Source of the DNA: Actinomycetes bacterium
Lineage (GTDB): Bacteria; Actinomycetota; Acidimicrobiia; Acidimicrobiales; Bog-793
Reading direction: 5' to 3'
NCBI GenBank assembly: GCA_021796545.1
Contig: JAKABX010000006.1
Coordinates: 1-39,716 of the forward strand
DNA length: 39,716 nucleotides
A program made the translations under genes and the position numbers. This document shows, in pieces, positions 1 to 39,716 of the stretch. Each line of letters opens with the position of its first letter. Position 1 is the first letter of the stretch. The notes beneath the pieces were generated by a model. That model made no database searches, was not told where the DNA came from, and worked only from the letters and a program-made list of their open reading frames with translations.

Positions 1-1
1 G

Positions 2-826
2 AGGCTCTCCAAAGGCGAGCAGCGCAACTCGAAACGCATGGCCGAGCTCGCCGTCGTCTACGACGCCACCCCGTTGCCACGCACCCCGGGCGACGTCTTT
101 TCGTGAGGCGACGACGGGAAGAAGGCACCGGCGCCGGTGGCAACGGGATCGTGGCTCACCGCGAGCGTCGTGGACAGCGCGAGGGAGGTCATCGCCACCG
201 CCTTCGACGAGGCGGAGCGCCGTGACCCCGAGCACCTGCGCCCCTGGGTCTGCCTCGTCGACGGCGCGAAGCACCAGAGCGACGTGATCGCTGCGGGGGC
301 ACGCCGCCGCGGCGTAAAGGTGACAATCGTCTGTGACTTCATCCACGTCCTTGAGTACCTCTGGGGTGCTGCCTGGTGCTTCTTCGACGAGGGCGACCCT
401 GTTGCCGCGGGCTGGGTCGCCGAGAAGGGCCTCGCCGTGCTCGAAGGCAGGGCCGGCCTCGTCGCCGGCGCGATCGCCCGCAAGGCCACGGCCCTCGGTC
501 TCGCCGGACCGAAGCCCAAGAAGGCCGACGAGTGCACGCGGTCCTTCAAGAACAAGCGGGTCTACCTCGACTATCCGACAGCGCTTGCCGAAGGCTGGCC
601 GATCGCCACCGGCGTGATCGAACGAGCATGCCGACACCTCGTGCGCGACCGGTTCGACATCACCGGCGCTCGGTGGTCCCTCGAGGCAGCCGAGGCGATG
701 GTGAAGCTGCGAGCTGTGCGCACCAACGGCGACGGGGAGGCGTACGGGCACCACCACCTCACCGCGGAGCGCGAGCGCGTCCACGCATCCCGCTACGTCG
801 GCGGCGTCATCCCGGCAGCTGCCTGA
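2..826 (+). pseudogene. ISKra4-family transposase, C-terminal part, interrupted by a stop codon
   Basis: The reading frame is open from the window edge (residues RLSKGEQRNSKRMAELAVVY) to a TGA at 104-106, then continues in the same frame to the natural stop at 824-826. Both sides match one transposase: a KRMAELAVVYDATP segment before the stop, then a TGSWLTAS segment, LVDGAKHQ with a conserved Asp, CDFIHVLEYLW, YLDYPTAL, and the GVIE-ACRHL motif with the putative catalytic Glu. The stop is most simply a CGA-to-TGA change, so the gene looks inactivated. A GTG at 137 could restart translation but would leave out the N-terminal half. The motif usually read as VIEGACRHL has Arg in place of Gly here, another sign of decay. 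The N terminus is beyond the window. Confidence 0.75.
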
Positions 827-856
827 CGTTGGTCACCCGAGGAGAGCTGCACCCCA

Positions 857-1114
857 AAGAACAGCGACTACGCCGCTCAATATCGTCGCTTCTGCCGTCG
901 GTTCGCCGAGAAGAGCGAGGCTAAGGCGATCTTCGTCGTCGCCCACTCGATGCTCGTCACCATCTGGCACATGTTGGTCAACGAAGCCGCTTACGCCAAT
1001 CTCGGTGCCAACTTCTTCGACCGCCGCAGCGACAATGCCGCCCACGCCCGCCGACTCGCCCACCAGATCGAGCGTCTCGGCTACAAGGTCACCGTCGAGC
1101 CCGCCGCGGCCTGA
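857..1114 (+). pseudogene. IS110-family transposase, C-terminal fragment
   Basis: About 85 codons of open frame end at TGA 1112-1114. The translation starts KNSDYAAQYRRF and runs through an AKAIFVVAHSMLVTIWHML helix, then YANLGANFFDRRS and a final IERLGYKVTVEP. This matches the extreme C terminus of IS110-family (DEDD plus transposase_20) proteins. The N-terminal DEDD catalytic domain and most of the transposase_20 domain are missing, replaced by the ISKra4-like element to the left. It has no start codon or ribosome binding site of its own and is a non-functional remnant. Confidence 0.75.
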
Positions 1115-1453
1115 ACACTGCCAAGTCAGGACTGACGCCCTGAGCGGGGCTCTGCCCCGCACCGAAACCCGGCGCGCCCACCCGCGGACGAACTCACGTC
1201 ATTCTCACCTCAGACGTTCAACAACGGGGTCGTCATGTTGCGCTACGAGCGACGCGCTGTGGTCCACGAGGGCGGCTGATCCCTCGGCTCCCCCCCTGCG
1301 TCAAAGCCGCGGGCCGGGCCCGGCGCCGGCGCGCTGCCCCGCGTCCCCAATCGCCGGCCACCGACCCCGGGTGCCTCCTGGAAGGTGCTCGGCCGGCGAC
1401 AGCGGCATGCGGCCTCGCGTGGCGTGGACCTCGGGTCCCGACCCCAGAGAGGA
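1115..1453. other. Gene-poor stretch after the IS remnants
   Basis: This stretch lies between the end of the IS110 fragment and the stop of the DUF5658 gene on the other strand. Long open frames cross it on both strands, but none shows a recognisable protein, and the GC-rich composition makes such frames uninformative. The only clear structure is a perfect 7-bp hairpin at 1144-1160. The rest is GC-rich sequence without a recognisable RNA gene. It may contain the outer end of the IS110 element. Confidence 0.5.
1144..1160. other. Perfect 7-bp hairpin downstream of the IS110 fragment
   Basis: GCGGGGC (1144-1150), loop TCT, GCCCCGC (1154-1160). No T-run follows on either strand, so a standard intrinsic terminator is not supported. 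It lies 30 bases after the transposase stop and could be a subterminal structure of the IS110 element or a weak terminator. Confidence 0.4.
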
Positions 1454-1786
1454 TCAGGTCAGGCGGAGCAGGAGCGCGTTCGACAGGACTGCCGTCGCGT
1501 ACACGCCGGCCACGAACCAGGCGAGCAGGAGAACGCCCACCCGCGGCGGGGCCTTCAGCGCGACGAAGCCCGCCAGCACCACGAGCACGAGCTTCACCCA
1601 AGCCAGGGAGCCGTGTCCGAGCAGGGCGGAGGCGATCGGATTCGCCTCGACGCCGTTGCGCGCGAGGACGAGGTGGGTCGTGATTACGTCGCCGACGTTC
1701 AGCAGGGCGACAAGAATGATCGCGACGATGGTCAGACGGCGGATCAGCGCGCGGGAGATGTCGCCACCGATCTCGTTGAGGCGCAT
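1454..1786 (-). CDS. DUF5658 family small membrane protein
   Basis: The protein has 110 residues with three predicted membrane segments (about residues 14-36, 59-77 and 82-105). It carries the family pattern of an Asp at the end of helix 1 (NVGDVITTHLVL), the motif EANPIASALL, and a Lys-containing second helix (AWVKLVLVVLAGF). This fits DUF5658, short integral membrane proteins of unknown function. It follows the NarL-type regulator on the same strand after a 78-base gap. It may have its own promoter: TACGCT at 1798-1793 lies 6 bases before the ATG, and no Shine-Dalgarno sequence is visible. The function is not known, and its position next to the two-component system does not prove a link. 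Confidence 0.7.
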   Translation of the reverse strand: MRLNEIGGDISRALIRRLTIVAIILVALLNVGDVITTHLVLARNGVEANPIASALLGHGSLAWVKLVLVVLAGFVALKAPPRVGVLLLAWFVAGVYATAVLSNALLLRLT

Positions 1787-1792
1787 TCTGAC

Positions 1793-1798
1793 AGCGTA
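1793..1798 (-). promoter_or_regulatory. Candidate -10 box (TACGCT) for a leaderless DUF5658 mRNA
   Basis: On the minus strand, TACGCT fits the actinobacterial TANNNT pattern and ends 6 bases before the ATG at 1786. Transcription would start at or next to the start codon. No -35 element or ribosome binding site was recognised. Confidence 0.35.
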
Positions 1799-1864
1799 AC
1801 GGGTTCCCCGCGACGCGCCGGGGGCGGCGCGCCTGCGCGGGGCTCGGAGCGGGTGCTTCGGTGG

Positions 1865-2494
1865 TCAGCGGAGCCGGATCAGGCCGAGGCGCAGGCCCTG
1901 GACGACGGCCTGGGTGCGGTCGCCGGCCCCGAGCTTCGCGTAGATGTTCGCGAGGTGGTTCTTCGCGGTCTTCACGCTGATGAACAGCTGGCGCGCGACG
2001 TCGGTCGTGGATGCGCCCTCCGCGACGAGCTGGAGGACCTCCCGCTCGCGCTGGCTGAGCACCGCGTCTGTCGCGCGCTCGCGCGGGGCCGGCGCGGGGG
2101 CGAGCGTGGCAGGCGAACCCGCCGTCTCCCCGGCGCGGACCTTCTCGATCGCCGCGACGATGTCCGCGGTCGTGCAGTCCTTTGCCAGGTACCCGGACGC
2201 GCCCGCGGCGAAGGCGGCGGTGACGGTCGTGCGGTCCGCATACATCGTGAGCATCACCACGCGCGCGTGCGGCGCCGTGGTCCGCAGGCGTCGGGCCACC
2301 TCGACGCCGTCCATGTCCGGCAGCGACACGTCGAGCAGGACGATCTCGGGATCGAGCCGGGCGACGTCGGCGATCGCCCGCATCCCGGTCCCGGCCTCGC
2401 CGACGACGGCGACGCCGTGTGCCTCCAGCGAGCGCCGCAGCCCCTCGCGCACGGCCGCGTGGTCGTCGACGATGAAGATCCGTGCGGGTGTCAT
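1865..2494 (-). CDS. NarL/FixJ-type response regulator
   Basis: The 209-residue protein has a receiver domain (about 4-120) and a LuxR-type helix-turn-helix (about 145-205). The acidic pocket is D10-D11, the phosphoacceptor is D55 in VLLDVSLPDMDG, T83 is the switch Thr and K105 is in GYLAKD. The C-terminal domain shows LSQREREVLQLVAEG and the recognition-helix region SVKTAKNHLANIYAKL. It is a DNA-binding transcription factor controlled by phosphorylation. Its ATG overlaps the TGA of the kinase gene (ATGA at 2494-2491), so the two are translationally coupled and almost certainly form one two-component system. The target genes cannot be told from sequence. Confidence 0.93.
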   Translation of the reverse strand: MTPARIFIVDDHAAVREGLRRSLEAHGVAVVGEAGTGMRAIADVARLDPEIVLLDVSLPDMDGVEVARRLRTTAPHARVVMLTMYADRTTVTAAFAAGASGYLAKDCTTADIVAAIEKVRAGETAGSPATLAPAPAPRERATDAVLSQREREVLQLVAEGASTTDVARQLFISVKTAKNHLANIYAKLGAGDRTQAVVQGLRLGLIRLR

Positions 2495-4236
2495 CGCCTT
2501 GCGACCTCCAGGCGCACGGCGGTCCCTCCTCCCGGCGGCATTTCGACGGCGAGCGTGGCGCCGATGAGCTCGGCCCGCTCACGCATCCCGACCAGGCCGT
2601 AGGCATCGGGGCGCCAGGCGGCCGCGCCCTCGATGCCGCGGCCGTCGTCGCGGACCTCGAGGACACGGTGAGAACCCTCGTCGCGCAGGGAAACCGACAG
2701 GTGCTGGGCGCCGGCGTGACGCTCGACATTTCGGATCGCCTCGCAGGCGATCCGCCAGATCTCGCGCTCGACCAGGAGCGGCAGGCGCCCCTCGACGTCG
2801 TCGAGATAGGCGACGGCGAGCGGCGAGCGGGTCTCCACACGGGTGAGGAACTCCTCGAGCACCGCGTCGAGCGGGGTCTCGACACTCGGCCCACCGCGCA
2901 GCTCGGCCAGGGTCTCGCGGATCTCGCCGTTGACCTCGCGGATCTCGGCGCCGACCAGCGCGAGCTCGCGCTGGACGGCCTCGGGGGGCTCCGCGTCGAG
3001 CGCGGCGCCAAGGCGGTCCACGCGGAACGCGACCGCTGCGAGCGCCTGGCCGACGCGATCGTGCAGCTCGCGTCCGATCCGCTCGCGTTCCTCGAGCGCA
3101 CCGAGGTTCCGCAGTCTCTCGAAGGAACGCGCGCTGTCGAGCGCGAGCGCGGCGCTGTGTGCCAGGCGGCCGAGCGCGGCCGCCTCGGCGTCGGAAAAGG
3201 GCACGGCCTCCTCCCGCTCGAGCACCAACGCACCGAGCACGCCGACGCGCCCGACGACGGGCGCGTAGAGACCGACAACGGCGCCCGACCGCAGGCCCTC
3301 GCCCGGACCGACCGCCAACGACGTGACGACGCGCCTCTCGGCGACCGCCATCTGCAGCAACGCCGGCAGCCGGGCGCCGAGCACGACCCCGCCGGTGCCG
3401 GCGTCGGCGTCCGCGAGGTCCCAGGTGTGTCCCGGCCCGGATGGGCCGGAACGCTGGAGCAGGACGGCCGCGAGTGCCGGCGGCGCCAGCTCAGAAAGGC
3501 GCGTGGCAATGGCCTGGACGGCACCCTCGATCGTGAGCAGCCCGGGGTGCTCGGCGGCCAGTCGGTTGAGATCGAGCAGGAGCGCATGCAGCTCGCTCAT
3601 CCACCCGAGGCGCTGCACGGCTTCGTCCTCGACCGCGAGCAGGCGATGGGCGTACGCGCCGATCGCACCGAGGCCGACGAGCTCGGGGATCCTCTGGAGC
3701 GCCACCGCCGCAGGGGCGGCCGGAAGGTGCCCGAAGAGGTGCAAGGTGCCGAGAACGACACCTGCCGACGCCAGGAGCACGGCGGCGGCGAGCCCGCGCG
3801 CGCCCGCGAGGAGGCCGGCGATCAACAGCGCGCCGGCGACGGTCGCGAGCAGCGGTGAGCGCCACCCGCCGGTCAAAAGGACGAGCGCGCTGCACAAGAG
3901 CGCTTCCGCGGCCACGGCCCGCGACGCGTGCGCGCCAACATCGGCCGAGCGGATCGGCCAGCGCGTGCGAGCCGCGGCGTAGCACGCGAGCACCACAAGC
4001 GCCGCGAAGCCCCGCGCACTGCGGCCGGGCTCGCTTGCAGCAGGCACGACCACCGCGACGGCGGCGACCGCCAAGGTTCCCCAGCGCAGGGCGACGGCGA
4101 CGTCGGCGCTGTCGAGGCGTCCTGCGAGCGCGGCCGCGGCGCGCGCTTGCCCACGCCGGTGCCCGCTCGCCACCGCCTCCACCGCCGGTGCCACTCCACC
4201 TCCGTTCCGGCCGCGTGCGCGACCACCCACCGGCAA
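2491..4236 (-). CDS. NarL-type sensor histidine kinase with N-terminal membrane domain and GAF-like domain
   Basis: The protein is up to 581 residues. Residues ~45-198 form five or six membrane helices, and ~203-372 look like a GAF sensor. The HisKA_3 dimerisation region begins near 380 with the phosphoacceptor H392 in RIGRELHDRVGQ. The HATPase_c domain follows, with an N box (CEAIRNVERHAG), a G1 box (RDDGRGI) and a G2 region (YGLVGMRERAELIGA). It autophosphorylates and passes phosphate to the regulator encoded by the overlapping downstream gene. The start is uncertain: a TTG at 4236 gives the longest frame without a good ribosome site, while GTG codons at 4194 or 4182 follow a GGAGGT at 4203-4198 at imperfect spacing. 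The signal sensed is unknown. Confidence 0.9.
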   Translation of the reverse strand: MPVGGRARGRNGGGVAPAVEAVASGHRRGQARAAAALAGRLDSADVAVALRWGTLAVAAVAVVVPAASEPGRSARGFAALVVLACYAAARTRWPIRSADVGAHASRAVAAEALLCSALVLLTGGWRSPLLATVAGALLIAGLLAGARGLAAAVLLASAGVVLGTLHLFGHLPAAPAAVALQRIPELVGLGAIGAYAHRLLAVEDEAVQRLGWMSELHALLLDLNRLAAEHPGLLTIEGAVQAIATRLSELAPPALAAVLLQRSGPSGPGHTWDLADADAGTGGVVLGARLPALLQMAVAERRVVTSLAVGPGEGLRSGAVVGLYAPVVGRVGVLGALVLEREEAVPFSDAEAAALGRLAHSAALALDSARSFERLRNLGALEERERIGRELHDRVGQALAAVAFRVDRLGAALDAEPPEAVQRELALVGAEIREVNGEIRETLAELRGGPSVETPLDAVLEEFLTRVETRSPLAVAYLDDVEGRLPLLVEREIWRIACEAIRNVERHAGAQHLSVSLRDEGSHRVLEVRDDGRGIEGAAAWRPDAYGLVGMRERAELIGATLAVEMPPGGGTAVRLEVARR

Positions 4237-4398
4237 CTAACGGCACACCCGGCCGCGCTTTGACCGCGCGCGCAGATCGTCGTCGCGCCCGCAGTCCCGG
4301 CGCGGCGCACGCATCGGAGCTGACGGCCCTCCCCGATCGCGCGCCCCGGCGCGCACGCACGGCCTCGCCGCCGTCGTGAGCCGCTCGTGGGCCAGCGC

Positions 4399-5646
4399 TC
4401 AGGGTACGAGCCGGGAGTCTGCGCCGCGCACTGCGGGCGGCACCCGACGCACATGCCGCTCGCTGCTCGCCAGCGCGCCAGCGAGCGCGAGGGGGACGAG
4501 GAGGACGAGGAGGAACAGGAGCGGCACCCGCCACGACCGCGTCCACTCGTGCGCCAGGCCGAACAGAACCGGCCCCATGGAGGCGACGAGATACCCGACG
4601 CCCTGGGCCATCATCGAGAGCTCGCCGGCGTGCTCGGGGTCGGGCGCGCGGTGGATGATGTAGCCGAGCGCCAGGCTGAGGGCGGCGCCCTGGGCCACCC
4701 CGAGCAGCGTCATCCAGAAGTAGGGCGCCCCGACCGGATCGAAGGCGAGTCCCAGGTACGCGCCCGCGTAGCAGCAGAGCACGCCGGCGAGCGGGAGCAG
4801 GCGCGCCCGCGGGCGCCGTGCCACAAGCGGCATCGCAAATGACGACGCCAGCGCGGGCAGGCTCGAGAACGACAGGAGCCACCCGGCTCGGGCCGCGCTC
4901 ATGTGGTGCTGCTCCAGGAGCGTCGGCACCCAGGCGAGGGTTGAGTAGAAGCCGAAGGACTGCAGGCCCATGAAGGCCGTGACCGCCCACGCGAGGCGGT
5001 CGCGCCAGAGCCCCCCGAGGTGCTCGGGACGCACCGGGGCGGGAGCGTGTCCCCGAGTGCGCCGCAGCACGAGCGCGCCGCCCCACAGCGCGAGCGCAAC
5101 CAGAGCGAAGACGACCCACGAGCCAACCGCCACGCGCCAGCCACGCCCGGTCGCGCGCTCGATGGGCACCGTGAGGCCCGCCGACACGGCGGAGCCGGCC
5201 GAGAGCGCCATCGAGTACAGACCGGTGAGCACGGCCGCCTGCTCGGCGAAGTCGGCCTTGATCACCGCGGGCAGGAGCACGTTGCCCACGGCGATCGCCG
5301 CCCCGATGAGCGCCGTGCCTGCGTAAAGCGAGCCGACACCCGGCGCGACGCGCCACAAGGTGCCCGCGCACAACAGCGCGACCACGAGCACCATGAGGTA
5401 TTCGGCGCCGGCGCGCCGGCGCAGTCGAGGGGTGACGAACGCGAACGCGCCGAAGCAGACGACCGGGATCGCCGTCAGAAGACCCGCCTCGGCCGCGGAG
5501 AGGTGCAGCGCCGCTTGGATCTGGACGAGAACGGGCGAGACGGCCGCGATCGGCAGACGCAGGTTGACCGCCACCAGGACGAAGGCGACGCCGAGAAGTC
5601 GCGATCCCGGCGCCCCGGCGGTCCTCGCCCCCCTAGGCGTCGTCAT
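4399..5646 (-). CDS. MFS transporter, CynX/NimT type
   Basis: The protein has 415 residues and about 12 hydrophobic segments. The N-terminal pattern AVNLRLPIAAVSPVLVQIQ, the GLLTAIPVVCFGAFAFVTPRL segment and the FYSTLAWVPTLL motif at the start of the second half are typical of the CynX/NimT branch (cyanate and 2-nitroimidazole transporters) of the major facilitator superfamily. The substrate cannot be inferred. The ATG at 5646 lies inside the end of arfB (14-base overlap), so expression depends on the upstream operon. It is the last gene of the aminotransferase-lipoprotein-arfB-MFS unit. The 162 bases after it, up to the kinase start, contain nothing recognisable. Confidence 0.88.
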   Translation of the reverse strand: MTTPRGARTAGAPGSRLLGVAFVLVAVNLRLPIAAVSPVLVQIQAALHLSAAEAGLLTAIPVVCFGAFAFVTPRLRRRAGAEYLMVLVVALLCAGTLWRVAPGVGSLYAGTALIGAAIAVGNVLLPAVIKADFAEQAAVLTGLYSMALSAGSAVSAGLTVPIERATGRGWRVAVGSWVVFALVALALWGGALVLRRTRGHAPAPVRPEHLGGLWRDRLAWAVTAFMGLQSFGFYSTLAWVPTLLEQHHMSAARAGWLLSFSSLPALASSFAMPLVARRPRARLLPLAGVLCCYAGAYLGLAFDPVGAPYFWMTLLGVAQGAALSLALGYIIHRAPDPEHAGELSMMAQGVGYLVASMGPVLFGLAHEWTRSWRVPLLFLLVLLVPLALAGALASSERHVRRVPPAVRGADSRLVP

Positions 5647-6052
5647 CTCGGCGCGCCCGCTCGCGCTTGAGCGACGCGCGCCGGTGCTTGTGCGCGAGGC
5701 GGCGCTCACGGCTCGCGGCGGTCGGCCGTGTCCCAAGGCGCGGTGTCGCGCTGCGCAGCGCCTCGGCCAGGCGCGCCGCGAGCCGCTCGCGGGCGACCTC
5801 CCGGTTCTGCGCCTGGGACCGCGTTCCCGACACCACGACCCGGACCCGCGGGCCGAGGCGCTCGAGGAGGCGGGCGCGCTGGCGCGGCCCGAGGTGCTCG
5901 GAGGCGGCCACGTCAAACACGAGCTCGACGCGGGTGTTCGCCGTGTTCGCGTGCTGGCCACCCGGACCACCACTGCCACTGAAACGCCAGGAGAGCTCGC
6001 CGGCGGGGATCACCACCGTCCGGCTCACGACGAGGTCGTCCGAGACGGCCAT
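5633..6052 (-). CDS. arfB: Alternative ribosome-rescue factor ArfB (YaeJ/ICT1-type peptidyl-tRNA hydrolase)
   Basis: This 139-residue protein has one RF-1 domain. GGQ is at residues 31-33 inside SGSGGPGGQHANTANTRVEL, preceded by IPAGELSWRFS. It ends in a basic tail rich in Arg, Lys and His, as needed to enter the mRNA channel of a stalled ribosome. It lacks the codon-recognition domains of RF1/RF2. By family knowledge it hydrolyses peptidyl-tRNA on ribosomes stalled without a stop codon. The ATG is 3 bases after the stop of the lipoprotein gene; the AGGAG directly abuts the ATG, so reading probably relies on coupling. Its end overlaps the MFS gene. Confidence 0.93.
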   Translation of the reverse strand: MAVSDDLVVSRTVVIPAGELSWRFSGSGGPGGQHANTANTRVELVFDVAASEHLGPRQRARLLERLGPRVRVVVSGTRSQAQNREVARERLAARLAEALRSATPRLGTRPTAASRERRLAHKHRRASLKRERARRDDDA

Positions 6053-6055
6053 CTC

Positions 6056-7186
6056 CTAGGAACCCGCGAACGAGACGACGGCCGCCACGACCCGGGGCCC
6101 GTCCTGGGCGAGCGCCGCGTACCCGGCGCCGGGCAGCACCAGGCGGTGCGCGGCGCCCAGGTGGGCGGCGAGCAGCGCGGCGTTCGGCGGCGGGACGACA
6201 ACGTCACTCGCTCCGCCGACGACAAGGACGGGGACGCGCACCGTCTTGAGATCGGCCACGAGCGCCTGGTCGCTCGCGACCGAGGCGGCCAGCGCGGCCG
6301 AGGCGCGGATCCCCGCGGCCGTGACGTCGTCGGGGGGGACCTCCCCCACCCGGGCGAGCCAGGCCACCCGCGCCGCCCCGGCGCTCGGCGGAAAGAAGAG
6401 CCGGGAGAGCTGGGTCAAGGTGACCGAGGGGTCCGCCAGGGCCGCCCGCACGGCCGGCGCGGCCTTCGGCCCGGCGGCGCCCGCGCTCGTGTCCACGAGG
6501 ACCAGGTGCGAGGCGATGCCCGGGTGCCGCTCCTCGAGGGCGAGCGCCACGTCGCCACCGACCCCCCACCCGAGCACGGTCGGCGCCACCAGGCCGAGCT
6601 CGTCGATGAGGCCCGCCGTCAGGTCCGCGACCGACGCGAGCGAGGTCGCGCCTCGGGCCGGTGCCGAGTACCCGATGCCGGGGAGGTCGAACCACGTGAC
6701 GCGGAAGCTCTGCGCCAGATCGGCGATGAGCTGGGGGTCCCACCAGGTCATCGAACCGCGCTGGCCCATCACGAGGAGCAGGTCCGGCCCCGAACCGGTC
6801 TGGTGGTAGCCGATGAGGACGGCCGCCGACGCCTGCGGCGAACCCGTCGGCGCGGCCGGCGCCGCCAGCGTGTTTTCGGGCACGGGCACGACGGGCAACC
6901 GGTGCACCACCCCGAAGAAGGTGCCGACGTAGCCGGCGCCCGAGCCCGCGACGCGCACCGCGCGCGGCAGTGTCGTGGTGGTCGTGGTGGTCGTGGTCGT
7001 CGTGGTGGTTGTGGTGGTCGTGGTCGTCGTCGACGAGGACGACGCGTCGGTCGTCCCGCTGCGCGTCGCGGCCGGCCCCCCGCAGGCAGCGAGTGCCGCG
7101 CCGGCGACAACGAGCGCGACGAGCGCGCGCCCGCGGCGCCGCAGGTGGGTGCGCGCGCGCTCCGCACGCGCCGGGAACCGTGCCAA
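6056..7186 (-). CDS. Lipoprotein with alpha/beta-hydrolase-fold domain lacking catalytic Ser and His
   Basis: The protein has 376 residues: a basic n-region, a hydrophobic stretch and a lipobox ALAAC (C35), then a linker with twenty consecutive Thr (53-72), then an alpha/beta-hydrolase domain (about 120-376). The fold is clear from VMGQRGSMTWWDP, FRVTWFDLPGIGYS, VLGWGVGGDVAL, VPVLVVGGASDVVVPP and PGAGYAALAQD. The nucleophile elbow reads G-W-G-V-G with Gly at 208 instead of Ser, and the position expected to hold the catalytic His is Tyr 356; the acidic D328 is kept. It is probably a non-enzymatic, membrane-anchored binding protein. It starts with TTG 10 bases after the aminotransferase stop, so it is cotranscribed. 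Confidence 0.8.
   Translation of the reverse strand: MARFPARAERARTHLRRRGRALVALVVAGAALAACGGPAATRSGTTDASSSSTTTTTTTTTTTTTTTTTTTTLPRAVRVAGSGAGYVGTFFGVVHRLPVVPVPENTLAAPAAPTGSPQASAAVLIGYHQTGSGPDLLLVMGQRGSMTWWDPQLIADLAQSFRVTWFDLPGIGYSAPARGATSLASVADLTAGLIDELGLVAPTVLGWGVGGDVALALEERHPGIASHLVLVDTSAGAAGPKAAPAVRAALADPSVTLTQLSRLFFPPSAGAARVAWLARVGEVPPDDVTAAGIRASAALAASVASDQALVADLKTVRVPVLVVGGASDVVVPPPNAALLAAHLGAAHRLVLPGAGYAALAQDGPRVVAAVVSFAGS
6971..7030 (-). repeat. 60-base Thr-codon tract (20 consecutive Thr)
   Basis: On the coding strand this is a run of ACC/ACG/ACA/ACT codons encoding residues 53-72 of the hydrolase-like lipoprotein. Codons are mixed rather than identical, so it is a low-complexity protein linker more than a pure microsatellite, but it may still vary in length by slippage. 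Confidence 0.9.
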
Positions 7187-7196
7187 GAGCCGGACC

Positions 7197-8582
7197 CTAG
7201 CGGTCGCGCTGGAGCGAGGCCTTGGCCAGTGTCCGGGCGAACTCGTAGACCAGGCCGGAGCCTCGCGTGGCGTCGTCGAGGACGTCGTCGAGCGCGCCCA
7301 CGAAGGCGTCGACCTCCTCCTGGCCGCAGATGAGGGGCGGGAGAAGCTTGACGATGTTCACGCCGTCCGCGGCCACCTGAGTGAGGATGCGGTGGCGCTG
7401 GAACAGCGGCATCACAATCGTCTGCGCGAACAGACCGCTGCGCGCCATCTCGACCGCGCGGAACCGGGCACGCTGGCGCAGAGAGTCGGGTGCGCCGAAG
7501 ACGAGGCCGACCATGAGACCCTTGCCGCGGACCTCGTGGAAGAGCTCGTAGCGCTCGAGAAGGGGGGCGAGCCCCTTCTCGAGGGCGAGACCGGTCACCC
7601 GTGCCCGGTCGACGAGGTCTTCGTCGTCGATCGTCTCGAGCGTCGCGAGGGCGGCGACCATCGCCAGCTGGTTGTTCTTGAAGGTGGAGGAGTGCACGAC
7701 GGCCCGGTCCATCGAGCTGTAGACGGCGTCGGAAACCTTCTCGGAGCACACCATCGCCCCGACGGGCACGAAGCCGCCCGAGAGCGCCTTGGACACCGTC
7801 ATGAGGTCGGGGAGCACCCCGTAGTGCTCGTGCGCCCACATCCGCCCGCTGCGCCCGAGGCCGGTCTGCACCTCGTCGACGATGAGCAGGGTGCCGTGGC
7901 GCCGACAGAGCTCCTGGACGCTGTCCCAGTACGCCTGGGGTGCCACATTGACGCCCTTGCCCTGGATCGGCTCGATGAGGAACGCCGCGACGTCCCGGGG
8001 CGCCAGCGCGCGTTCAAGCGCGGCCGCGTCCCCGAAGGGGACCTTGTCGAATCCCGGCAACAAGGGGCCAAAGCCCTTGCGGAAATCCTCGCCGCCGTTG
8101 GCCGAGAGCGCGCCGTAGGTGAGCCCGTGGAAGGCGTGGTCGCAGTAGACGACGCGGGGCCGGCTCGTCGCGGCCCGGGCGAACTTCAGTGCAGCCTCGA
8201 CCGCCTCCGCGCCGGAGTTGGTGAAGACGACGCGGCCCATGCCCGGGTGGCAGCGCCGGAGGAGCTCGCGCGCCAAGACGCCGGGCAGCAAAGCCGCGTC
8301 CATCTGGATGAGGTTCGGGAGATCGGCGTCCAGTGCCTGATGCAGGGCGCGCTTGATCGCCGGGTGCGAGCGGCCGAGGGCGAACACCCCGAAACCCGAG
8401 AGGAAGTCGAGGTAGCGGTCGCCCTTGTCGTCGTAGAGGTAGGAACCCTCGCCGCGCACGTAGTGACGGTCGAAGCCGATGGTGCGCAGCACACGGACGA
8501 GCTGGGGGTTGATGTGGCGCGCGTAGAGAGAGAAGTTCTCTCCGCGGTTGGCCGCCAAGACGGCGTCGAGATCGAAGCCCAT
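7197..8582 (-). CDS. Class III PLP-dependent aminotransferase
   Basis: The protein has 461 residues of fold-type I, class III (ornithine/GABA/putrescine aminotransferase group). Visible features are the PLP phosphate-binding region TNSGAEAVEAALK (121-133), the HAFHG motif, D236 in LLIVDEVQTGLGR and the PLP Schiff-base lysine K265 in TVSKALSGG. The length and the N-terminal HINPQLVRVLRTIGFDRHYV segment resemble long putrescine- or diamine-type members, but the amino donor is not certain. A strong ribosome site (GGAAGGAGG) precedes the ATG at 8582. It is the first gene of a four-gene operon with the pseudo-hydrolase lipoprotein, arfB and the MFS transporter, and is divergent from the SbcD-like gene. 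Confidence 0.9.
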   Translation of the reverse strand: MGFDLDAVLAANRGENFSLYARHINPQLVRVLRTIGFDRHYVRGEGSYLYDDKGDRYLDFLSGFGVFALGRSHPAIKRALHQALDADLPNLIQMDAALLPGVLARELLRRCHPGMGRVVFTNSGAEAVEAALKFARAATSRPRVVYCDHAFHGLTYGALSANGGEDFRKGFGPLLPGFDKVPFGDAAALERALAPRDVAAFLIEPIQGKGVNVAPQAYWDSVQELCRRHGTLLIVDEVQTGLGRSGRMWAHEHYGVLPDLMTVSKALSGGFVPVGAMVCSEKVSDAVYSSMDRAVVHSSTFKNNQLAMVAALATLETIDDEDLVDRARVTGLALEKGLAPLLERYELFHEVRGKGLMVGLVFGAPDSLRQRARFRAVEMARSGLFAQTIVMPLFQRHRILTQVAADGVNIVKLLPPLICGQEEVDAFVGALDDVLDDATRGSGLVYEFARTLAKASLQRDR

Positions 8583-8659
8583 CGTCCTCCTTCCCGCAAC
8601 GTGGCCGCTGCAACCCTACCCCCGGCCGCCCCGGACCCGACGCCCTCTCGCCGGTGTCC

Positions 8660-8679
8660 GCCGACGCTGCGGCGTCGGC
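8660..8679. other. Perfect 8-bp hairpin in the divergent intergenic region
   Basis: GCCGACGC (8660-8667), loop TGCG, GCGTCGGC (8672-8679), placed midway between the aminotransferase and SbcD-like start codons. It could be an operator-like dyad or a transcript structure. No regulator gene is adjacent, so its role is unknown. Confidence 0.4.
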
Positions 8680-8729
8680 CAGGGTGCCGAGGGAGCGCCC
8701 GGTGCCGCGCCGATGTCAGCGCGCATCGA

Positions 8730-8735
8730 TAACGT
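8730..8735 (+). promoter_or_regulatory. Candidate -10 box (TAACGT) for a leaderless SbcD-like mRNA
   Basis: TAACGT fits TANNNT and ends 6 bases before the GTG at 8742. No Shine-Dalgarno sequence precedes that GTG, so transcription and translation may begin at the same place. No convincing -35 box was seen. Confidence 0.4.
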
Positions 8736-8741
8736 TCGGCG

Positions 8742-10040
8742 GTGGCCGACGACTCCTTCTGCTTCGTCCACGCCGCGGACTTGCACCTCGACACGCCCTT
8801 CACCGGGATCGGACGTGTGTCCGCCGGTGTTGCCCAGGTGCTGCGGGAAGCGTCGCTGCAGGCCTTCGACACCATCGTGGACCTGGCGCTGGCGCGCACG
8901 GCCGCGTTCGTGCTCTTCGCCGGCGACATCTACGACGGCGCGCAGCGGGGTCTGCGCGCGCAGCTGCGCTTCCGGGAGGGCTTGGCGCGCCTGGCCGAGG
9001 CCGGGATCCCGAGCTTCGTCGTCCACGGGAACCACGATCCGCTCGACACCGGATGGTCGGCGATCCGCGAGTGGCCCGAGAAGGTGACGGTCTTCGGGAC
9101 GACCGACGCGCGCGTCGTCCCCGTCGCACGCGAGGGCCGCACGATCGCCACCGTGCAGGGGGTGAGCTACGCGACCCCCGCGACGACGGAAAATCTCGCC
9201 CTTCGTCTCCGACGGCCGGACCACTCCGGCGTCTTGCACGTCGGGCTCCTGCACTGCGCCGTCGAGGGTGCCTCGACAGGCCACGAGAGCTACAGCCCCT
9301 GCAGCCTCGGGGACCTGCACTCAACGGGCCTGGACTACCTCGCCCTCGGTCACGTGCACCGCCACGCGGTGCTCTCGAGCGGTCCGGGGCTGGCGACGGT
9401 CGTCTACGCCGGAACCTCTCAGGCGCGAAGCGTCCGACCCGGCGAGCTCGGAGCGAAGGGGGCGGTCGTGGTCCATGTCAGCGACGCCGCGGTGCGCGAG
9501 GTCGAGTTCGTCGCCTGCGACGCCGTGCGCTTCGACCTCGTCGACGTGGACATCGCCCCGTGTGAGGACCTCGGTGCGCTGCTCGACGAGTTGGAGGCGC
9601 GCGGCCGCGACCGCGCGGGCGAGGCGGACGGCCGCTCGCTCGTGCTGCGCGGGCGCCTTGTGGGGCGCGGCGCCGTCCACGGCGACCTGCGCCGGCAAGG
9701 AAGCATCGACCAGCTCCTCGACACGCTGCGCTCCCGCGCGGCCTCGGCGCCCCCGCTCGTGTGGTGGGACGCCCTCGAGGACCGCTCTGGCCTGCCGGTC
9801 GCGCGGGAGGAGATCCGCGGGCGTGGTGACTTCGCGGCCGACCTCGTGACGCTCGCCGACGAGGTGCTCAGCGATCCGCTGGAAGCGGCACGTCTTGTGG
9901 AGGAGGGGACGGCCGGAACACCACCGAGAGCGCTGGCCACGCGCCTCGGGGAGCTGCTCGCCGATGGCGCCGCGTTGGTCGGCCTCGTCGACGAGGCCGT
10001 GGACGCCGCACTCGATGCCCTCGAGAGCGGGGCGCCGTGA
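8742..10040 (+). CDS. DNA repair exonuclease subunit, SbcD/Mre11/YhaO-like metallophosphoesterase
   Basis: The protein has 432 residues with the five metallophosphoesterase motifs in order: HAADLHLDTPF (near 10-20), LFAGDIYDG, VHGNHDPLD, LLHCAVEG and LALGHVHRH. These provide the two-metal site of Mre11-type nucleases. The C-terminal half is the variable capping/partner-binding region. By family knowledge it works with an SMC-like ATPase on DNA ends, and the next gene encodes such a partner. The GTG start at 8742 gives an N terminus matching the family exactly. The overall form resembles the YhaO branch found next to YhaN. Confidence 0.9.
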   Translation: MADDSFCFVHAADLHLDTPFTGIGRVSAGVAQVLREASLQAFDTIVDLALARTAAFVLFAGDIYDGAQRGLRAQLRFREGLARLAEAGIPSFVVHGNHDPLDTGWSAIREWPEKVTVFGTTDARVVPVAREGRTIATVQGVSYATPATTENLALRLRRPDHSGVLHVGLLHCAVEGASTGHESYSPCSLGDLHSTGLDYLALGHVHRHAVLSSGPGLATVVYAGTSQARSVRPGELGAKGAVVVHVSDAAVREVEFVACDAVRFDLVDVDIAPCEDLGALLDELEARGRDRAGEADGRSLVLRGRLVGRGAVHGDLRRQGSIDQLLDTLRSRAASAPPLVWWDALEDRSGLPVAREEIRGRGDFAADLVTLADEVLSDPLEAARLVEEGTAGTPPRALATRLGELLADGAALVGLVDEAVDAALDALESGAP

Positions 10041-10054
10041 CGGCGTTTGCCGGC

Positions 10055-10059
10055 AGGAG
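10055..10059 (+). promoter_or_regulatory. Ribosome binding site fixing the start of the SbcC/YhaN-like gene
   Basis: AGGAG lies 6 bases before the GTG at 10066. The frame is open further upstream, inside the SbcD-like gene, but the codons before 10066 give no family-like sequence, while the codons from 10066 begin the conserved ATPase N terminus. Confidence 0.7.
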
Positions 10060-10065
10060 TCGGTC

Positions 10066-12840
10066 GTGAGGATCACCGGCTGGCGGATCGACGGCTACGG
10101 CGCCCTGCGCGACGAGCTCGTCGAGGATCTCCCCGCGGGCCTCACGGTCGTCCACGGGCCGAACGAGGCGGGCAAGTCGAGCTTGCTGTCCTTCGTGCGC
10201 CACATCCTCTTCGGCTTCCCCGACGGGCGAAGCCGCGAGGCCGACGGTCGCCCGGTCCAAGGCGGGCGCCATGGGGGCGCCCTGTTCCTCGCGGACGACC
10301 GGGATGAGTATGTGCTCGAGAGGCACGCCGACAGCCGCCAAGTTGTCCTGCACACCCGCGCCGGCACACCGCTCGACGAGACGGCCCTGCTGCGCCTGCG
10401 CGGCGGTGCGGACCGGACCCTGTTCGCGGCCGTCTTCGCGTTCGGGCTCGACGAGCTCGCATCGCTGCGTACCCTGCAGGAGGACGAGGTGCGCGAACGC
10501 GTCTTCTCCGCCGGCGTCCTCGGCGCCGGACGTTCGGCCCATGCGGCGGTGCGCGCGCTCCAGGCTCGCCAGGACGAGCTCGTCCGCAAGCGCGCGGGCG
10601 GCGCACGGGCGAACGATCTGTGGAAGCGGCTCGTCGACATCGACGACCGGCTGCGGGCCGCGCGTGCCGACGCGCGGCGCTTCCCCGAGGTCGCCCGCGC
10701 ACAGGCTGGTCTCGAGGAGTCCCTCGCCACCCTGCGCGCAACGAGGGAAGACCACGCCGCCCGCATCGCCGAGCTCGATCTTCTGAGCGCCGCCTGGACG
10801 ACCCAGGACGCCGCCGACACCGCCCGACGCGAGCTGGCGGCGCTCGGGCACCGACGAGAAGACGAGACCCTCGCCGCCGCCGCGGCGGCGATCGAGAGGC
10901 TTGGCGCCACAGCCGACGCGCACCAGGCCGACCGCCGCCGCCATGAGCGCCTCGGCGCCCAGCGCCGCGAGCTCGCGGAGGTGCTGCGGCGCGAGCGCGC
11001 GCTCCTCGAGGAGCTGGGCGCGCGTCCTCCCGACGCTCCGGTGCGCGCCGAGGACGTGGAGGTGGCTGACGCGCTCGCCCGGCACCACGGTGAGGCCGTC
11101 GCCGTGCTCGCGCACTGCCGGCGCGCGCTCGCGACGGCCGAGGAGGAGCGTGCGGCACGCGAAGCCGCCCTCGCTGAGCACAGAACCGGCGAGACCTTGG
11201 CGAGCGCCGACGAGCTCGTCGAGATCCGACGACGCCTCGGCGACCTGCGCTCCCGCCTCGCCCACCGCGACCGGCTTCTCGCCGCGGCACGCGACGAGCG
11301 CGTGGAACGCCTGGCCCGGCGCCGAAGTGGCATCGACAACGGCCTCATCGGGCTCCTGGCCGCTCTCGCGGTCCTGCTCGCCGCCGCGGCCGTGCTCGCG
11401 GCGCGCGCACACGCCGGTGCCGCCGCGGCCCTCTCGGCGGCCGGCGCGCTCGGGCTCCTCGTCGTCTGCGCCCTTCTGGCCCGCCGCGCGCGCCGCTTCG
11501 ACGCGAGCGGCGAGGACGCGGGCCGCGAGGAGGAGCTCGCCCGCGTGCAGGCGCAGGTCGCCTCCCAGGCGGCGGCACTCGGCCTCCCGGTTCCGGTCGG
11601 GGCGGAGGACCTCGAGGAGCGCGCGGAGCAGCTCCGCCGGGACGAGGACGCGCGCGCCCGGTACGATCACGCCGCAGAGGCGGCGAGCGCAGCCCGGGTC
11701 AACGCGCGCCGCGCCGAGGAGGAGGCGCACCACGCTGCGGAGCAGGTGCGCGAGACCGACGACCGGCGCCGCGTCCTCGCGACGCGCCTCGGCCTGCCGG
11801 CCGACCTCGACCCCGCGCGCCTCGGCGACGGCGCCCGGCGCCTCGAGAGCGCGTGGCGCACCGCCGAGGAGCTCAAGCGCGTGGACGAGGGGCTCGCGGA
11901 GCTCTCCGCCGCGCTCGAGGCCGCAGAGCAGCAAAAGGCTGCCGTCCTCGAGCGCGTGGCACCCGCGCTCGCCGACGTGCGCGGGGCCGACGACCTCGAT
12001 GCGCTCCTCGCCGAGGCCCGCAAGGCCGTTCAACGGGTCGCGCGGCGCGCGCGCCTCGAAGACGAGCTGGCCGGGGCGGAGCGCCATCTCGCCGCGACCT
12101 TCGGCGCGGGGGACCGCGCCGATCGCCTGCGCTCGGAGCTCGCGACCGGACAGGTCCTCGCCTGGCAGGACGAACGCACCCGGCGGAGCGCCGCGCTCGA
12201 GGACATCGACGTCCACATCGAGGAGCTCGTCGCGAGGCGGACCCGGGCGGAGGTCGAGGCGAGCGCGCTCCTCAGCTCCGCGGAGATCGCCGAGCTCGAG
12301 CTCGAACGCGCGGGCGTCGTGGCGGACCTCGACGCGGCGCTGCGCGCCTTTGCGCTCCACGGCACCGCCAAAGCCCTTCTCCGGCGCACCCTTGCGCGCT
12401 ACGAGCGCGAGCGCCAGCCTGCGGTCATCCGTGCCGCGGGCGGACTTTTCGCCGAGATCACCGACGGTCGCTACAGCTCCCTCGTCGCCCGGGAGGCCGC
12501 CGAGGTGCGCGGCGGGGCGCCGGGGATCGACGTCCTCGCGCCCGACGGGCGCCGCATCGAGTCGGACCGCCTCAGCCGGGGTGCGCAGGAGCAGCTCTAC
12601 CTCTGCTTGCGCCTCGCGCTGGCGGCGGACTTCGCCGAGCGGGCGGCACGCCTCCCCCTCCTGCTCGACGACGTGCTGGTGAACTTCGACCCCGGACGCG
12701 CCAAGGCCGTGGCCCGCGCCCTGGCGGCCACGGCGAAAGACAACCAGGTCCTGGCCTTCACCTGCCATCCCCACGTCGTCGCCCTGCTCACTGACGCCCG
12801 ACCCGACGCCCGTCTGGTCGAGCTCGCGCGCCGGCCCTGA
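10066..12840 (+). CDS. SbcC/YhaN-like SMC-type ATPase with central membrane segment
   Basis: The protein has 924 residues. The N-terminal half ATPase carries the Walker A motif GPNEAGKS (31-38), followed by ILFGFPDGR. Long Ala/Arg/Glu-rich coiled coils flank two hydrophobic helices at about residues 425-480. The C-terminal half has the ABC signature-like LSRGAQEQLYLCLRLALA (from ~836) and the Walker B motif LLLDDVLVNFD (ending ~875). This is the layout of YhaN-type proteins, which differ from classical SbcC by having membrane helices and no obvious zinc hook at the coil apex; no CxxC was seen. It should pair with the upstream SbcD-like nuclease (25-base gap, same strand) in DNA-end processing, perhaps at the membrane. 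Confidence 0.88.
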   Translation: MRITGWRIDGYGALRDELVEDLPAGLTVVHGPNEAGKSSLLSFVRHILFGFPDGRSREADGRPVQGGRHGGALFLADDRDEYVLERHADSRQVVLHTRAGTPLDETALLRLRGGADRTLFAAVFAFGLDELASLRTLQEDEVRERVFSAGVLGAGRSAHAAVRALQARQDELVRKRAGGARANDLWKRLVDIDDRLRAARADARRFPEVARAQAGLEESLATLRATREDHAARIAELDLLSAAWTTQDAADTARRELAALGHRREDETLAAAAAAIERLGATADAHQADRRRHERLGAQRRELAEVLRRERALLEELGARPPDAPVRAEDVEVADALARHHGEAVAVLAHCRRALATAEEERAAREAALAEHRTGETLASADELVEIRRRLGDLRSRLAHRDRLLAAARDERVERLARRRSGIDNGLIGLLAALAVLLAAAAVLAARAHAGAAAALSAAGALGLLVVCALLARRARRFDASGEDAGREEELARVQAQVASQAAALGLPVPVGAEDLEERAEQLRRDEDARARYDHAAEAASAARVNARRAEEEAHHAAEQVRETDDRRRVLATRLGLPADLDPARLGDGARRLESAWRTAEELKRVDEGLAELSAALEAAEQQKAAVLERVAPALADVRGADDLDALLAEARKAVQRVARRARLEDELAGAERHLAATFGAGDRADRLRSELATGQVLAWQDERTRRSAALEDIDVHIEELVARRTRAEVEASALLSSAEIAELELERAGVVADLDAALRAFALHGTAKALLRRTLARYERERQPAVIRAAGGLFAEITDGRYSSLVAREAAEVRGGAPGIDVLAPDGRRIESDRLSRGAQEQLYLCLRLALAADFAERAARLPLLLDDVLVNFDPGRAKAVARALAATAKDNQVLAFTCHPHVVALLTDARPDARLVELARRP

Positions 12841-12853
12841 GCGCGCACGGCAC

Positions 12854-13471
12854 TCAGTCGAATGCGGCCTCGCCGGCGAGGAGATAGGGCGCGCGCGCCT
12901 GGTCCCAGCCCGTCACGACGGCGACGAAGACGAGGAAGGTCAGCGCATGCACGGTCGTGCACCAGATGCAGATCGCGTGGATCTCGTAGAGCTCGGCGTA
13001 GACGAGGTAGCAGACCATGGCGATCCCGACGACCGCGCCCGCGAGGCGCGCCGGTGCGACGTAGCGGTTCGCCGAGCGCCACGCGGCCGGAAGGCACAGG
13101 GCGAGCATCGGCACGAAGTAGACGAGCCCGAGGATCGCGACGGGGATCCCGAAGATGAACGACTGCGGGCTCGTCGTGACCTTCTGGCAGTCGACGGCGC
13201 CGTGCGTGCTGCCGAGGGGACACGACAGGCTCCCGGGCTGGAAGTGGGCGACGGTGAGGTAGGTCGAGACCCCGAGGGCGAGCACGCACAGCAGCGGCGT
13301 GACATAGGCGCGCCAGTGGCGCCCGAGTGCCGTCGGCTCCTCGACCACCGTCTCCTGGGGCCCCGCGGGCGGCCGCGCGCGGTGCTCGCGCAGGCGGCGG
13401 CGCGGCGGCGGGGGGGGTGGTGCCGGCGCGCGGCGCCGGCGTCCCCTCTCAGCGGTCGGCGGCTTGGGCAC
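12854..13471 (-). CDS. Vitamin K epoxide reductase (VKOR) family protein
   Basis: The 205-residue protein starts with a Pro/Arg-rich cytoplasmic tail (seven Pro in a row around residues 17-23) followed by four to five membrane helices. The four VKOR cysteines are present: the loop pair C84 and C95 and the active-site pair C168-I-W-C171. There is a Ser in the conserved region between them (TTSPQS). By family knowledge, bacterial VKOR reoxidises a secreted thiol oxidase and passes electrons to quinone, replacing DsbB. The DUF929 protein gene with a CPYC motif is 7 bases upstream in the same operon and is the likely partner. The GTG start at 13471 was chosen by frame; convergent with the SbcC-like gene (13-base gap). 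Confidence 0.88.
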   Translation of the reverse strand: MPKPPTAERGRRRRAPAPPPPPPRRRLREHRARPPAGPQETVVEEPTALGRHWRAYVTPLLCVLALGVSTYLTVAHFQPGSLSCPLGSTHGAVDCQKVTTSPQSFIFGIPVAILGLVYFVPMLALCLPAAWRSANRYVAPARLAGAVVGIAMVCYLVYAELYEIHAICIWCTTVHALTFLVFVAVVTGWDQARAPYLLAGEAAFD

Positions 13472-13478
13472 CCGCCCG

Positions 13479-14552
13479 CTAACCCACCGGCTTCACGGTC
13501 GCCAGGGTCTTCGCCGCCGCGGTGACCCCGGGGGAGGCGCAGACCGAGGCCGGCGCGTGGCCATCGACGTCACAGATCGCTGCCGCGAGGTAGTTCGCCT
13601 CCACGATGAACTGGGAGGCCTGGATCGCCTTGCCCGTCGGGGAGTCCGGCGAGTGGATCGCGTTCGCGATCGCGAGGCGGCCCGGACCGCCGTTCTGCAG
13701 CACGCCGGAGCTGACCACGCCGTAGAGGCCCGGCGAGGAACCCGCGACCACGTACTTGTTCGCGATGTCGAGGAAGGGGATGCCGGGGCTCTGCCACATC
13801 CCGCTCGCGAACTTGGAGGGCTGACCCGTCGTCGGGTCGCCGTCGTACTTGAGATAGAGGCTGTTCACGTCGGCCGGCACCTTCTGGAGCGGCTTTTGGA
13901 GGCGGTCGGCGGCCTCGTAGGGGGTGAACGCCACGTACTTGCTCGTGTAGTGCGAGCCGAGGAAGCTGAAGGTCGGGATGTTGAGGTCGTTCGGACCCGA
14001 CGAGGTCTTCTTCAGCCCCGAAAAGGTACCGAAGCGGCTGAGCGCCGCCACGATCGAGTAGCGCGTCACCGCGCAGTAGGGGCAGTACTCGGCGCCCTCG
14101 TAGACAAAGCGCGGCTTGCCCCCGAGCGTGAGGCGCGGCTGGTTGGCCGTGACGGCGAACGCGGCGGGTTGCCCGGCGACGCCGACGGTGTTGAACACCG
14201 ACGCGGGGATCGTCGTGAGCGCGTTCACCTCGGCGGCCGGCGCCGCGACCGGGTTGCGGTCGGCGGCCGAGGTGCCCGAGTTCGCGCTCGATCCCCCGCT
14301 CGTCAACTTCACGACGACGAGCGCGATGACGACAGCGAGGACGACCCCCACCGCGATCCAGCCGAAGCGCTTGCCGAAGGTCGACTTCTGGCGTGCCCGC
14401 TCGTAGCGGCGCTGGGCGCCGCCTTGGCGACGCGGCGGCGGCTGCTGGCCGCCGAGGCGACGCGGTCCGCCGCCGGTGGACGCCGACTGACCCGGTCCGC
14501 GGGAGGCGCCGCCCGGCCGTGACGTTCCCTGCGGCCGTTTCGTCGATGCCAT
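13479..14552 (-). CDS. DUF929 family membrane-anchored thioredoxin-like protein
   Basis: The 357-residue protein has a basic, Gly/Pro-rich cytoplasmic region (1-60), one membrane helix (about 65-82) and an extracytoplasmic domain. The redox motif is C157-P-Y-C160 in YEGAEYCPYCAVTRYSI, followed by VAALSRFGTFSGL and later IPTFSFLGSHYTSKYVAFTPYE. These match DUF929, a family with a thioredoxin-like fold first seen in archaea. A thiol-disulfide oxidase role outside the membrane is inferred from CxxC and from the VKOR gene 7 bases downstream. A good ribosome site (AGGAGAGGA) precedes the ATG. The 131 bases between it and ispG hold no gene. Confidence 0.83.
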   Translation of the reverse strand: MASTKRPQGTSRPGGASRGPGQSASTGGGPRRLGGQQPPPRRQGGAQRRYERARQKSTFGKRFGWIAVGVVLAVVIALVVVKLTSGGSSANSGTSAADRNPVAAPAAEVNALTTIPASVFNTVGVAGQPAAFAVTANQPRLTLGGKPRFVYEGAEYCPYCAVTRYSIVAALSRFGTFSGLKKTSSGPNDLNIPTFSFLGSHYTSKYVAFTPYEAADRLQKPLQKVPADVNSLYLKYDGDPTTGQPSKFASGMWQSPGIPFLDIANKYVVAGSSPGLYGVVSSGVLQNGGPGRLAIANAIHSPDSPTGKAIQASQFIVEANYLAAAICDVDGHAPASVCASPGVTAAAKTLATVKPVG

Positions 14553-14683
14553 CTTGCGGGTTCCTCTCCTGTTCTGTCGCCGCCCGGCGCAGCGCGCACC
14601 GACGCCACGAGCTGCGGCAAACTCCGTGCCACTCTACCCCTCCGGCCTTAGCGCCCCCTGTGGCCGGCGCGGCGGCCGGGCTC

Positions 14684-15940
14684 TCAGTCGGGGCCGGCGC
14701 CGGGGTCGTCGTGGAGCTCGAGGTGCGCCCGGATCTTCCTCACGAGCTCCTCGGAGTGGTTCGCGTCGCGCCCCTTCTCCTCGAAGAGCAGTCGGCGATC
14801 GGCGGCGGCCTCGGCCTCCGCCGCAACGTCGGCGGCGGCGAGCCGCGCTTCGATCCCCTCGGCGACGACCCGCTCGGCCTCGGCGACAAGGGCGTCGACC
14901 ATCTCGTCCTCGGGCACGACGCGCACGATCTTGCCCTTGATGAACAGATGGCCCTTGTGGCGTCCGGCCGCGATGCCGAGGTCGGCCTCGCGGGCCTCCC
15001 CGGGCCCATTCACCACGCAGCCCATGACGGCGACCTGCAGGGGGATCTTGCGCGCCTCGAGCGCCTCCTGGGCCGCCTTGGCCACGCCGATGACGTCGAT
15101 CTCGGCCCTCCCGCACGAGGGGCACGCGATGAGGTCCAGGCCCCGGCGCTCGCGCAGTCCAAGCGCCTCGAGCAGCTGGCGACCGGCGCGCGCCTCTTCG
15201 ACCGGGTCGGCGGTGAGCGAGTAGCGCAGCGTGTCCCCGATCCCCTCCGCGAGCAGGGTCGCGATACCTGCGGTCGCCTTCACGAGGCCGCTCGGGGGCG
15301 GACCCGCCTCGGTCACGCCGAGATGCAGCGGGTAGTCGAAGGTCTCCGAGCAGAGCCGGTAGGCCTGGATCATGAGCGGGACGTTCGAGGCCTTGACCGA
15401 GATCTTGACGTCGTGGAAGTCGACCTCGCCGAAGTACTCGAGCTCGAGGCGCGCCGACTCGACGAGCGCCTCGGGGGTCGCACCGCCGAAGCGCTTGTAG
15501 ATCTCGGGATGCAGCGATCCGGCATTCACGCCGATGCGGATCGGTACACCCCGGTCCTTGGCCTCCCTGGCGACGAGACGGATCTCCTCAGGCTTGCGGA
15601 GGTTGCCGGGGTTGAGTCGGAGCCCCTGCACGCCGGCCTCGAGCGCCGCGAGGGCCATCTCCACGTGGAAGTGGATGTCGGCGACGATCGGTACGGGCGC
15701 GCGGGGCACGATGCGCGCGAGGCCCTCTGCGGCCTCGCGCTCGTTGCAGGTGCACCGCACGATGTCGGCGCCGGCGCCGGCGAGCGCGTAGATCTGCTGG
15801 AGCGTGCCCTCCACGTCCGCCGTCTTGGTCGTCGTCATGGACTGGACGCTGATGGGGGCGCCGCCGCCGACGGGGACACCACCGAGCATGATCTGTCGGG
15901 TCGGCTTCCTCTCGGCGGCAATGATCGCGGCTCGCGCCAT
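14684..15940 (-). CDS. ispG: 4-hydroxy-3-methylbut-2-en-1-yl diphosphate synthase (flavodoxin)
   Basis: The protein has 418 residues. It catalyses the [4Fe-4S]-dependent reductive ring opening of methylerythritol cyclodiphosphate in the non-mevalonate isoprenoid pathway. The cluster ligands C273 and C276 (IACPSCGR) and C308 (MGCVVNGPGE) with E315 are present, and the TIM-barrel N terminus is complete (PISVQSMTTTKT, LRLNPGN, IGVNAGSL). Residues from about 355 to 418 form an Ala/Glu/Arg-rich helical extension beyond the usual C terminus. The ATG at 15940 is preceded by GAGGAGG at 10-11 bases. A TAGTCT box at 15990-15985 could be a local promoter. The upstream neighbours dxr and the RseP-like gene complete a common actinobacterial cluster. 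Confidence 0.95.
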   Translation of the reverse strand: MARAAIIAAERKPTRQIMLGGVPVGGGAPISVQSMTTTKTADVEGTLQQIYALAGAGADIVRCTCNEREAAEGLARIVPRAPVPIVADIHFHVEMALAALEAGVQGLRLNPGNLRKPEEIRLVAREAKDRGVPIRIGVNAGSLHPEIYKRFGGATPEALVESARLELEYFGEVDFHDVKISVKASNVPLMIQAYRLCSETFDYPLHLGVTEAGPPPSGLVKATAGIATLLAEGIGDTLRYSLTADPVEEARAGRQLLEALGLRERRGLDLIACPSCGRAEIDVIGVAKAAQEALEARKIPLQVAVMGCVVNGPGEAREADLGIAAGRHKGHLFIKGKIVRVVPEDEMVDALVAEAERVVAEGIEARLAAADVAAEAEAAADRRLLFEEKGRDANHSEELVRKIRAHLELHDDPGAGPD

Positions 15941-16020
15941 GGTGGGTCGGTCCTCCTCGGCGCGGTCCGTGGCGCGCCGCCCCCAGACTAGGAGCTGCGC
16001 AGCCCCGCGGCGCCCCCGGG

Positions 16021-17367
16021 CTAGCCGAACGACGGCGGATGCAGCAGGTTGACGTAGAGGGCGCCCAGGCCGATCAGCACGATCAGGGCGAGGAAGGCGT
16101 AGGCGACCGGCATGAGCTTGGCGACGTCCGCGTGGTATCGCTTGTTGCGGCGCGACCGGAGACGCTCGTAGATCGCGATCGCGACGTGCCCGCCGTCGAG
16201 CGGCAGCATCGGGAAGAGGTTCGCCATCCCGATGAACAAGTTGATGAGCACCAGGATCAACAGCAACGGGGTCACGCCCTGGTGGGCCGCCTGCACCGCG
16301 ACCTCGGCCGCACCGACCGTCGAGAGGACCTCTCCGCTCCCGGTCGCCTTCGCCGCGCCGCCACGGCCCGACGAGCCGGCGGGCGGCGCCGACGTCGCGG
16401 TCGCGACCTGGCGGACGAAGTTCCCGAGTCCCTGTGGGGAGAAGACCTGACCCATCCCGAGCGCGCTCACCTTGGTCAGCGATCCGAGCTCGCCGCCGGC
16501 CTTTACGACCGAGACGAGAGGATTCCAGGTCCGCGAGACGGTCGCGGTCGCAAAGACCGCACCGATCACGCCCTGGTCGGCGCGCGCGCCGGGGAACGGC
16601 TCGCTCTGGCCGTTCGCGCCGAGGAGGCGGACCTTGCCTGCGGACTCGGGTGTCACCGTGAGCTCGACGCGGCGCCCGTCGCGTTCGACGCCGAGGTGCA
16701 GGGGACGGCCCGCGTTCTGCTCGATCGCCCGGCGCAGTGCCGCTTCGCTGGACACGCGCCGTCCGTCCAGGCTCACGATCACGTCGCTCGGCCGAAGGCC
16801 TCCGCTCCTCGCGGGGCTCGGCCCGTTCGCGAAGTTCACGACCTCGGAGACCTGGGTAGTCGCGACGGCCGACACCGGGTACCCCGAGAACGCGAAGACC
16901 CCCCACAGCAGTCCGAAGGCGATGACGAAGTGCATGGCGGACCCCGCGACGGCGACGGCGAAGCGCCGGGGGAAGCTCGCCTGGCGGTAGGTGCGGGCCT
17001 CGTCCTCGGGGGGAACCTCCTCGAGGTTGGTCATCCCGACGATACGGACGTACCCGCCGGCGGGAAGCGCCTTCACCCCGTAGTCGGTCTCGCCGTGGCG
17101 GACCGACCACAGCCGTGGCCCGAAGCCGAGGAAGTACTCGGTCACCTTCATCCCCGACGCCTTCGCGGCGACGAAGTGGCCGAGCTCGTGGAGCATGACC
17201 ATCGCGATCAGCGAGCAGACGACGACCAGGACGGCAAGGCCGTGGAAGACGACGGCCGCGACGATCCCCGCGGCGACGACGAGCGCGAGGCGCGCGAAGG
17301 CCGCCGCATTCGTGGCGCGCGGCCCGTCCCGACGCCCGCGCGGGGCGCTCAATTCCGGCGCGCCCAC
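16021..17367 (-). CDS. rseP: RseP-like site-2 (M50) intramembrane zinc metalloprotease
   Basis: The protein has 448 residues. H60-E61-L-G-H64 sits in an early membrane helix (MVMLHELGHFVAAK), and the second zinc ligand D391 is in LFPMLPLDGGH near the C terminus. Between them is a single PDZ domain (about 170-250, with LRPSDVIVSLDGRRV). The GYVRIVGM region after the first helix is also typical. The enzyme cleaves membrane-spanning regulators such as anti-sigma factors; the actinobacterial counterpart is Rip1. It starts with GTG 19 bases inside the 3' end of dxr, indicating cotranscription with it. An inserted Gly/Ala/Ser-rich stretch around 320-345 is low complexity. Confidence 0.92.
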   Translation of the reverse strand: MGAPELSAPRGRRDGPRATNAAAFARLALVVAAGIVAAVVFHGLAVLVVVCSLIAMVMLHELGHFVAAKASGMKVTEYFLGFGPRLWSVRHGETDYGVKALPAGGYVRIVGMTNLEEVPPEDEARTYRQASFPRRFAVAVAGSAMHFVIAFGLLWGVFAFSGYPVSAVATTQVSEVVNFANGPSPARSGGLRPSDVIVSLDGRRVSSEAALRRAIEQNAGRPLHLGVERDGRRVELTVTPESAGKVRLLGANGQSEPFPGARADQGVIGAVFATATVSRTWNPLVSVVKAGGELGSLTKVSALGMGQVFSPQGLGNFVRQVATATSAPPAGSSGRGGAAKATGSGEVLSTVGAAEVAVQAAHQGVTPLLLILVLINLFIGMANLFPMLPLDGGHVAIAIYERLRSRRNKRYHADVAKLMPVAYAFLALIVLIGLGALYVNLLHPPSFG

Positions 17368-18563
17368 AGCGCGGACTCCGCCGCTTGGCGTGCCGCGGCG
17401 TCGACGGCGAGCACGTCCTCGACGCTTTGGAGCGGGACGACCGGGACGGCGGCGAGCGCCTCCTCCACCACGGCCGCGATGTCGGGCCAGCCGATGCGGC
17501 CCGAGAGAAACGCGCCGACCGCGACCTCGTTGGCCGCGTTCAGCGTCGCCGGCGCGCTCGCACCGGTCCGGCCGGCCGCGTAGGCGAGCGCGAGACAGGA
17601 GAAGGTCTCGAGATCCGGCCGCTCGAAGTCGAGACGGCGCAGGCGGGTCCAGTCGATCGTCCCGAAGGGGACCCCGATGCGGTCCGGGTACGCGAGCGCG
17701 TACCCGATGGGGAGCCGCATGTCGGGAAGGGAGAGCTGGGCAAGCGTGGCGCCGTCGCTGAACTCGACCATGGAGTGGATCACCGACTGGGGGTGGACGA
17801 CGACCTCGATGCGGTCATAGGCGACCCCGAACAGCTCGTGCGCCTCGATGACCTCGAGACCCTTGTTCATGAGCGTCGAGGAGTCGACCGTGATCTTCGG
17901 CCCCATCTGCCAGGTCGGGTGGGCGAGCGCGTCCTGGACACCGGCGCCGGCGAGCTCGGCGCGCGATCGCCCGCGGAACGGCCCGCCGCTCGCGGTGAGC
18001 AGCAGACGGGAGACGTCCGCACCGGCCCGAGGACCGGTCGCGTCGCTCCACTGCGGGCCGGTGTGGCGGCGCTCACCGAGGCACTGGTGAATCGCGCAGT
18101 GCTCGGAGTCGACCGGCAGGATCTCCGCGCCCAACGCGGCGCGCGCCGCCTGGACGACCGGCGCGCCGGCGACGAGCGACTCTTTGTTCGCGAGTGCCAA
18201 CCGGCGTCCCGACGAGAGCGCGGCGAGGGTGACGGGGAGCCCGGCGAAGCCGACGACGGCGTTGAGCACGACCTCGCCGCGCTCGGCGAGCACCGGCAGC
18301 GCCTCGGGCCCCGCGAGCAGCTCGACGCCGGGGGGCAGCAACCCGGCGAGCTCGAGGGCGGCGTCTTTGTCGCCGAGCGCCACGACCTCGGGGCGCAAGA
18401 GCGCGGCCTGCTGCGCGAGCACCCCGGCCGAACGCATCGCCCCGAGGGCGACGACCCGGAAACGGTCCGGCTCGGCGCAGACGACCTCGACGGCCTGGCG
18501 GCCGATCGAGCCGGTTGAGCCGACGATGCTCACCGTCCGCGGCGCGGATCCGCCCCCGCTCAA
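17349..18563 (-). CDS. dxr: 1-deoxy-D-xylulose 5-phosphate reductoisomerase
   Basis: The protein has 404 residues. It converts DXP to 2-C-methyl-D-erythritol 4-phosphate with NADPH, the committed step of the MEP pathway. The N-terminal NADPH site is VSIVGSTGSIGRQAVEVV (from residue 11). The substrate and metal motifs are LPVDSEHCAIHQCLG, LTASGGPFR, PTWQMGPKITVDSSTLMNKGLEVIEA (metal-binding Glu) and VHPQSVIHSMVEF. The start is a TTG at 18563, which alone gives a full NADPH domain; an AGGGGA upstream may serve as ribosome site. The gene lies 60 bases after cdsA and overlaps the protease gene. Confidence 0.96.
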   Translation of the reverse strand: MSGGGSAPRTVSIVGSTGSIGRQAVEVVCAEPDRFRVVALGAMRSAGVLAQQAALLRPEVVALGDKDAALELAGLLPPGVELLAGPEALPVLAERGEVVLNAVVGFAGLPVTLAALSSGRRLALANKESLVAGAPVVQAARAALGAEILPVDSEHCAIHQCLGERRHTGPQWSDATGPRAGADVSRLLLTASGGPFRGRSRAELAGAGVQDALAHPTWQMGPKITVDSSTLMNKGLEVIEAHELFGVAYDRIEVVVHPQSVIHSMVEFSDGATLAQLSLPDMRLPIGYALAYPDRIGVPFGTIDWTRLRRLDFERPDLETFSCLALAYAAGRTGASAPATLNAANEVAVGAFLSGRIGWPDIAAVVEEALAAVPVVPLQSVEDVLAVDAAARQAAESALWARRN

Positions 18564-18623
18564 AGCCGAGGTCCCCTGTCGTTCATCGCGACCATTCTCA
18601 CCGTCGCGCGGCTCCGAGCGGAC

Positions 18624-20009
18624 TCACCCGAGGTGCGCGGCCGTGAACAGGGCGTAGGCGGCGGGCAGGACGAGCAGCATCGCGTCGACACGATCGAAGA
18701 CGCCGCCGTGCTCGGGGAGGAGGCGGCCCATGTCCTTCAGCCCGAGGTCGCGCTTGATGAGCGACTCGGCCAGGTCACCAACGGGGGCGACGACGGCGAC
18801 GACCGCGGTCAGTGCCGCGGCGAGCGGGAGTGTCAGCGGGTGGAGGTGGGAGAGGCCGCCGAGGGTGACGACCGCGCACAACGCACTGCCGCCGATCCAG
18901 CCCTCCCAGGTCTTGCCGGGGCTTACCCGAGGCGCCAGCTTGTGGCGGCCGAGACGGCTGCCGGCGGCGTAGCTGCCGACATCGTGGGCGACGACGGCGG
19001 CGACGACGGAAAAGCACAGCGCGACACCGTGACGGTGGGGGAAGTCCGACGGCGAGAGCAGCAGTCCGGCGAAGGCACCCGGCAGGCCGACCGCCGTCAC
19101 GACGAGCAGCGTGGCCGACAGATCGCGCACCGGTGCCGAGCGCTCTCCGGCGGCGAGCATCGCGACGACGCCGAGCCCGTAGGTCGCGATCAGCACCCAG
19201 CCGATCGCGACGGGTCCCGCGGCGTACGCGGCACCGACGAGCGCGACGACCGCGCCGAGCGCCAGCGCGGCAAGGGGGCGCCGACCGGCGCGTTTCAGTG
19301 CGGCGAGCGCCTCTCCGGCGGCGACGGCGAGCACCGCCGCAACGAGCACGACCGCGGTGAGCGGGCCGAGCAGGAAGCACGCGACGGCGACGGCACCGAG
19401 CGCGACCCCGGTCGCGGTCGCAACGAGGGGATTCCGGCCGTGGCGCGCCGCGCCGGACCGGGTCTCGGCCGCGCGTTCGGCCGCCGGAAGGTCCGGTCTT
19501 GCCGCGCTGCGCCGGCGCCGGGCGCGCTTCGCGGGCGGGGTCGGGTCGAGGGGGTCCTCCCCCGCGGATCCCCGGCCGGCGATCAGCGTCGCGTCGGTCT
19601 CGTCGTCCTCGTCGTCGAGCAGGAAGGAGAGGCCGAGATCGTCGTCGCCGGCCCAGTCCGAGGCGTGCTCGCGCCAGGTCGGCCCCCGCAGCGCCGGGGG
19701 GGACGGGTCCTCGCCGGCGTGCTCGAGCAGGACACGGGGCACCTGACCGGTCGGCGGATCCGTCCAGTCCGGGAGCGGCGGAGCCGGAAGCACGGGAGCC
19801 CCGTTCGTGTCCGGCGTCGCCGCCACCGACGCCGGCGCGGCGTCGATCCCGGCCGCCACCGACGCCGGCGTCGCCGCGATCCGCACCGGCTCGGTCGAGG
19901 GATCACCGGGCTCGCCGTCGCCTGGCGGGCCCGGCGCGGCACCCGTGGGCTGCGGCCCGTCCGGTGCCGGGGGACGGCCGGTGCGCAAGACGGGCGTCGG
20001 GTCGCTCAT
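18624..20009 (-). CDS. cdsA: Phosphatidate cytidylyltransferase with long N-terminal extension
   Basis: The protein has 461 residues. It makes CDP-diacylglycerol from phosphatidate and CTP in the membrane. The C-terminal signature is intact: GKTWEGWIGGSA, then GDLAESLIKRDLGLKDMG with HGGVFDRVDA, including the metal-binding acidic residues. About eight hydrophobic segments follow residue 195. Residues 1-190 are an extra hydrophilic region rich in Pro, Ala, Asp and Glu, including an imperfect repeat (TPASVAAGIDAAPASVAATP) and a basic patch KRARRRR near 161-167; its role is unknown. The ATG overlaps the stop of frr (ATGA). Confidence 0.93.
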   Translation of the reverse strand: MSDPTPVLRTGRPPAPDGPQPTGAAPGPPGDGEPGDPSTEPVRIAATPASVAAGIDAAPASVAATPDTNGAPVLPAPPLPDWTDPPTGQVPRVLLEHAGEDPSPPALRGPTWREHASDWAGDDDLGLSFLLDDEDDETDATLIAGRGSAGEDPLDPTPPAKRARRRRSAARPDLPAAERAAETRSGAARHGRNPLVATATGVALGAVAVACFLLGPLTAVVLVAAVLAVAAGEALAALKRAGRRPLAALALGAVVALVGAAYAAGPVAIGWVLIATYGLGVVAMLAAGERSAPVRDLSATLLVVTAVGLPGAFAGLLLSPSDFPHRHGVALCFSVVAAVVAHDVGSYAAGSRLGRHKLAPRVSPGKTWEGWIGGSALCAVVTLGGLSHLHPLTLPLAAALTAVVAVVAPVGDLAESLIKRDLGLKDMGRLLPEHGGVFDRVDAMLLVLPAAYALFTAAHLG

Positions 20010-20581
20010 CCCTCCAGGAGCTCCTGCTCCTTGTGCGCGAGGAGGCGGTCGATCTCGCCGACCCGGTCGTGGGTGAGCTTCTCCAGCTCCTTCTCGGCCC
20101 AGTCGAGGTCGTCGGCGGAGAGCTCGCCGTCGCGTTCGAGCGCCTCGAGGTCATGGCGGGTCGCGCGGCGGACGTTGCGGAGCGCCACCCGTCCCTCCTC
20201 CGCGCGCTGGCGCACCACGCGCACGAGCTCCTTGCGCCGCTCCTCGGTGAGCTGGGGGAAGACCAGGCGGATGAGGGTCCCGTCGTTGGAGGGGTTGATC
20301 CCGAGATCGGCGGTCTGGATCGCCTTCTCGATCGCCTTCAGCGCGCCCTTGTCGTAGGGATGGACGAGCAGGATGCGGGGCTCGGGAACCGTGAAGCCCG
20401 CGAGCTGCTGGAGCGGCACCTCGGAGCCGTAGTAGTCGACCTTGAGGCGCTCGATCAGCGCGGGGGCCGCCCGGCCGGTTCGCACGCCGGCGAACTCCCC
20501 GCGGGCGTGGTCGATCGCCCGGGCCATCTTCTCGCGTGCGTCCTCCAGGGCCGCACCCACGAGCGAGTCGTCTGCGGTCAC
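20006..20581 (-). CDS. frr: Ribosome recycling factor
   Basis: The protein has 191 residues and covers the whole RRF family. It contains REKMARAIDHARGEFAGVRTGRA near the N terminus, YYGSEVPLQQLAGFTVPEPRILLVHPYD, INPSNDGTLIRLVFPQLTEERRKELV and a C-terminal helix with HDRVGEIDRLLAHKEQELL. With EF-G it splits the post-termination ribosome. It starts with GTG in a GTGA overlap with the pyrH stop and ends in an ATGA overlap with cdsA, so it sits inside a translationally coupled chain. Confidence 0.97.
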   Translation of the reverse strand: MTADDSLVGAALEDAREKMARAIDHARGEFAGVRTGRAAPALIERLKVDYYGSEVPLQQLAGFTVPEPRILLVHPYDKGALKAIEKAIQTADLGINPSNDGTLIRLVFPQLTEERRKELVRVVRQRAEEGRVALRNVRRATRHDLEALERDGELSADDLDWAEKELEKLTHDRVGEIDRLLAHKEQELLEG

Positions 20582-21366
20582 CGGATCAGCGTACCGATCG
20601 GCTCGCCGGCCAGCGCAGAGCGGATGTTGCCGGGTGTCATCAGGTCGAACACCAGGATCGGCAGCGCGTTGTCCCGGCAGAAGGTGATCGCGGTCAGATC
20701 CATCACACGCAGGTCCCGTGCGACGACATCCATGAAGCCGATCTCGTCGAAGCGCTTCGCGGATGCATCGACGCGGGGGTCGGCGTCGTAGACGCCGTCG
20801 ACCCCCGAGTGCGTTCCCTTCAAGATCACCTGCGCCTCGATCTCCGCGGCGCGCAGCGCCGCGGGCGTGTCCGTCGTGAAGTAGGGCTGGCCCATGCCCG
20901 CCGCGAAGATGACCACGCGCCCCTTCTCGAGGTGGCGGATTGCTCGGCGCCGGATGTACGGCTCGCAGACCTCGGCCATCGAGATCGCCGACAGGACCCG
21001 CGTGGGCTGGCCTTCGCGCTCGATCGCGTCCTGGAGCGCAAGGGCGTTGATCACCGTCCCGAGCATCCCCATCGTGTCCGACGTCGCCCGGTCGATGCCC
21101 TCACCCTGGCCGGTGCTTCCCCGCCAGATGTTCCCGCCGCCAACCATGACGGCCACCTCGACGCCGAGCTCGGTCACCGACTGGGCGATCTCGCGTGCGA
21201 TGCGGGAGACGGTCGGTGCGTCGATGGTCTCATGGGTGTCGCTGCTCGCGAGCGCCTCACCGGAGATCTTCAGCACCGTGCGTTGCCAGCGGCGCGACGG
21301 GCGGGCGGAAGCGGGGCGGGGGGGCATGTCCACCCCTGCCGCCGCCTCCGGCCCGGTCGCGCTCAC
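20578..21366 (-). CDS. pyrH: UMP kinase
   Basis: The protein has up to 262 residues, amino-acid-kinase fold. Conserved parts are VLKISGEALA, VMVGGGNIWRG, DRATSDTMGMLGTVINALALQDA, GTGQPYFTTDT-like sequence (here GMGQPYFTTDTPAALRA), KGTHSGVDGVYDADPR and LRVMDLTAITFCRDN. It phosphorylates UMP to UDP. Two starts are possible: GTG at 21366, in a GTGA overlap with the tsf stop, which adds a 26-residue N-terminal tail; or ATG at 21327, closer to the usual family start. Coupling favours the first; family length favours the second. Confidence 0.96.
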   Translation of the reverse strand: MSATGPEAAAGVDMPPRPASARPSRRWQRTVLKISGEALASSDTHETIDAPTVSRIAREIAQSVTELGVEVAVMVGGGNIWRGSTGQGEGIDRATSDTMGMLGTVINALALQDAIEREGQPTRVLSAISMAEVCEPYIRRRAIRHLEKGRVVIFAAGMGQPYFTTDTPAALRAAEIEAQVILKGTHSGVDGVYDADPRVDASAKRFDEIGFMDVVARDLRVMDLTAITFCRDNALPILVFDLMTPGNIRSALAGEPIGTLIR

Positions 21367-22163
21367 GCGCCCGTGACCACCTGCGCGAACCGGCGGATCT
21401 CGCCGCTGCCGAGCACCTGGGCCACCGTCTTCTTCTCGTCCTTGGCGAAGGGCTGCTCGAGAAGGACGCGCTCCCGGAAGAAGCCGTTCATCCGCCCCTC
21501 GACGATCTTGTCGAGCTGGGACTCGGGCTTGCCCTCGTTGCGTGCGATCGCCTCGACCGTCGCCCGCTCCTGGGCGATGACGTCCGCGGGTACGTCCTCC
21601 CGCCGCAGGTACTCGGGGCGGGCGAACGCGATGTGCACGGCGATGTCGTGCGCGACCTCAGCCGAGGCGCCCGCTACCTCGATGAGCACGCCGTTCACCC
21701 CGCGTCCGTTCTGGACGTGGAGATAGCTCTCGAGGAGCGCGCCCTCGCCGGCTTCGAAGCGCTCGTGGCGACCAACGGCGATGTTCTCCTTGAGGGTGAT
21801 CTGCAGCTCCTCGACCTCGGCGGACGCGGCCTTCAGTGCCTCCTCGCCGTCGGTTGCGAGCCCCTCCGCGAGCGTGTCGACGAGACGGACGAAGTCCGCC
21901 GACTTGGCGACGAAGTCCGTCTCGCACTCGAGCGCGACGACTGCGCCGAGGCGGCCGCCGCCGGTGACGACCACCGACACCGCGCCCTCGGCGCGCTCAC
22001 GGTCCTGGCGCTTGCTCGCGCCCGCGAGTCCCTGCTCGCGCAGCCAGCGCACGGCGGCGTCGAAGTCGCCGGCATTCTCGACCAGAGCCCGTCGGGCGTC
22101 GAGGATGCCGGCGCCGGTTGCCTTGCGGAGCTCCTGAACGTCCTTCGCGGTGACCTCGGCCAT
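21363..22163 (-). CDS. tsf: Translation elongation factor Ts
   Basis: The protein has 266 residues. The N-terminal UBA-like region is VQELRKATGAGILDARRALVENAGDFDAAVRWLREQGLA, followed by the EF-Ts core with LECETDFVAKSADFVRLVD, the EF-Tu-contacting motif of the family, and DIAVHIAFARPEYLRREDVPADVIAQER. It is the nucleotide exchange factor of EF-Tu. It starts with ATG 3 bases after the rpsB stop and overlaps pyrH at its end. Confidence 0.97.
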   Translation of the reverse strand: MAEVTAKDVQELRKATGAGILDARRALVENAGDFDAAVRWLREQGLAGASKRQDRERAEGAVSVVVTGGGRLGAVVALECETDFVAKSADFVRLVDTLAEGLATDGEEALKAASAEVEELQITLKENIAVGRHERFEAGEGALLESYLHVQNGRGVNGVLIEVAGASAEVAHDIAVHIAFARPEYLRREDVPADVIAQERATVEAIARNEGKPESQLDKIVEGRMNGFFRERVLLEQPFAKDEKKTVAQVLGSGEIRRFAQVVTGA

Positions 22164-22166
22164 CGA

Positions 22167-22967
22167 TCAGCCCTCCACCGTCGCGCTGGCGGTGACGGAC
22201 TCGTCCCTGCCTGCACCGACGGCGCCGGCGGCCGCCGGGCGGCCGCTCTCGCCCTGGTGGAGTCGGGCCGCGGCGCGCTTTGAGTAGATGAAGCGACCCT
22301 CGTTCACCGCGTCCGCGACGACGCGACACATCAGGCGACCCGAACGGATCGCGTCGTCGTTGCCCGGGATGACGTAGTCGATCACGTCGGGATCGCAGTT
22401 GGTGTCGACGACGGCGACGACGGGCATGCCGAGCTTGCGGGCCTCGGTGACCGCGATGTGCTCCTTCTTGGTGTCGATCACGAAGATCGCGTCGGGCAGC
22501 CGGTTCAGCCGGCGGATGCCGCCGAGGTTCCGCTCGAGCTTCTCGAGCTCGCGCGAAAGCATGAGGGCTTCCTTCTTCGGCATCGCGTCGAAGTCGCCGG
22601 CGGCCTTCGCGCTCTCCAGCTCCGCGAGCTTGCGAACGCGGCCGGCGATGGTCTGGAAGTTGGTCAGCATCCCGCCGAGCCAGCGCTCGTTGACATAGGG
22701 CATCCCGCACTGGGCCGCGTACTCGGCGACGGGGTCCTGGGTCTGCTTCTTGGTGCCGACAAACAAGACGACGCCGCCTCCGGCGACGAGGTCGCGGACG
22801 TAGGCGTACGCCTGCTCGAGGCGGGTGAGGGTCTGGTGGAGGTCGATGATGTAGATCCCGTTGCGCTCGCCATAGATGAAGCGCTTCATCTTCGGGTTCC
22901 ACCGCCGCGTCTGGTGCCCGAAGTGGACACCGGCCTCCAGCAGCTGGTTCATCGTGACGACGGCCAC
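22167..22967 (-). CDS. rpsB: 30S ribosomal protein S2
   Basis: The protein has 266 residues. It begins [19 protein letters not shown] and contains [78 protein letters not shown] and [10 protein letters not shown], all typical S2. The start is fixed by a strong GGAAGGAG six bases before the GTG at 22967. The frame stays open further upstream, but those 37 codons are not S2-like. The C terminus has a short Ala/Gly-rich tail. The 120-base leader before it holds a small hairpin and a TACGAT box (23082-23077) that may be the promoter. Confidence 0.97.
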
Positions 22968-22973
22968 GCGTCG

Positions 22974-22981
22974 CTCCTTCC
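22974..22981 (-). promoter_or_regulatory. rpsB: Ribosome binding site fixing the rpsB start
   Basis: GGAAGGAG on the minus strand lies 6 bases before the GTG at 22967. It excludes the longer open frame that runs to 23078. Confidence 0.8.
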
Positions 22982-23055
22982 CAACGGTTGAGCTGATCCG
23001 GGCGCCGCGCCCCGCGTGGGGCGACCGTGGGCGCGCCTGGACGAACGGATAGAGG

Positions 23056-23071
23056 GGGTCCGGTCGGACCC
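23056..23071. other. 6-bp hairpin in the rpsB leader region
   Basis: GGGTCC, loop GGTC, GGACCC, between the xerC stop and the rpsB start. In several bacteria rpsB mRNA leaders are bound by S2 itself, so a structured leader would make sense, but this short dyad does not by itself show that. It could also help end transcription from xerC. Confidence 0.25.
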
Positions 23072-23087
23072 GTGGCATCGTAGCCGG

Positions 23088-23981
23088 TCAGGCGCGCGGA
23101 TGCGCCCGGCGGTATGCGCTGAGCAGCCGCTCGCGTGAGACGTGGGTATAGATCTGGGTGGTCTGGAGGTTGGCGTGGCCGAGCAGTTCCTGCACGACCC
23201 GCAGGTCGGCCCCGTTGTCGAGCAGGTGGGTGGCGAAGCTGTGCCGCAGCGCGTGGGGATGCGTCGGCACGAGCGCCCGCCGCCCGAGGATGCGGTGCAC
23301 GTCTCGGGGCGAGAGGCGCGCGCCCCGGGTGTTGAGGAAGAGCGCAGCGGGCGGGCTGTCGGCGTCGAGCAGCACGCCGCGGCGCTCGAGATACGCCGCG
23401 AGCGCGTCGAGCGTGGGTGTGTTGAGCGGGACGAGCCGCTCCTTTCCGCCCTTGCCAAGGACCCGGACCTCTCCCCGGCGGACGTCGAGCGCACCGAGGT
23501 CGAGACCGCAGCACTCGCTCACGCGCAGCCCCGAGCCGTACAGCAGCTCGACGACCGCGTCGTCGCGGTGCGCGAGCGCCTCGGCACGTCTCGTGGTCCC
23601 GGGTCGGTCGGCCTCGGGGACCCGCGACGCGAGGAGGTGCTCGAGTTCGGCGCCCGAGAGGACCCGCGGCAGGCGGCCCGTCCCCCCGGGCGCACCGAGG
23701 CGCTCTGCGGGATCGGCGGGGATGAGGCCGCGGCGGCGGCACCAGGCGAAGTAGCGGCGCAACGCCGAGGCCTTGCGCGCGATCGAGGTGCGCGCGTAAC
23801 CCCGCGTCCCCAGGTAGGCGAGGTAGCGGCGCAGGAGGATCCGGTCGACCCCGCCGGGCTCGGCCACCCCGGCGCGTCCCGCCCAGTGCGCGAAGGCCTC
23901 GATGTCGGTGCGGTACGCGCGCACCGTCCGCGGCGCGCTGGCGGTGAGCGAGGCGGTGAAGCCCTCGATCTCCCAGCTCAC
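23088..23981 (-). CDS. xerC: Site-specific tyrosine recombinase XerC/XerD type
   Basis: The protein has 297 residues. The N-terminal SAM-like DNA-binding domain (1-95) is followed by the catalytic domain with all six residues: R153 (SGLRVSE), K177 (LGKGGKER), H243 and R246 (HALRHSFATHLL), H269 (LLGHANL) and the nucleophile Y278 (TQIYTHVS). By family knowledge it resolves chromosome dimers at dif together with a second Xer protein. It lies next to rpsB, as xerC does in mycobacteria, which supports a housekeeping role rather than a phage integrase. It starts with GTG at 23981 and is divergent from the response regulator gene. Confidence 0.92.
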   Translation of the reverse strand: MSWEIEGFTASLTASAPRTVRAYRTDIEAFAHWAGRAGVAEPGGVDRILLRRYLAYLGTRGYARTSIARKASALRRYFAWCRRRGLIPADPAERLGAPGGTGRLPRVLSGAELEHLLASRVPEADRPGTTRRAEALAHRDDAVVELLYGSGLRVSECCGLDLGALDVRRGEVRVLGKGGKERLVPLNTPTLDALAAYLERRGVLLDADSPPAALFLNTRGARLSPRDVHRILGRRALVPTHPHALRHSFATHLLDNGADLRVVQELLGHANLQTTQIYTHVSRERLLSAYRRAHPRA

Positions 23982-24034
23982 CGCCCCATCCTAGGGTCGA
24001 CGCCCCGCTGCGGCGCAGGATTGCCGCGGGATGG

Positions 24035-24040
24035 GACAAT
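24035..24040 (+). promoter_or_regulatory. Candidate -10 box (GACAAT) before the OmpR-type regulator
   Basis: GACAAT ends 5 bases before the ATG at 24046 and there is no Shine-Dalgarno sequence at proper spacing. The first base differs from TANNNT. If used, it excludes the in-frame ATG at 24031 as start codon. Confidence 0.3.
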
Positions 24041-24045
24041 GGGAC

Positions 24046-24735
24046 ATGGCCGGTCACATCCTCCTGGTCGAAGACGACGAGCGGATCCGCACCGCGATGC
24101 GGCTCGCGCTCGAGGACGAGGGCTACGAGGTCGCCGAGGCGGCCAGCGGCGAGGACGCCCTCGAGACGTGCCCACCAACGGCCCCGATGCCCTTCGACCT
24201 GCTCATCGTCGACGTCATGCTCCCGGGCATGGACGGCTTCGCGTGCTGCCGTGAGCTGAGACGGCGCAGCACCGTGCCGATCATCATGGTGACCGCCCGC
24301 ACCGACACCCATGACGTCGTCGCCGGGCTCGAGGCCGGCGCGGACGACTACGTGACCAAGCCCTTCGAGCCAAAGGAGCTCGCCGCGCGCATCCGCGCGC
24401 TGCTGCGCCGTGCCCGCGCCACCGACAGCGGCAGCGGGGTGCTCAGCTTCGGCGAGCTCGAGATCGAGCCGGAAGCCGGTGTCGTGCGCCTGAGCGGCGA
24501 CGAGGTGCACCTCACGCGCACCGAGTTCCTCCTGCTCTGCGAATTGGCCGCCAACGCCGGCAAGGTCCTGTCACGCGAGCAGCTGCTCGAGCGCGTCTGG
24601 AGCTACGACTACTTCGGCGACGGACGGCTCGTCGACGTCCACGTGCGCCGCCTGCGGACCAAGGTCGAGCTCGATCCTGCCAACCCGCGCCACGTCCTCA
24701 CCGTGCGCGGGCTCGGCTACAAGCTCGCCCCCTGA
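24046..24735 (+). CDS. OmpR/PhoB-type response regulator, MtrA-like
   Basis: The protein has 229 residues from the ATG at 24046 (234 if the in-frame ATG at 24031 is used). The receiver domain has the acidic pair in LLVEDDERIR, the phosphoacceptor D56 in LIVDVMLPGMDGF and K in DYVTKPFEPKEL. The C-terminal winged helix carries LTRTEFLLLCELAANAGKVL and the YFGDGRLVDVHVRRLRTK recognition region ending in VRGLGYKLAP. The following kinase gene overlaps its stop (TGATG), and a GerMN lipoprotein gene comes third. That order matches mtrA-mtrB-lpqB, the actinobacterial system for cell-wall and division control, but the identity is inferred from order and motifs, not proven. Confidence 0.92.
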   Translation: MAGHILLVEDDERIRTAMRLALEDEGYEVAEAASGEDALETCPPTAPMPFDLLIVDVMLPGMDGFACCRELRRRSTVPIIMVTARTDTHDVVAGLEAGADDYVTKPFEPKELAARIRALLRRARATDSGSGVLSFGELEIEPEAGVVRLSGDEVHLTRTEFLLLCELAANAGKVLSREQLLERVWSYDYFGDGRLVDVHVRRLRTKVELDPANPRHVLTVRGLGYKLAP

Positions 24736-26336
24736 TGCTCGGCCGCCTCCGCGCCGCGCGCCGCGCCTGGCGCCGGCGCGCGCGGGCGGCGGCCGTGGGA
24801 CGGAGCTTCCACCTCAGCCTGCGGGCGCGCATCACCCTCGGCTTCGCGCTCGGCGCCCTCGTGCTCTCGAGCGCGATCGCGGGCATCACCTACTTCACCG
24901 CGCGCTCCCAAATCGTCAGCCAGGAGCTCTCGGCCCTCACCAGTCAGGCCAAGGCGAACGCCGTTGAACTCGAGGGACTCGTCAGCACGCCGAGCCTGGC
25001 GTCGCCCGACGGCCGGATCACCGCCGTCTTCGACCCCGTCGGGGCGCTCTCCCAGATCTACGCGACCGCGGAGCCGAAGAACAGCCTCGTCCCCATCTTC
25101 TACTCGACCGTCGACCAGACCTGGGTCGGGCTGGCACCGAACGAGGAGCTCTCGGTCCTGCCCGCCGGTTTCGCCGACCACGTCGTTCGCACGAACGACC
25201 CGGCCTACCAGCTCTTCGACGTCAACGGGTCCCCAAAGGTCGCGATCGCCATCCCCGTCGACCCACTGCGCGGCATCTATTTCCAGGTCTCCTCCCTGGA
25301 GCAGACGGCCCGGACACTTCAGATCATCCTCGTCGCCCTCGGTGTCGCCGGCGTGATCGCGACCTTGGCAGGCGCCGTCGTCGGGCGCTGGGCCGCGGGG
25401 CTCGCGCTGCGGCCGTTGCGCAAGGTCTCTGAGGCCGCGCGCGCGATCGCCAGCGGACGCCTCGACACCCGGCTCGAGACCGAGGACGCGCCGGACCTCG
25501 CGGCCCTGGCCTCCTCGTTCAACCGGATGGTCGACCGGTTGCAGCAGCGGATCGAGCGCGACGCCCGGTTCGCCTCAGACGTCAGCCACGAGCTGCGCTC
25601 GCCCCTCACCACGCTCGCCAGCTCCCTCTCGGTGATCGAGGCGCGCCGCGACGAGCTCCCCTCGCGTTCGCGCCAGGCACTCGAGCTGCTCGGCGCCGAG
25701 GTCCGGCGCTTCCAGCGCATGGTCGGCGAGCTCCTCGAGATCTCCCGGCTCGACGCCGGCTCGGCCGACCTCCAGGAGTCGGTGGTGCCGGTCGGTGAGC
25801 TGGTACGCCGCGCCAGCGCTGCGGCCGGCGGCGGGGCGGTCCCCGTCGCGGTCGACCCGGGTCTCGAACAGTGCCACGTCGCGGTGGACAAGCGGCGCTT
25901 CGAACGCGTGATCGCCAACCTCATCGAGAACGCCGCCCGCTACGCCGGTGGGGCCACCCGGATCGTCGTCGGCCGGGACAGGGACCACGTGCGGATCGCG
26001 GTCGAGGACCGCGGTCCGGGCATCCCGCCCTCCGAGCGCGAGCGGATCTTCGATCGCTTCGCCCGGGGCTCCGTGGCGGCGGGCAGCCGCGGAGGAGGGG
26101 GCGGCACCGGGCTCGGCCTTGCCCTCGTGCGCGAGCACGTGAGACTCCAAGGCGGCCAGGTCTGGGTCGAGGACAACGTCCCCAACGGTGCCTGCTTTGT
26201 GATCGAGCTGCCGATCGCGCCTGCCGAGCTCACCGAGGACGAGGCCACCGACGGCACCGGGGGGAAGGTCGCGGCACCGCCGGTCGATATCGCCCCGAGC
26301 CCGGCCGCGGCCTCGCCGCAGCGGGAGGTGCGATGA
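24735..26336 (+). CDS. Sensor histidine kinase, MtrB-like
   Basis: The protein has 533 residues: a basic N terminus, a membrane helix (~33-55), an extracytoplasmic sensor domain (~56-190), a second membrane helix (~193-217), a HAMP domain (~218-272), and HisKA with H285 in RFASDVSHELRSPLTTL. The HATPase_c domain follows, with FERVIANLIENAARYAGG, VEDRGPGIPPSER, FDRFARG and GGGGTGLGLALVREHV. The H-box closely resembles MtrB kinases. The C-terminal ~35 residues are a low-complexity Pro/Ala tail. The start codon overlaps the regulator's stop, and the end overlaps the GerMN gene (ATGA), so all three are translationally coupled. Confidence 0.92.
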   Translation: MLGRLRAARRAWRRRARAAAVGRSFHLSLRARITLGFALGALVLSSAIAGITYFTARSQIVSQELSALTSQAKANAVELEGLVSTPSLASPDGRITAVFDPVGALSQIYATAEPKNSLVPIFYSTVDQTWVGLAPNEELSVLPAGFADHVVRTNDPAYQLFDVNGSPKVAIAIPVDPLRGIYFQVSSLEQTARTLQIILVALGVAGVIATLAGAVVGRWAAGLALRPLRKVSEAARAIASGRLDTRLETEDAPDLAALASSFNRMVDRLQQRIERDARFASDVSHELRSPLTTLASSLSVIEARRDELPSRSRQALELLGAEVRRFQRMVGELLEISRLDAGSADLQESVVPVGELVRRASAAAGGGAVPVAVDPGLEQCHVAVDKRRFERVIANLIENAARYAGGATRIVVGRDRDHVRIAVEDRGPGIPPSERERIFDRFARGSVAAGSRGGGGGTGLGLALVREHVRLQGGQVWVEDNVPNGACFVIELPIAPAELTEDEATDGTGGKVAAPPVDIAPSPAAASPQREVR

Positions 26337-27004
26337 GGGGCAGTCCGCGTGCGCGACGCAGGATCCTTCTCGGCGCGCTGTGCGGCGCGGCCGGCCTCCT
26401 GGCGAGCGGATGCGGGGTGCCGACGACCCGCACCGCCGTCAGCCTCCCCGCCAACGACCGGGTCGTCGCCGGGTCCACGACCCCCTCGTCGACGACCACC
26501 ACGACGACCCTCGCAAAGACGACGAGCAAGCAGACCACCGTCTACTTCTTCCGATCCGACCATCTCCTGGTCGGTGTGCACCGCTCCTGGATCGGCAAGG
26601 TCACACCCGACGCGGCGCTCTTCCTCCTCGAGGAGGGGCCCTATGCGAGCGAGAAGAACCTCACGACCTACGTCCCGCCCGCCTCCAGCGCGACGGCGGA
26701 GAAGCAGAGCATCGTCGTGCGCAACGGCATCGCGCACGTGCCGCTCGACGGCAACGCCTACGGCACCCTCTACGCCACCGAGCTCTCGAGCGCCCTCGGC
26801 CAGATCGTGGTCACGCTGATGATGAACTTCGCCTACATCAAAGGCGTCGACTTCACCCTGCACGCCGAGGGACTCGCGCCGGTGCCCTTCAACTACACGC
26901 CCGCCGGCACCACGGTGGGCTCCCCTGTCACGATCCAGACCTACGCCTCGCTGCTCCCGGTGCAGAAGCCGTCCGGTACGTCGGCAAAGACCAAGAAGAA
27001 GTAG
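26333..27004 (+). CDS. GerMN-domain lipoprotein, short LpqB-like
   Basis: The protein has 223 residues with a lipoprotein signal (basic start, hydrophobic stretch, LLASGC with C27). A short Ser/Thr linker (TTTTTT near 54-59) precedes a GerMN (sporulation/spore germination) domain from about 67 to 185: TVYFFRSDHLLVGVHRSW, ALFLLEEGP, VRNGIAHVPLDGN and ALGQIVVTLMMNF. The C terminus is a Lys-rich tail. GerMN is the N-terminal domain type of LpqB, the lipoprotein encoded after mtrAB, but LpqB has a further beta-propeller that is absent here. It probably modulates the kinase or acts at the cell wall. The ATG overlaps the kinase stop and follows GGGAGG. Confidence 0.85.
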   Translation: MRGSPRARRRILLGALCGAAGLLASGCGVPTTRTAVSLPANDRVVAGSTTPSSTTTTTTLAKTTSKQTTVYFFRSDHLLVGVHRSWIGKVTPDAALFLLEEGPYASEKNLTTYVPPASSATAEKQSIVVRNGIAHVPLDGNAYGTLYATELSSALGQIVVTLMMNFAYIKGVDFTLHAEGLAPVPFNYTPAGTTVGSPVTIQTYASLLPVQKPSGTSAKTKKK

Positions 27005-27009
27005 CGTCG

Positions 27010-27038
27010 CCGAGGCCCTGCACCACCTAGTGGCTCGG
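27010..27038. terminator. Possible bidirectional terminator between the convergent GerMN and rsfS genes
   Basis: CCGAG-GCC (27010-27017) can pair with GGCTCGG (27032-27038), with one bulged base, and CCAC/GTGG can pair inside it. It spans the 22-base gap and the rsfS stop. No T-run is present, so the call is weak. Confidence 0.25.
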
Positions 27039-27437
27039 TGCGGCGGCCCCCGTGAGGTCGTCCTCGTCGGACCACTCGACTCGGGGTGCGTCCGACCACA
27101 GCCGCTCGAGCGCGTAGTAGCCGCGCGCCTCCGCGTCGAGCACGTGCACCACGAGGTCGCCGTAGTCGAGCAGCACCCAGCGCGCGTCGTGGAGACCTTC
27201 GCTGCGCAGCAGCGTGGCGCCGGCGGCCTTGGCCGACCGCTTGACCTCCTCCACGACGGCGCGCACCTGGCGATCGTTGCGCCCGCCCGTGATGACGAAG
27301 TAGTCGGTGATCCCGATGAGGTCGCCCACGTCGAGGACCACCGTCTCCTCGAGTGTCTTGGCCGACGCGGCCCGGGCCGCGGAGGTGGCGAGCGACAGGT
27401 TCAACGGCCGCCGCCGTCGCGCTCGTCCTCGGTGCAA
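27027..27437 (-). CDS. rsfS: Ribosome silencing factor RsfS (Iojap)
   Basis: The protein has up to 136 residues with the RsfS core: EETVVLDVGDLIGITDYFVITGGRNDRQVRAVVEEV, then GLHDARWVLLDYGDLVVHVLDAEARGYYALERLWSDAP. It binds L14 on the 50S subunit and blocks subunit joining when nutrients are short. It pairs with nadD as in most bacteria. The start is uncertain: the frame offers TTG at 27437 and TTG at 27404 (which gives MNLSLATSAARAAS, closest to family length). An ATG at 27451 overlapping the nadD stop is in a different frame and runs into a stop after 16 codons. Confidence 0.9.
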   Translation of the reverse strand: MHRGRARRRRPLNLSLATSAARAASAKTLEETVVLDVGDLIGITDYFVITGGRNDRQVRAVVEEVKRSAKAAGATLLRSEGLHDARWVLLDYGDLVVHVLDAEARGYYALERLWSDAPRVEWSDEDDLTGAAAPSH

Positions 27438-27447
27438 AGGTCGCGGT

Positions 27448-28047
27448 TCATCCCTGGTCAGCGTACAGCCGACGGGCCCGGATCACGCGGATCGCCGGCT
27501 CGGGGACGAGGTAGTCGAGCGGTCGGCCCGTGCGCGCGCGGTCCCTGAGGTCGGTGCTCGAGATCTCGAGGTCGGGGATCTCGATCGCGAGCGCTCGCCA
27601 GCCGTCGAGCGGACCACCGGGCCCGAGCTCGACGGTCTCGGCCCCGGGTCGGTTCACCGCAACCAGCGTCACGGCATCCCGGACGGCGTCGATGCGCTCC
27701 CAGGACTTGAGGTCGGCGACGACGTCGGCACCGACGAGCAGGAAGAGCTCGGCGTCGCGAAAGCGGCGTACGAGCTCCTCCACCGTGTCCGCGGTGTAGG
27801 AGGGTCCGCCCCGCTCGATCTCCATCGCCGAGGCCTCGAGCCCGGGGTGGCCTGCGACAGCCGCCTCGACCATCGCAAGGCGGTCCCGCGCCGGGGTCAC
27901 GGGGCGCTCGGCGACCTTCTGCCAGGGCTCGTTCGCGACGACCAGGAGCACGCGGTCGAGCGCCAGCGCATGGCGGGCATTGACCGCGGCGACCAGGTGG
28001 CCGACGTGGATGGGGTCGAAGGTCCCGCCGAAGATCCCGAGCCTCAC
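27448..28047 (-). CDS. nadD: Nicotinate-nucleotide adenylyltransferase
   Basis: The protein has 199 residues. The nucleotidyltransferase motif GGTFDPIHVGHL (H14 and H17) begins the protein, and the ISSTDLRDRARTG motif is near the C terminus; PSYTADTVEEL and LLVGADVVADLKSWERID lie between. It makes nicotinate adenine dinucleotide in NAD synthesis. The start is GTG at 28047 with a strong GGGAGGTGG four bases ahead, and a TACGCT box at 28083-28078 is a candidate -10. It is followed by rsfS after 10 bases and is divergent from the DAHP synthase gene. Confidence 0.95.
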   Translation of the reverse strand: MRLGIFGGTFDPIHVGHLVAAVNARHALALDRVLLVVANEPWQKVAERPVTPARDRLAMVEAAVAGHPGLEASAMEIERGGPSYTADTVEELVRRFRDAELFLLVGADVVADLKSWERIDAVRDAVTLVAVNRPGAETVELGPGGPLDGWRALAIEIPDLEISSTDLRDRARTGRPLDYLVPEPAIRVIRARRLYADQG

Positions 28048-28162
28048 TGGGCCACCTCCCGTCCCGCCACGGCGCGCAGCGTAGGCCGAGCCGGCGGCCC
28101 GGCGCGCTTTGAGCGTTGTGTTAAGGGCCGCGACACTCCGCTCACGGCCTGTGACGGCTAGT

Positions 28163-28168
28163 TAGGCT
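28163..28168 (+). promoter_or_regulatory. Candidate -10 box (TAGGCT) for a leaderless DAHP synthase mRNA
   Basis: TAGGCT fits TANNNT and ends 5 bases before the ATG at 28174. No Shine-Dalgarno sequence precedes the ATG. A -35 box is not evident. Confidence 0.4.
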
Positions 28169-28173
28169 CTGGC

Positions 28174-29562
28174 ATGGCCGCAATGCAGCACGAACCCGCC
28201 GCGGGGCACCCCGACCCGGAGGTCCGCGGGTGGGCACCGTCTTCCTGGCGCGACCGTCCCGCCAACCAGATGCCGCAGTGGCCCGACCCGGACGTTCTCG
28301 CGGCTGCCCAGCGGACCGTCGCCGCTCTTCCACCGCTGGTCTTCGCCGGTGAGGCGCGCCGGCTCACCGACTCCCTTGCGCAGGTGGCCGCGGGACGCGC
28401 GGTGGTGCTCCAGGCTGGGGACTGCGCGGAGTCCTTCGCGGAGCAGACCGCCGACGCGATCCGGGACAAGCTCAAGGTCATCTTGCAGATGGCCGTGGTG
28501 CTCACCTACGCGTCGGGGGTGCCGGTCGTGAAGATCGGACGGATCGCCGGCCAGTTCGCCAAGCCCCGATCGTCGCCGGTCGAGCGCGTCGGCGACGTCG
28601 AGATGCCGGCGTTCCGCGGCCACATCGTCAACGACGACGCCCCGATCCCCGCCGCGCGGGTGCCCGATGCGACACGCCTCGTCACCGCCTATCACCACGC
28701 GGCCGCGACGCTCAACCTGTTGCGCGCCTTCACCAAGGGTGGCTTCGCCGATCTGTCCCACGTACATGCCTGGAACCAGGAGTTCGTGGCCTCGAGCGCG
28801 GAGGGGAGGCGCTACGAGGCGATCGCCGAGGAGATCGACCGGGCACTGCGATTCATGCGCGCGTGCGGCGTCGACCTGTCGACGGGCGCGCCCATCCACC
28901 AGGTCGACTTCTACACGAGCCACGAGGCGCTCCTGCTCGATTACGAGGAGGCCCTCACACGGCGCGACTCGCTGACCGGCGACTGGTACGACTGCTCAGC
29001 CCACATGCTCTGGATCGGCGAGCGCACGCGCGCACTCGACGGTGCACACGTCGAGTTCCTGTCCGGCGTCCGCAACCCCATCGGGGTCAAGCTCGGTCCG
29101 ACGACCACGCGGGACGAGGCGCTCGCTCTCTGCGAGCGCCTCAATCCCGACCGCGTGCCGGGGCGCCTCACCCTCATCTGCCGCTTCGGCGTCGCCAAGG
29201 TCACGGGCGTCCTTCCCGCTCTCGTGCGGGCGGTGACCGACGCCGGGCATCCGGTCGTCTGGCAGTGCGACCCGATGCACGGCAACACCTTCACCTCGGA
29301 AAACGGCCGCAAGACCCGCCACTTCGATGACGTCCTCGGAGAGATCCGCGGCTTCTTCGCCGTGCATCGGGCCGAGGGCACCTGGCCCGGCGGCGTCCAC
29401 GTCGAACTGACCGGCGACGACGTCACCGAGTGCCTCGGCGGCGTCGAGGACATCCTCGAAGAGCAGCTCCCCCTCCGCTACACGACGACCTGCGACCCGC
29501 GTCTCAACGCCCGCCAGGCCATCGACCTCGCCTTCCGCGTCGCCGAGCTGCTGCGCGCCTAG
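28174..29562 (+). CDS. aroG: Type II 3-deoxy-7-phosphoheptulonate synthase (DAHP synthase)
   Basis: The protein has 462 residues, the full length of the plant/mycobacterial class II enzyme. Motifs include LQAGDCAESFAEQ (metal-binding Cys), KIGRIAGQFAKPRSSP, FRGHIVNDDAP, DFYTSHEALLLDYEEALTR, VEFLSGVRNPIGVKLGPTT, RLTLICRFG, VWQCDPMHGNTF with the metal-binding His, and GGVHVELTGDDVTECLGG. It condenses phosphoenolpyruvate with erythrose 4-phosphate, the first step of aromatic amino acid synthesis, and is normally feedback-inhibited. No other shikimate gene is in the window. A secreted-protein gene begins 3 bases after its stop. Confidence 0.96.
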   Translation: MAAMQHEPAAGHPDPEVRGWAPSSWRDRPANQMPQWPDPDVLAAAQRTVAALPPLVFAGEARRLTDSLAQVAAGRAVVLQAGDCAESFAEQTADAIRDKLKVILQMAVVLTYASGVPVVKIGRIAGQFAKPRSSPVERVGDVEMPAFRGHIVNDDAPIPAARVPDATRLVTAYHHAAATLNLLRAFTKGGFADLSHVHAWNQEFVASSAEGRRYEAIAEEIDRALRFMRACGVDLSTGAPIHQVDFYTSHEALLLDYEEALTRRDSLTGDWYDCSAHMLWIGERTRALDGAHVEFLSGVRNPIGVKLGPTTTRDEALALCERLNPDRVPGRLTLICRFGVAKVTGVLPALVRAVTDAGHPVVWQCDPMHGNTFTSENGRKTRHFDDVLGEIRGFFAVHRAEGTWPGGVHVELTGDDVTECLGGVEDILEEQLPLRYTTTCDPRLNARQAIDLAFRVAELLRA

Positions 29563-29565
29563 CCG

Positions 29566-31617
29566 ATGCGCGCGCCCGGGAGGACACGGCGCAACCGCGC
29601 GCGGCACACATCGGCTGTTGCCTCGCTCGGACTCGCTGGCGGCCTCGCCTTCGCCCCGCACGCGTGGCCGGCTTCCGCCAGCACCTCGACGGCGACAACG
29701 ACCACGACGACGACGACGAGCGCGAGCGCCACGACCTCGACGGCGGGCGCGGCACCGCTCGTCCTCGGCTGCCGCGCCCCAACCACCAGCCCGACGACCA
29801 CCAGCCCGACGACCACCAGCCCGACGACCACCAGCCCGACGACGGCGGGGGTCCCGGGGACCTCGGGCACGTCGGGGGCGTCCGGGACGTCCGGGCGGGC
29901 GACCACGACGACGACGACGACGCTGCCGCCGCGGGGCACCAACGGTGCCTACTACCTCATCGAGTCGAATGGGACCGTCTTCGGCTTCGGGGGTGCGCCC
30001 GTCTACGGCTCCGCGCCCCAACGGGCGATGGCCCGCACCGCGGTCGTCGCCGCGGCGGAAGAGCCGGGCGGGGGCGGCTACTGGCTGCTGACCGCCGCGG
30101 GCAACGTCTTCAACTTCGGCAGCGCTGTCGACTGGGGCACGCCGATCCACCTGCACCACAGCGGAACCTGGGTCGGCATCGCGGCGACACCTGACGGTGC
30201 GGGGTTCCTCGTCGTCACGACCACGGGCTCGGTCCAGCACTACGGCAACGCGCCCTTCTGCGGCTCGCCGGTGCACGAGACCCCCCGTGGGCACATCGGC
30301 GGGATCGTCGACAGCCCCGACGGCAACGGTTACTGGGTCTGGTCAACCGGTGGCGACGTCTACGCCTACGGCGACGTGCGCGCCTACGGCGGCGGCCCCG
30401 GCCCGCATGGCTCGCCGATCATCGGGATGGCCGCGACCCCCGACGGAAGGGGTTACTGGCTCGCATACGCAGACGGCTCCGTACGCCAGTTCGGCGACGC
30501 GCCCTTCCACGGCTCCGCCGTCCACGTCCGCCTCGCGGCCCCGATCGCCGGCTTCGGCGCGACGCCGGACGGTGGCGGCTACTACCTGGTCGGCCAGACC
30601 GGCCGCTTCTACCAGTTCGGCGACGCGCACTTCTCCGGCTCGCTCGCCAAGACCCCGCCGAAGCCCCCGGTGCGGGTCGCCGTCCTGCTCGTCGCCGCGC
30701 TCCCCCCCGCCCCGCCCCCGACCACGACGACCACGCCGCCGTCGCCCCCGACAACGACCCTGCCACCGCCAGTGCCGCCGCTCACCGGGGACCCCTACCT
30801 CCACGGCTCCTTCGGCGCCGACATCTCTGACTTCCAGTGCGCGAAGCCCGGCTCCGCCAGCGCGATGGCCAAGCTGCCCGCCCAGACGGGCTTCGCGGTC
30901 GTCCAGGTCGTCGGCTGGCTCGACAGCTCGGTGAACTCCTGTCTCGCAGCCGAGGTCGCCTGGGCCCTCGCCGCAGCCCCGGAAAACCCGGTCTCGCTGT
31001 ATATCTTCATGAACTCACCGGGCAAGAACGCGAACGCGGCGACCCAGTCGGCCACCGGGCCCGCGGGGACGTGCGCGACCCTCGTCGCGAGCGCGCAGGC
31101 GCCGTGTCGCGCCTACAACTACGGCTACAACGGCGCGGCCAACGCCTACACGGACGCGAGCACCCAGGGCGTGGCGTCGCCGCTTTGGTGGCTCGACATC
31201 GAGAACGCGAGCCTGGCCCCCGGGCAGTACTCGAACTTCAACGCCGGCCAGTACTGGTCGTCCTCGACGACGCTGAACGACCGCACGATCCAGGGCGCGA
31301 TCGACGCCCTGCGCAGCCAGGGCGCGACCGTCGGTATCTACTCGACCAGCCTGCAGTACCCGAAGATCGCCGGCACCTACGTGCCGAGCGGGCCGCAGCT
31401 GCCGCTTTGGATCGCCGGGGCGCCCTGGACGAGCCCGCCGTACACCGAGAGCGGTCTCCCCAGTCCGACGGTGCTGGCAAGCTGGTGCGCGGGCAGCGCG
31501 CACTACAGCGGGGACAAGGGCAACGACCTCTTCGCCGGCGGCGTCCCGTGGCTGTTGCAGGAGACGCCGGGCAACCTGCCTTCCCCCTACGGGATCGATC
31601 CGGACTATGCGTGCTGA
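29566..31617 (+). CDS. Secreted multidomain protein: propeller-like repeats plus C-terminal GH25-like domain
   Basis: The protein has 683 residues. An N-terminal signal peptide (basic 1-14, hydrophobic 17-36) is followed by Thr/Ser/Pro-rich segments (39-125) that include a tandem TTSPT repeat. Residues 128-360 hold six repeats of the type GYW-L-x-G-x-V-x-x-FGDA-x-x-GS, a blade-like repeat common in secreted proteins of this group. A Pro/Thr linker (362-405) leads to a domain (412-683) with FGADISDFQ, SLYIFMNSPG, WWLDIENAS and VGIYSTSLQYPKI, resembling glycosyl hydrolase 25-like/DUF1906 barrels; the DIE in WLDIEN may be catalytic. It may bind or cut cell-wall glycans, but activity is not shown. 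The start lies 3 bases after the aroG stop. Confidence 0.75.
   Translation: MRAPGRTRRNRARHTSAVASLGLAGGLAFAPHAWPASASTSTATTTTTTTTSASATTSTAGAAPLVLGCRAPTTSPTTTSPTTTSPTTTSPTTAGVPGTSGTSGASGTSGRATTTTTTTLPPRGTNGAYYLIESNGTVFGFGGAPVYGSAPQRAMARTAVVAAAEEPGGGGYWLLTAAGNVFNFGSAVDWGTPIHLHHSGTWVGIAATPDGAGFLVVTTTGSVQHYGNAPFCGSPVHETPRGHIGGIVDSPDGNGYWVWSTGGDVYAYGDVRAYGGGPGPHGSPIIGMAATPDGRGYWLAYADGSVRQFGDAPFHGSAVHVRLAAPIAGFGATPDGGGYYLVGQTGRFYQFGDAHFSGSLAKTPPKPPVRVAVLLVAALPPAPPPTTTTTPPSPPTTTLPPPVPPLTGDPYLHGSFGADISDFQCAKPGSASAMAKLPAQTGFAVVQVVGWLDSSVNSCLAAEVAWALAAAPENPVSLYIFMNSPGKNANAATQSATGPAGTCATLVASAQAPCRAYNYGYNGAANAYTDASTQGVASPLWWLDIENASLAPGQYSNFNAGQYWSSSTTLNDRTIQGAIDALRSQGATVGIYSTSLQYPKIAGTYVPSGPQLPLWIAGAPWTSPPYTESGLPSPTVLASWCAGSAHYSGDKGNDLFAGGVPWLLQETPGNLPSPYGIDPDYAC
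29782..29841 (+). repeat. Four tandem copies of a 15-base unit (in-frame TTSPT repeat)
   Basis: The unit ACCACCAGCCCGACG is repeated four times without interruption inside the secreted-protein gene and encodes Thr-Thr-Ser-Pro-Thr. A multiple of three keeps the frame, so copy number could vary among strains without breaking the gene. Confidence 0.9.
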
Positions 31618-31626
31618 GCCAATCGC

Positions 31627-32994
31627 TCACGCAAGCAGATCGACGAAGGCTGCCAGCTGGCGGAGGTTGCGGCACTCGACCATCGCGTCGCAACACGGCG
31701 CGTACTGCGCGACGAGAGAGTCCCCGCTCCCCCAGTAGGCGCGGGGTTCGGGGTTCAGCCAGTACAGGCGGTGCGCGCGACGGGCGATCTCGGCGAGGAT
31801 CTCCGGTCGGGCCGGGTGGTAGTTGCCGCGTGCGTCGCCGAGGACGAGGACGGTCGTGCGCGGCCCGAGCGCGGCGAGGTGGCGCTCGCTGAAGCGGGTG
31901 AGGGCCGCGCCGTAGTCCGAGTGACCGTCGGCTTCGCAGACCGCCGCCTCGCGCTCGACGCGCTCGATCGCCTCGACGATCGAGCGCGAGTGGCGGAACT
32001 GACGCGTCACCTCGTCGACGCCGTCAACGAAGACGAAGGTCCGGACCGCCGAGAACTGGGCGGCGAGCGCGTGCACCAGGTGGAGCGTGAAACGGGCGAA
32101 GGTGGCCACCGAGCCCGAGACGTCTGCGAGGACGACGAGGTCGGGCTTGGCCCGCCGCGGGGCGCGCAGACGCACCACGGCGGGAACGCCACCGGTCGAC
32201 AGCGACCGCCGGATCGTCCCCCGGAAGTCGAGCGTGCCGTGTCGGTGGTGACGGCGACGCCGGGCGAGGCGTGCCGCGAGCGCGCGCGCGAGCGGCTGCA
32301 GGACGCGGCGCATGGCGGCGAGTTGCTGGCGTGAGGCGTGCATGAAGTCGACGTCCTCGAGCAGCGCGGGGCGCATCTGCGCGCTGAGCAGCGCAGCGCC
32401 CCGCTCGGCGGCGAGCTGGCGCGTGATCTCGCGTTCGACGGCTCGCCGCAGTTCCTCGGCGGCCGCGGCGAGCTGCTCGCGCCGGAAGCGCCGGGCGAGT
32501 GGGTCGGCGGCAGAGCCCTCGACCTCCCCGGCGCCGAGCAGCGCGAGGAGCACACCGTCGAGATCGGTCGCGCGCAGCACGCGCGCGAGGTAGTAGGAGG
32601 CGCCGACGGGCCGTCCCGCCTCGATGCCGGCGTAGCGCTCGACCAGCGCGCGCGCGAGCGCGCCGAGCGCGACCAGATCACCAGCCGCGAGCGCCGCGGG
32701 GAGCGCGGCGGAAGGGTCGTACTCGCCGAAGCCGTCGGTACCGCCTCCCCCCGCCTCTGCCGGGGCGCGGGCCGGGCCCGGTGCGGCCTGGAAGAAGACA
32801 TCGAACAGCACGTCGAACACCGGCAGGTGGGAGGAGTCTTTGACCAGGCAGGCGCGCAGCGCGGCCCGCAGCGCGGTGGGGCCGGCGAGCGGGAGCGTGA
32901 CGAGCGCCCGCTCGGCGTCGAGGGTCTCGGTGAGAGAGACGGGGACCTTGGCGCGGCGCAGCTCGTCGGCGAAGGCCGTGACGCTCGCCAGCAC
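31627..32994 (-). CDS. VWA domain-containing CoxE-like protein
   Basis: The protein has 455 residues from GTG 32994, which begins one base after the MoxR stop; an in-frame GTG at 33045 would add 17 residues but overlaps the MoxR gene by 50 bases. The N-terminal region (FADELRRAKVPVSLTETLDA) and the TLDFRGTIRRSLSTGGVPAVVRLR segment are CoxE-like. The VWA domain begins near residue 285 with a MIDAS motif D-V-S-G-S (about 291-295) in LVVLADVSGSVATF. The CoxE name comes from CO dehydrogenase clusters, but no such genes are here. It probably works with the MoxR ATPase as a chaperone-like pair that remodels or loads metal into an unknown target. Confidence 0.88.
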   Translation of the reverse strand: MLASVTAFADELRRAKVPVSLTETLDAERALVTLPLAGPTALRAALRACLVKDSSHLPVFDVLFDVFFQAAPGPARAPAEAGGGGTDGFGEYDPSAALPAALAAGDLVALGALARALVERYAGIEAGRPVGASYYLARVLRATDLDGVLLALLGAGEVEGSAADPLARRFRREQLAAAAEELRRAVEREITRQLAAERGAALLSAQMRPALLEDVDFMHASRQQLAAMRRVLQPLARALAARLARRRRHHRHGTLDFRGTIRRSLSTGGVPAVVRLRAPRRAKPDLVVLADVSGSVATFARFTLHLVHALAAQFSAVRTFVFVDGVDEVTRQFRHSRSIVEAIERVEREAAVCEADGHSDYGAALTRFSERHLAALGPRTTVLVLGDARGNYHPARPEILAEIARRAHRLYWLNPEPRAYWGSGDSLVAQYAPCCDAMVECRNLRQLAAFVDLLA

Positions 32995-32995
32995 C

Positions 32996-33922
32996 TCACG
33001 CGTCCCCGAGCGCGAGCTCCTTGGCCGCGCGCTCGATGTCGCCACGGTGCTTGAGGAGGAGGTTGAGAAGCGGCACGGCCACCTCCATGTCGAGGTGCGC
33101 GACCTCGAGCAGGACGAGGGTGCGCGCGAAGTCGAGGGTCTCAGACACCGAAGGCCGCTTCTCGAGCTCGAGACCGCGCAGGCTGCGCACGAGGCGCGCG
33201 ACCTCGTCGGCGAGGTGGGCGCCGATCCCCGGAACGCGCTCGAGGACGATCTCCCGCTCGCGTTCGAGGCTCGGGTAGTCGAGGTGCAGATAGAGACAGC
33301 GCCGCTTGAGCGCCTCGGAGAGCTCTCGGGTGTCGTTGGAGGTGAGGAAGACGAGCGGAATCTGGCGCGCGCTCACGGTCCCGAGCTCGGGGATCGAGAC
33401 CTGGTAGTCCGAGAGCACCTCGAGCAGCAACGCCTCGGTCTCGACCTCGACCCGGTCGACCTCGTCGATCAGAAGCACGACCGGGTCCTCGGCGCGGATC
33501 GCCGCGAGCAGCGGGCGCGTGAGGAGGAACTCCTCGCTGAAGATGTCCGCCTCGATCGCCCGCCAGCCGGCGGGACCCTCTGCGCCCGCGCGCTGGTCCG
33601 CCTGGATGCGGAGCAGCTGCTTGCGGTAGTTCCACTCATAGAGCGCCTTGGCTTCGTCGAGACCCTCGTAGCACTGGAGGCGGATCAGGCGAGCGCCGGT
33701 CACCGCCGCCGTCGCCTTGGCGAGCTCCGTCTTGCCAGTGCCGGCCGGACCCTCGACGAGAAGGGGCTTGTCGAGATGGTGCGCGAGGAAGACGGCGGTC
33801 GCGATCTGCAGCTCGGCGAGGTAGCCGACGCTGCGCAGGGCCTCACCGAGAGCGTCGGGGGAGGCGAGCGCCGGGTGGCCCCGGAGGCTCGACGGCGCCC
33901 GGGCAGTGCTGCCAGCCGTCAC
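32996..33922 (-). CDS. MoxR-family AAA+ ATPase
   Basis: The protein has 308 residues. The Walker A motif GPAGTGKT is at 58-65, Walker B is in [12 protein letters not shown], and the sensor 1 region is [30 protein letters not shown]. The [21 protein letters not shown] segment after Walker A is typical of MoxR/CoxD ATPases. It likely acts with the VWA protein encoded directly downstream. The GTG start at 33922 overlaps the proA stop (GTGA), so it is translated in coupling with proline biosynthesis genes. The client protein is unknown. Confidence 0.93.
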
Positions 33923-35187
33923 GTGCGAACCTGCCCGTCACCGTCGATCACATACTTGAGGCACGTGAGCGCGTGCAGACCCATCGGCCCACGCGCGTGC
34001 AGCTTCTGGGTCGAGATCCCGATCTCGGCGCCGAGGCCGAGCTCGCCCCCGTCGACGAAGCGGGTCGAGGCATTGACAAGGACCGCCGCCGCGTCGACCT
34101 CACGGGTGAAACGGCCGGCTGCTTCGAGGTCGCGCGTCACGATCGCTTCGGAGTGGCCCGTCGAGTAGCGGGTGACATGTGCGATGGCCGCGTCGAGGTC
34201 GGGCACGACCGCGACGGCCAGGCGCAGCGCGAGGAACTCCCGAGCGAAGTCCTCCTCGGTCGCCTTACCCATGGTGGGCACGAGGCGGCGCGCCGCCTCG
34301 TCGCCGACGAGCTCCACGCCCGCGAGGGCCTCCGCGACCCGGGGAAGGAAGCGGTCGGCAACCGCCTCGTGGACGAGCAGCGTCTCCGCCGCGTTGCAGA
34401 CGCCCGGGCGCTGGGTCTTCGCGTTCACCACGATCCTCTCCGCCATTTCGAGGTCGGCCGCGGCATCCACGTAGACGTGGCAGTTGCCGTCACCGTCGAT
34501 GACAAAGGGCACGGTCGCCTCCTCGACGACCAGGGAGACGAGACCTGGACCACCCCGCGGCACGAGCAGGTCGATCAGCCCCCGGAGCCGGACGAACTCG
34601 GCGACGGTCTCGCGCCGCACGTCCTCGACGAGCACGACCGCGTCGGCGGGGAGGCCCGCCTTCTCGACGCCGGTGCGAAGCGCACCAGCGATCGCACGGT
34701 TCGACTCGAGTGCCCCGCCCGAGCCCCGCAGGAGGGCGGCATTTCCGGACTTGAGGCAGAGCCCGGCCGCGTCGGAGGTCACATTGGGCCGGTTCTCATA
34801 GACGATGCCCACCACACCGAGGGGAACGCGCACCCTTCGGACGCGCAGGCCGTTGGGGCGGACCCAGCCGTCCGCGATCTCACCGACGGGGTCACCGAGC
34901 GCGGCGACGGCCCTGAGGCCGTCTGCCATCGCCGCGACCCGGCGCTCGTCGAGGCGGAGGCGGTCGACCACCGTCGCCGACGCCCCGGCGTCGCTCGCGC
35001 GTGCGAGATCGCGCTCGTTGGCCCCGAGGATCGCAGCGGCCTGCTCCTCGAGCGCGACCGCCCCGTGGTGCAAAGCGGCGTCCTTCTCCGCGCTCGATGC
35101 GCGCGCAAGACGCCGGGCCGCCGCTCGTGCCCGCTCACCGAGCCGGTGGAGCGTGCCGGCGTCCGCGCCAGGGACGTTATGGTCCAT
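33919..35187 (-). CDS. proA: Gamma-glutamyl phosphate reductase
   Basis: The protein has 422 residues, full length for the family. It reduces gamma-glutamyl phosphate to glutamate semialdehyde with NADPH, the second step of proline synthesis. Visible motifs are [29 protein letters not shown], the catalytic C264 in [17 protein letters not shown] and [13 protein letters not shown] near the end. The ATG at 35187 has GGAG five bases upstream. A TACCCT box immediately before that (35198-35193) could also act as an internal -10. It follows proB after 43 bases. Confidence 0.96.
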
Positions 35188-35230
35188 GCTCCAGGGTACC
35201 GGCTCACCTCCCGGCGCGGCGACGCCGCCT

Positions 35231-36328
35231 TCAGGACGGCACGAGCACGACGAGGTCGTCGCGGTGGACGACCTCCGCGGAAAGGTCGGGCGGCAGGTCG
35301 GCCGTCCGCCGCCCCATCCACTCGTGGCGGCGCGCGCCGGGGAGCCGGCAGATCCCCTTTGCGAAGACCTCGCCGGCCTGGTCCGCGATTTCGACGGCGT
35401 CGTCGGGACCGAAGTCCCCCGACGCCGCGACCACGCCCGCGGGGAGCAGGGACGCCTCCCCTTGGACCAGCGCGCGGCGCGCCCCCGCGTCGACCACCAC
35501 GCGCCCCGCCGGCGCCAGGGCGAACGCGATCCAGCAACGGCGCGCGCCGAGCCGCCGGGGTGCCGGGACGACGACGGTGCCGACACCGGCCCGCCCGGCG
35601 ACCGCGTCGACGAGCACGTCGGGACGGCGCGCCGCGGCGATGACCGCCCGCACACCCGACCACGCGGCCATGCGGGCCGCCGCGAGCTTCGAGGCCATCC
35701 CGCCCGACCCCCCGGGGGAACCGGGACCGCCGGCGACCGCCTCGAGCTCCGCGTCGGCGGCTTGGACCTGCTCGACCAGCGAGGCGTGCGCATCGAGACG
35801 CGGATCGGCGCTGAGCAAGCCGGCGGTATCGGTGAGCAGCACGAGGAGGTCGGCGCCGAGAAGGTTGGCGACAAGGGCCGCCAGACGGTCGTTGTCGCCG
35901 AAGCGGATCTCGTCGTCGGCGACCGCGTCGTTCTCGTTGACGACGGGGACGACGCCGAGCTCGAGCAGGCGCGCGAGGGTCTCGCGTGCGTGCAGGTACT
36001 GACGCCGCTCGCCGAAATCGAGCGGTGCGAGGAGGACCTGCGCGCTGAGCAGCCCGGCTGCGGCGAAGTGGTCGTCATAGACGCGCATCAGCCGGTGCTG
36101 GCCGATCGCCGAGAGGGCCTGGAGCGTGAGGGGGTCCTGGGGTCGCCCCCCCGCGGGCCGGAGCGCCGCAACCCCTGCGGTCACCGCGCCGGAGGTCACC
36201 ACCACGACGCGGTGCCCCGCGCCGCGCAGCTGAACGACGTCCCGGCAGAACTTGCCGACCGCGTCGTGGTCGACGAGCCCCTCGGCGTCGGTGACCGACG
36301 AGGTCCCGATCTTGGCGACGACGATCAC
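35231..36328 (-). CDS. proB: Glutamate 5-kinase with PUA domain
   Basis: The protein has 365 residues. The amino-acid-kinase domain begins [11 protein letters not shown] and contains [68 protein letters not shown] and [15 protein letters not shown]-terminal PUA domain (about 275-360, [24 protein letters not shown]) is also present. It phosphorylates glutamate for proline synthesis and is usually feedback-inhibited by proline. The GTG start at 36328 is chosen over the longer open frame because it follows a ribosome site and matches the family N terminus. Confidence 0.95.
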
Positions 36329-36332
36329 GGCG

Positions 36333-36340
36333 CCACCCTT
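36333..36340 (-). promoter_or_regulatory. proB: Ribosome binding site fixing the proB start
   Basis: AAGGGTGG on the minus strand, four bases before the GTG at 36328. The frame is open to 36496, but that part is not like glutamate kinase and overlaps obgE. Confidence 0.55.
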
Positions 36341-36377
36341 GCACAGGGGATGCAGCCGGTGCCCGATCGTGGCCCGT

Positions 36378-37646
36378 TCACGGCTCGGGCGAGTACTCGA
36401 AGCCGAGCTCGCCGATGCGTACGGCATCGCCCGCGCGTGCGCCGGCACGCTGCAGCGCGCGGTCGACTCCGAGGCGCCTGAGGCGTGTCTGGGCAAGAGC
36501 CAGCGCGTCGGGGTCGGTGAGGTCCGAGAGCGCGACCGCCCGCTGCGCGGCGCGCCCCTCGACGACGAAGCCGGCGCCCTCGCGCCGGACGCGCACGCCC
36601 TCGGGTGCGGGGTGGTGGACGACGGGCTCGGTCGTGCGCGCCGGAAGCGCAGCGCGCTCGTCCGCGACGAGGTGCGCGAGCCGCCGGGTCAGCTCGTCGA
36701 GACCCTCGCCGGTCGCCGACGAGCAGACGAGCGCCCCGCCGTAGGAGCCAAGCTCCGGCCGGCGGTCGACCGGCACGGTGTCCGCCCGCGAGCCCACGAC
36801 CAGGCGGGGGCGCCCGAGAAGGTCGCGGCGGTGGCGCGCGAGCTCGTCGAGAAGGACGCGGACCTGATCGGCCGGGGCCCGACCGCCGTCCTCGCCGAGA
36901 TCCGCGAGCACGACCAGCACACGGGCGCGCTCGACGTGGCGCAGAAAGCGGTGACCGAGCCCCCGGCCCTCGCTCGCGCCCTCGACGAGACCGGGGATGT
37001 CCGCGACGACGAACTCGTCGGCCCCGCCACCGCCGGCGGTGCGCACGACGCCGAGATGAGGCTCGAGCGTGGTGAAGGGGTAGTCGGCGATCTTCGGCCG
37101 GGCGGCGGACAGGCGCGAGATGAGCGAGGACTTCCCGGCGTTGGGGAAGCCGACGAGGGCGACGTCCGCGAGCAGCTTGAGCTCGAGGTCGAGCCAGCGT
37201 TCCTCGCCGACCTCCCCCTGCTCGGCGAAGGCCGGCGCCCGGAGCCGGTTGGTGAGAAAGCGCGCGTTACCGCGCCCGCCGCGGCCGCCCGCGGCGGCGA
37301 TGAGCCGGTCGCCCGCCGTCGCGAGGTCGGCGAGGACCGCGCCGTCCCGGTCGCGCACCACCGTCCCCTCGGGGACGGGAACGACGAGATCGGCACCACG
37401 GCGCCCGTGACGGCGCGCGCCGCTGCCGTGGGTACCGCTCTCGGCGCGCCGGTGCGGGTGGTCGCGGAACGCGAGGAGCGAGGCGACGCGTGTGGACGCC
37501 TCGAGCACGACGTCGCCGCCGTCGCCGCCGTCGCCGCCGTCGGGTCCGCCGCGCGCGACATGCGCCTCACGACGGAAAGCGACCGCGCCGGCACCGCCGT
37601 CGCCGGCTTTGACGTGGACCTGTGCCTCGTCGACGAAGCTCGCCAT
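36378..37646 (-). CDS. obgE: Obg/CgtA family GTPase
   Basis: The protein has 422 residues. The Gly-rich Obg fold (1-158) contains VKAGDGGAGAVAFRREAHV and GGRGGRGNARF. The G domain has G1 GFPNAGKS (166-173), switch FTTLEPHLGVV, G3 DIPGL (216-220) and G5 SSATGEGL. The C-terminal OCT domain (about 350-422) is VRVRREGAGFVVEG through RIGELGFEYSPEP. It is an essential GTPase for 50S assembly and stress control. The G4 motif reads SRAD (286-289), not the usual NKxD. It follows rpmA after 59 bases. Confidence 0.96.
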   Translation of the reverse strand: MASFVDEAQVHVKAGDGGAGAVAFRREAHVARGGPDGGDGGDGGDVVLEASTRVASLLAFRDHPHRRAESGTHGSGARRHGRRGADLVVPVPEGTVVRDRDGAVLADLATAGDRLIAAAGGRGGRGNARFLTNRLRAPAFAEQGEVGEERWLDLELKLLADVALVGFPNAGKSSLISRLSAARPKIADYPFTTLEPHLGVVRTAGGGGADEFVVADIPGLVEGASEGRGLGHRFLRHVERARVLVVLADLGEDGGRAPADQVRVLLDELARHRRDLLGRPRLVVGSRADTVPVDRRPELGSYGGALVCSSATGEGLDELTRRLAHLVADERAALPARTTEPVVHHPAPEGVRVRREGAGFVVEGRAAQRAVALSDLTDPDALALAQTRLRRLGVDRALQRAGARAGDAVRIGELGFEYSPEP

Positions 37647-37705
37647 CGCTCAGCTGTCCGCACGCAGGGCGCGACCGCGGCGCGCGCGGTCGCGCTGCGG
37701 GGTGC

Positions 37706-37960
37706 TCAGCCCTCGGTGACGACGTCGACGAGCCGGCGCCCGCGGCGCGCCGCGAAGCGGACCCGACCGGGGGCGAGCGCGAAGAGCGTGTCGTCGCCGC
37801 CACGTCCGACGTTCTCGCCCGGGTGGAAGCGGGTGCCGCGCTGGCGCACGATGATCGCGCCCGCGCGCACCGTCATCCCGTCGGAGGTCTTCACGCCGAG
37901 GCGCTGGGCGTTCGAGTCGCGCCCGTTGCGCGTCGAGCCGCCGCCTTTGGTCTTCGACAT
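37706..37960 (-). CDS. rpmA: 50S ribosomal protein L27
   Basis: The protein has 84 residues: [19 protein letters not shown], then [30 protein letters not shown], the full L27 pattern. The N terminus starts directly with the mature-type MSKTKGGG tail that reaches the peptidyl transferase centre, so no leader cleavage is expected. A strong GGAGGAA precedes the ATG, and the gap to rplU is 9 bases. Confidence 0.98.
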
Positions 37961-37969
37961 CGGTTCCTC

Positions 37970-38305
37970 CTACGCCCGGGCGCCGTCACCGGCGCTCGCC
38001 GGGGAGATCGCGGTGATCTCGATCGTCTGGTAGTGCTGGCGGTGGCCGAAGCGCCGGCGCGCACGCGCCTTGGGCTTGTAGACGAAGCCGACGATCTTCG
38101 GCCCCGCCGCCGCACCCACGACGCGACCGGTCACGCTTGCCCCCTCGAGCGCGTCGCGCGTCGCCGTCACGGCATCGCCGTCGACGAGCATCACCGGCTC
38201 GAAGCGCACCTCGTCACCGTCGGCGGCACCGAGCAGCTCGACATTGACCCGCGAGCCGACCTCGACCCGCTCCTGTTTTCCGCCCGTGGCGATCACCGCG
38301 TACAT
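37970..38305 (-). CDS. rplU: 50S ribosomal protein L21
   Basis: The protein has 111 residues: MYAVIATGGKQERVEVGSRV, then DEVRFEPVMLVDGD, and the signature KIVGFVYKPKARARRRFGHRQHYQTIEI. It binds 23S rRNA together with L20. A TAGGAT box at 38320-38315, 9 bases before the ATG, could be a -10 element (or an AGGA ribosome site). It follows the RNase gene after 33 bases, in the conserved rng-rplU-rpmA-obgE order. Confidence 0.97.
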   Translation of the reverse strand: MYAVIATGGKQERVEVGSRVNVELLGAADGDEVRFEPVMLVDGDAVTATRDALEGASVTGRVVGAAAGPKIVGFVYKPKARARRRFGHRQHYQTIEITAISPASAGDGARA

Positions 38306-38338
38306 CGGAGCGAGATCCTAGCAAGGCCGACGCGGGGT

Positions 38339-39716
38339 CTAGGACGGCGCCGGCGCTTGGTGCTCGCCGGGGAAGACGATCCCACGGCCCTTGCACATCG
38401 GGCAGGTCTCCGACAGCGCTTCGACGAGCCCCTCGCCAACGCGCTTGCGGGTCATCTCGATCAGACCCAGTTCGGAGATGTCGTAGACCTGGGTCGGCGT
38501 CTTGTCGCGCATGAGCGCGGCGCGCAGCGTCGTCACGACCTCCTGGCGGTTGGCCTTCACCTCCATGTCGATGAAGTCGATGACGATGATCCCGCCGATG
38601 TCGCGTAGACGCAGCTGGCGCGCGATCTCCTCAGCGGCCTCGAGGTTGTTGCGGAAGACGGTCTCCTCGAGGCTCGATGAGCCGACGTTCTTGCCCGTGT
38701 TCACGTCGATCACTGTCAGCGCCTCGGTTCGCTCGATGATGAGCGAGCCCCCCGAGGGGAGCCAGACCTTGCGGTCGAGCGCCTTGTGCAGCTGCTCGTG
38801 GACGTGGTGGCGCTCGAAGAGCGGAAGGTGCTCGGCGGCCGGGTCGTAGTACTCGACCCGGTCCGCGAGGGCGGGATCGATGTCGGCGACGTAGGCCCGC
38901 ACCGCGTCGTACAGCTCGGCGTCGTCGATGACGACCCCGCGGTACTCCTCGGTGAACTCCTCCCTGATCGCCCGAAGCGCGAGATGGGGCTCGGCGTGCA
39001 GCAGTGCCGGTGCCGGCAGGCGGCGGGCCTTGTCGTCGATCTCGCGCCAGCGCTCGAGCAGCTGGGCGACGTCGCGGCGCAGCTCGTCCGCGCTCACGCC
39101 TTCGGCGGCGGTGCGGACGATGATTCCGTGTCCCTCCGGGCGGATCTCGTCGAGCAGCTTCCGCAAGCGCTTGCGCTCGTTGTCGTCGAGGCGCTTGGAG
39201 ATGCCGCTCGCACTCGAGTTGGGCACGAGCACGACAAAACGCCCCGGCAGCGAGACCTCCTCGGTGAGGCGCGCGCCCTTCAGGCCGATCGGGTTCTTGG
39301 TGACTTGGCAGACGATCGTCTGGCCCGGGCGCAGCAGGTGCTCGATCCGGGTCGCGCCCGGCTCGCGCTCGATCGAGTCGTCCCGCTCGGCGTGCACGTC
39401 GCCCCAGTACAAGACCGCGTTCTTCGGCGTGCCGATGTCGACGAAGGCCGCCTCCATGCCCGGCAGGACGTTCTTCACCCGACCGCGGTAGATGTTGCCG
39501 TCGATCTGGTTGGCGTCGGCTTGGTTCCGTGCGACGTGGTGTTCGATCAGCGAGCGGCCCTCGAGGACCGCGATCTGGGTGACGTCCTGCTCGACGTGCA
39601 CGCACATGAGGTAGCGCCCGACGGGCCGACCCTTGCGCTCGCGACCCCGACGGCGCCGGCCGGCGGGCGCACGCCCGGCCTCGTCGGCCTCGTCGGCCGG
39701 ACGCTCGGCCCCCTGC
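38339..39716 (-). CDS. rng: Ribonuclease E/G family protein, N terminus beyond the window
   Basis: The frame is open from the window edge to TAG at 38339. The last residues before the edge form an Arg-rich stretch (RRRRGRERKGRPVGRYL), so the true start lies outside, and the ATG at 39607 is internal. Visible are the S1-type region with NIYRGRVKNVLPGMEAAFVDIG, the RNase H-like and catalytic parts LTVIDVNTGKN and GGIIVIDFIDM (metal-binding Asp residues), and the zinc-link CPMC in SETCPMCKGRGIVF near the end. It cuts single-stranded, AU-rich RNA in rRNA maturation and mRNA decay. The C-terminal degradosome scaffold of RNase E is absent on this side; actinobacteria often carry it in the N-terminal part. 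Confidence 0.93.
   Translation of the reverse strand, partial: QGAERPADEADEAGRAPAGRRRRGRERKGRPVGRYLMCVHVEQDVTQIAVLEGRSLIEHHVARNQADANQIDGNIYRGRVKNVLPGMEAAFVDIGTPKNAVLYWGDVHAERDDSIEREPGATRIEHLLRPGQTIVCQVTKNPIGLKGARLTEEVSLPGRFVVLVPNSSASGISKRLDDNERKRLRKLLDEIRPEGHGIIVRTAAEGVSADELRRDVAQLLERWREIDDKARRLPAPALLHAEPHLALRAIREEFTEEYRGVVIDDAELYDAVRAYVADIDPALADRVEYYDPAAEHLPLFERHHVHEQLHKALDRKVWLPSGGSLIIERTEALTVIDVNTGKNVGSSSLEETVFRNNLEAAEEIARQLRLRDIGGIIVIDFIDMEVKANRQEVVTTLRAALMRDKTPTQVYDISELGLIEMTRKRVGEGLVEALSETCPMCKGRGIVFPGEHQAPAPS

Follow-up and report, generated by a model that had tools for sequence, protein, structure and literature searches.

The results presented here reveal a gene for a DUF929 protein directly ahead of a gene for VKOR in a 39,716-nucleotide stretch of actinobacterial DNA (the window). 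The two genes are highly likely to encode one extracytoplasmic disulfide-forming pathway, in which the CxxC-type DUF929 protein acts as thiol oxidase in the role of DsbA and VKOR re-oxidises it. In the proposed mechanism, CxxC-type DUF929 would be a membrane-anchored, thioredoxin-fold thiol oxidase that passes its C157-C160 disulfide to newly exported proteins. C84 and C95 in the loop of VKOR would then re-oxidise the reduced C157 and C160, and the electrons would move on to C168/C171 and then to the membrane quinone. We infer which way the electrons flow, which proteins are the substrates, that DUF929 and VKOR make contact, and that quinone is the acceptor. The case for a candidate oxidase is built on gene pairing, co-occurrence, the exchange of DUF929 for DsbA and of VKOR for DsbB, invariant cysteines, and a predicted thioredoxin-like fold. 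Judged by the consistency of the pairing across genomes, CxxC-type DUF929 is very probably the disulfide-bond maker of these bacteria and of some archaea. DUF929-VKOR most likely works like DsbA-VKOR, with a hitherto unassigned thiol oxidase in the place of DsbA. A thiol-oxidase role for DUF929 was not found in the literature searched on this family.

The two genes match Pfam families PF06053 (DUF929; E=4.1e-16; 59.7 bits, curated cut-off 24.6) and PF07884 (VKOR; E=3.1e-26; 92.5 bits, curated cut-off 27.5), and the features are listed in Table 1. The description in the earlier note, of a membrane-anchored CPYC protein encoded 7 bases ahead of a VKOR, agrees with the open reading frames, the gap and the Pfam families. 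The gap is consistent with a single transcript. The window VKOR, which matches PDB 4nv2 (a VKOR-thioredoxin protein; E=2.4e-6), contains C62, C84, C95, C126, C154, C168 and C171. The four assigned as redox cysteines (84, 95, 168 and 171) are all present, as the earlier note had it, and are kept in 96 to 97 of 97 DUF929-paired VKORs. The DUF929 protein has four cysteines, C157, C160, C327 and C338. The last two were missing from the earlier account and probably serve as a structural or auxiliary pair. Hydropathy detects a single hydrophobic stretch (58-90), preceded by a tail with 14 K+R and 1 D+E. Given the basic tail ahead of the anchor, we infer from the positive-inside rule that the DUF929 domain should lie outside the cytoplasm. 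The genome of the window is a 68%-complete assembly of 120 contigs. A long frame on the plus strand (window 9895-12840) runs towards the VKOR gene from the opposite strand; it resembles an SbcC/YhaN-type ATPase and has a nucleotide-binding motif.

Table 1. Features of the DUF929-VKOR locus in the window
Feature	Position	Strand	Basis
DUF929 protein, CxxC type, 357 aa, ATG start	13479..14552	-	ORF, translation, Pfam PF06053
VKOR, 205 aa, GTG start	12854..13471	-	ORF, translation, Pfam PF07884
Intergenic gap, 7 bases, DUF929 to VKOR	13472..13478	-	
DUF929 N-terminal membrane anchor, residues 61-85	14298..14372	-	AlphaFold helix 61-85; hydropathy segment 58-90
DUF929 CPYC motif, C157-P-Y-C160, proposed redox-active pair	14073..14084	-	
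DUF929 P259 (GIPF), proposed cis-proline of thioredoxin fold	13776..13778	-	Invariance
DUF929 C327 and C338 (C-x10-C), second cysteine pair	13539..13574	-	Conservation
VKOR loop cysteines C84 and C95	13187..13222	-	Conservation; role from known VKOR chemistry
VKOR CIWC, C168/C171, proposed quinone-side pair	12959..12970	-	Conservation; role from known VKOR chemistry

DUF929 and VKOR occur together well beyond the window. In a phylum sample of 296 genomes, DUF929 is present in 16 and VKOR in 74. All 16 DUF929 genomes encode VKOR, compared to 58 of 280 others (Fisher p=6e-11), and in each of the 16 VKOR lies directly downstream of DUF929 on the same strand. The order sample of 218 genomes comprises 57 with both genes, 7 with DUF929 only, 17 with VKOR only and 137 with neither; thus VKOR is found in 57/64 DUF929 genomes compared to 17/154 others (Fisher p=4e-29), and it is directly downstream in 51 of the 57 that have both. 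The sampled genomes share kinship, which makes the p values optimistic rather than strict probabilities, but that the contrasts in co-occurrence are not due to chance is not in doubt. The prevalence of DUF929 without VKOR, which had been named as evidence against the pairing, is therefore not the pattern in either sample. The survey of neighbours that the earlier note proposed also bears out direct adjacency in a third set, the best 80 relatives of the window DUF929 in the GTDB collection, which are from Actinomycetota, Chloroflexota, Bacillota and archaea: VKOR is directly downstream in 65. In the other 15, one locus (L083) has VKOR ahead of its DUF929 genes, two end near a contig edge, and the remaining 12 belong to 11 genomes, with VKOR elsewhere in 8 and none in 3. 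The VKOR start codon overlaps the DUF929 stop codon in many relatives (ATGA). Fusions of VKOR with DUF929 were absent from the 80 loci searched. Among culturable actinomycetes, Kribbella and Intrasporangium carry both genes as a pair.

Some loci contain one VKOR flanked by two or three CxxC-type DUF929 genes (L061, L064, L072, L083, L099 and L106). The arrangements are D-V-D, D-D-V and V-D-D-D (D, DUF929; V, VKOR), and they point to a single VKOR recharging several DUF929 paralogs. More than one copy of DUF929 is present in 25 of 64 DUF929 genomes of the order, and the single-copy layout, as in the window, is the commonest. One VKOR-linked paralog (L019 1123-2064) has CTGC in place of CPYC; the other copy in that genome (L013) has CPYC, but VKOR is not adjacent.

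DUF929 takes the place held by a DsbA at other VKOR loci. Among 88 VKOR genes in the phylum sample, DUF929 is upstream in 16, and a gene for a Thioredoxin_4 (DsbA-type) protein has the same upstream position and strand in at least 27. Among the Thioredoxin_4 matches listed, 45 of the 88 have neither upstream, and no genome of the phylum sample has both DUF929 and Thioredoxin_4 ahead of the same VKOR. Among thioredoxin-like classes, the partner survey covered DsbA proteins of the Thioredoxin_4 class. Of the 64 genomes of the order with DUF929, 56 show no match to that class and only three a strong one. No Thioredoxin_4 protein was found in the genome of the window, as represented by its 68%-complete assembly. 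A separate DsbA tied to this VKOR had been named as an observation that would count against DUF929; no Thioredoxin_4 gene adjoins the DUF929-linked VKORs. Adjacency of this kind has been read as a sign of function before. The gene for Mycobacterium tuberculosis DsbA (Rv2969c) is genetically linked to that for VKOR (Rv2968c), and both structure and peptide binding support the functional link between the two proteins (PMC3792642).

The oxidase next to DUF929 can also change. VKOR and DsbB share no homology but do the same job, recharging DsbA through quinone (PMC12453122, PMC12421883). DsbB is encoded in 4 of 12 genomes that have DUF929 but no VKOR, and it adjoins DUF929 in all four. In two of these (L172 and L173) DsbB is ahead of DUF929 in tandem with overlapping ends; in the other two (L174 and L175) the genes are convergent, with gaps of about 60 and 90 bases. 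Each of the four DsbB proteins keeps both of its cysteine pairs (PCxxCWxQR and C-x5-C). L174 and L175 are closely related, so the exchange amounts to about three cases, not four. A neighbour that may be either VKOR or DsbB is easiest to understand if DUF929 is the protein that they recharge. VKOR was not detected in 7 DUF929 genomes of the order, and in six of these DsbB is absent as well. One archaeal genome (G437, L168) has a complete CxxC-type DUF929, and neither VKOR nor DsbB was found in it.

The residues that the mechanism would require are conserved. In an alignment of 97 DUF929-VKOR pairs (81 non-redundant), C157 and C160 are kept in 95 of the 95 DUF929 proteins in which the columns are present; thus the CxxC is not the non-conserved motif that the earlier note had named as a reason for doubt. 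P259, C327 and C338 are invariant in the 97 pairs. In two DUF929 alignments (A1 and A2), P259 is again invariant and the four cysteines are invariant or nearly so. PF06053 matches 93/93 members of A2 at E<=0.01. On the VKOR side, C84 is kept in 96/97 and C95, C168 and C171 are each kept in 97/97.

The outer domain of DUF929 probably has a thioredoxin-like fold, an assignment of moderate strength. The AlphaFold model of the outer domain, built with 93 relatives, has a pLDDT of 94.6 and a pTM of 0.93. In the model of the whole protein, the CPYC cysteines are at the start of helix 158-171. In that of the outer domain, P259 falls within an IPF motif that precedes a strand, and the stretch between the CxxC helix and the putative cis-Pro strand is rich in strands, with one 11-residue helix. 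The 50 best structural rows from VIA-align are nearly all thioredoxin-fold proteins (Z 5.5-6.7 over 82-127 residues), including thioredoxins, TlpA-type proteins and DsbAs, with a best Z of 6.7 over 84 residues; the outer domain by itself gives Z 5.5-6.6. Foldseek returned no match to the DUF929 models with E under 0.001, and the best E was no better than 0.07. A profile comparison from 2010 placed DUF929 in the thioredoxin fold/clan (PMC3091736). With middling Z values and no strong single match, the fold assignment leans on the agreement of the structural rows, the positions of the CxxC and proline, and that earlier placement. A direct sequence search of solved structures with DUF929 gave nothing significant, and the best profile match, M. 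tuberculosis MPT53 (E 0.047), covers only the CxxC stretch. Thioredoxin_4 and DSBA profiles have no match in the window DUF929 at E<=1 and none among the 93 relatives at E<=0.01; by sequence, DUF929 is not a DsbA. A few members have matches to RecU, which were taken as chance.

Pfam DUF929 combines two types, of which the CxxC type alone follows the distribution of VKOR. Among 200 genomes sampled from the archaeal phylum around L107, DUF929 is above the cut-off in 10 and VKOR is present in 49; 8 of the 10 have both (p=2e-4). The highest-scoring archaeal copies, of which a genome can have as many as six, are mostly CPxG where readable, lack the C-terminal cysteine pair and the PF motif, and do not adjoin VKOR (paralogs at L137, L138, L140 and L147-L150). 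In our reading, which is based on a Sulfolobus acidocaldarius control and Pfam scores, the genomes with the CPxG type are Sulfolobales. One archaeal genome (G431) lacks VKOR, and both of its DUF929 copies that were read are CPxG. The CxxC-type archaeal proteins (six from fetched loci and four by region) keep all key residues. The CxxC copy adjoins VKOR in G296 (twice) and G485, lies within a few kilobases of it in G348 and G479, and is far off elsewhere. Most Sulfolobales-type members are CPxG and lack both cysteine pairs, and therefore cannot be thiol oxidases of this kind. The earlier suggestion that DUF929 is the thiol oxidase of the lineage is thus supported for the CxxC type, by the pairing with VKOR, the conserved CxxC and the DsbA position, and does not extend to the whole family because of the CPxG paralogs. 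A plasmid of Cutibacterium modestum (AP024748; L164 4430-5627) also encodes a CxxC-type DUF929 (CPFC), annotated as hypothetical. It lies 7 bases behind a gene for a small protein that has three cysteines and an N terminus resembling a signal peptide, and no VKOR is among the neighbouring genes read.

In a VKOR tree of 145 columns and 80 rows, in which many forks are unresolved, the DUF929-paired VKORs cluster, with four label changes compared to 24.5 by shuffling. A long branch (3.28) parts them from most of the Thioredoxin_4-paired VKORs sampled, and the DUF929-paired group also takes in the VKORs of archaea and a single Thioredoxin_4-paired VKOR. DUF929 distances correlate with VKOR distances (Mantel r 0.67, 0/2000 permutations). 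Such a correlation is also expected from vertical inheritance of an operon, and the neighbourhood could have been conserved by descent without direct functional coupling. This is very improbable, given that the pairing spans bacteria and archaea, survives rearrangement (D-V, D-V-D and V-D-D-D), and persists with VKOR swapped at the same spot for the unrelated oxidase DsbB.

The strongest rival on the chemistry of DUF929, itself improbable, is that the protein isomerises or reduces disulfides, in the manner of DsbC/DsbG or TlpA/ResA, is kept reduced by a CcdA/DsbD-type protein and adjoins VKOR only through a common envelope redox metabolism. CPYC is also found in glutaredoxins and DsbG, and the motif alone therefore does not mark an oxidase. 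Moreover, TlpA and DsbE-type reductants are among the structural matches, with Z values tied with the DsbA rows, and a few DUF929 members have weak matches to the DsbE profile. However, DUF929 is directly partnered by an oxidase, which may be VKOR or the unrelated DsbB, DUF929 fills the DsbA position at VKOR loci, and most surveyed DUF929 genomes have no Thioredoxin_4 DsbA for VKOR to serve. It is also possible, if unlikely, that DUF929 is recharged by VKOR but is specialised for a single cognate exported protein, or a small number of them, rather than being a general oxidase. This is a narrower form of the favored explanation, and the confidence placed in the two overlaps. The several loci at which two or three DUF929 genes flank a single VKOR, the presence of more than one copy in the 25 genomes noted above, and the Cutibacterium plasmid gene behind that for a small secreted cysteine-containing protein are as expected of a dedicated oxidase. 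The commonest layout is nonetheless the single copy, and most DUF929 genomes have no other DsbA of the Thioredoxin_4 class. Whether the oxidase is general or dedicated is less certain than the oxidase chemistry itself.

The proposed role as an exported thiol oxidase recharged by VKOR offers a testable function for a Pfam family that lacks an assigned one. It would fill the DsbA position left vacant in many genomes of the order and in some Chloroflexota and archaea, and it suggests that VKOR need not have a DsbA as its partner. The name thiol oxidase fits only the CxxC type, not Pfam DUF929 entire. A more extensive proposal is tentative, and we consider it slightly less probable than its converse: CxxC-type DUF929 may form a separate class of thiol oxidase that was recruited independently and acts as the sole general DsbA in large groups of bacteria and in some archaea. 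On this view it could be recharged by either VKOR or DsbB, and it would be the source of a large set of Sulfolobales-type paralogs that lost redox activity and were reused outside the cell membrane.

Finally, the proposed pathway resembles several known systems. M. tuberculosis Rv2969c has a thioredoxin fold, a CPxC motif (CPAC), a second cysteine pair and a gene next to that for VKOR (PMC3792642), as would hold for DUF929. However, in Rv2969c, which is a DsbA, a helical domain interrupts the thioredoxin fold, whereas the insertion in the DUF929 model is strand-rich plus one helix, and DUF929 gives no Thioredoxin_4 or DSBA match. The VKOR-thioredoxin fusion of Synechococcus (3kp9, 4nv2 and 4nv5), the nearest solved relative of the window VKOR, likewise couples VKOR to its own thioredoxin-fold partner, but as one protein, whereas the window has separate genes. 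Sulfolobales-type DUF929 belongs to the same Pfam family, but differs in having CPxG, no C-terminal cysteine pair, many copies and no VKOR beside it. The proposed logic is the same as that of E. coli DsbA-DsbB, in which a membrane protein linked to quinone recharges an exported CxxC oxidase, but in the window the oxidase is of another family and the re-oxidant is VKOR.
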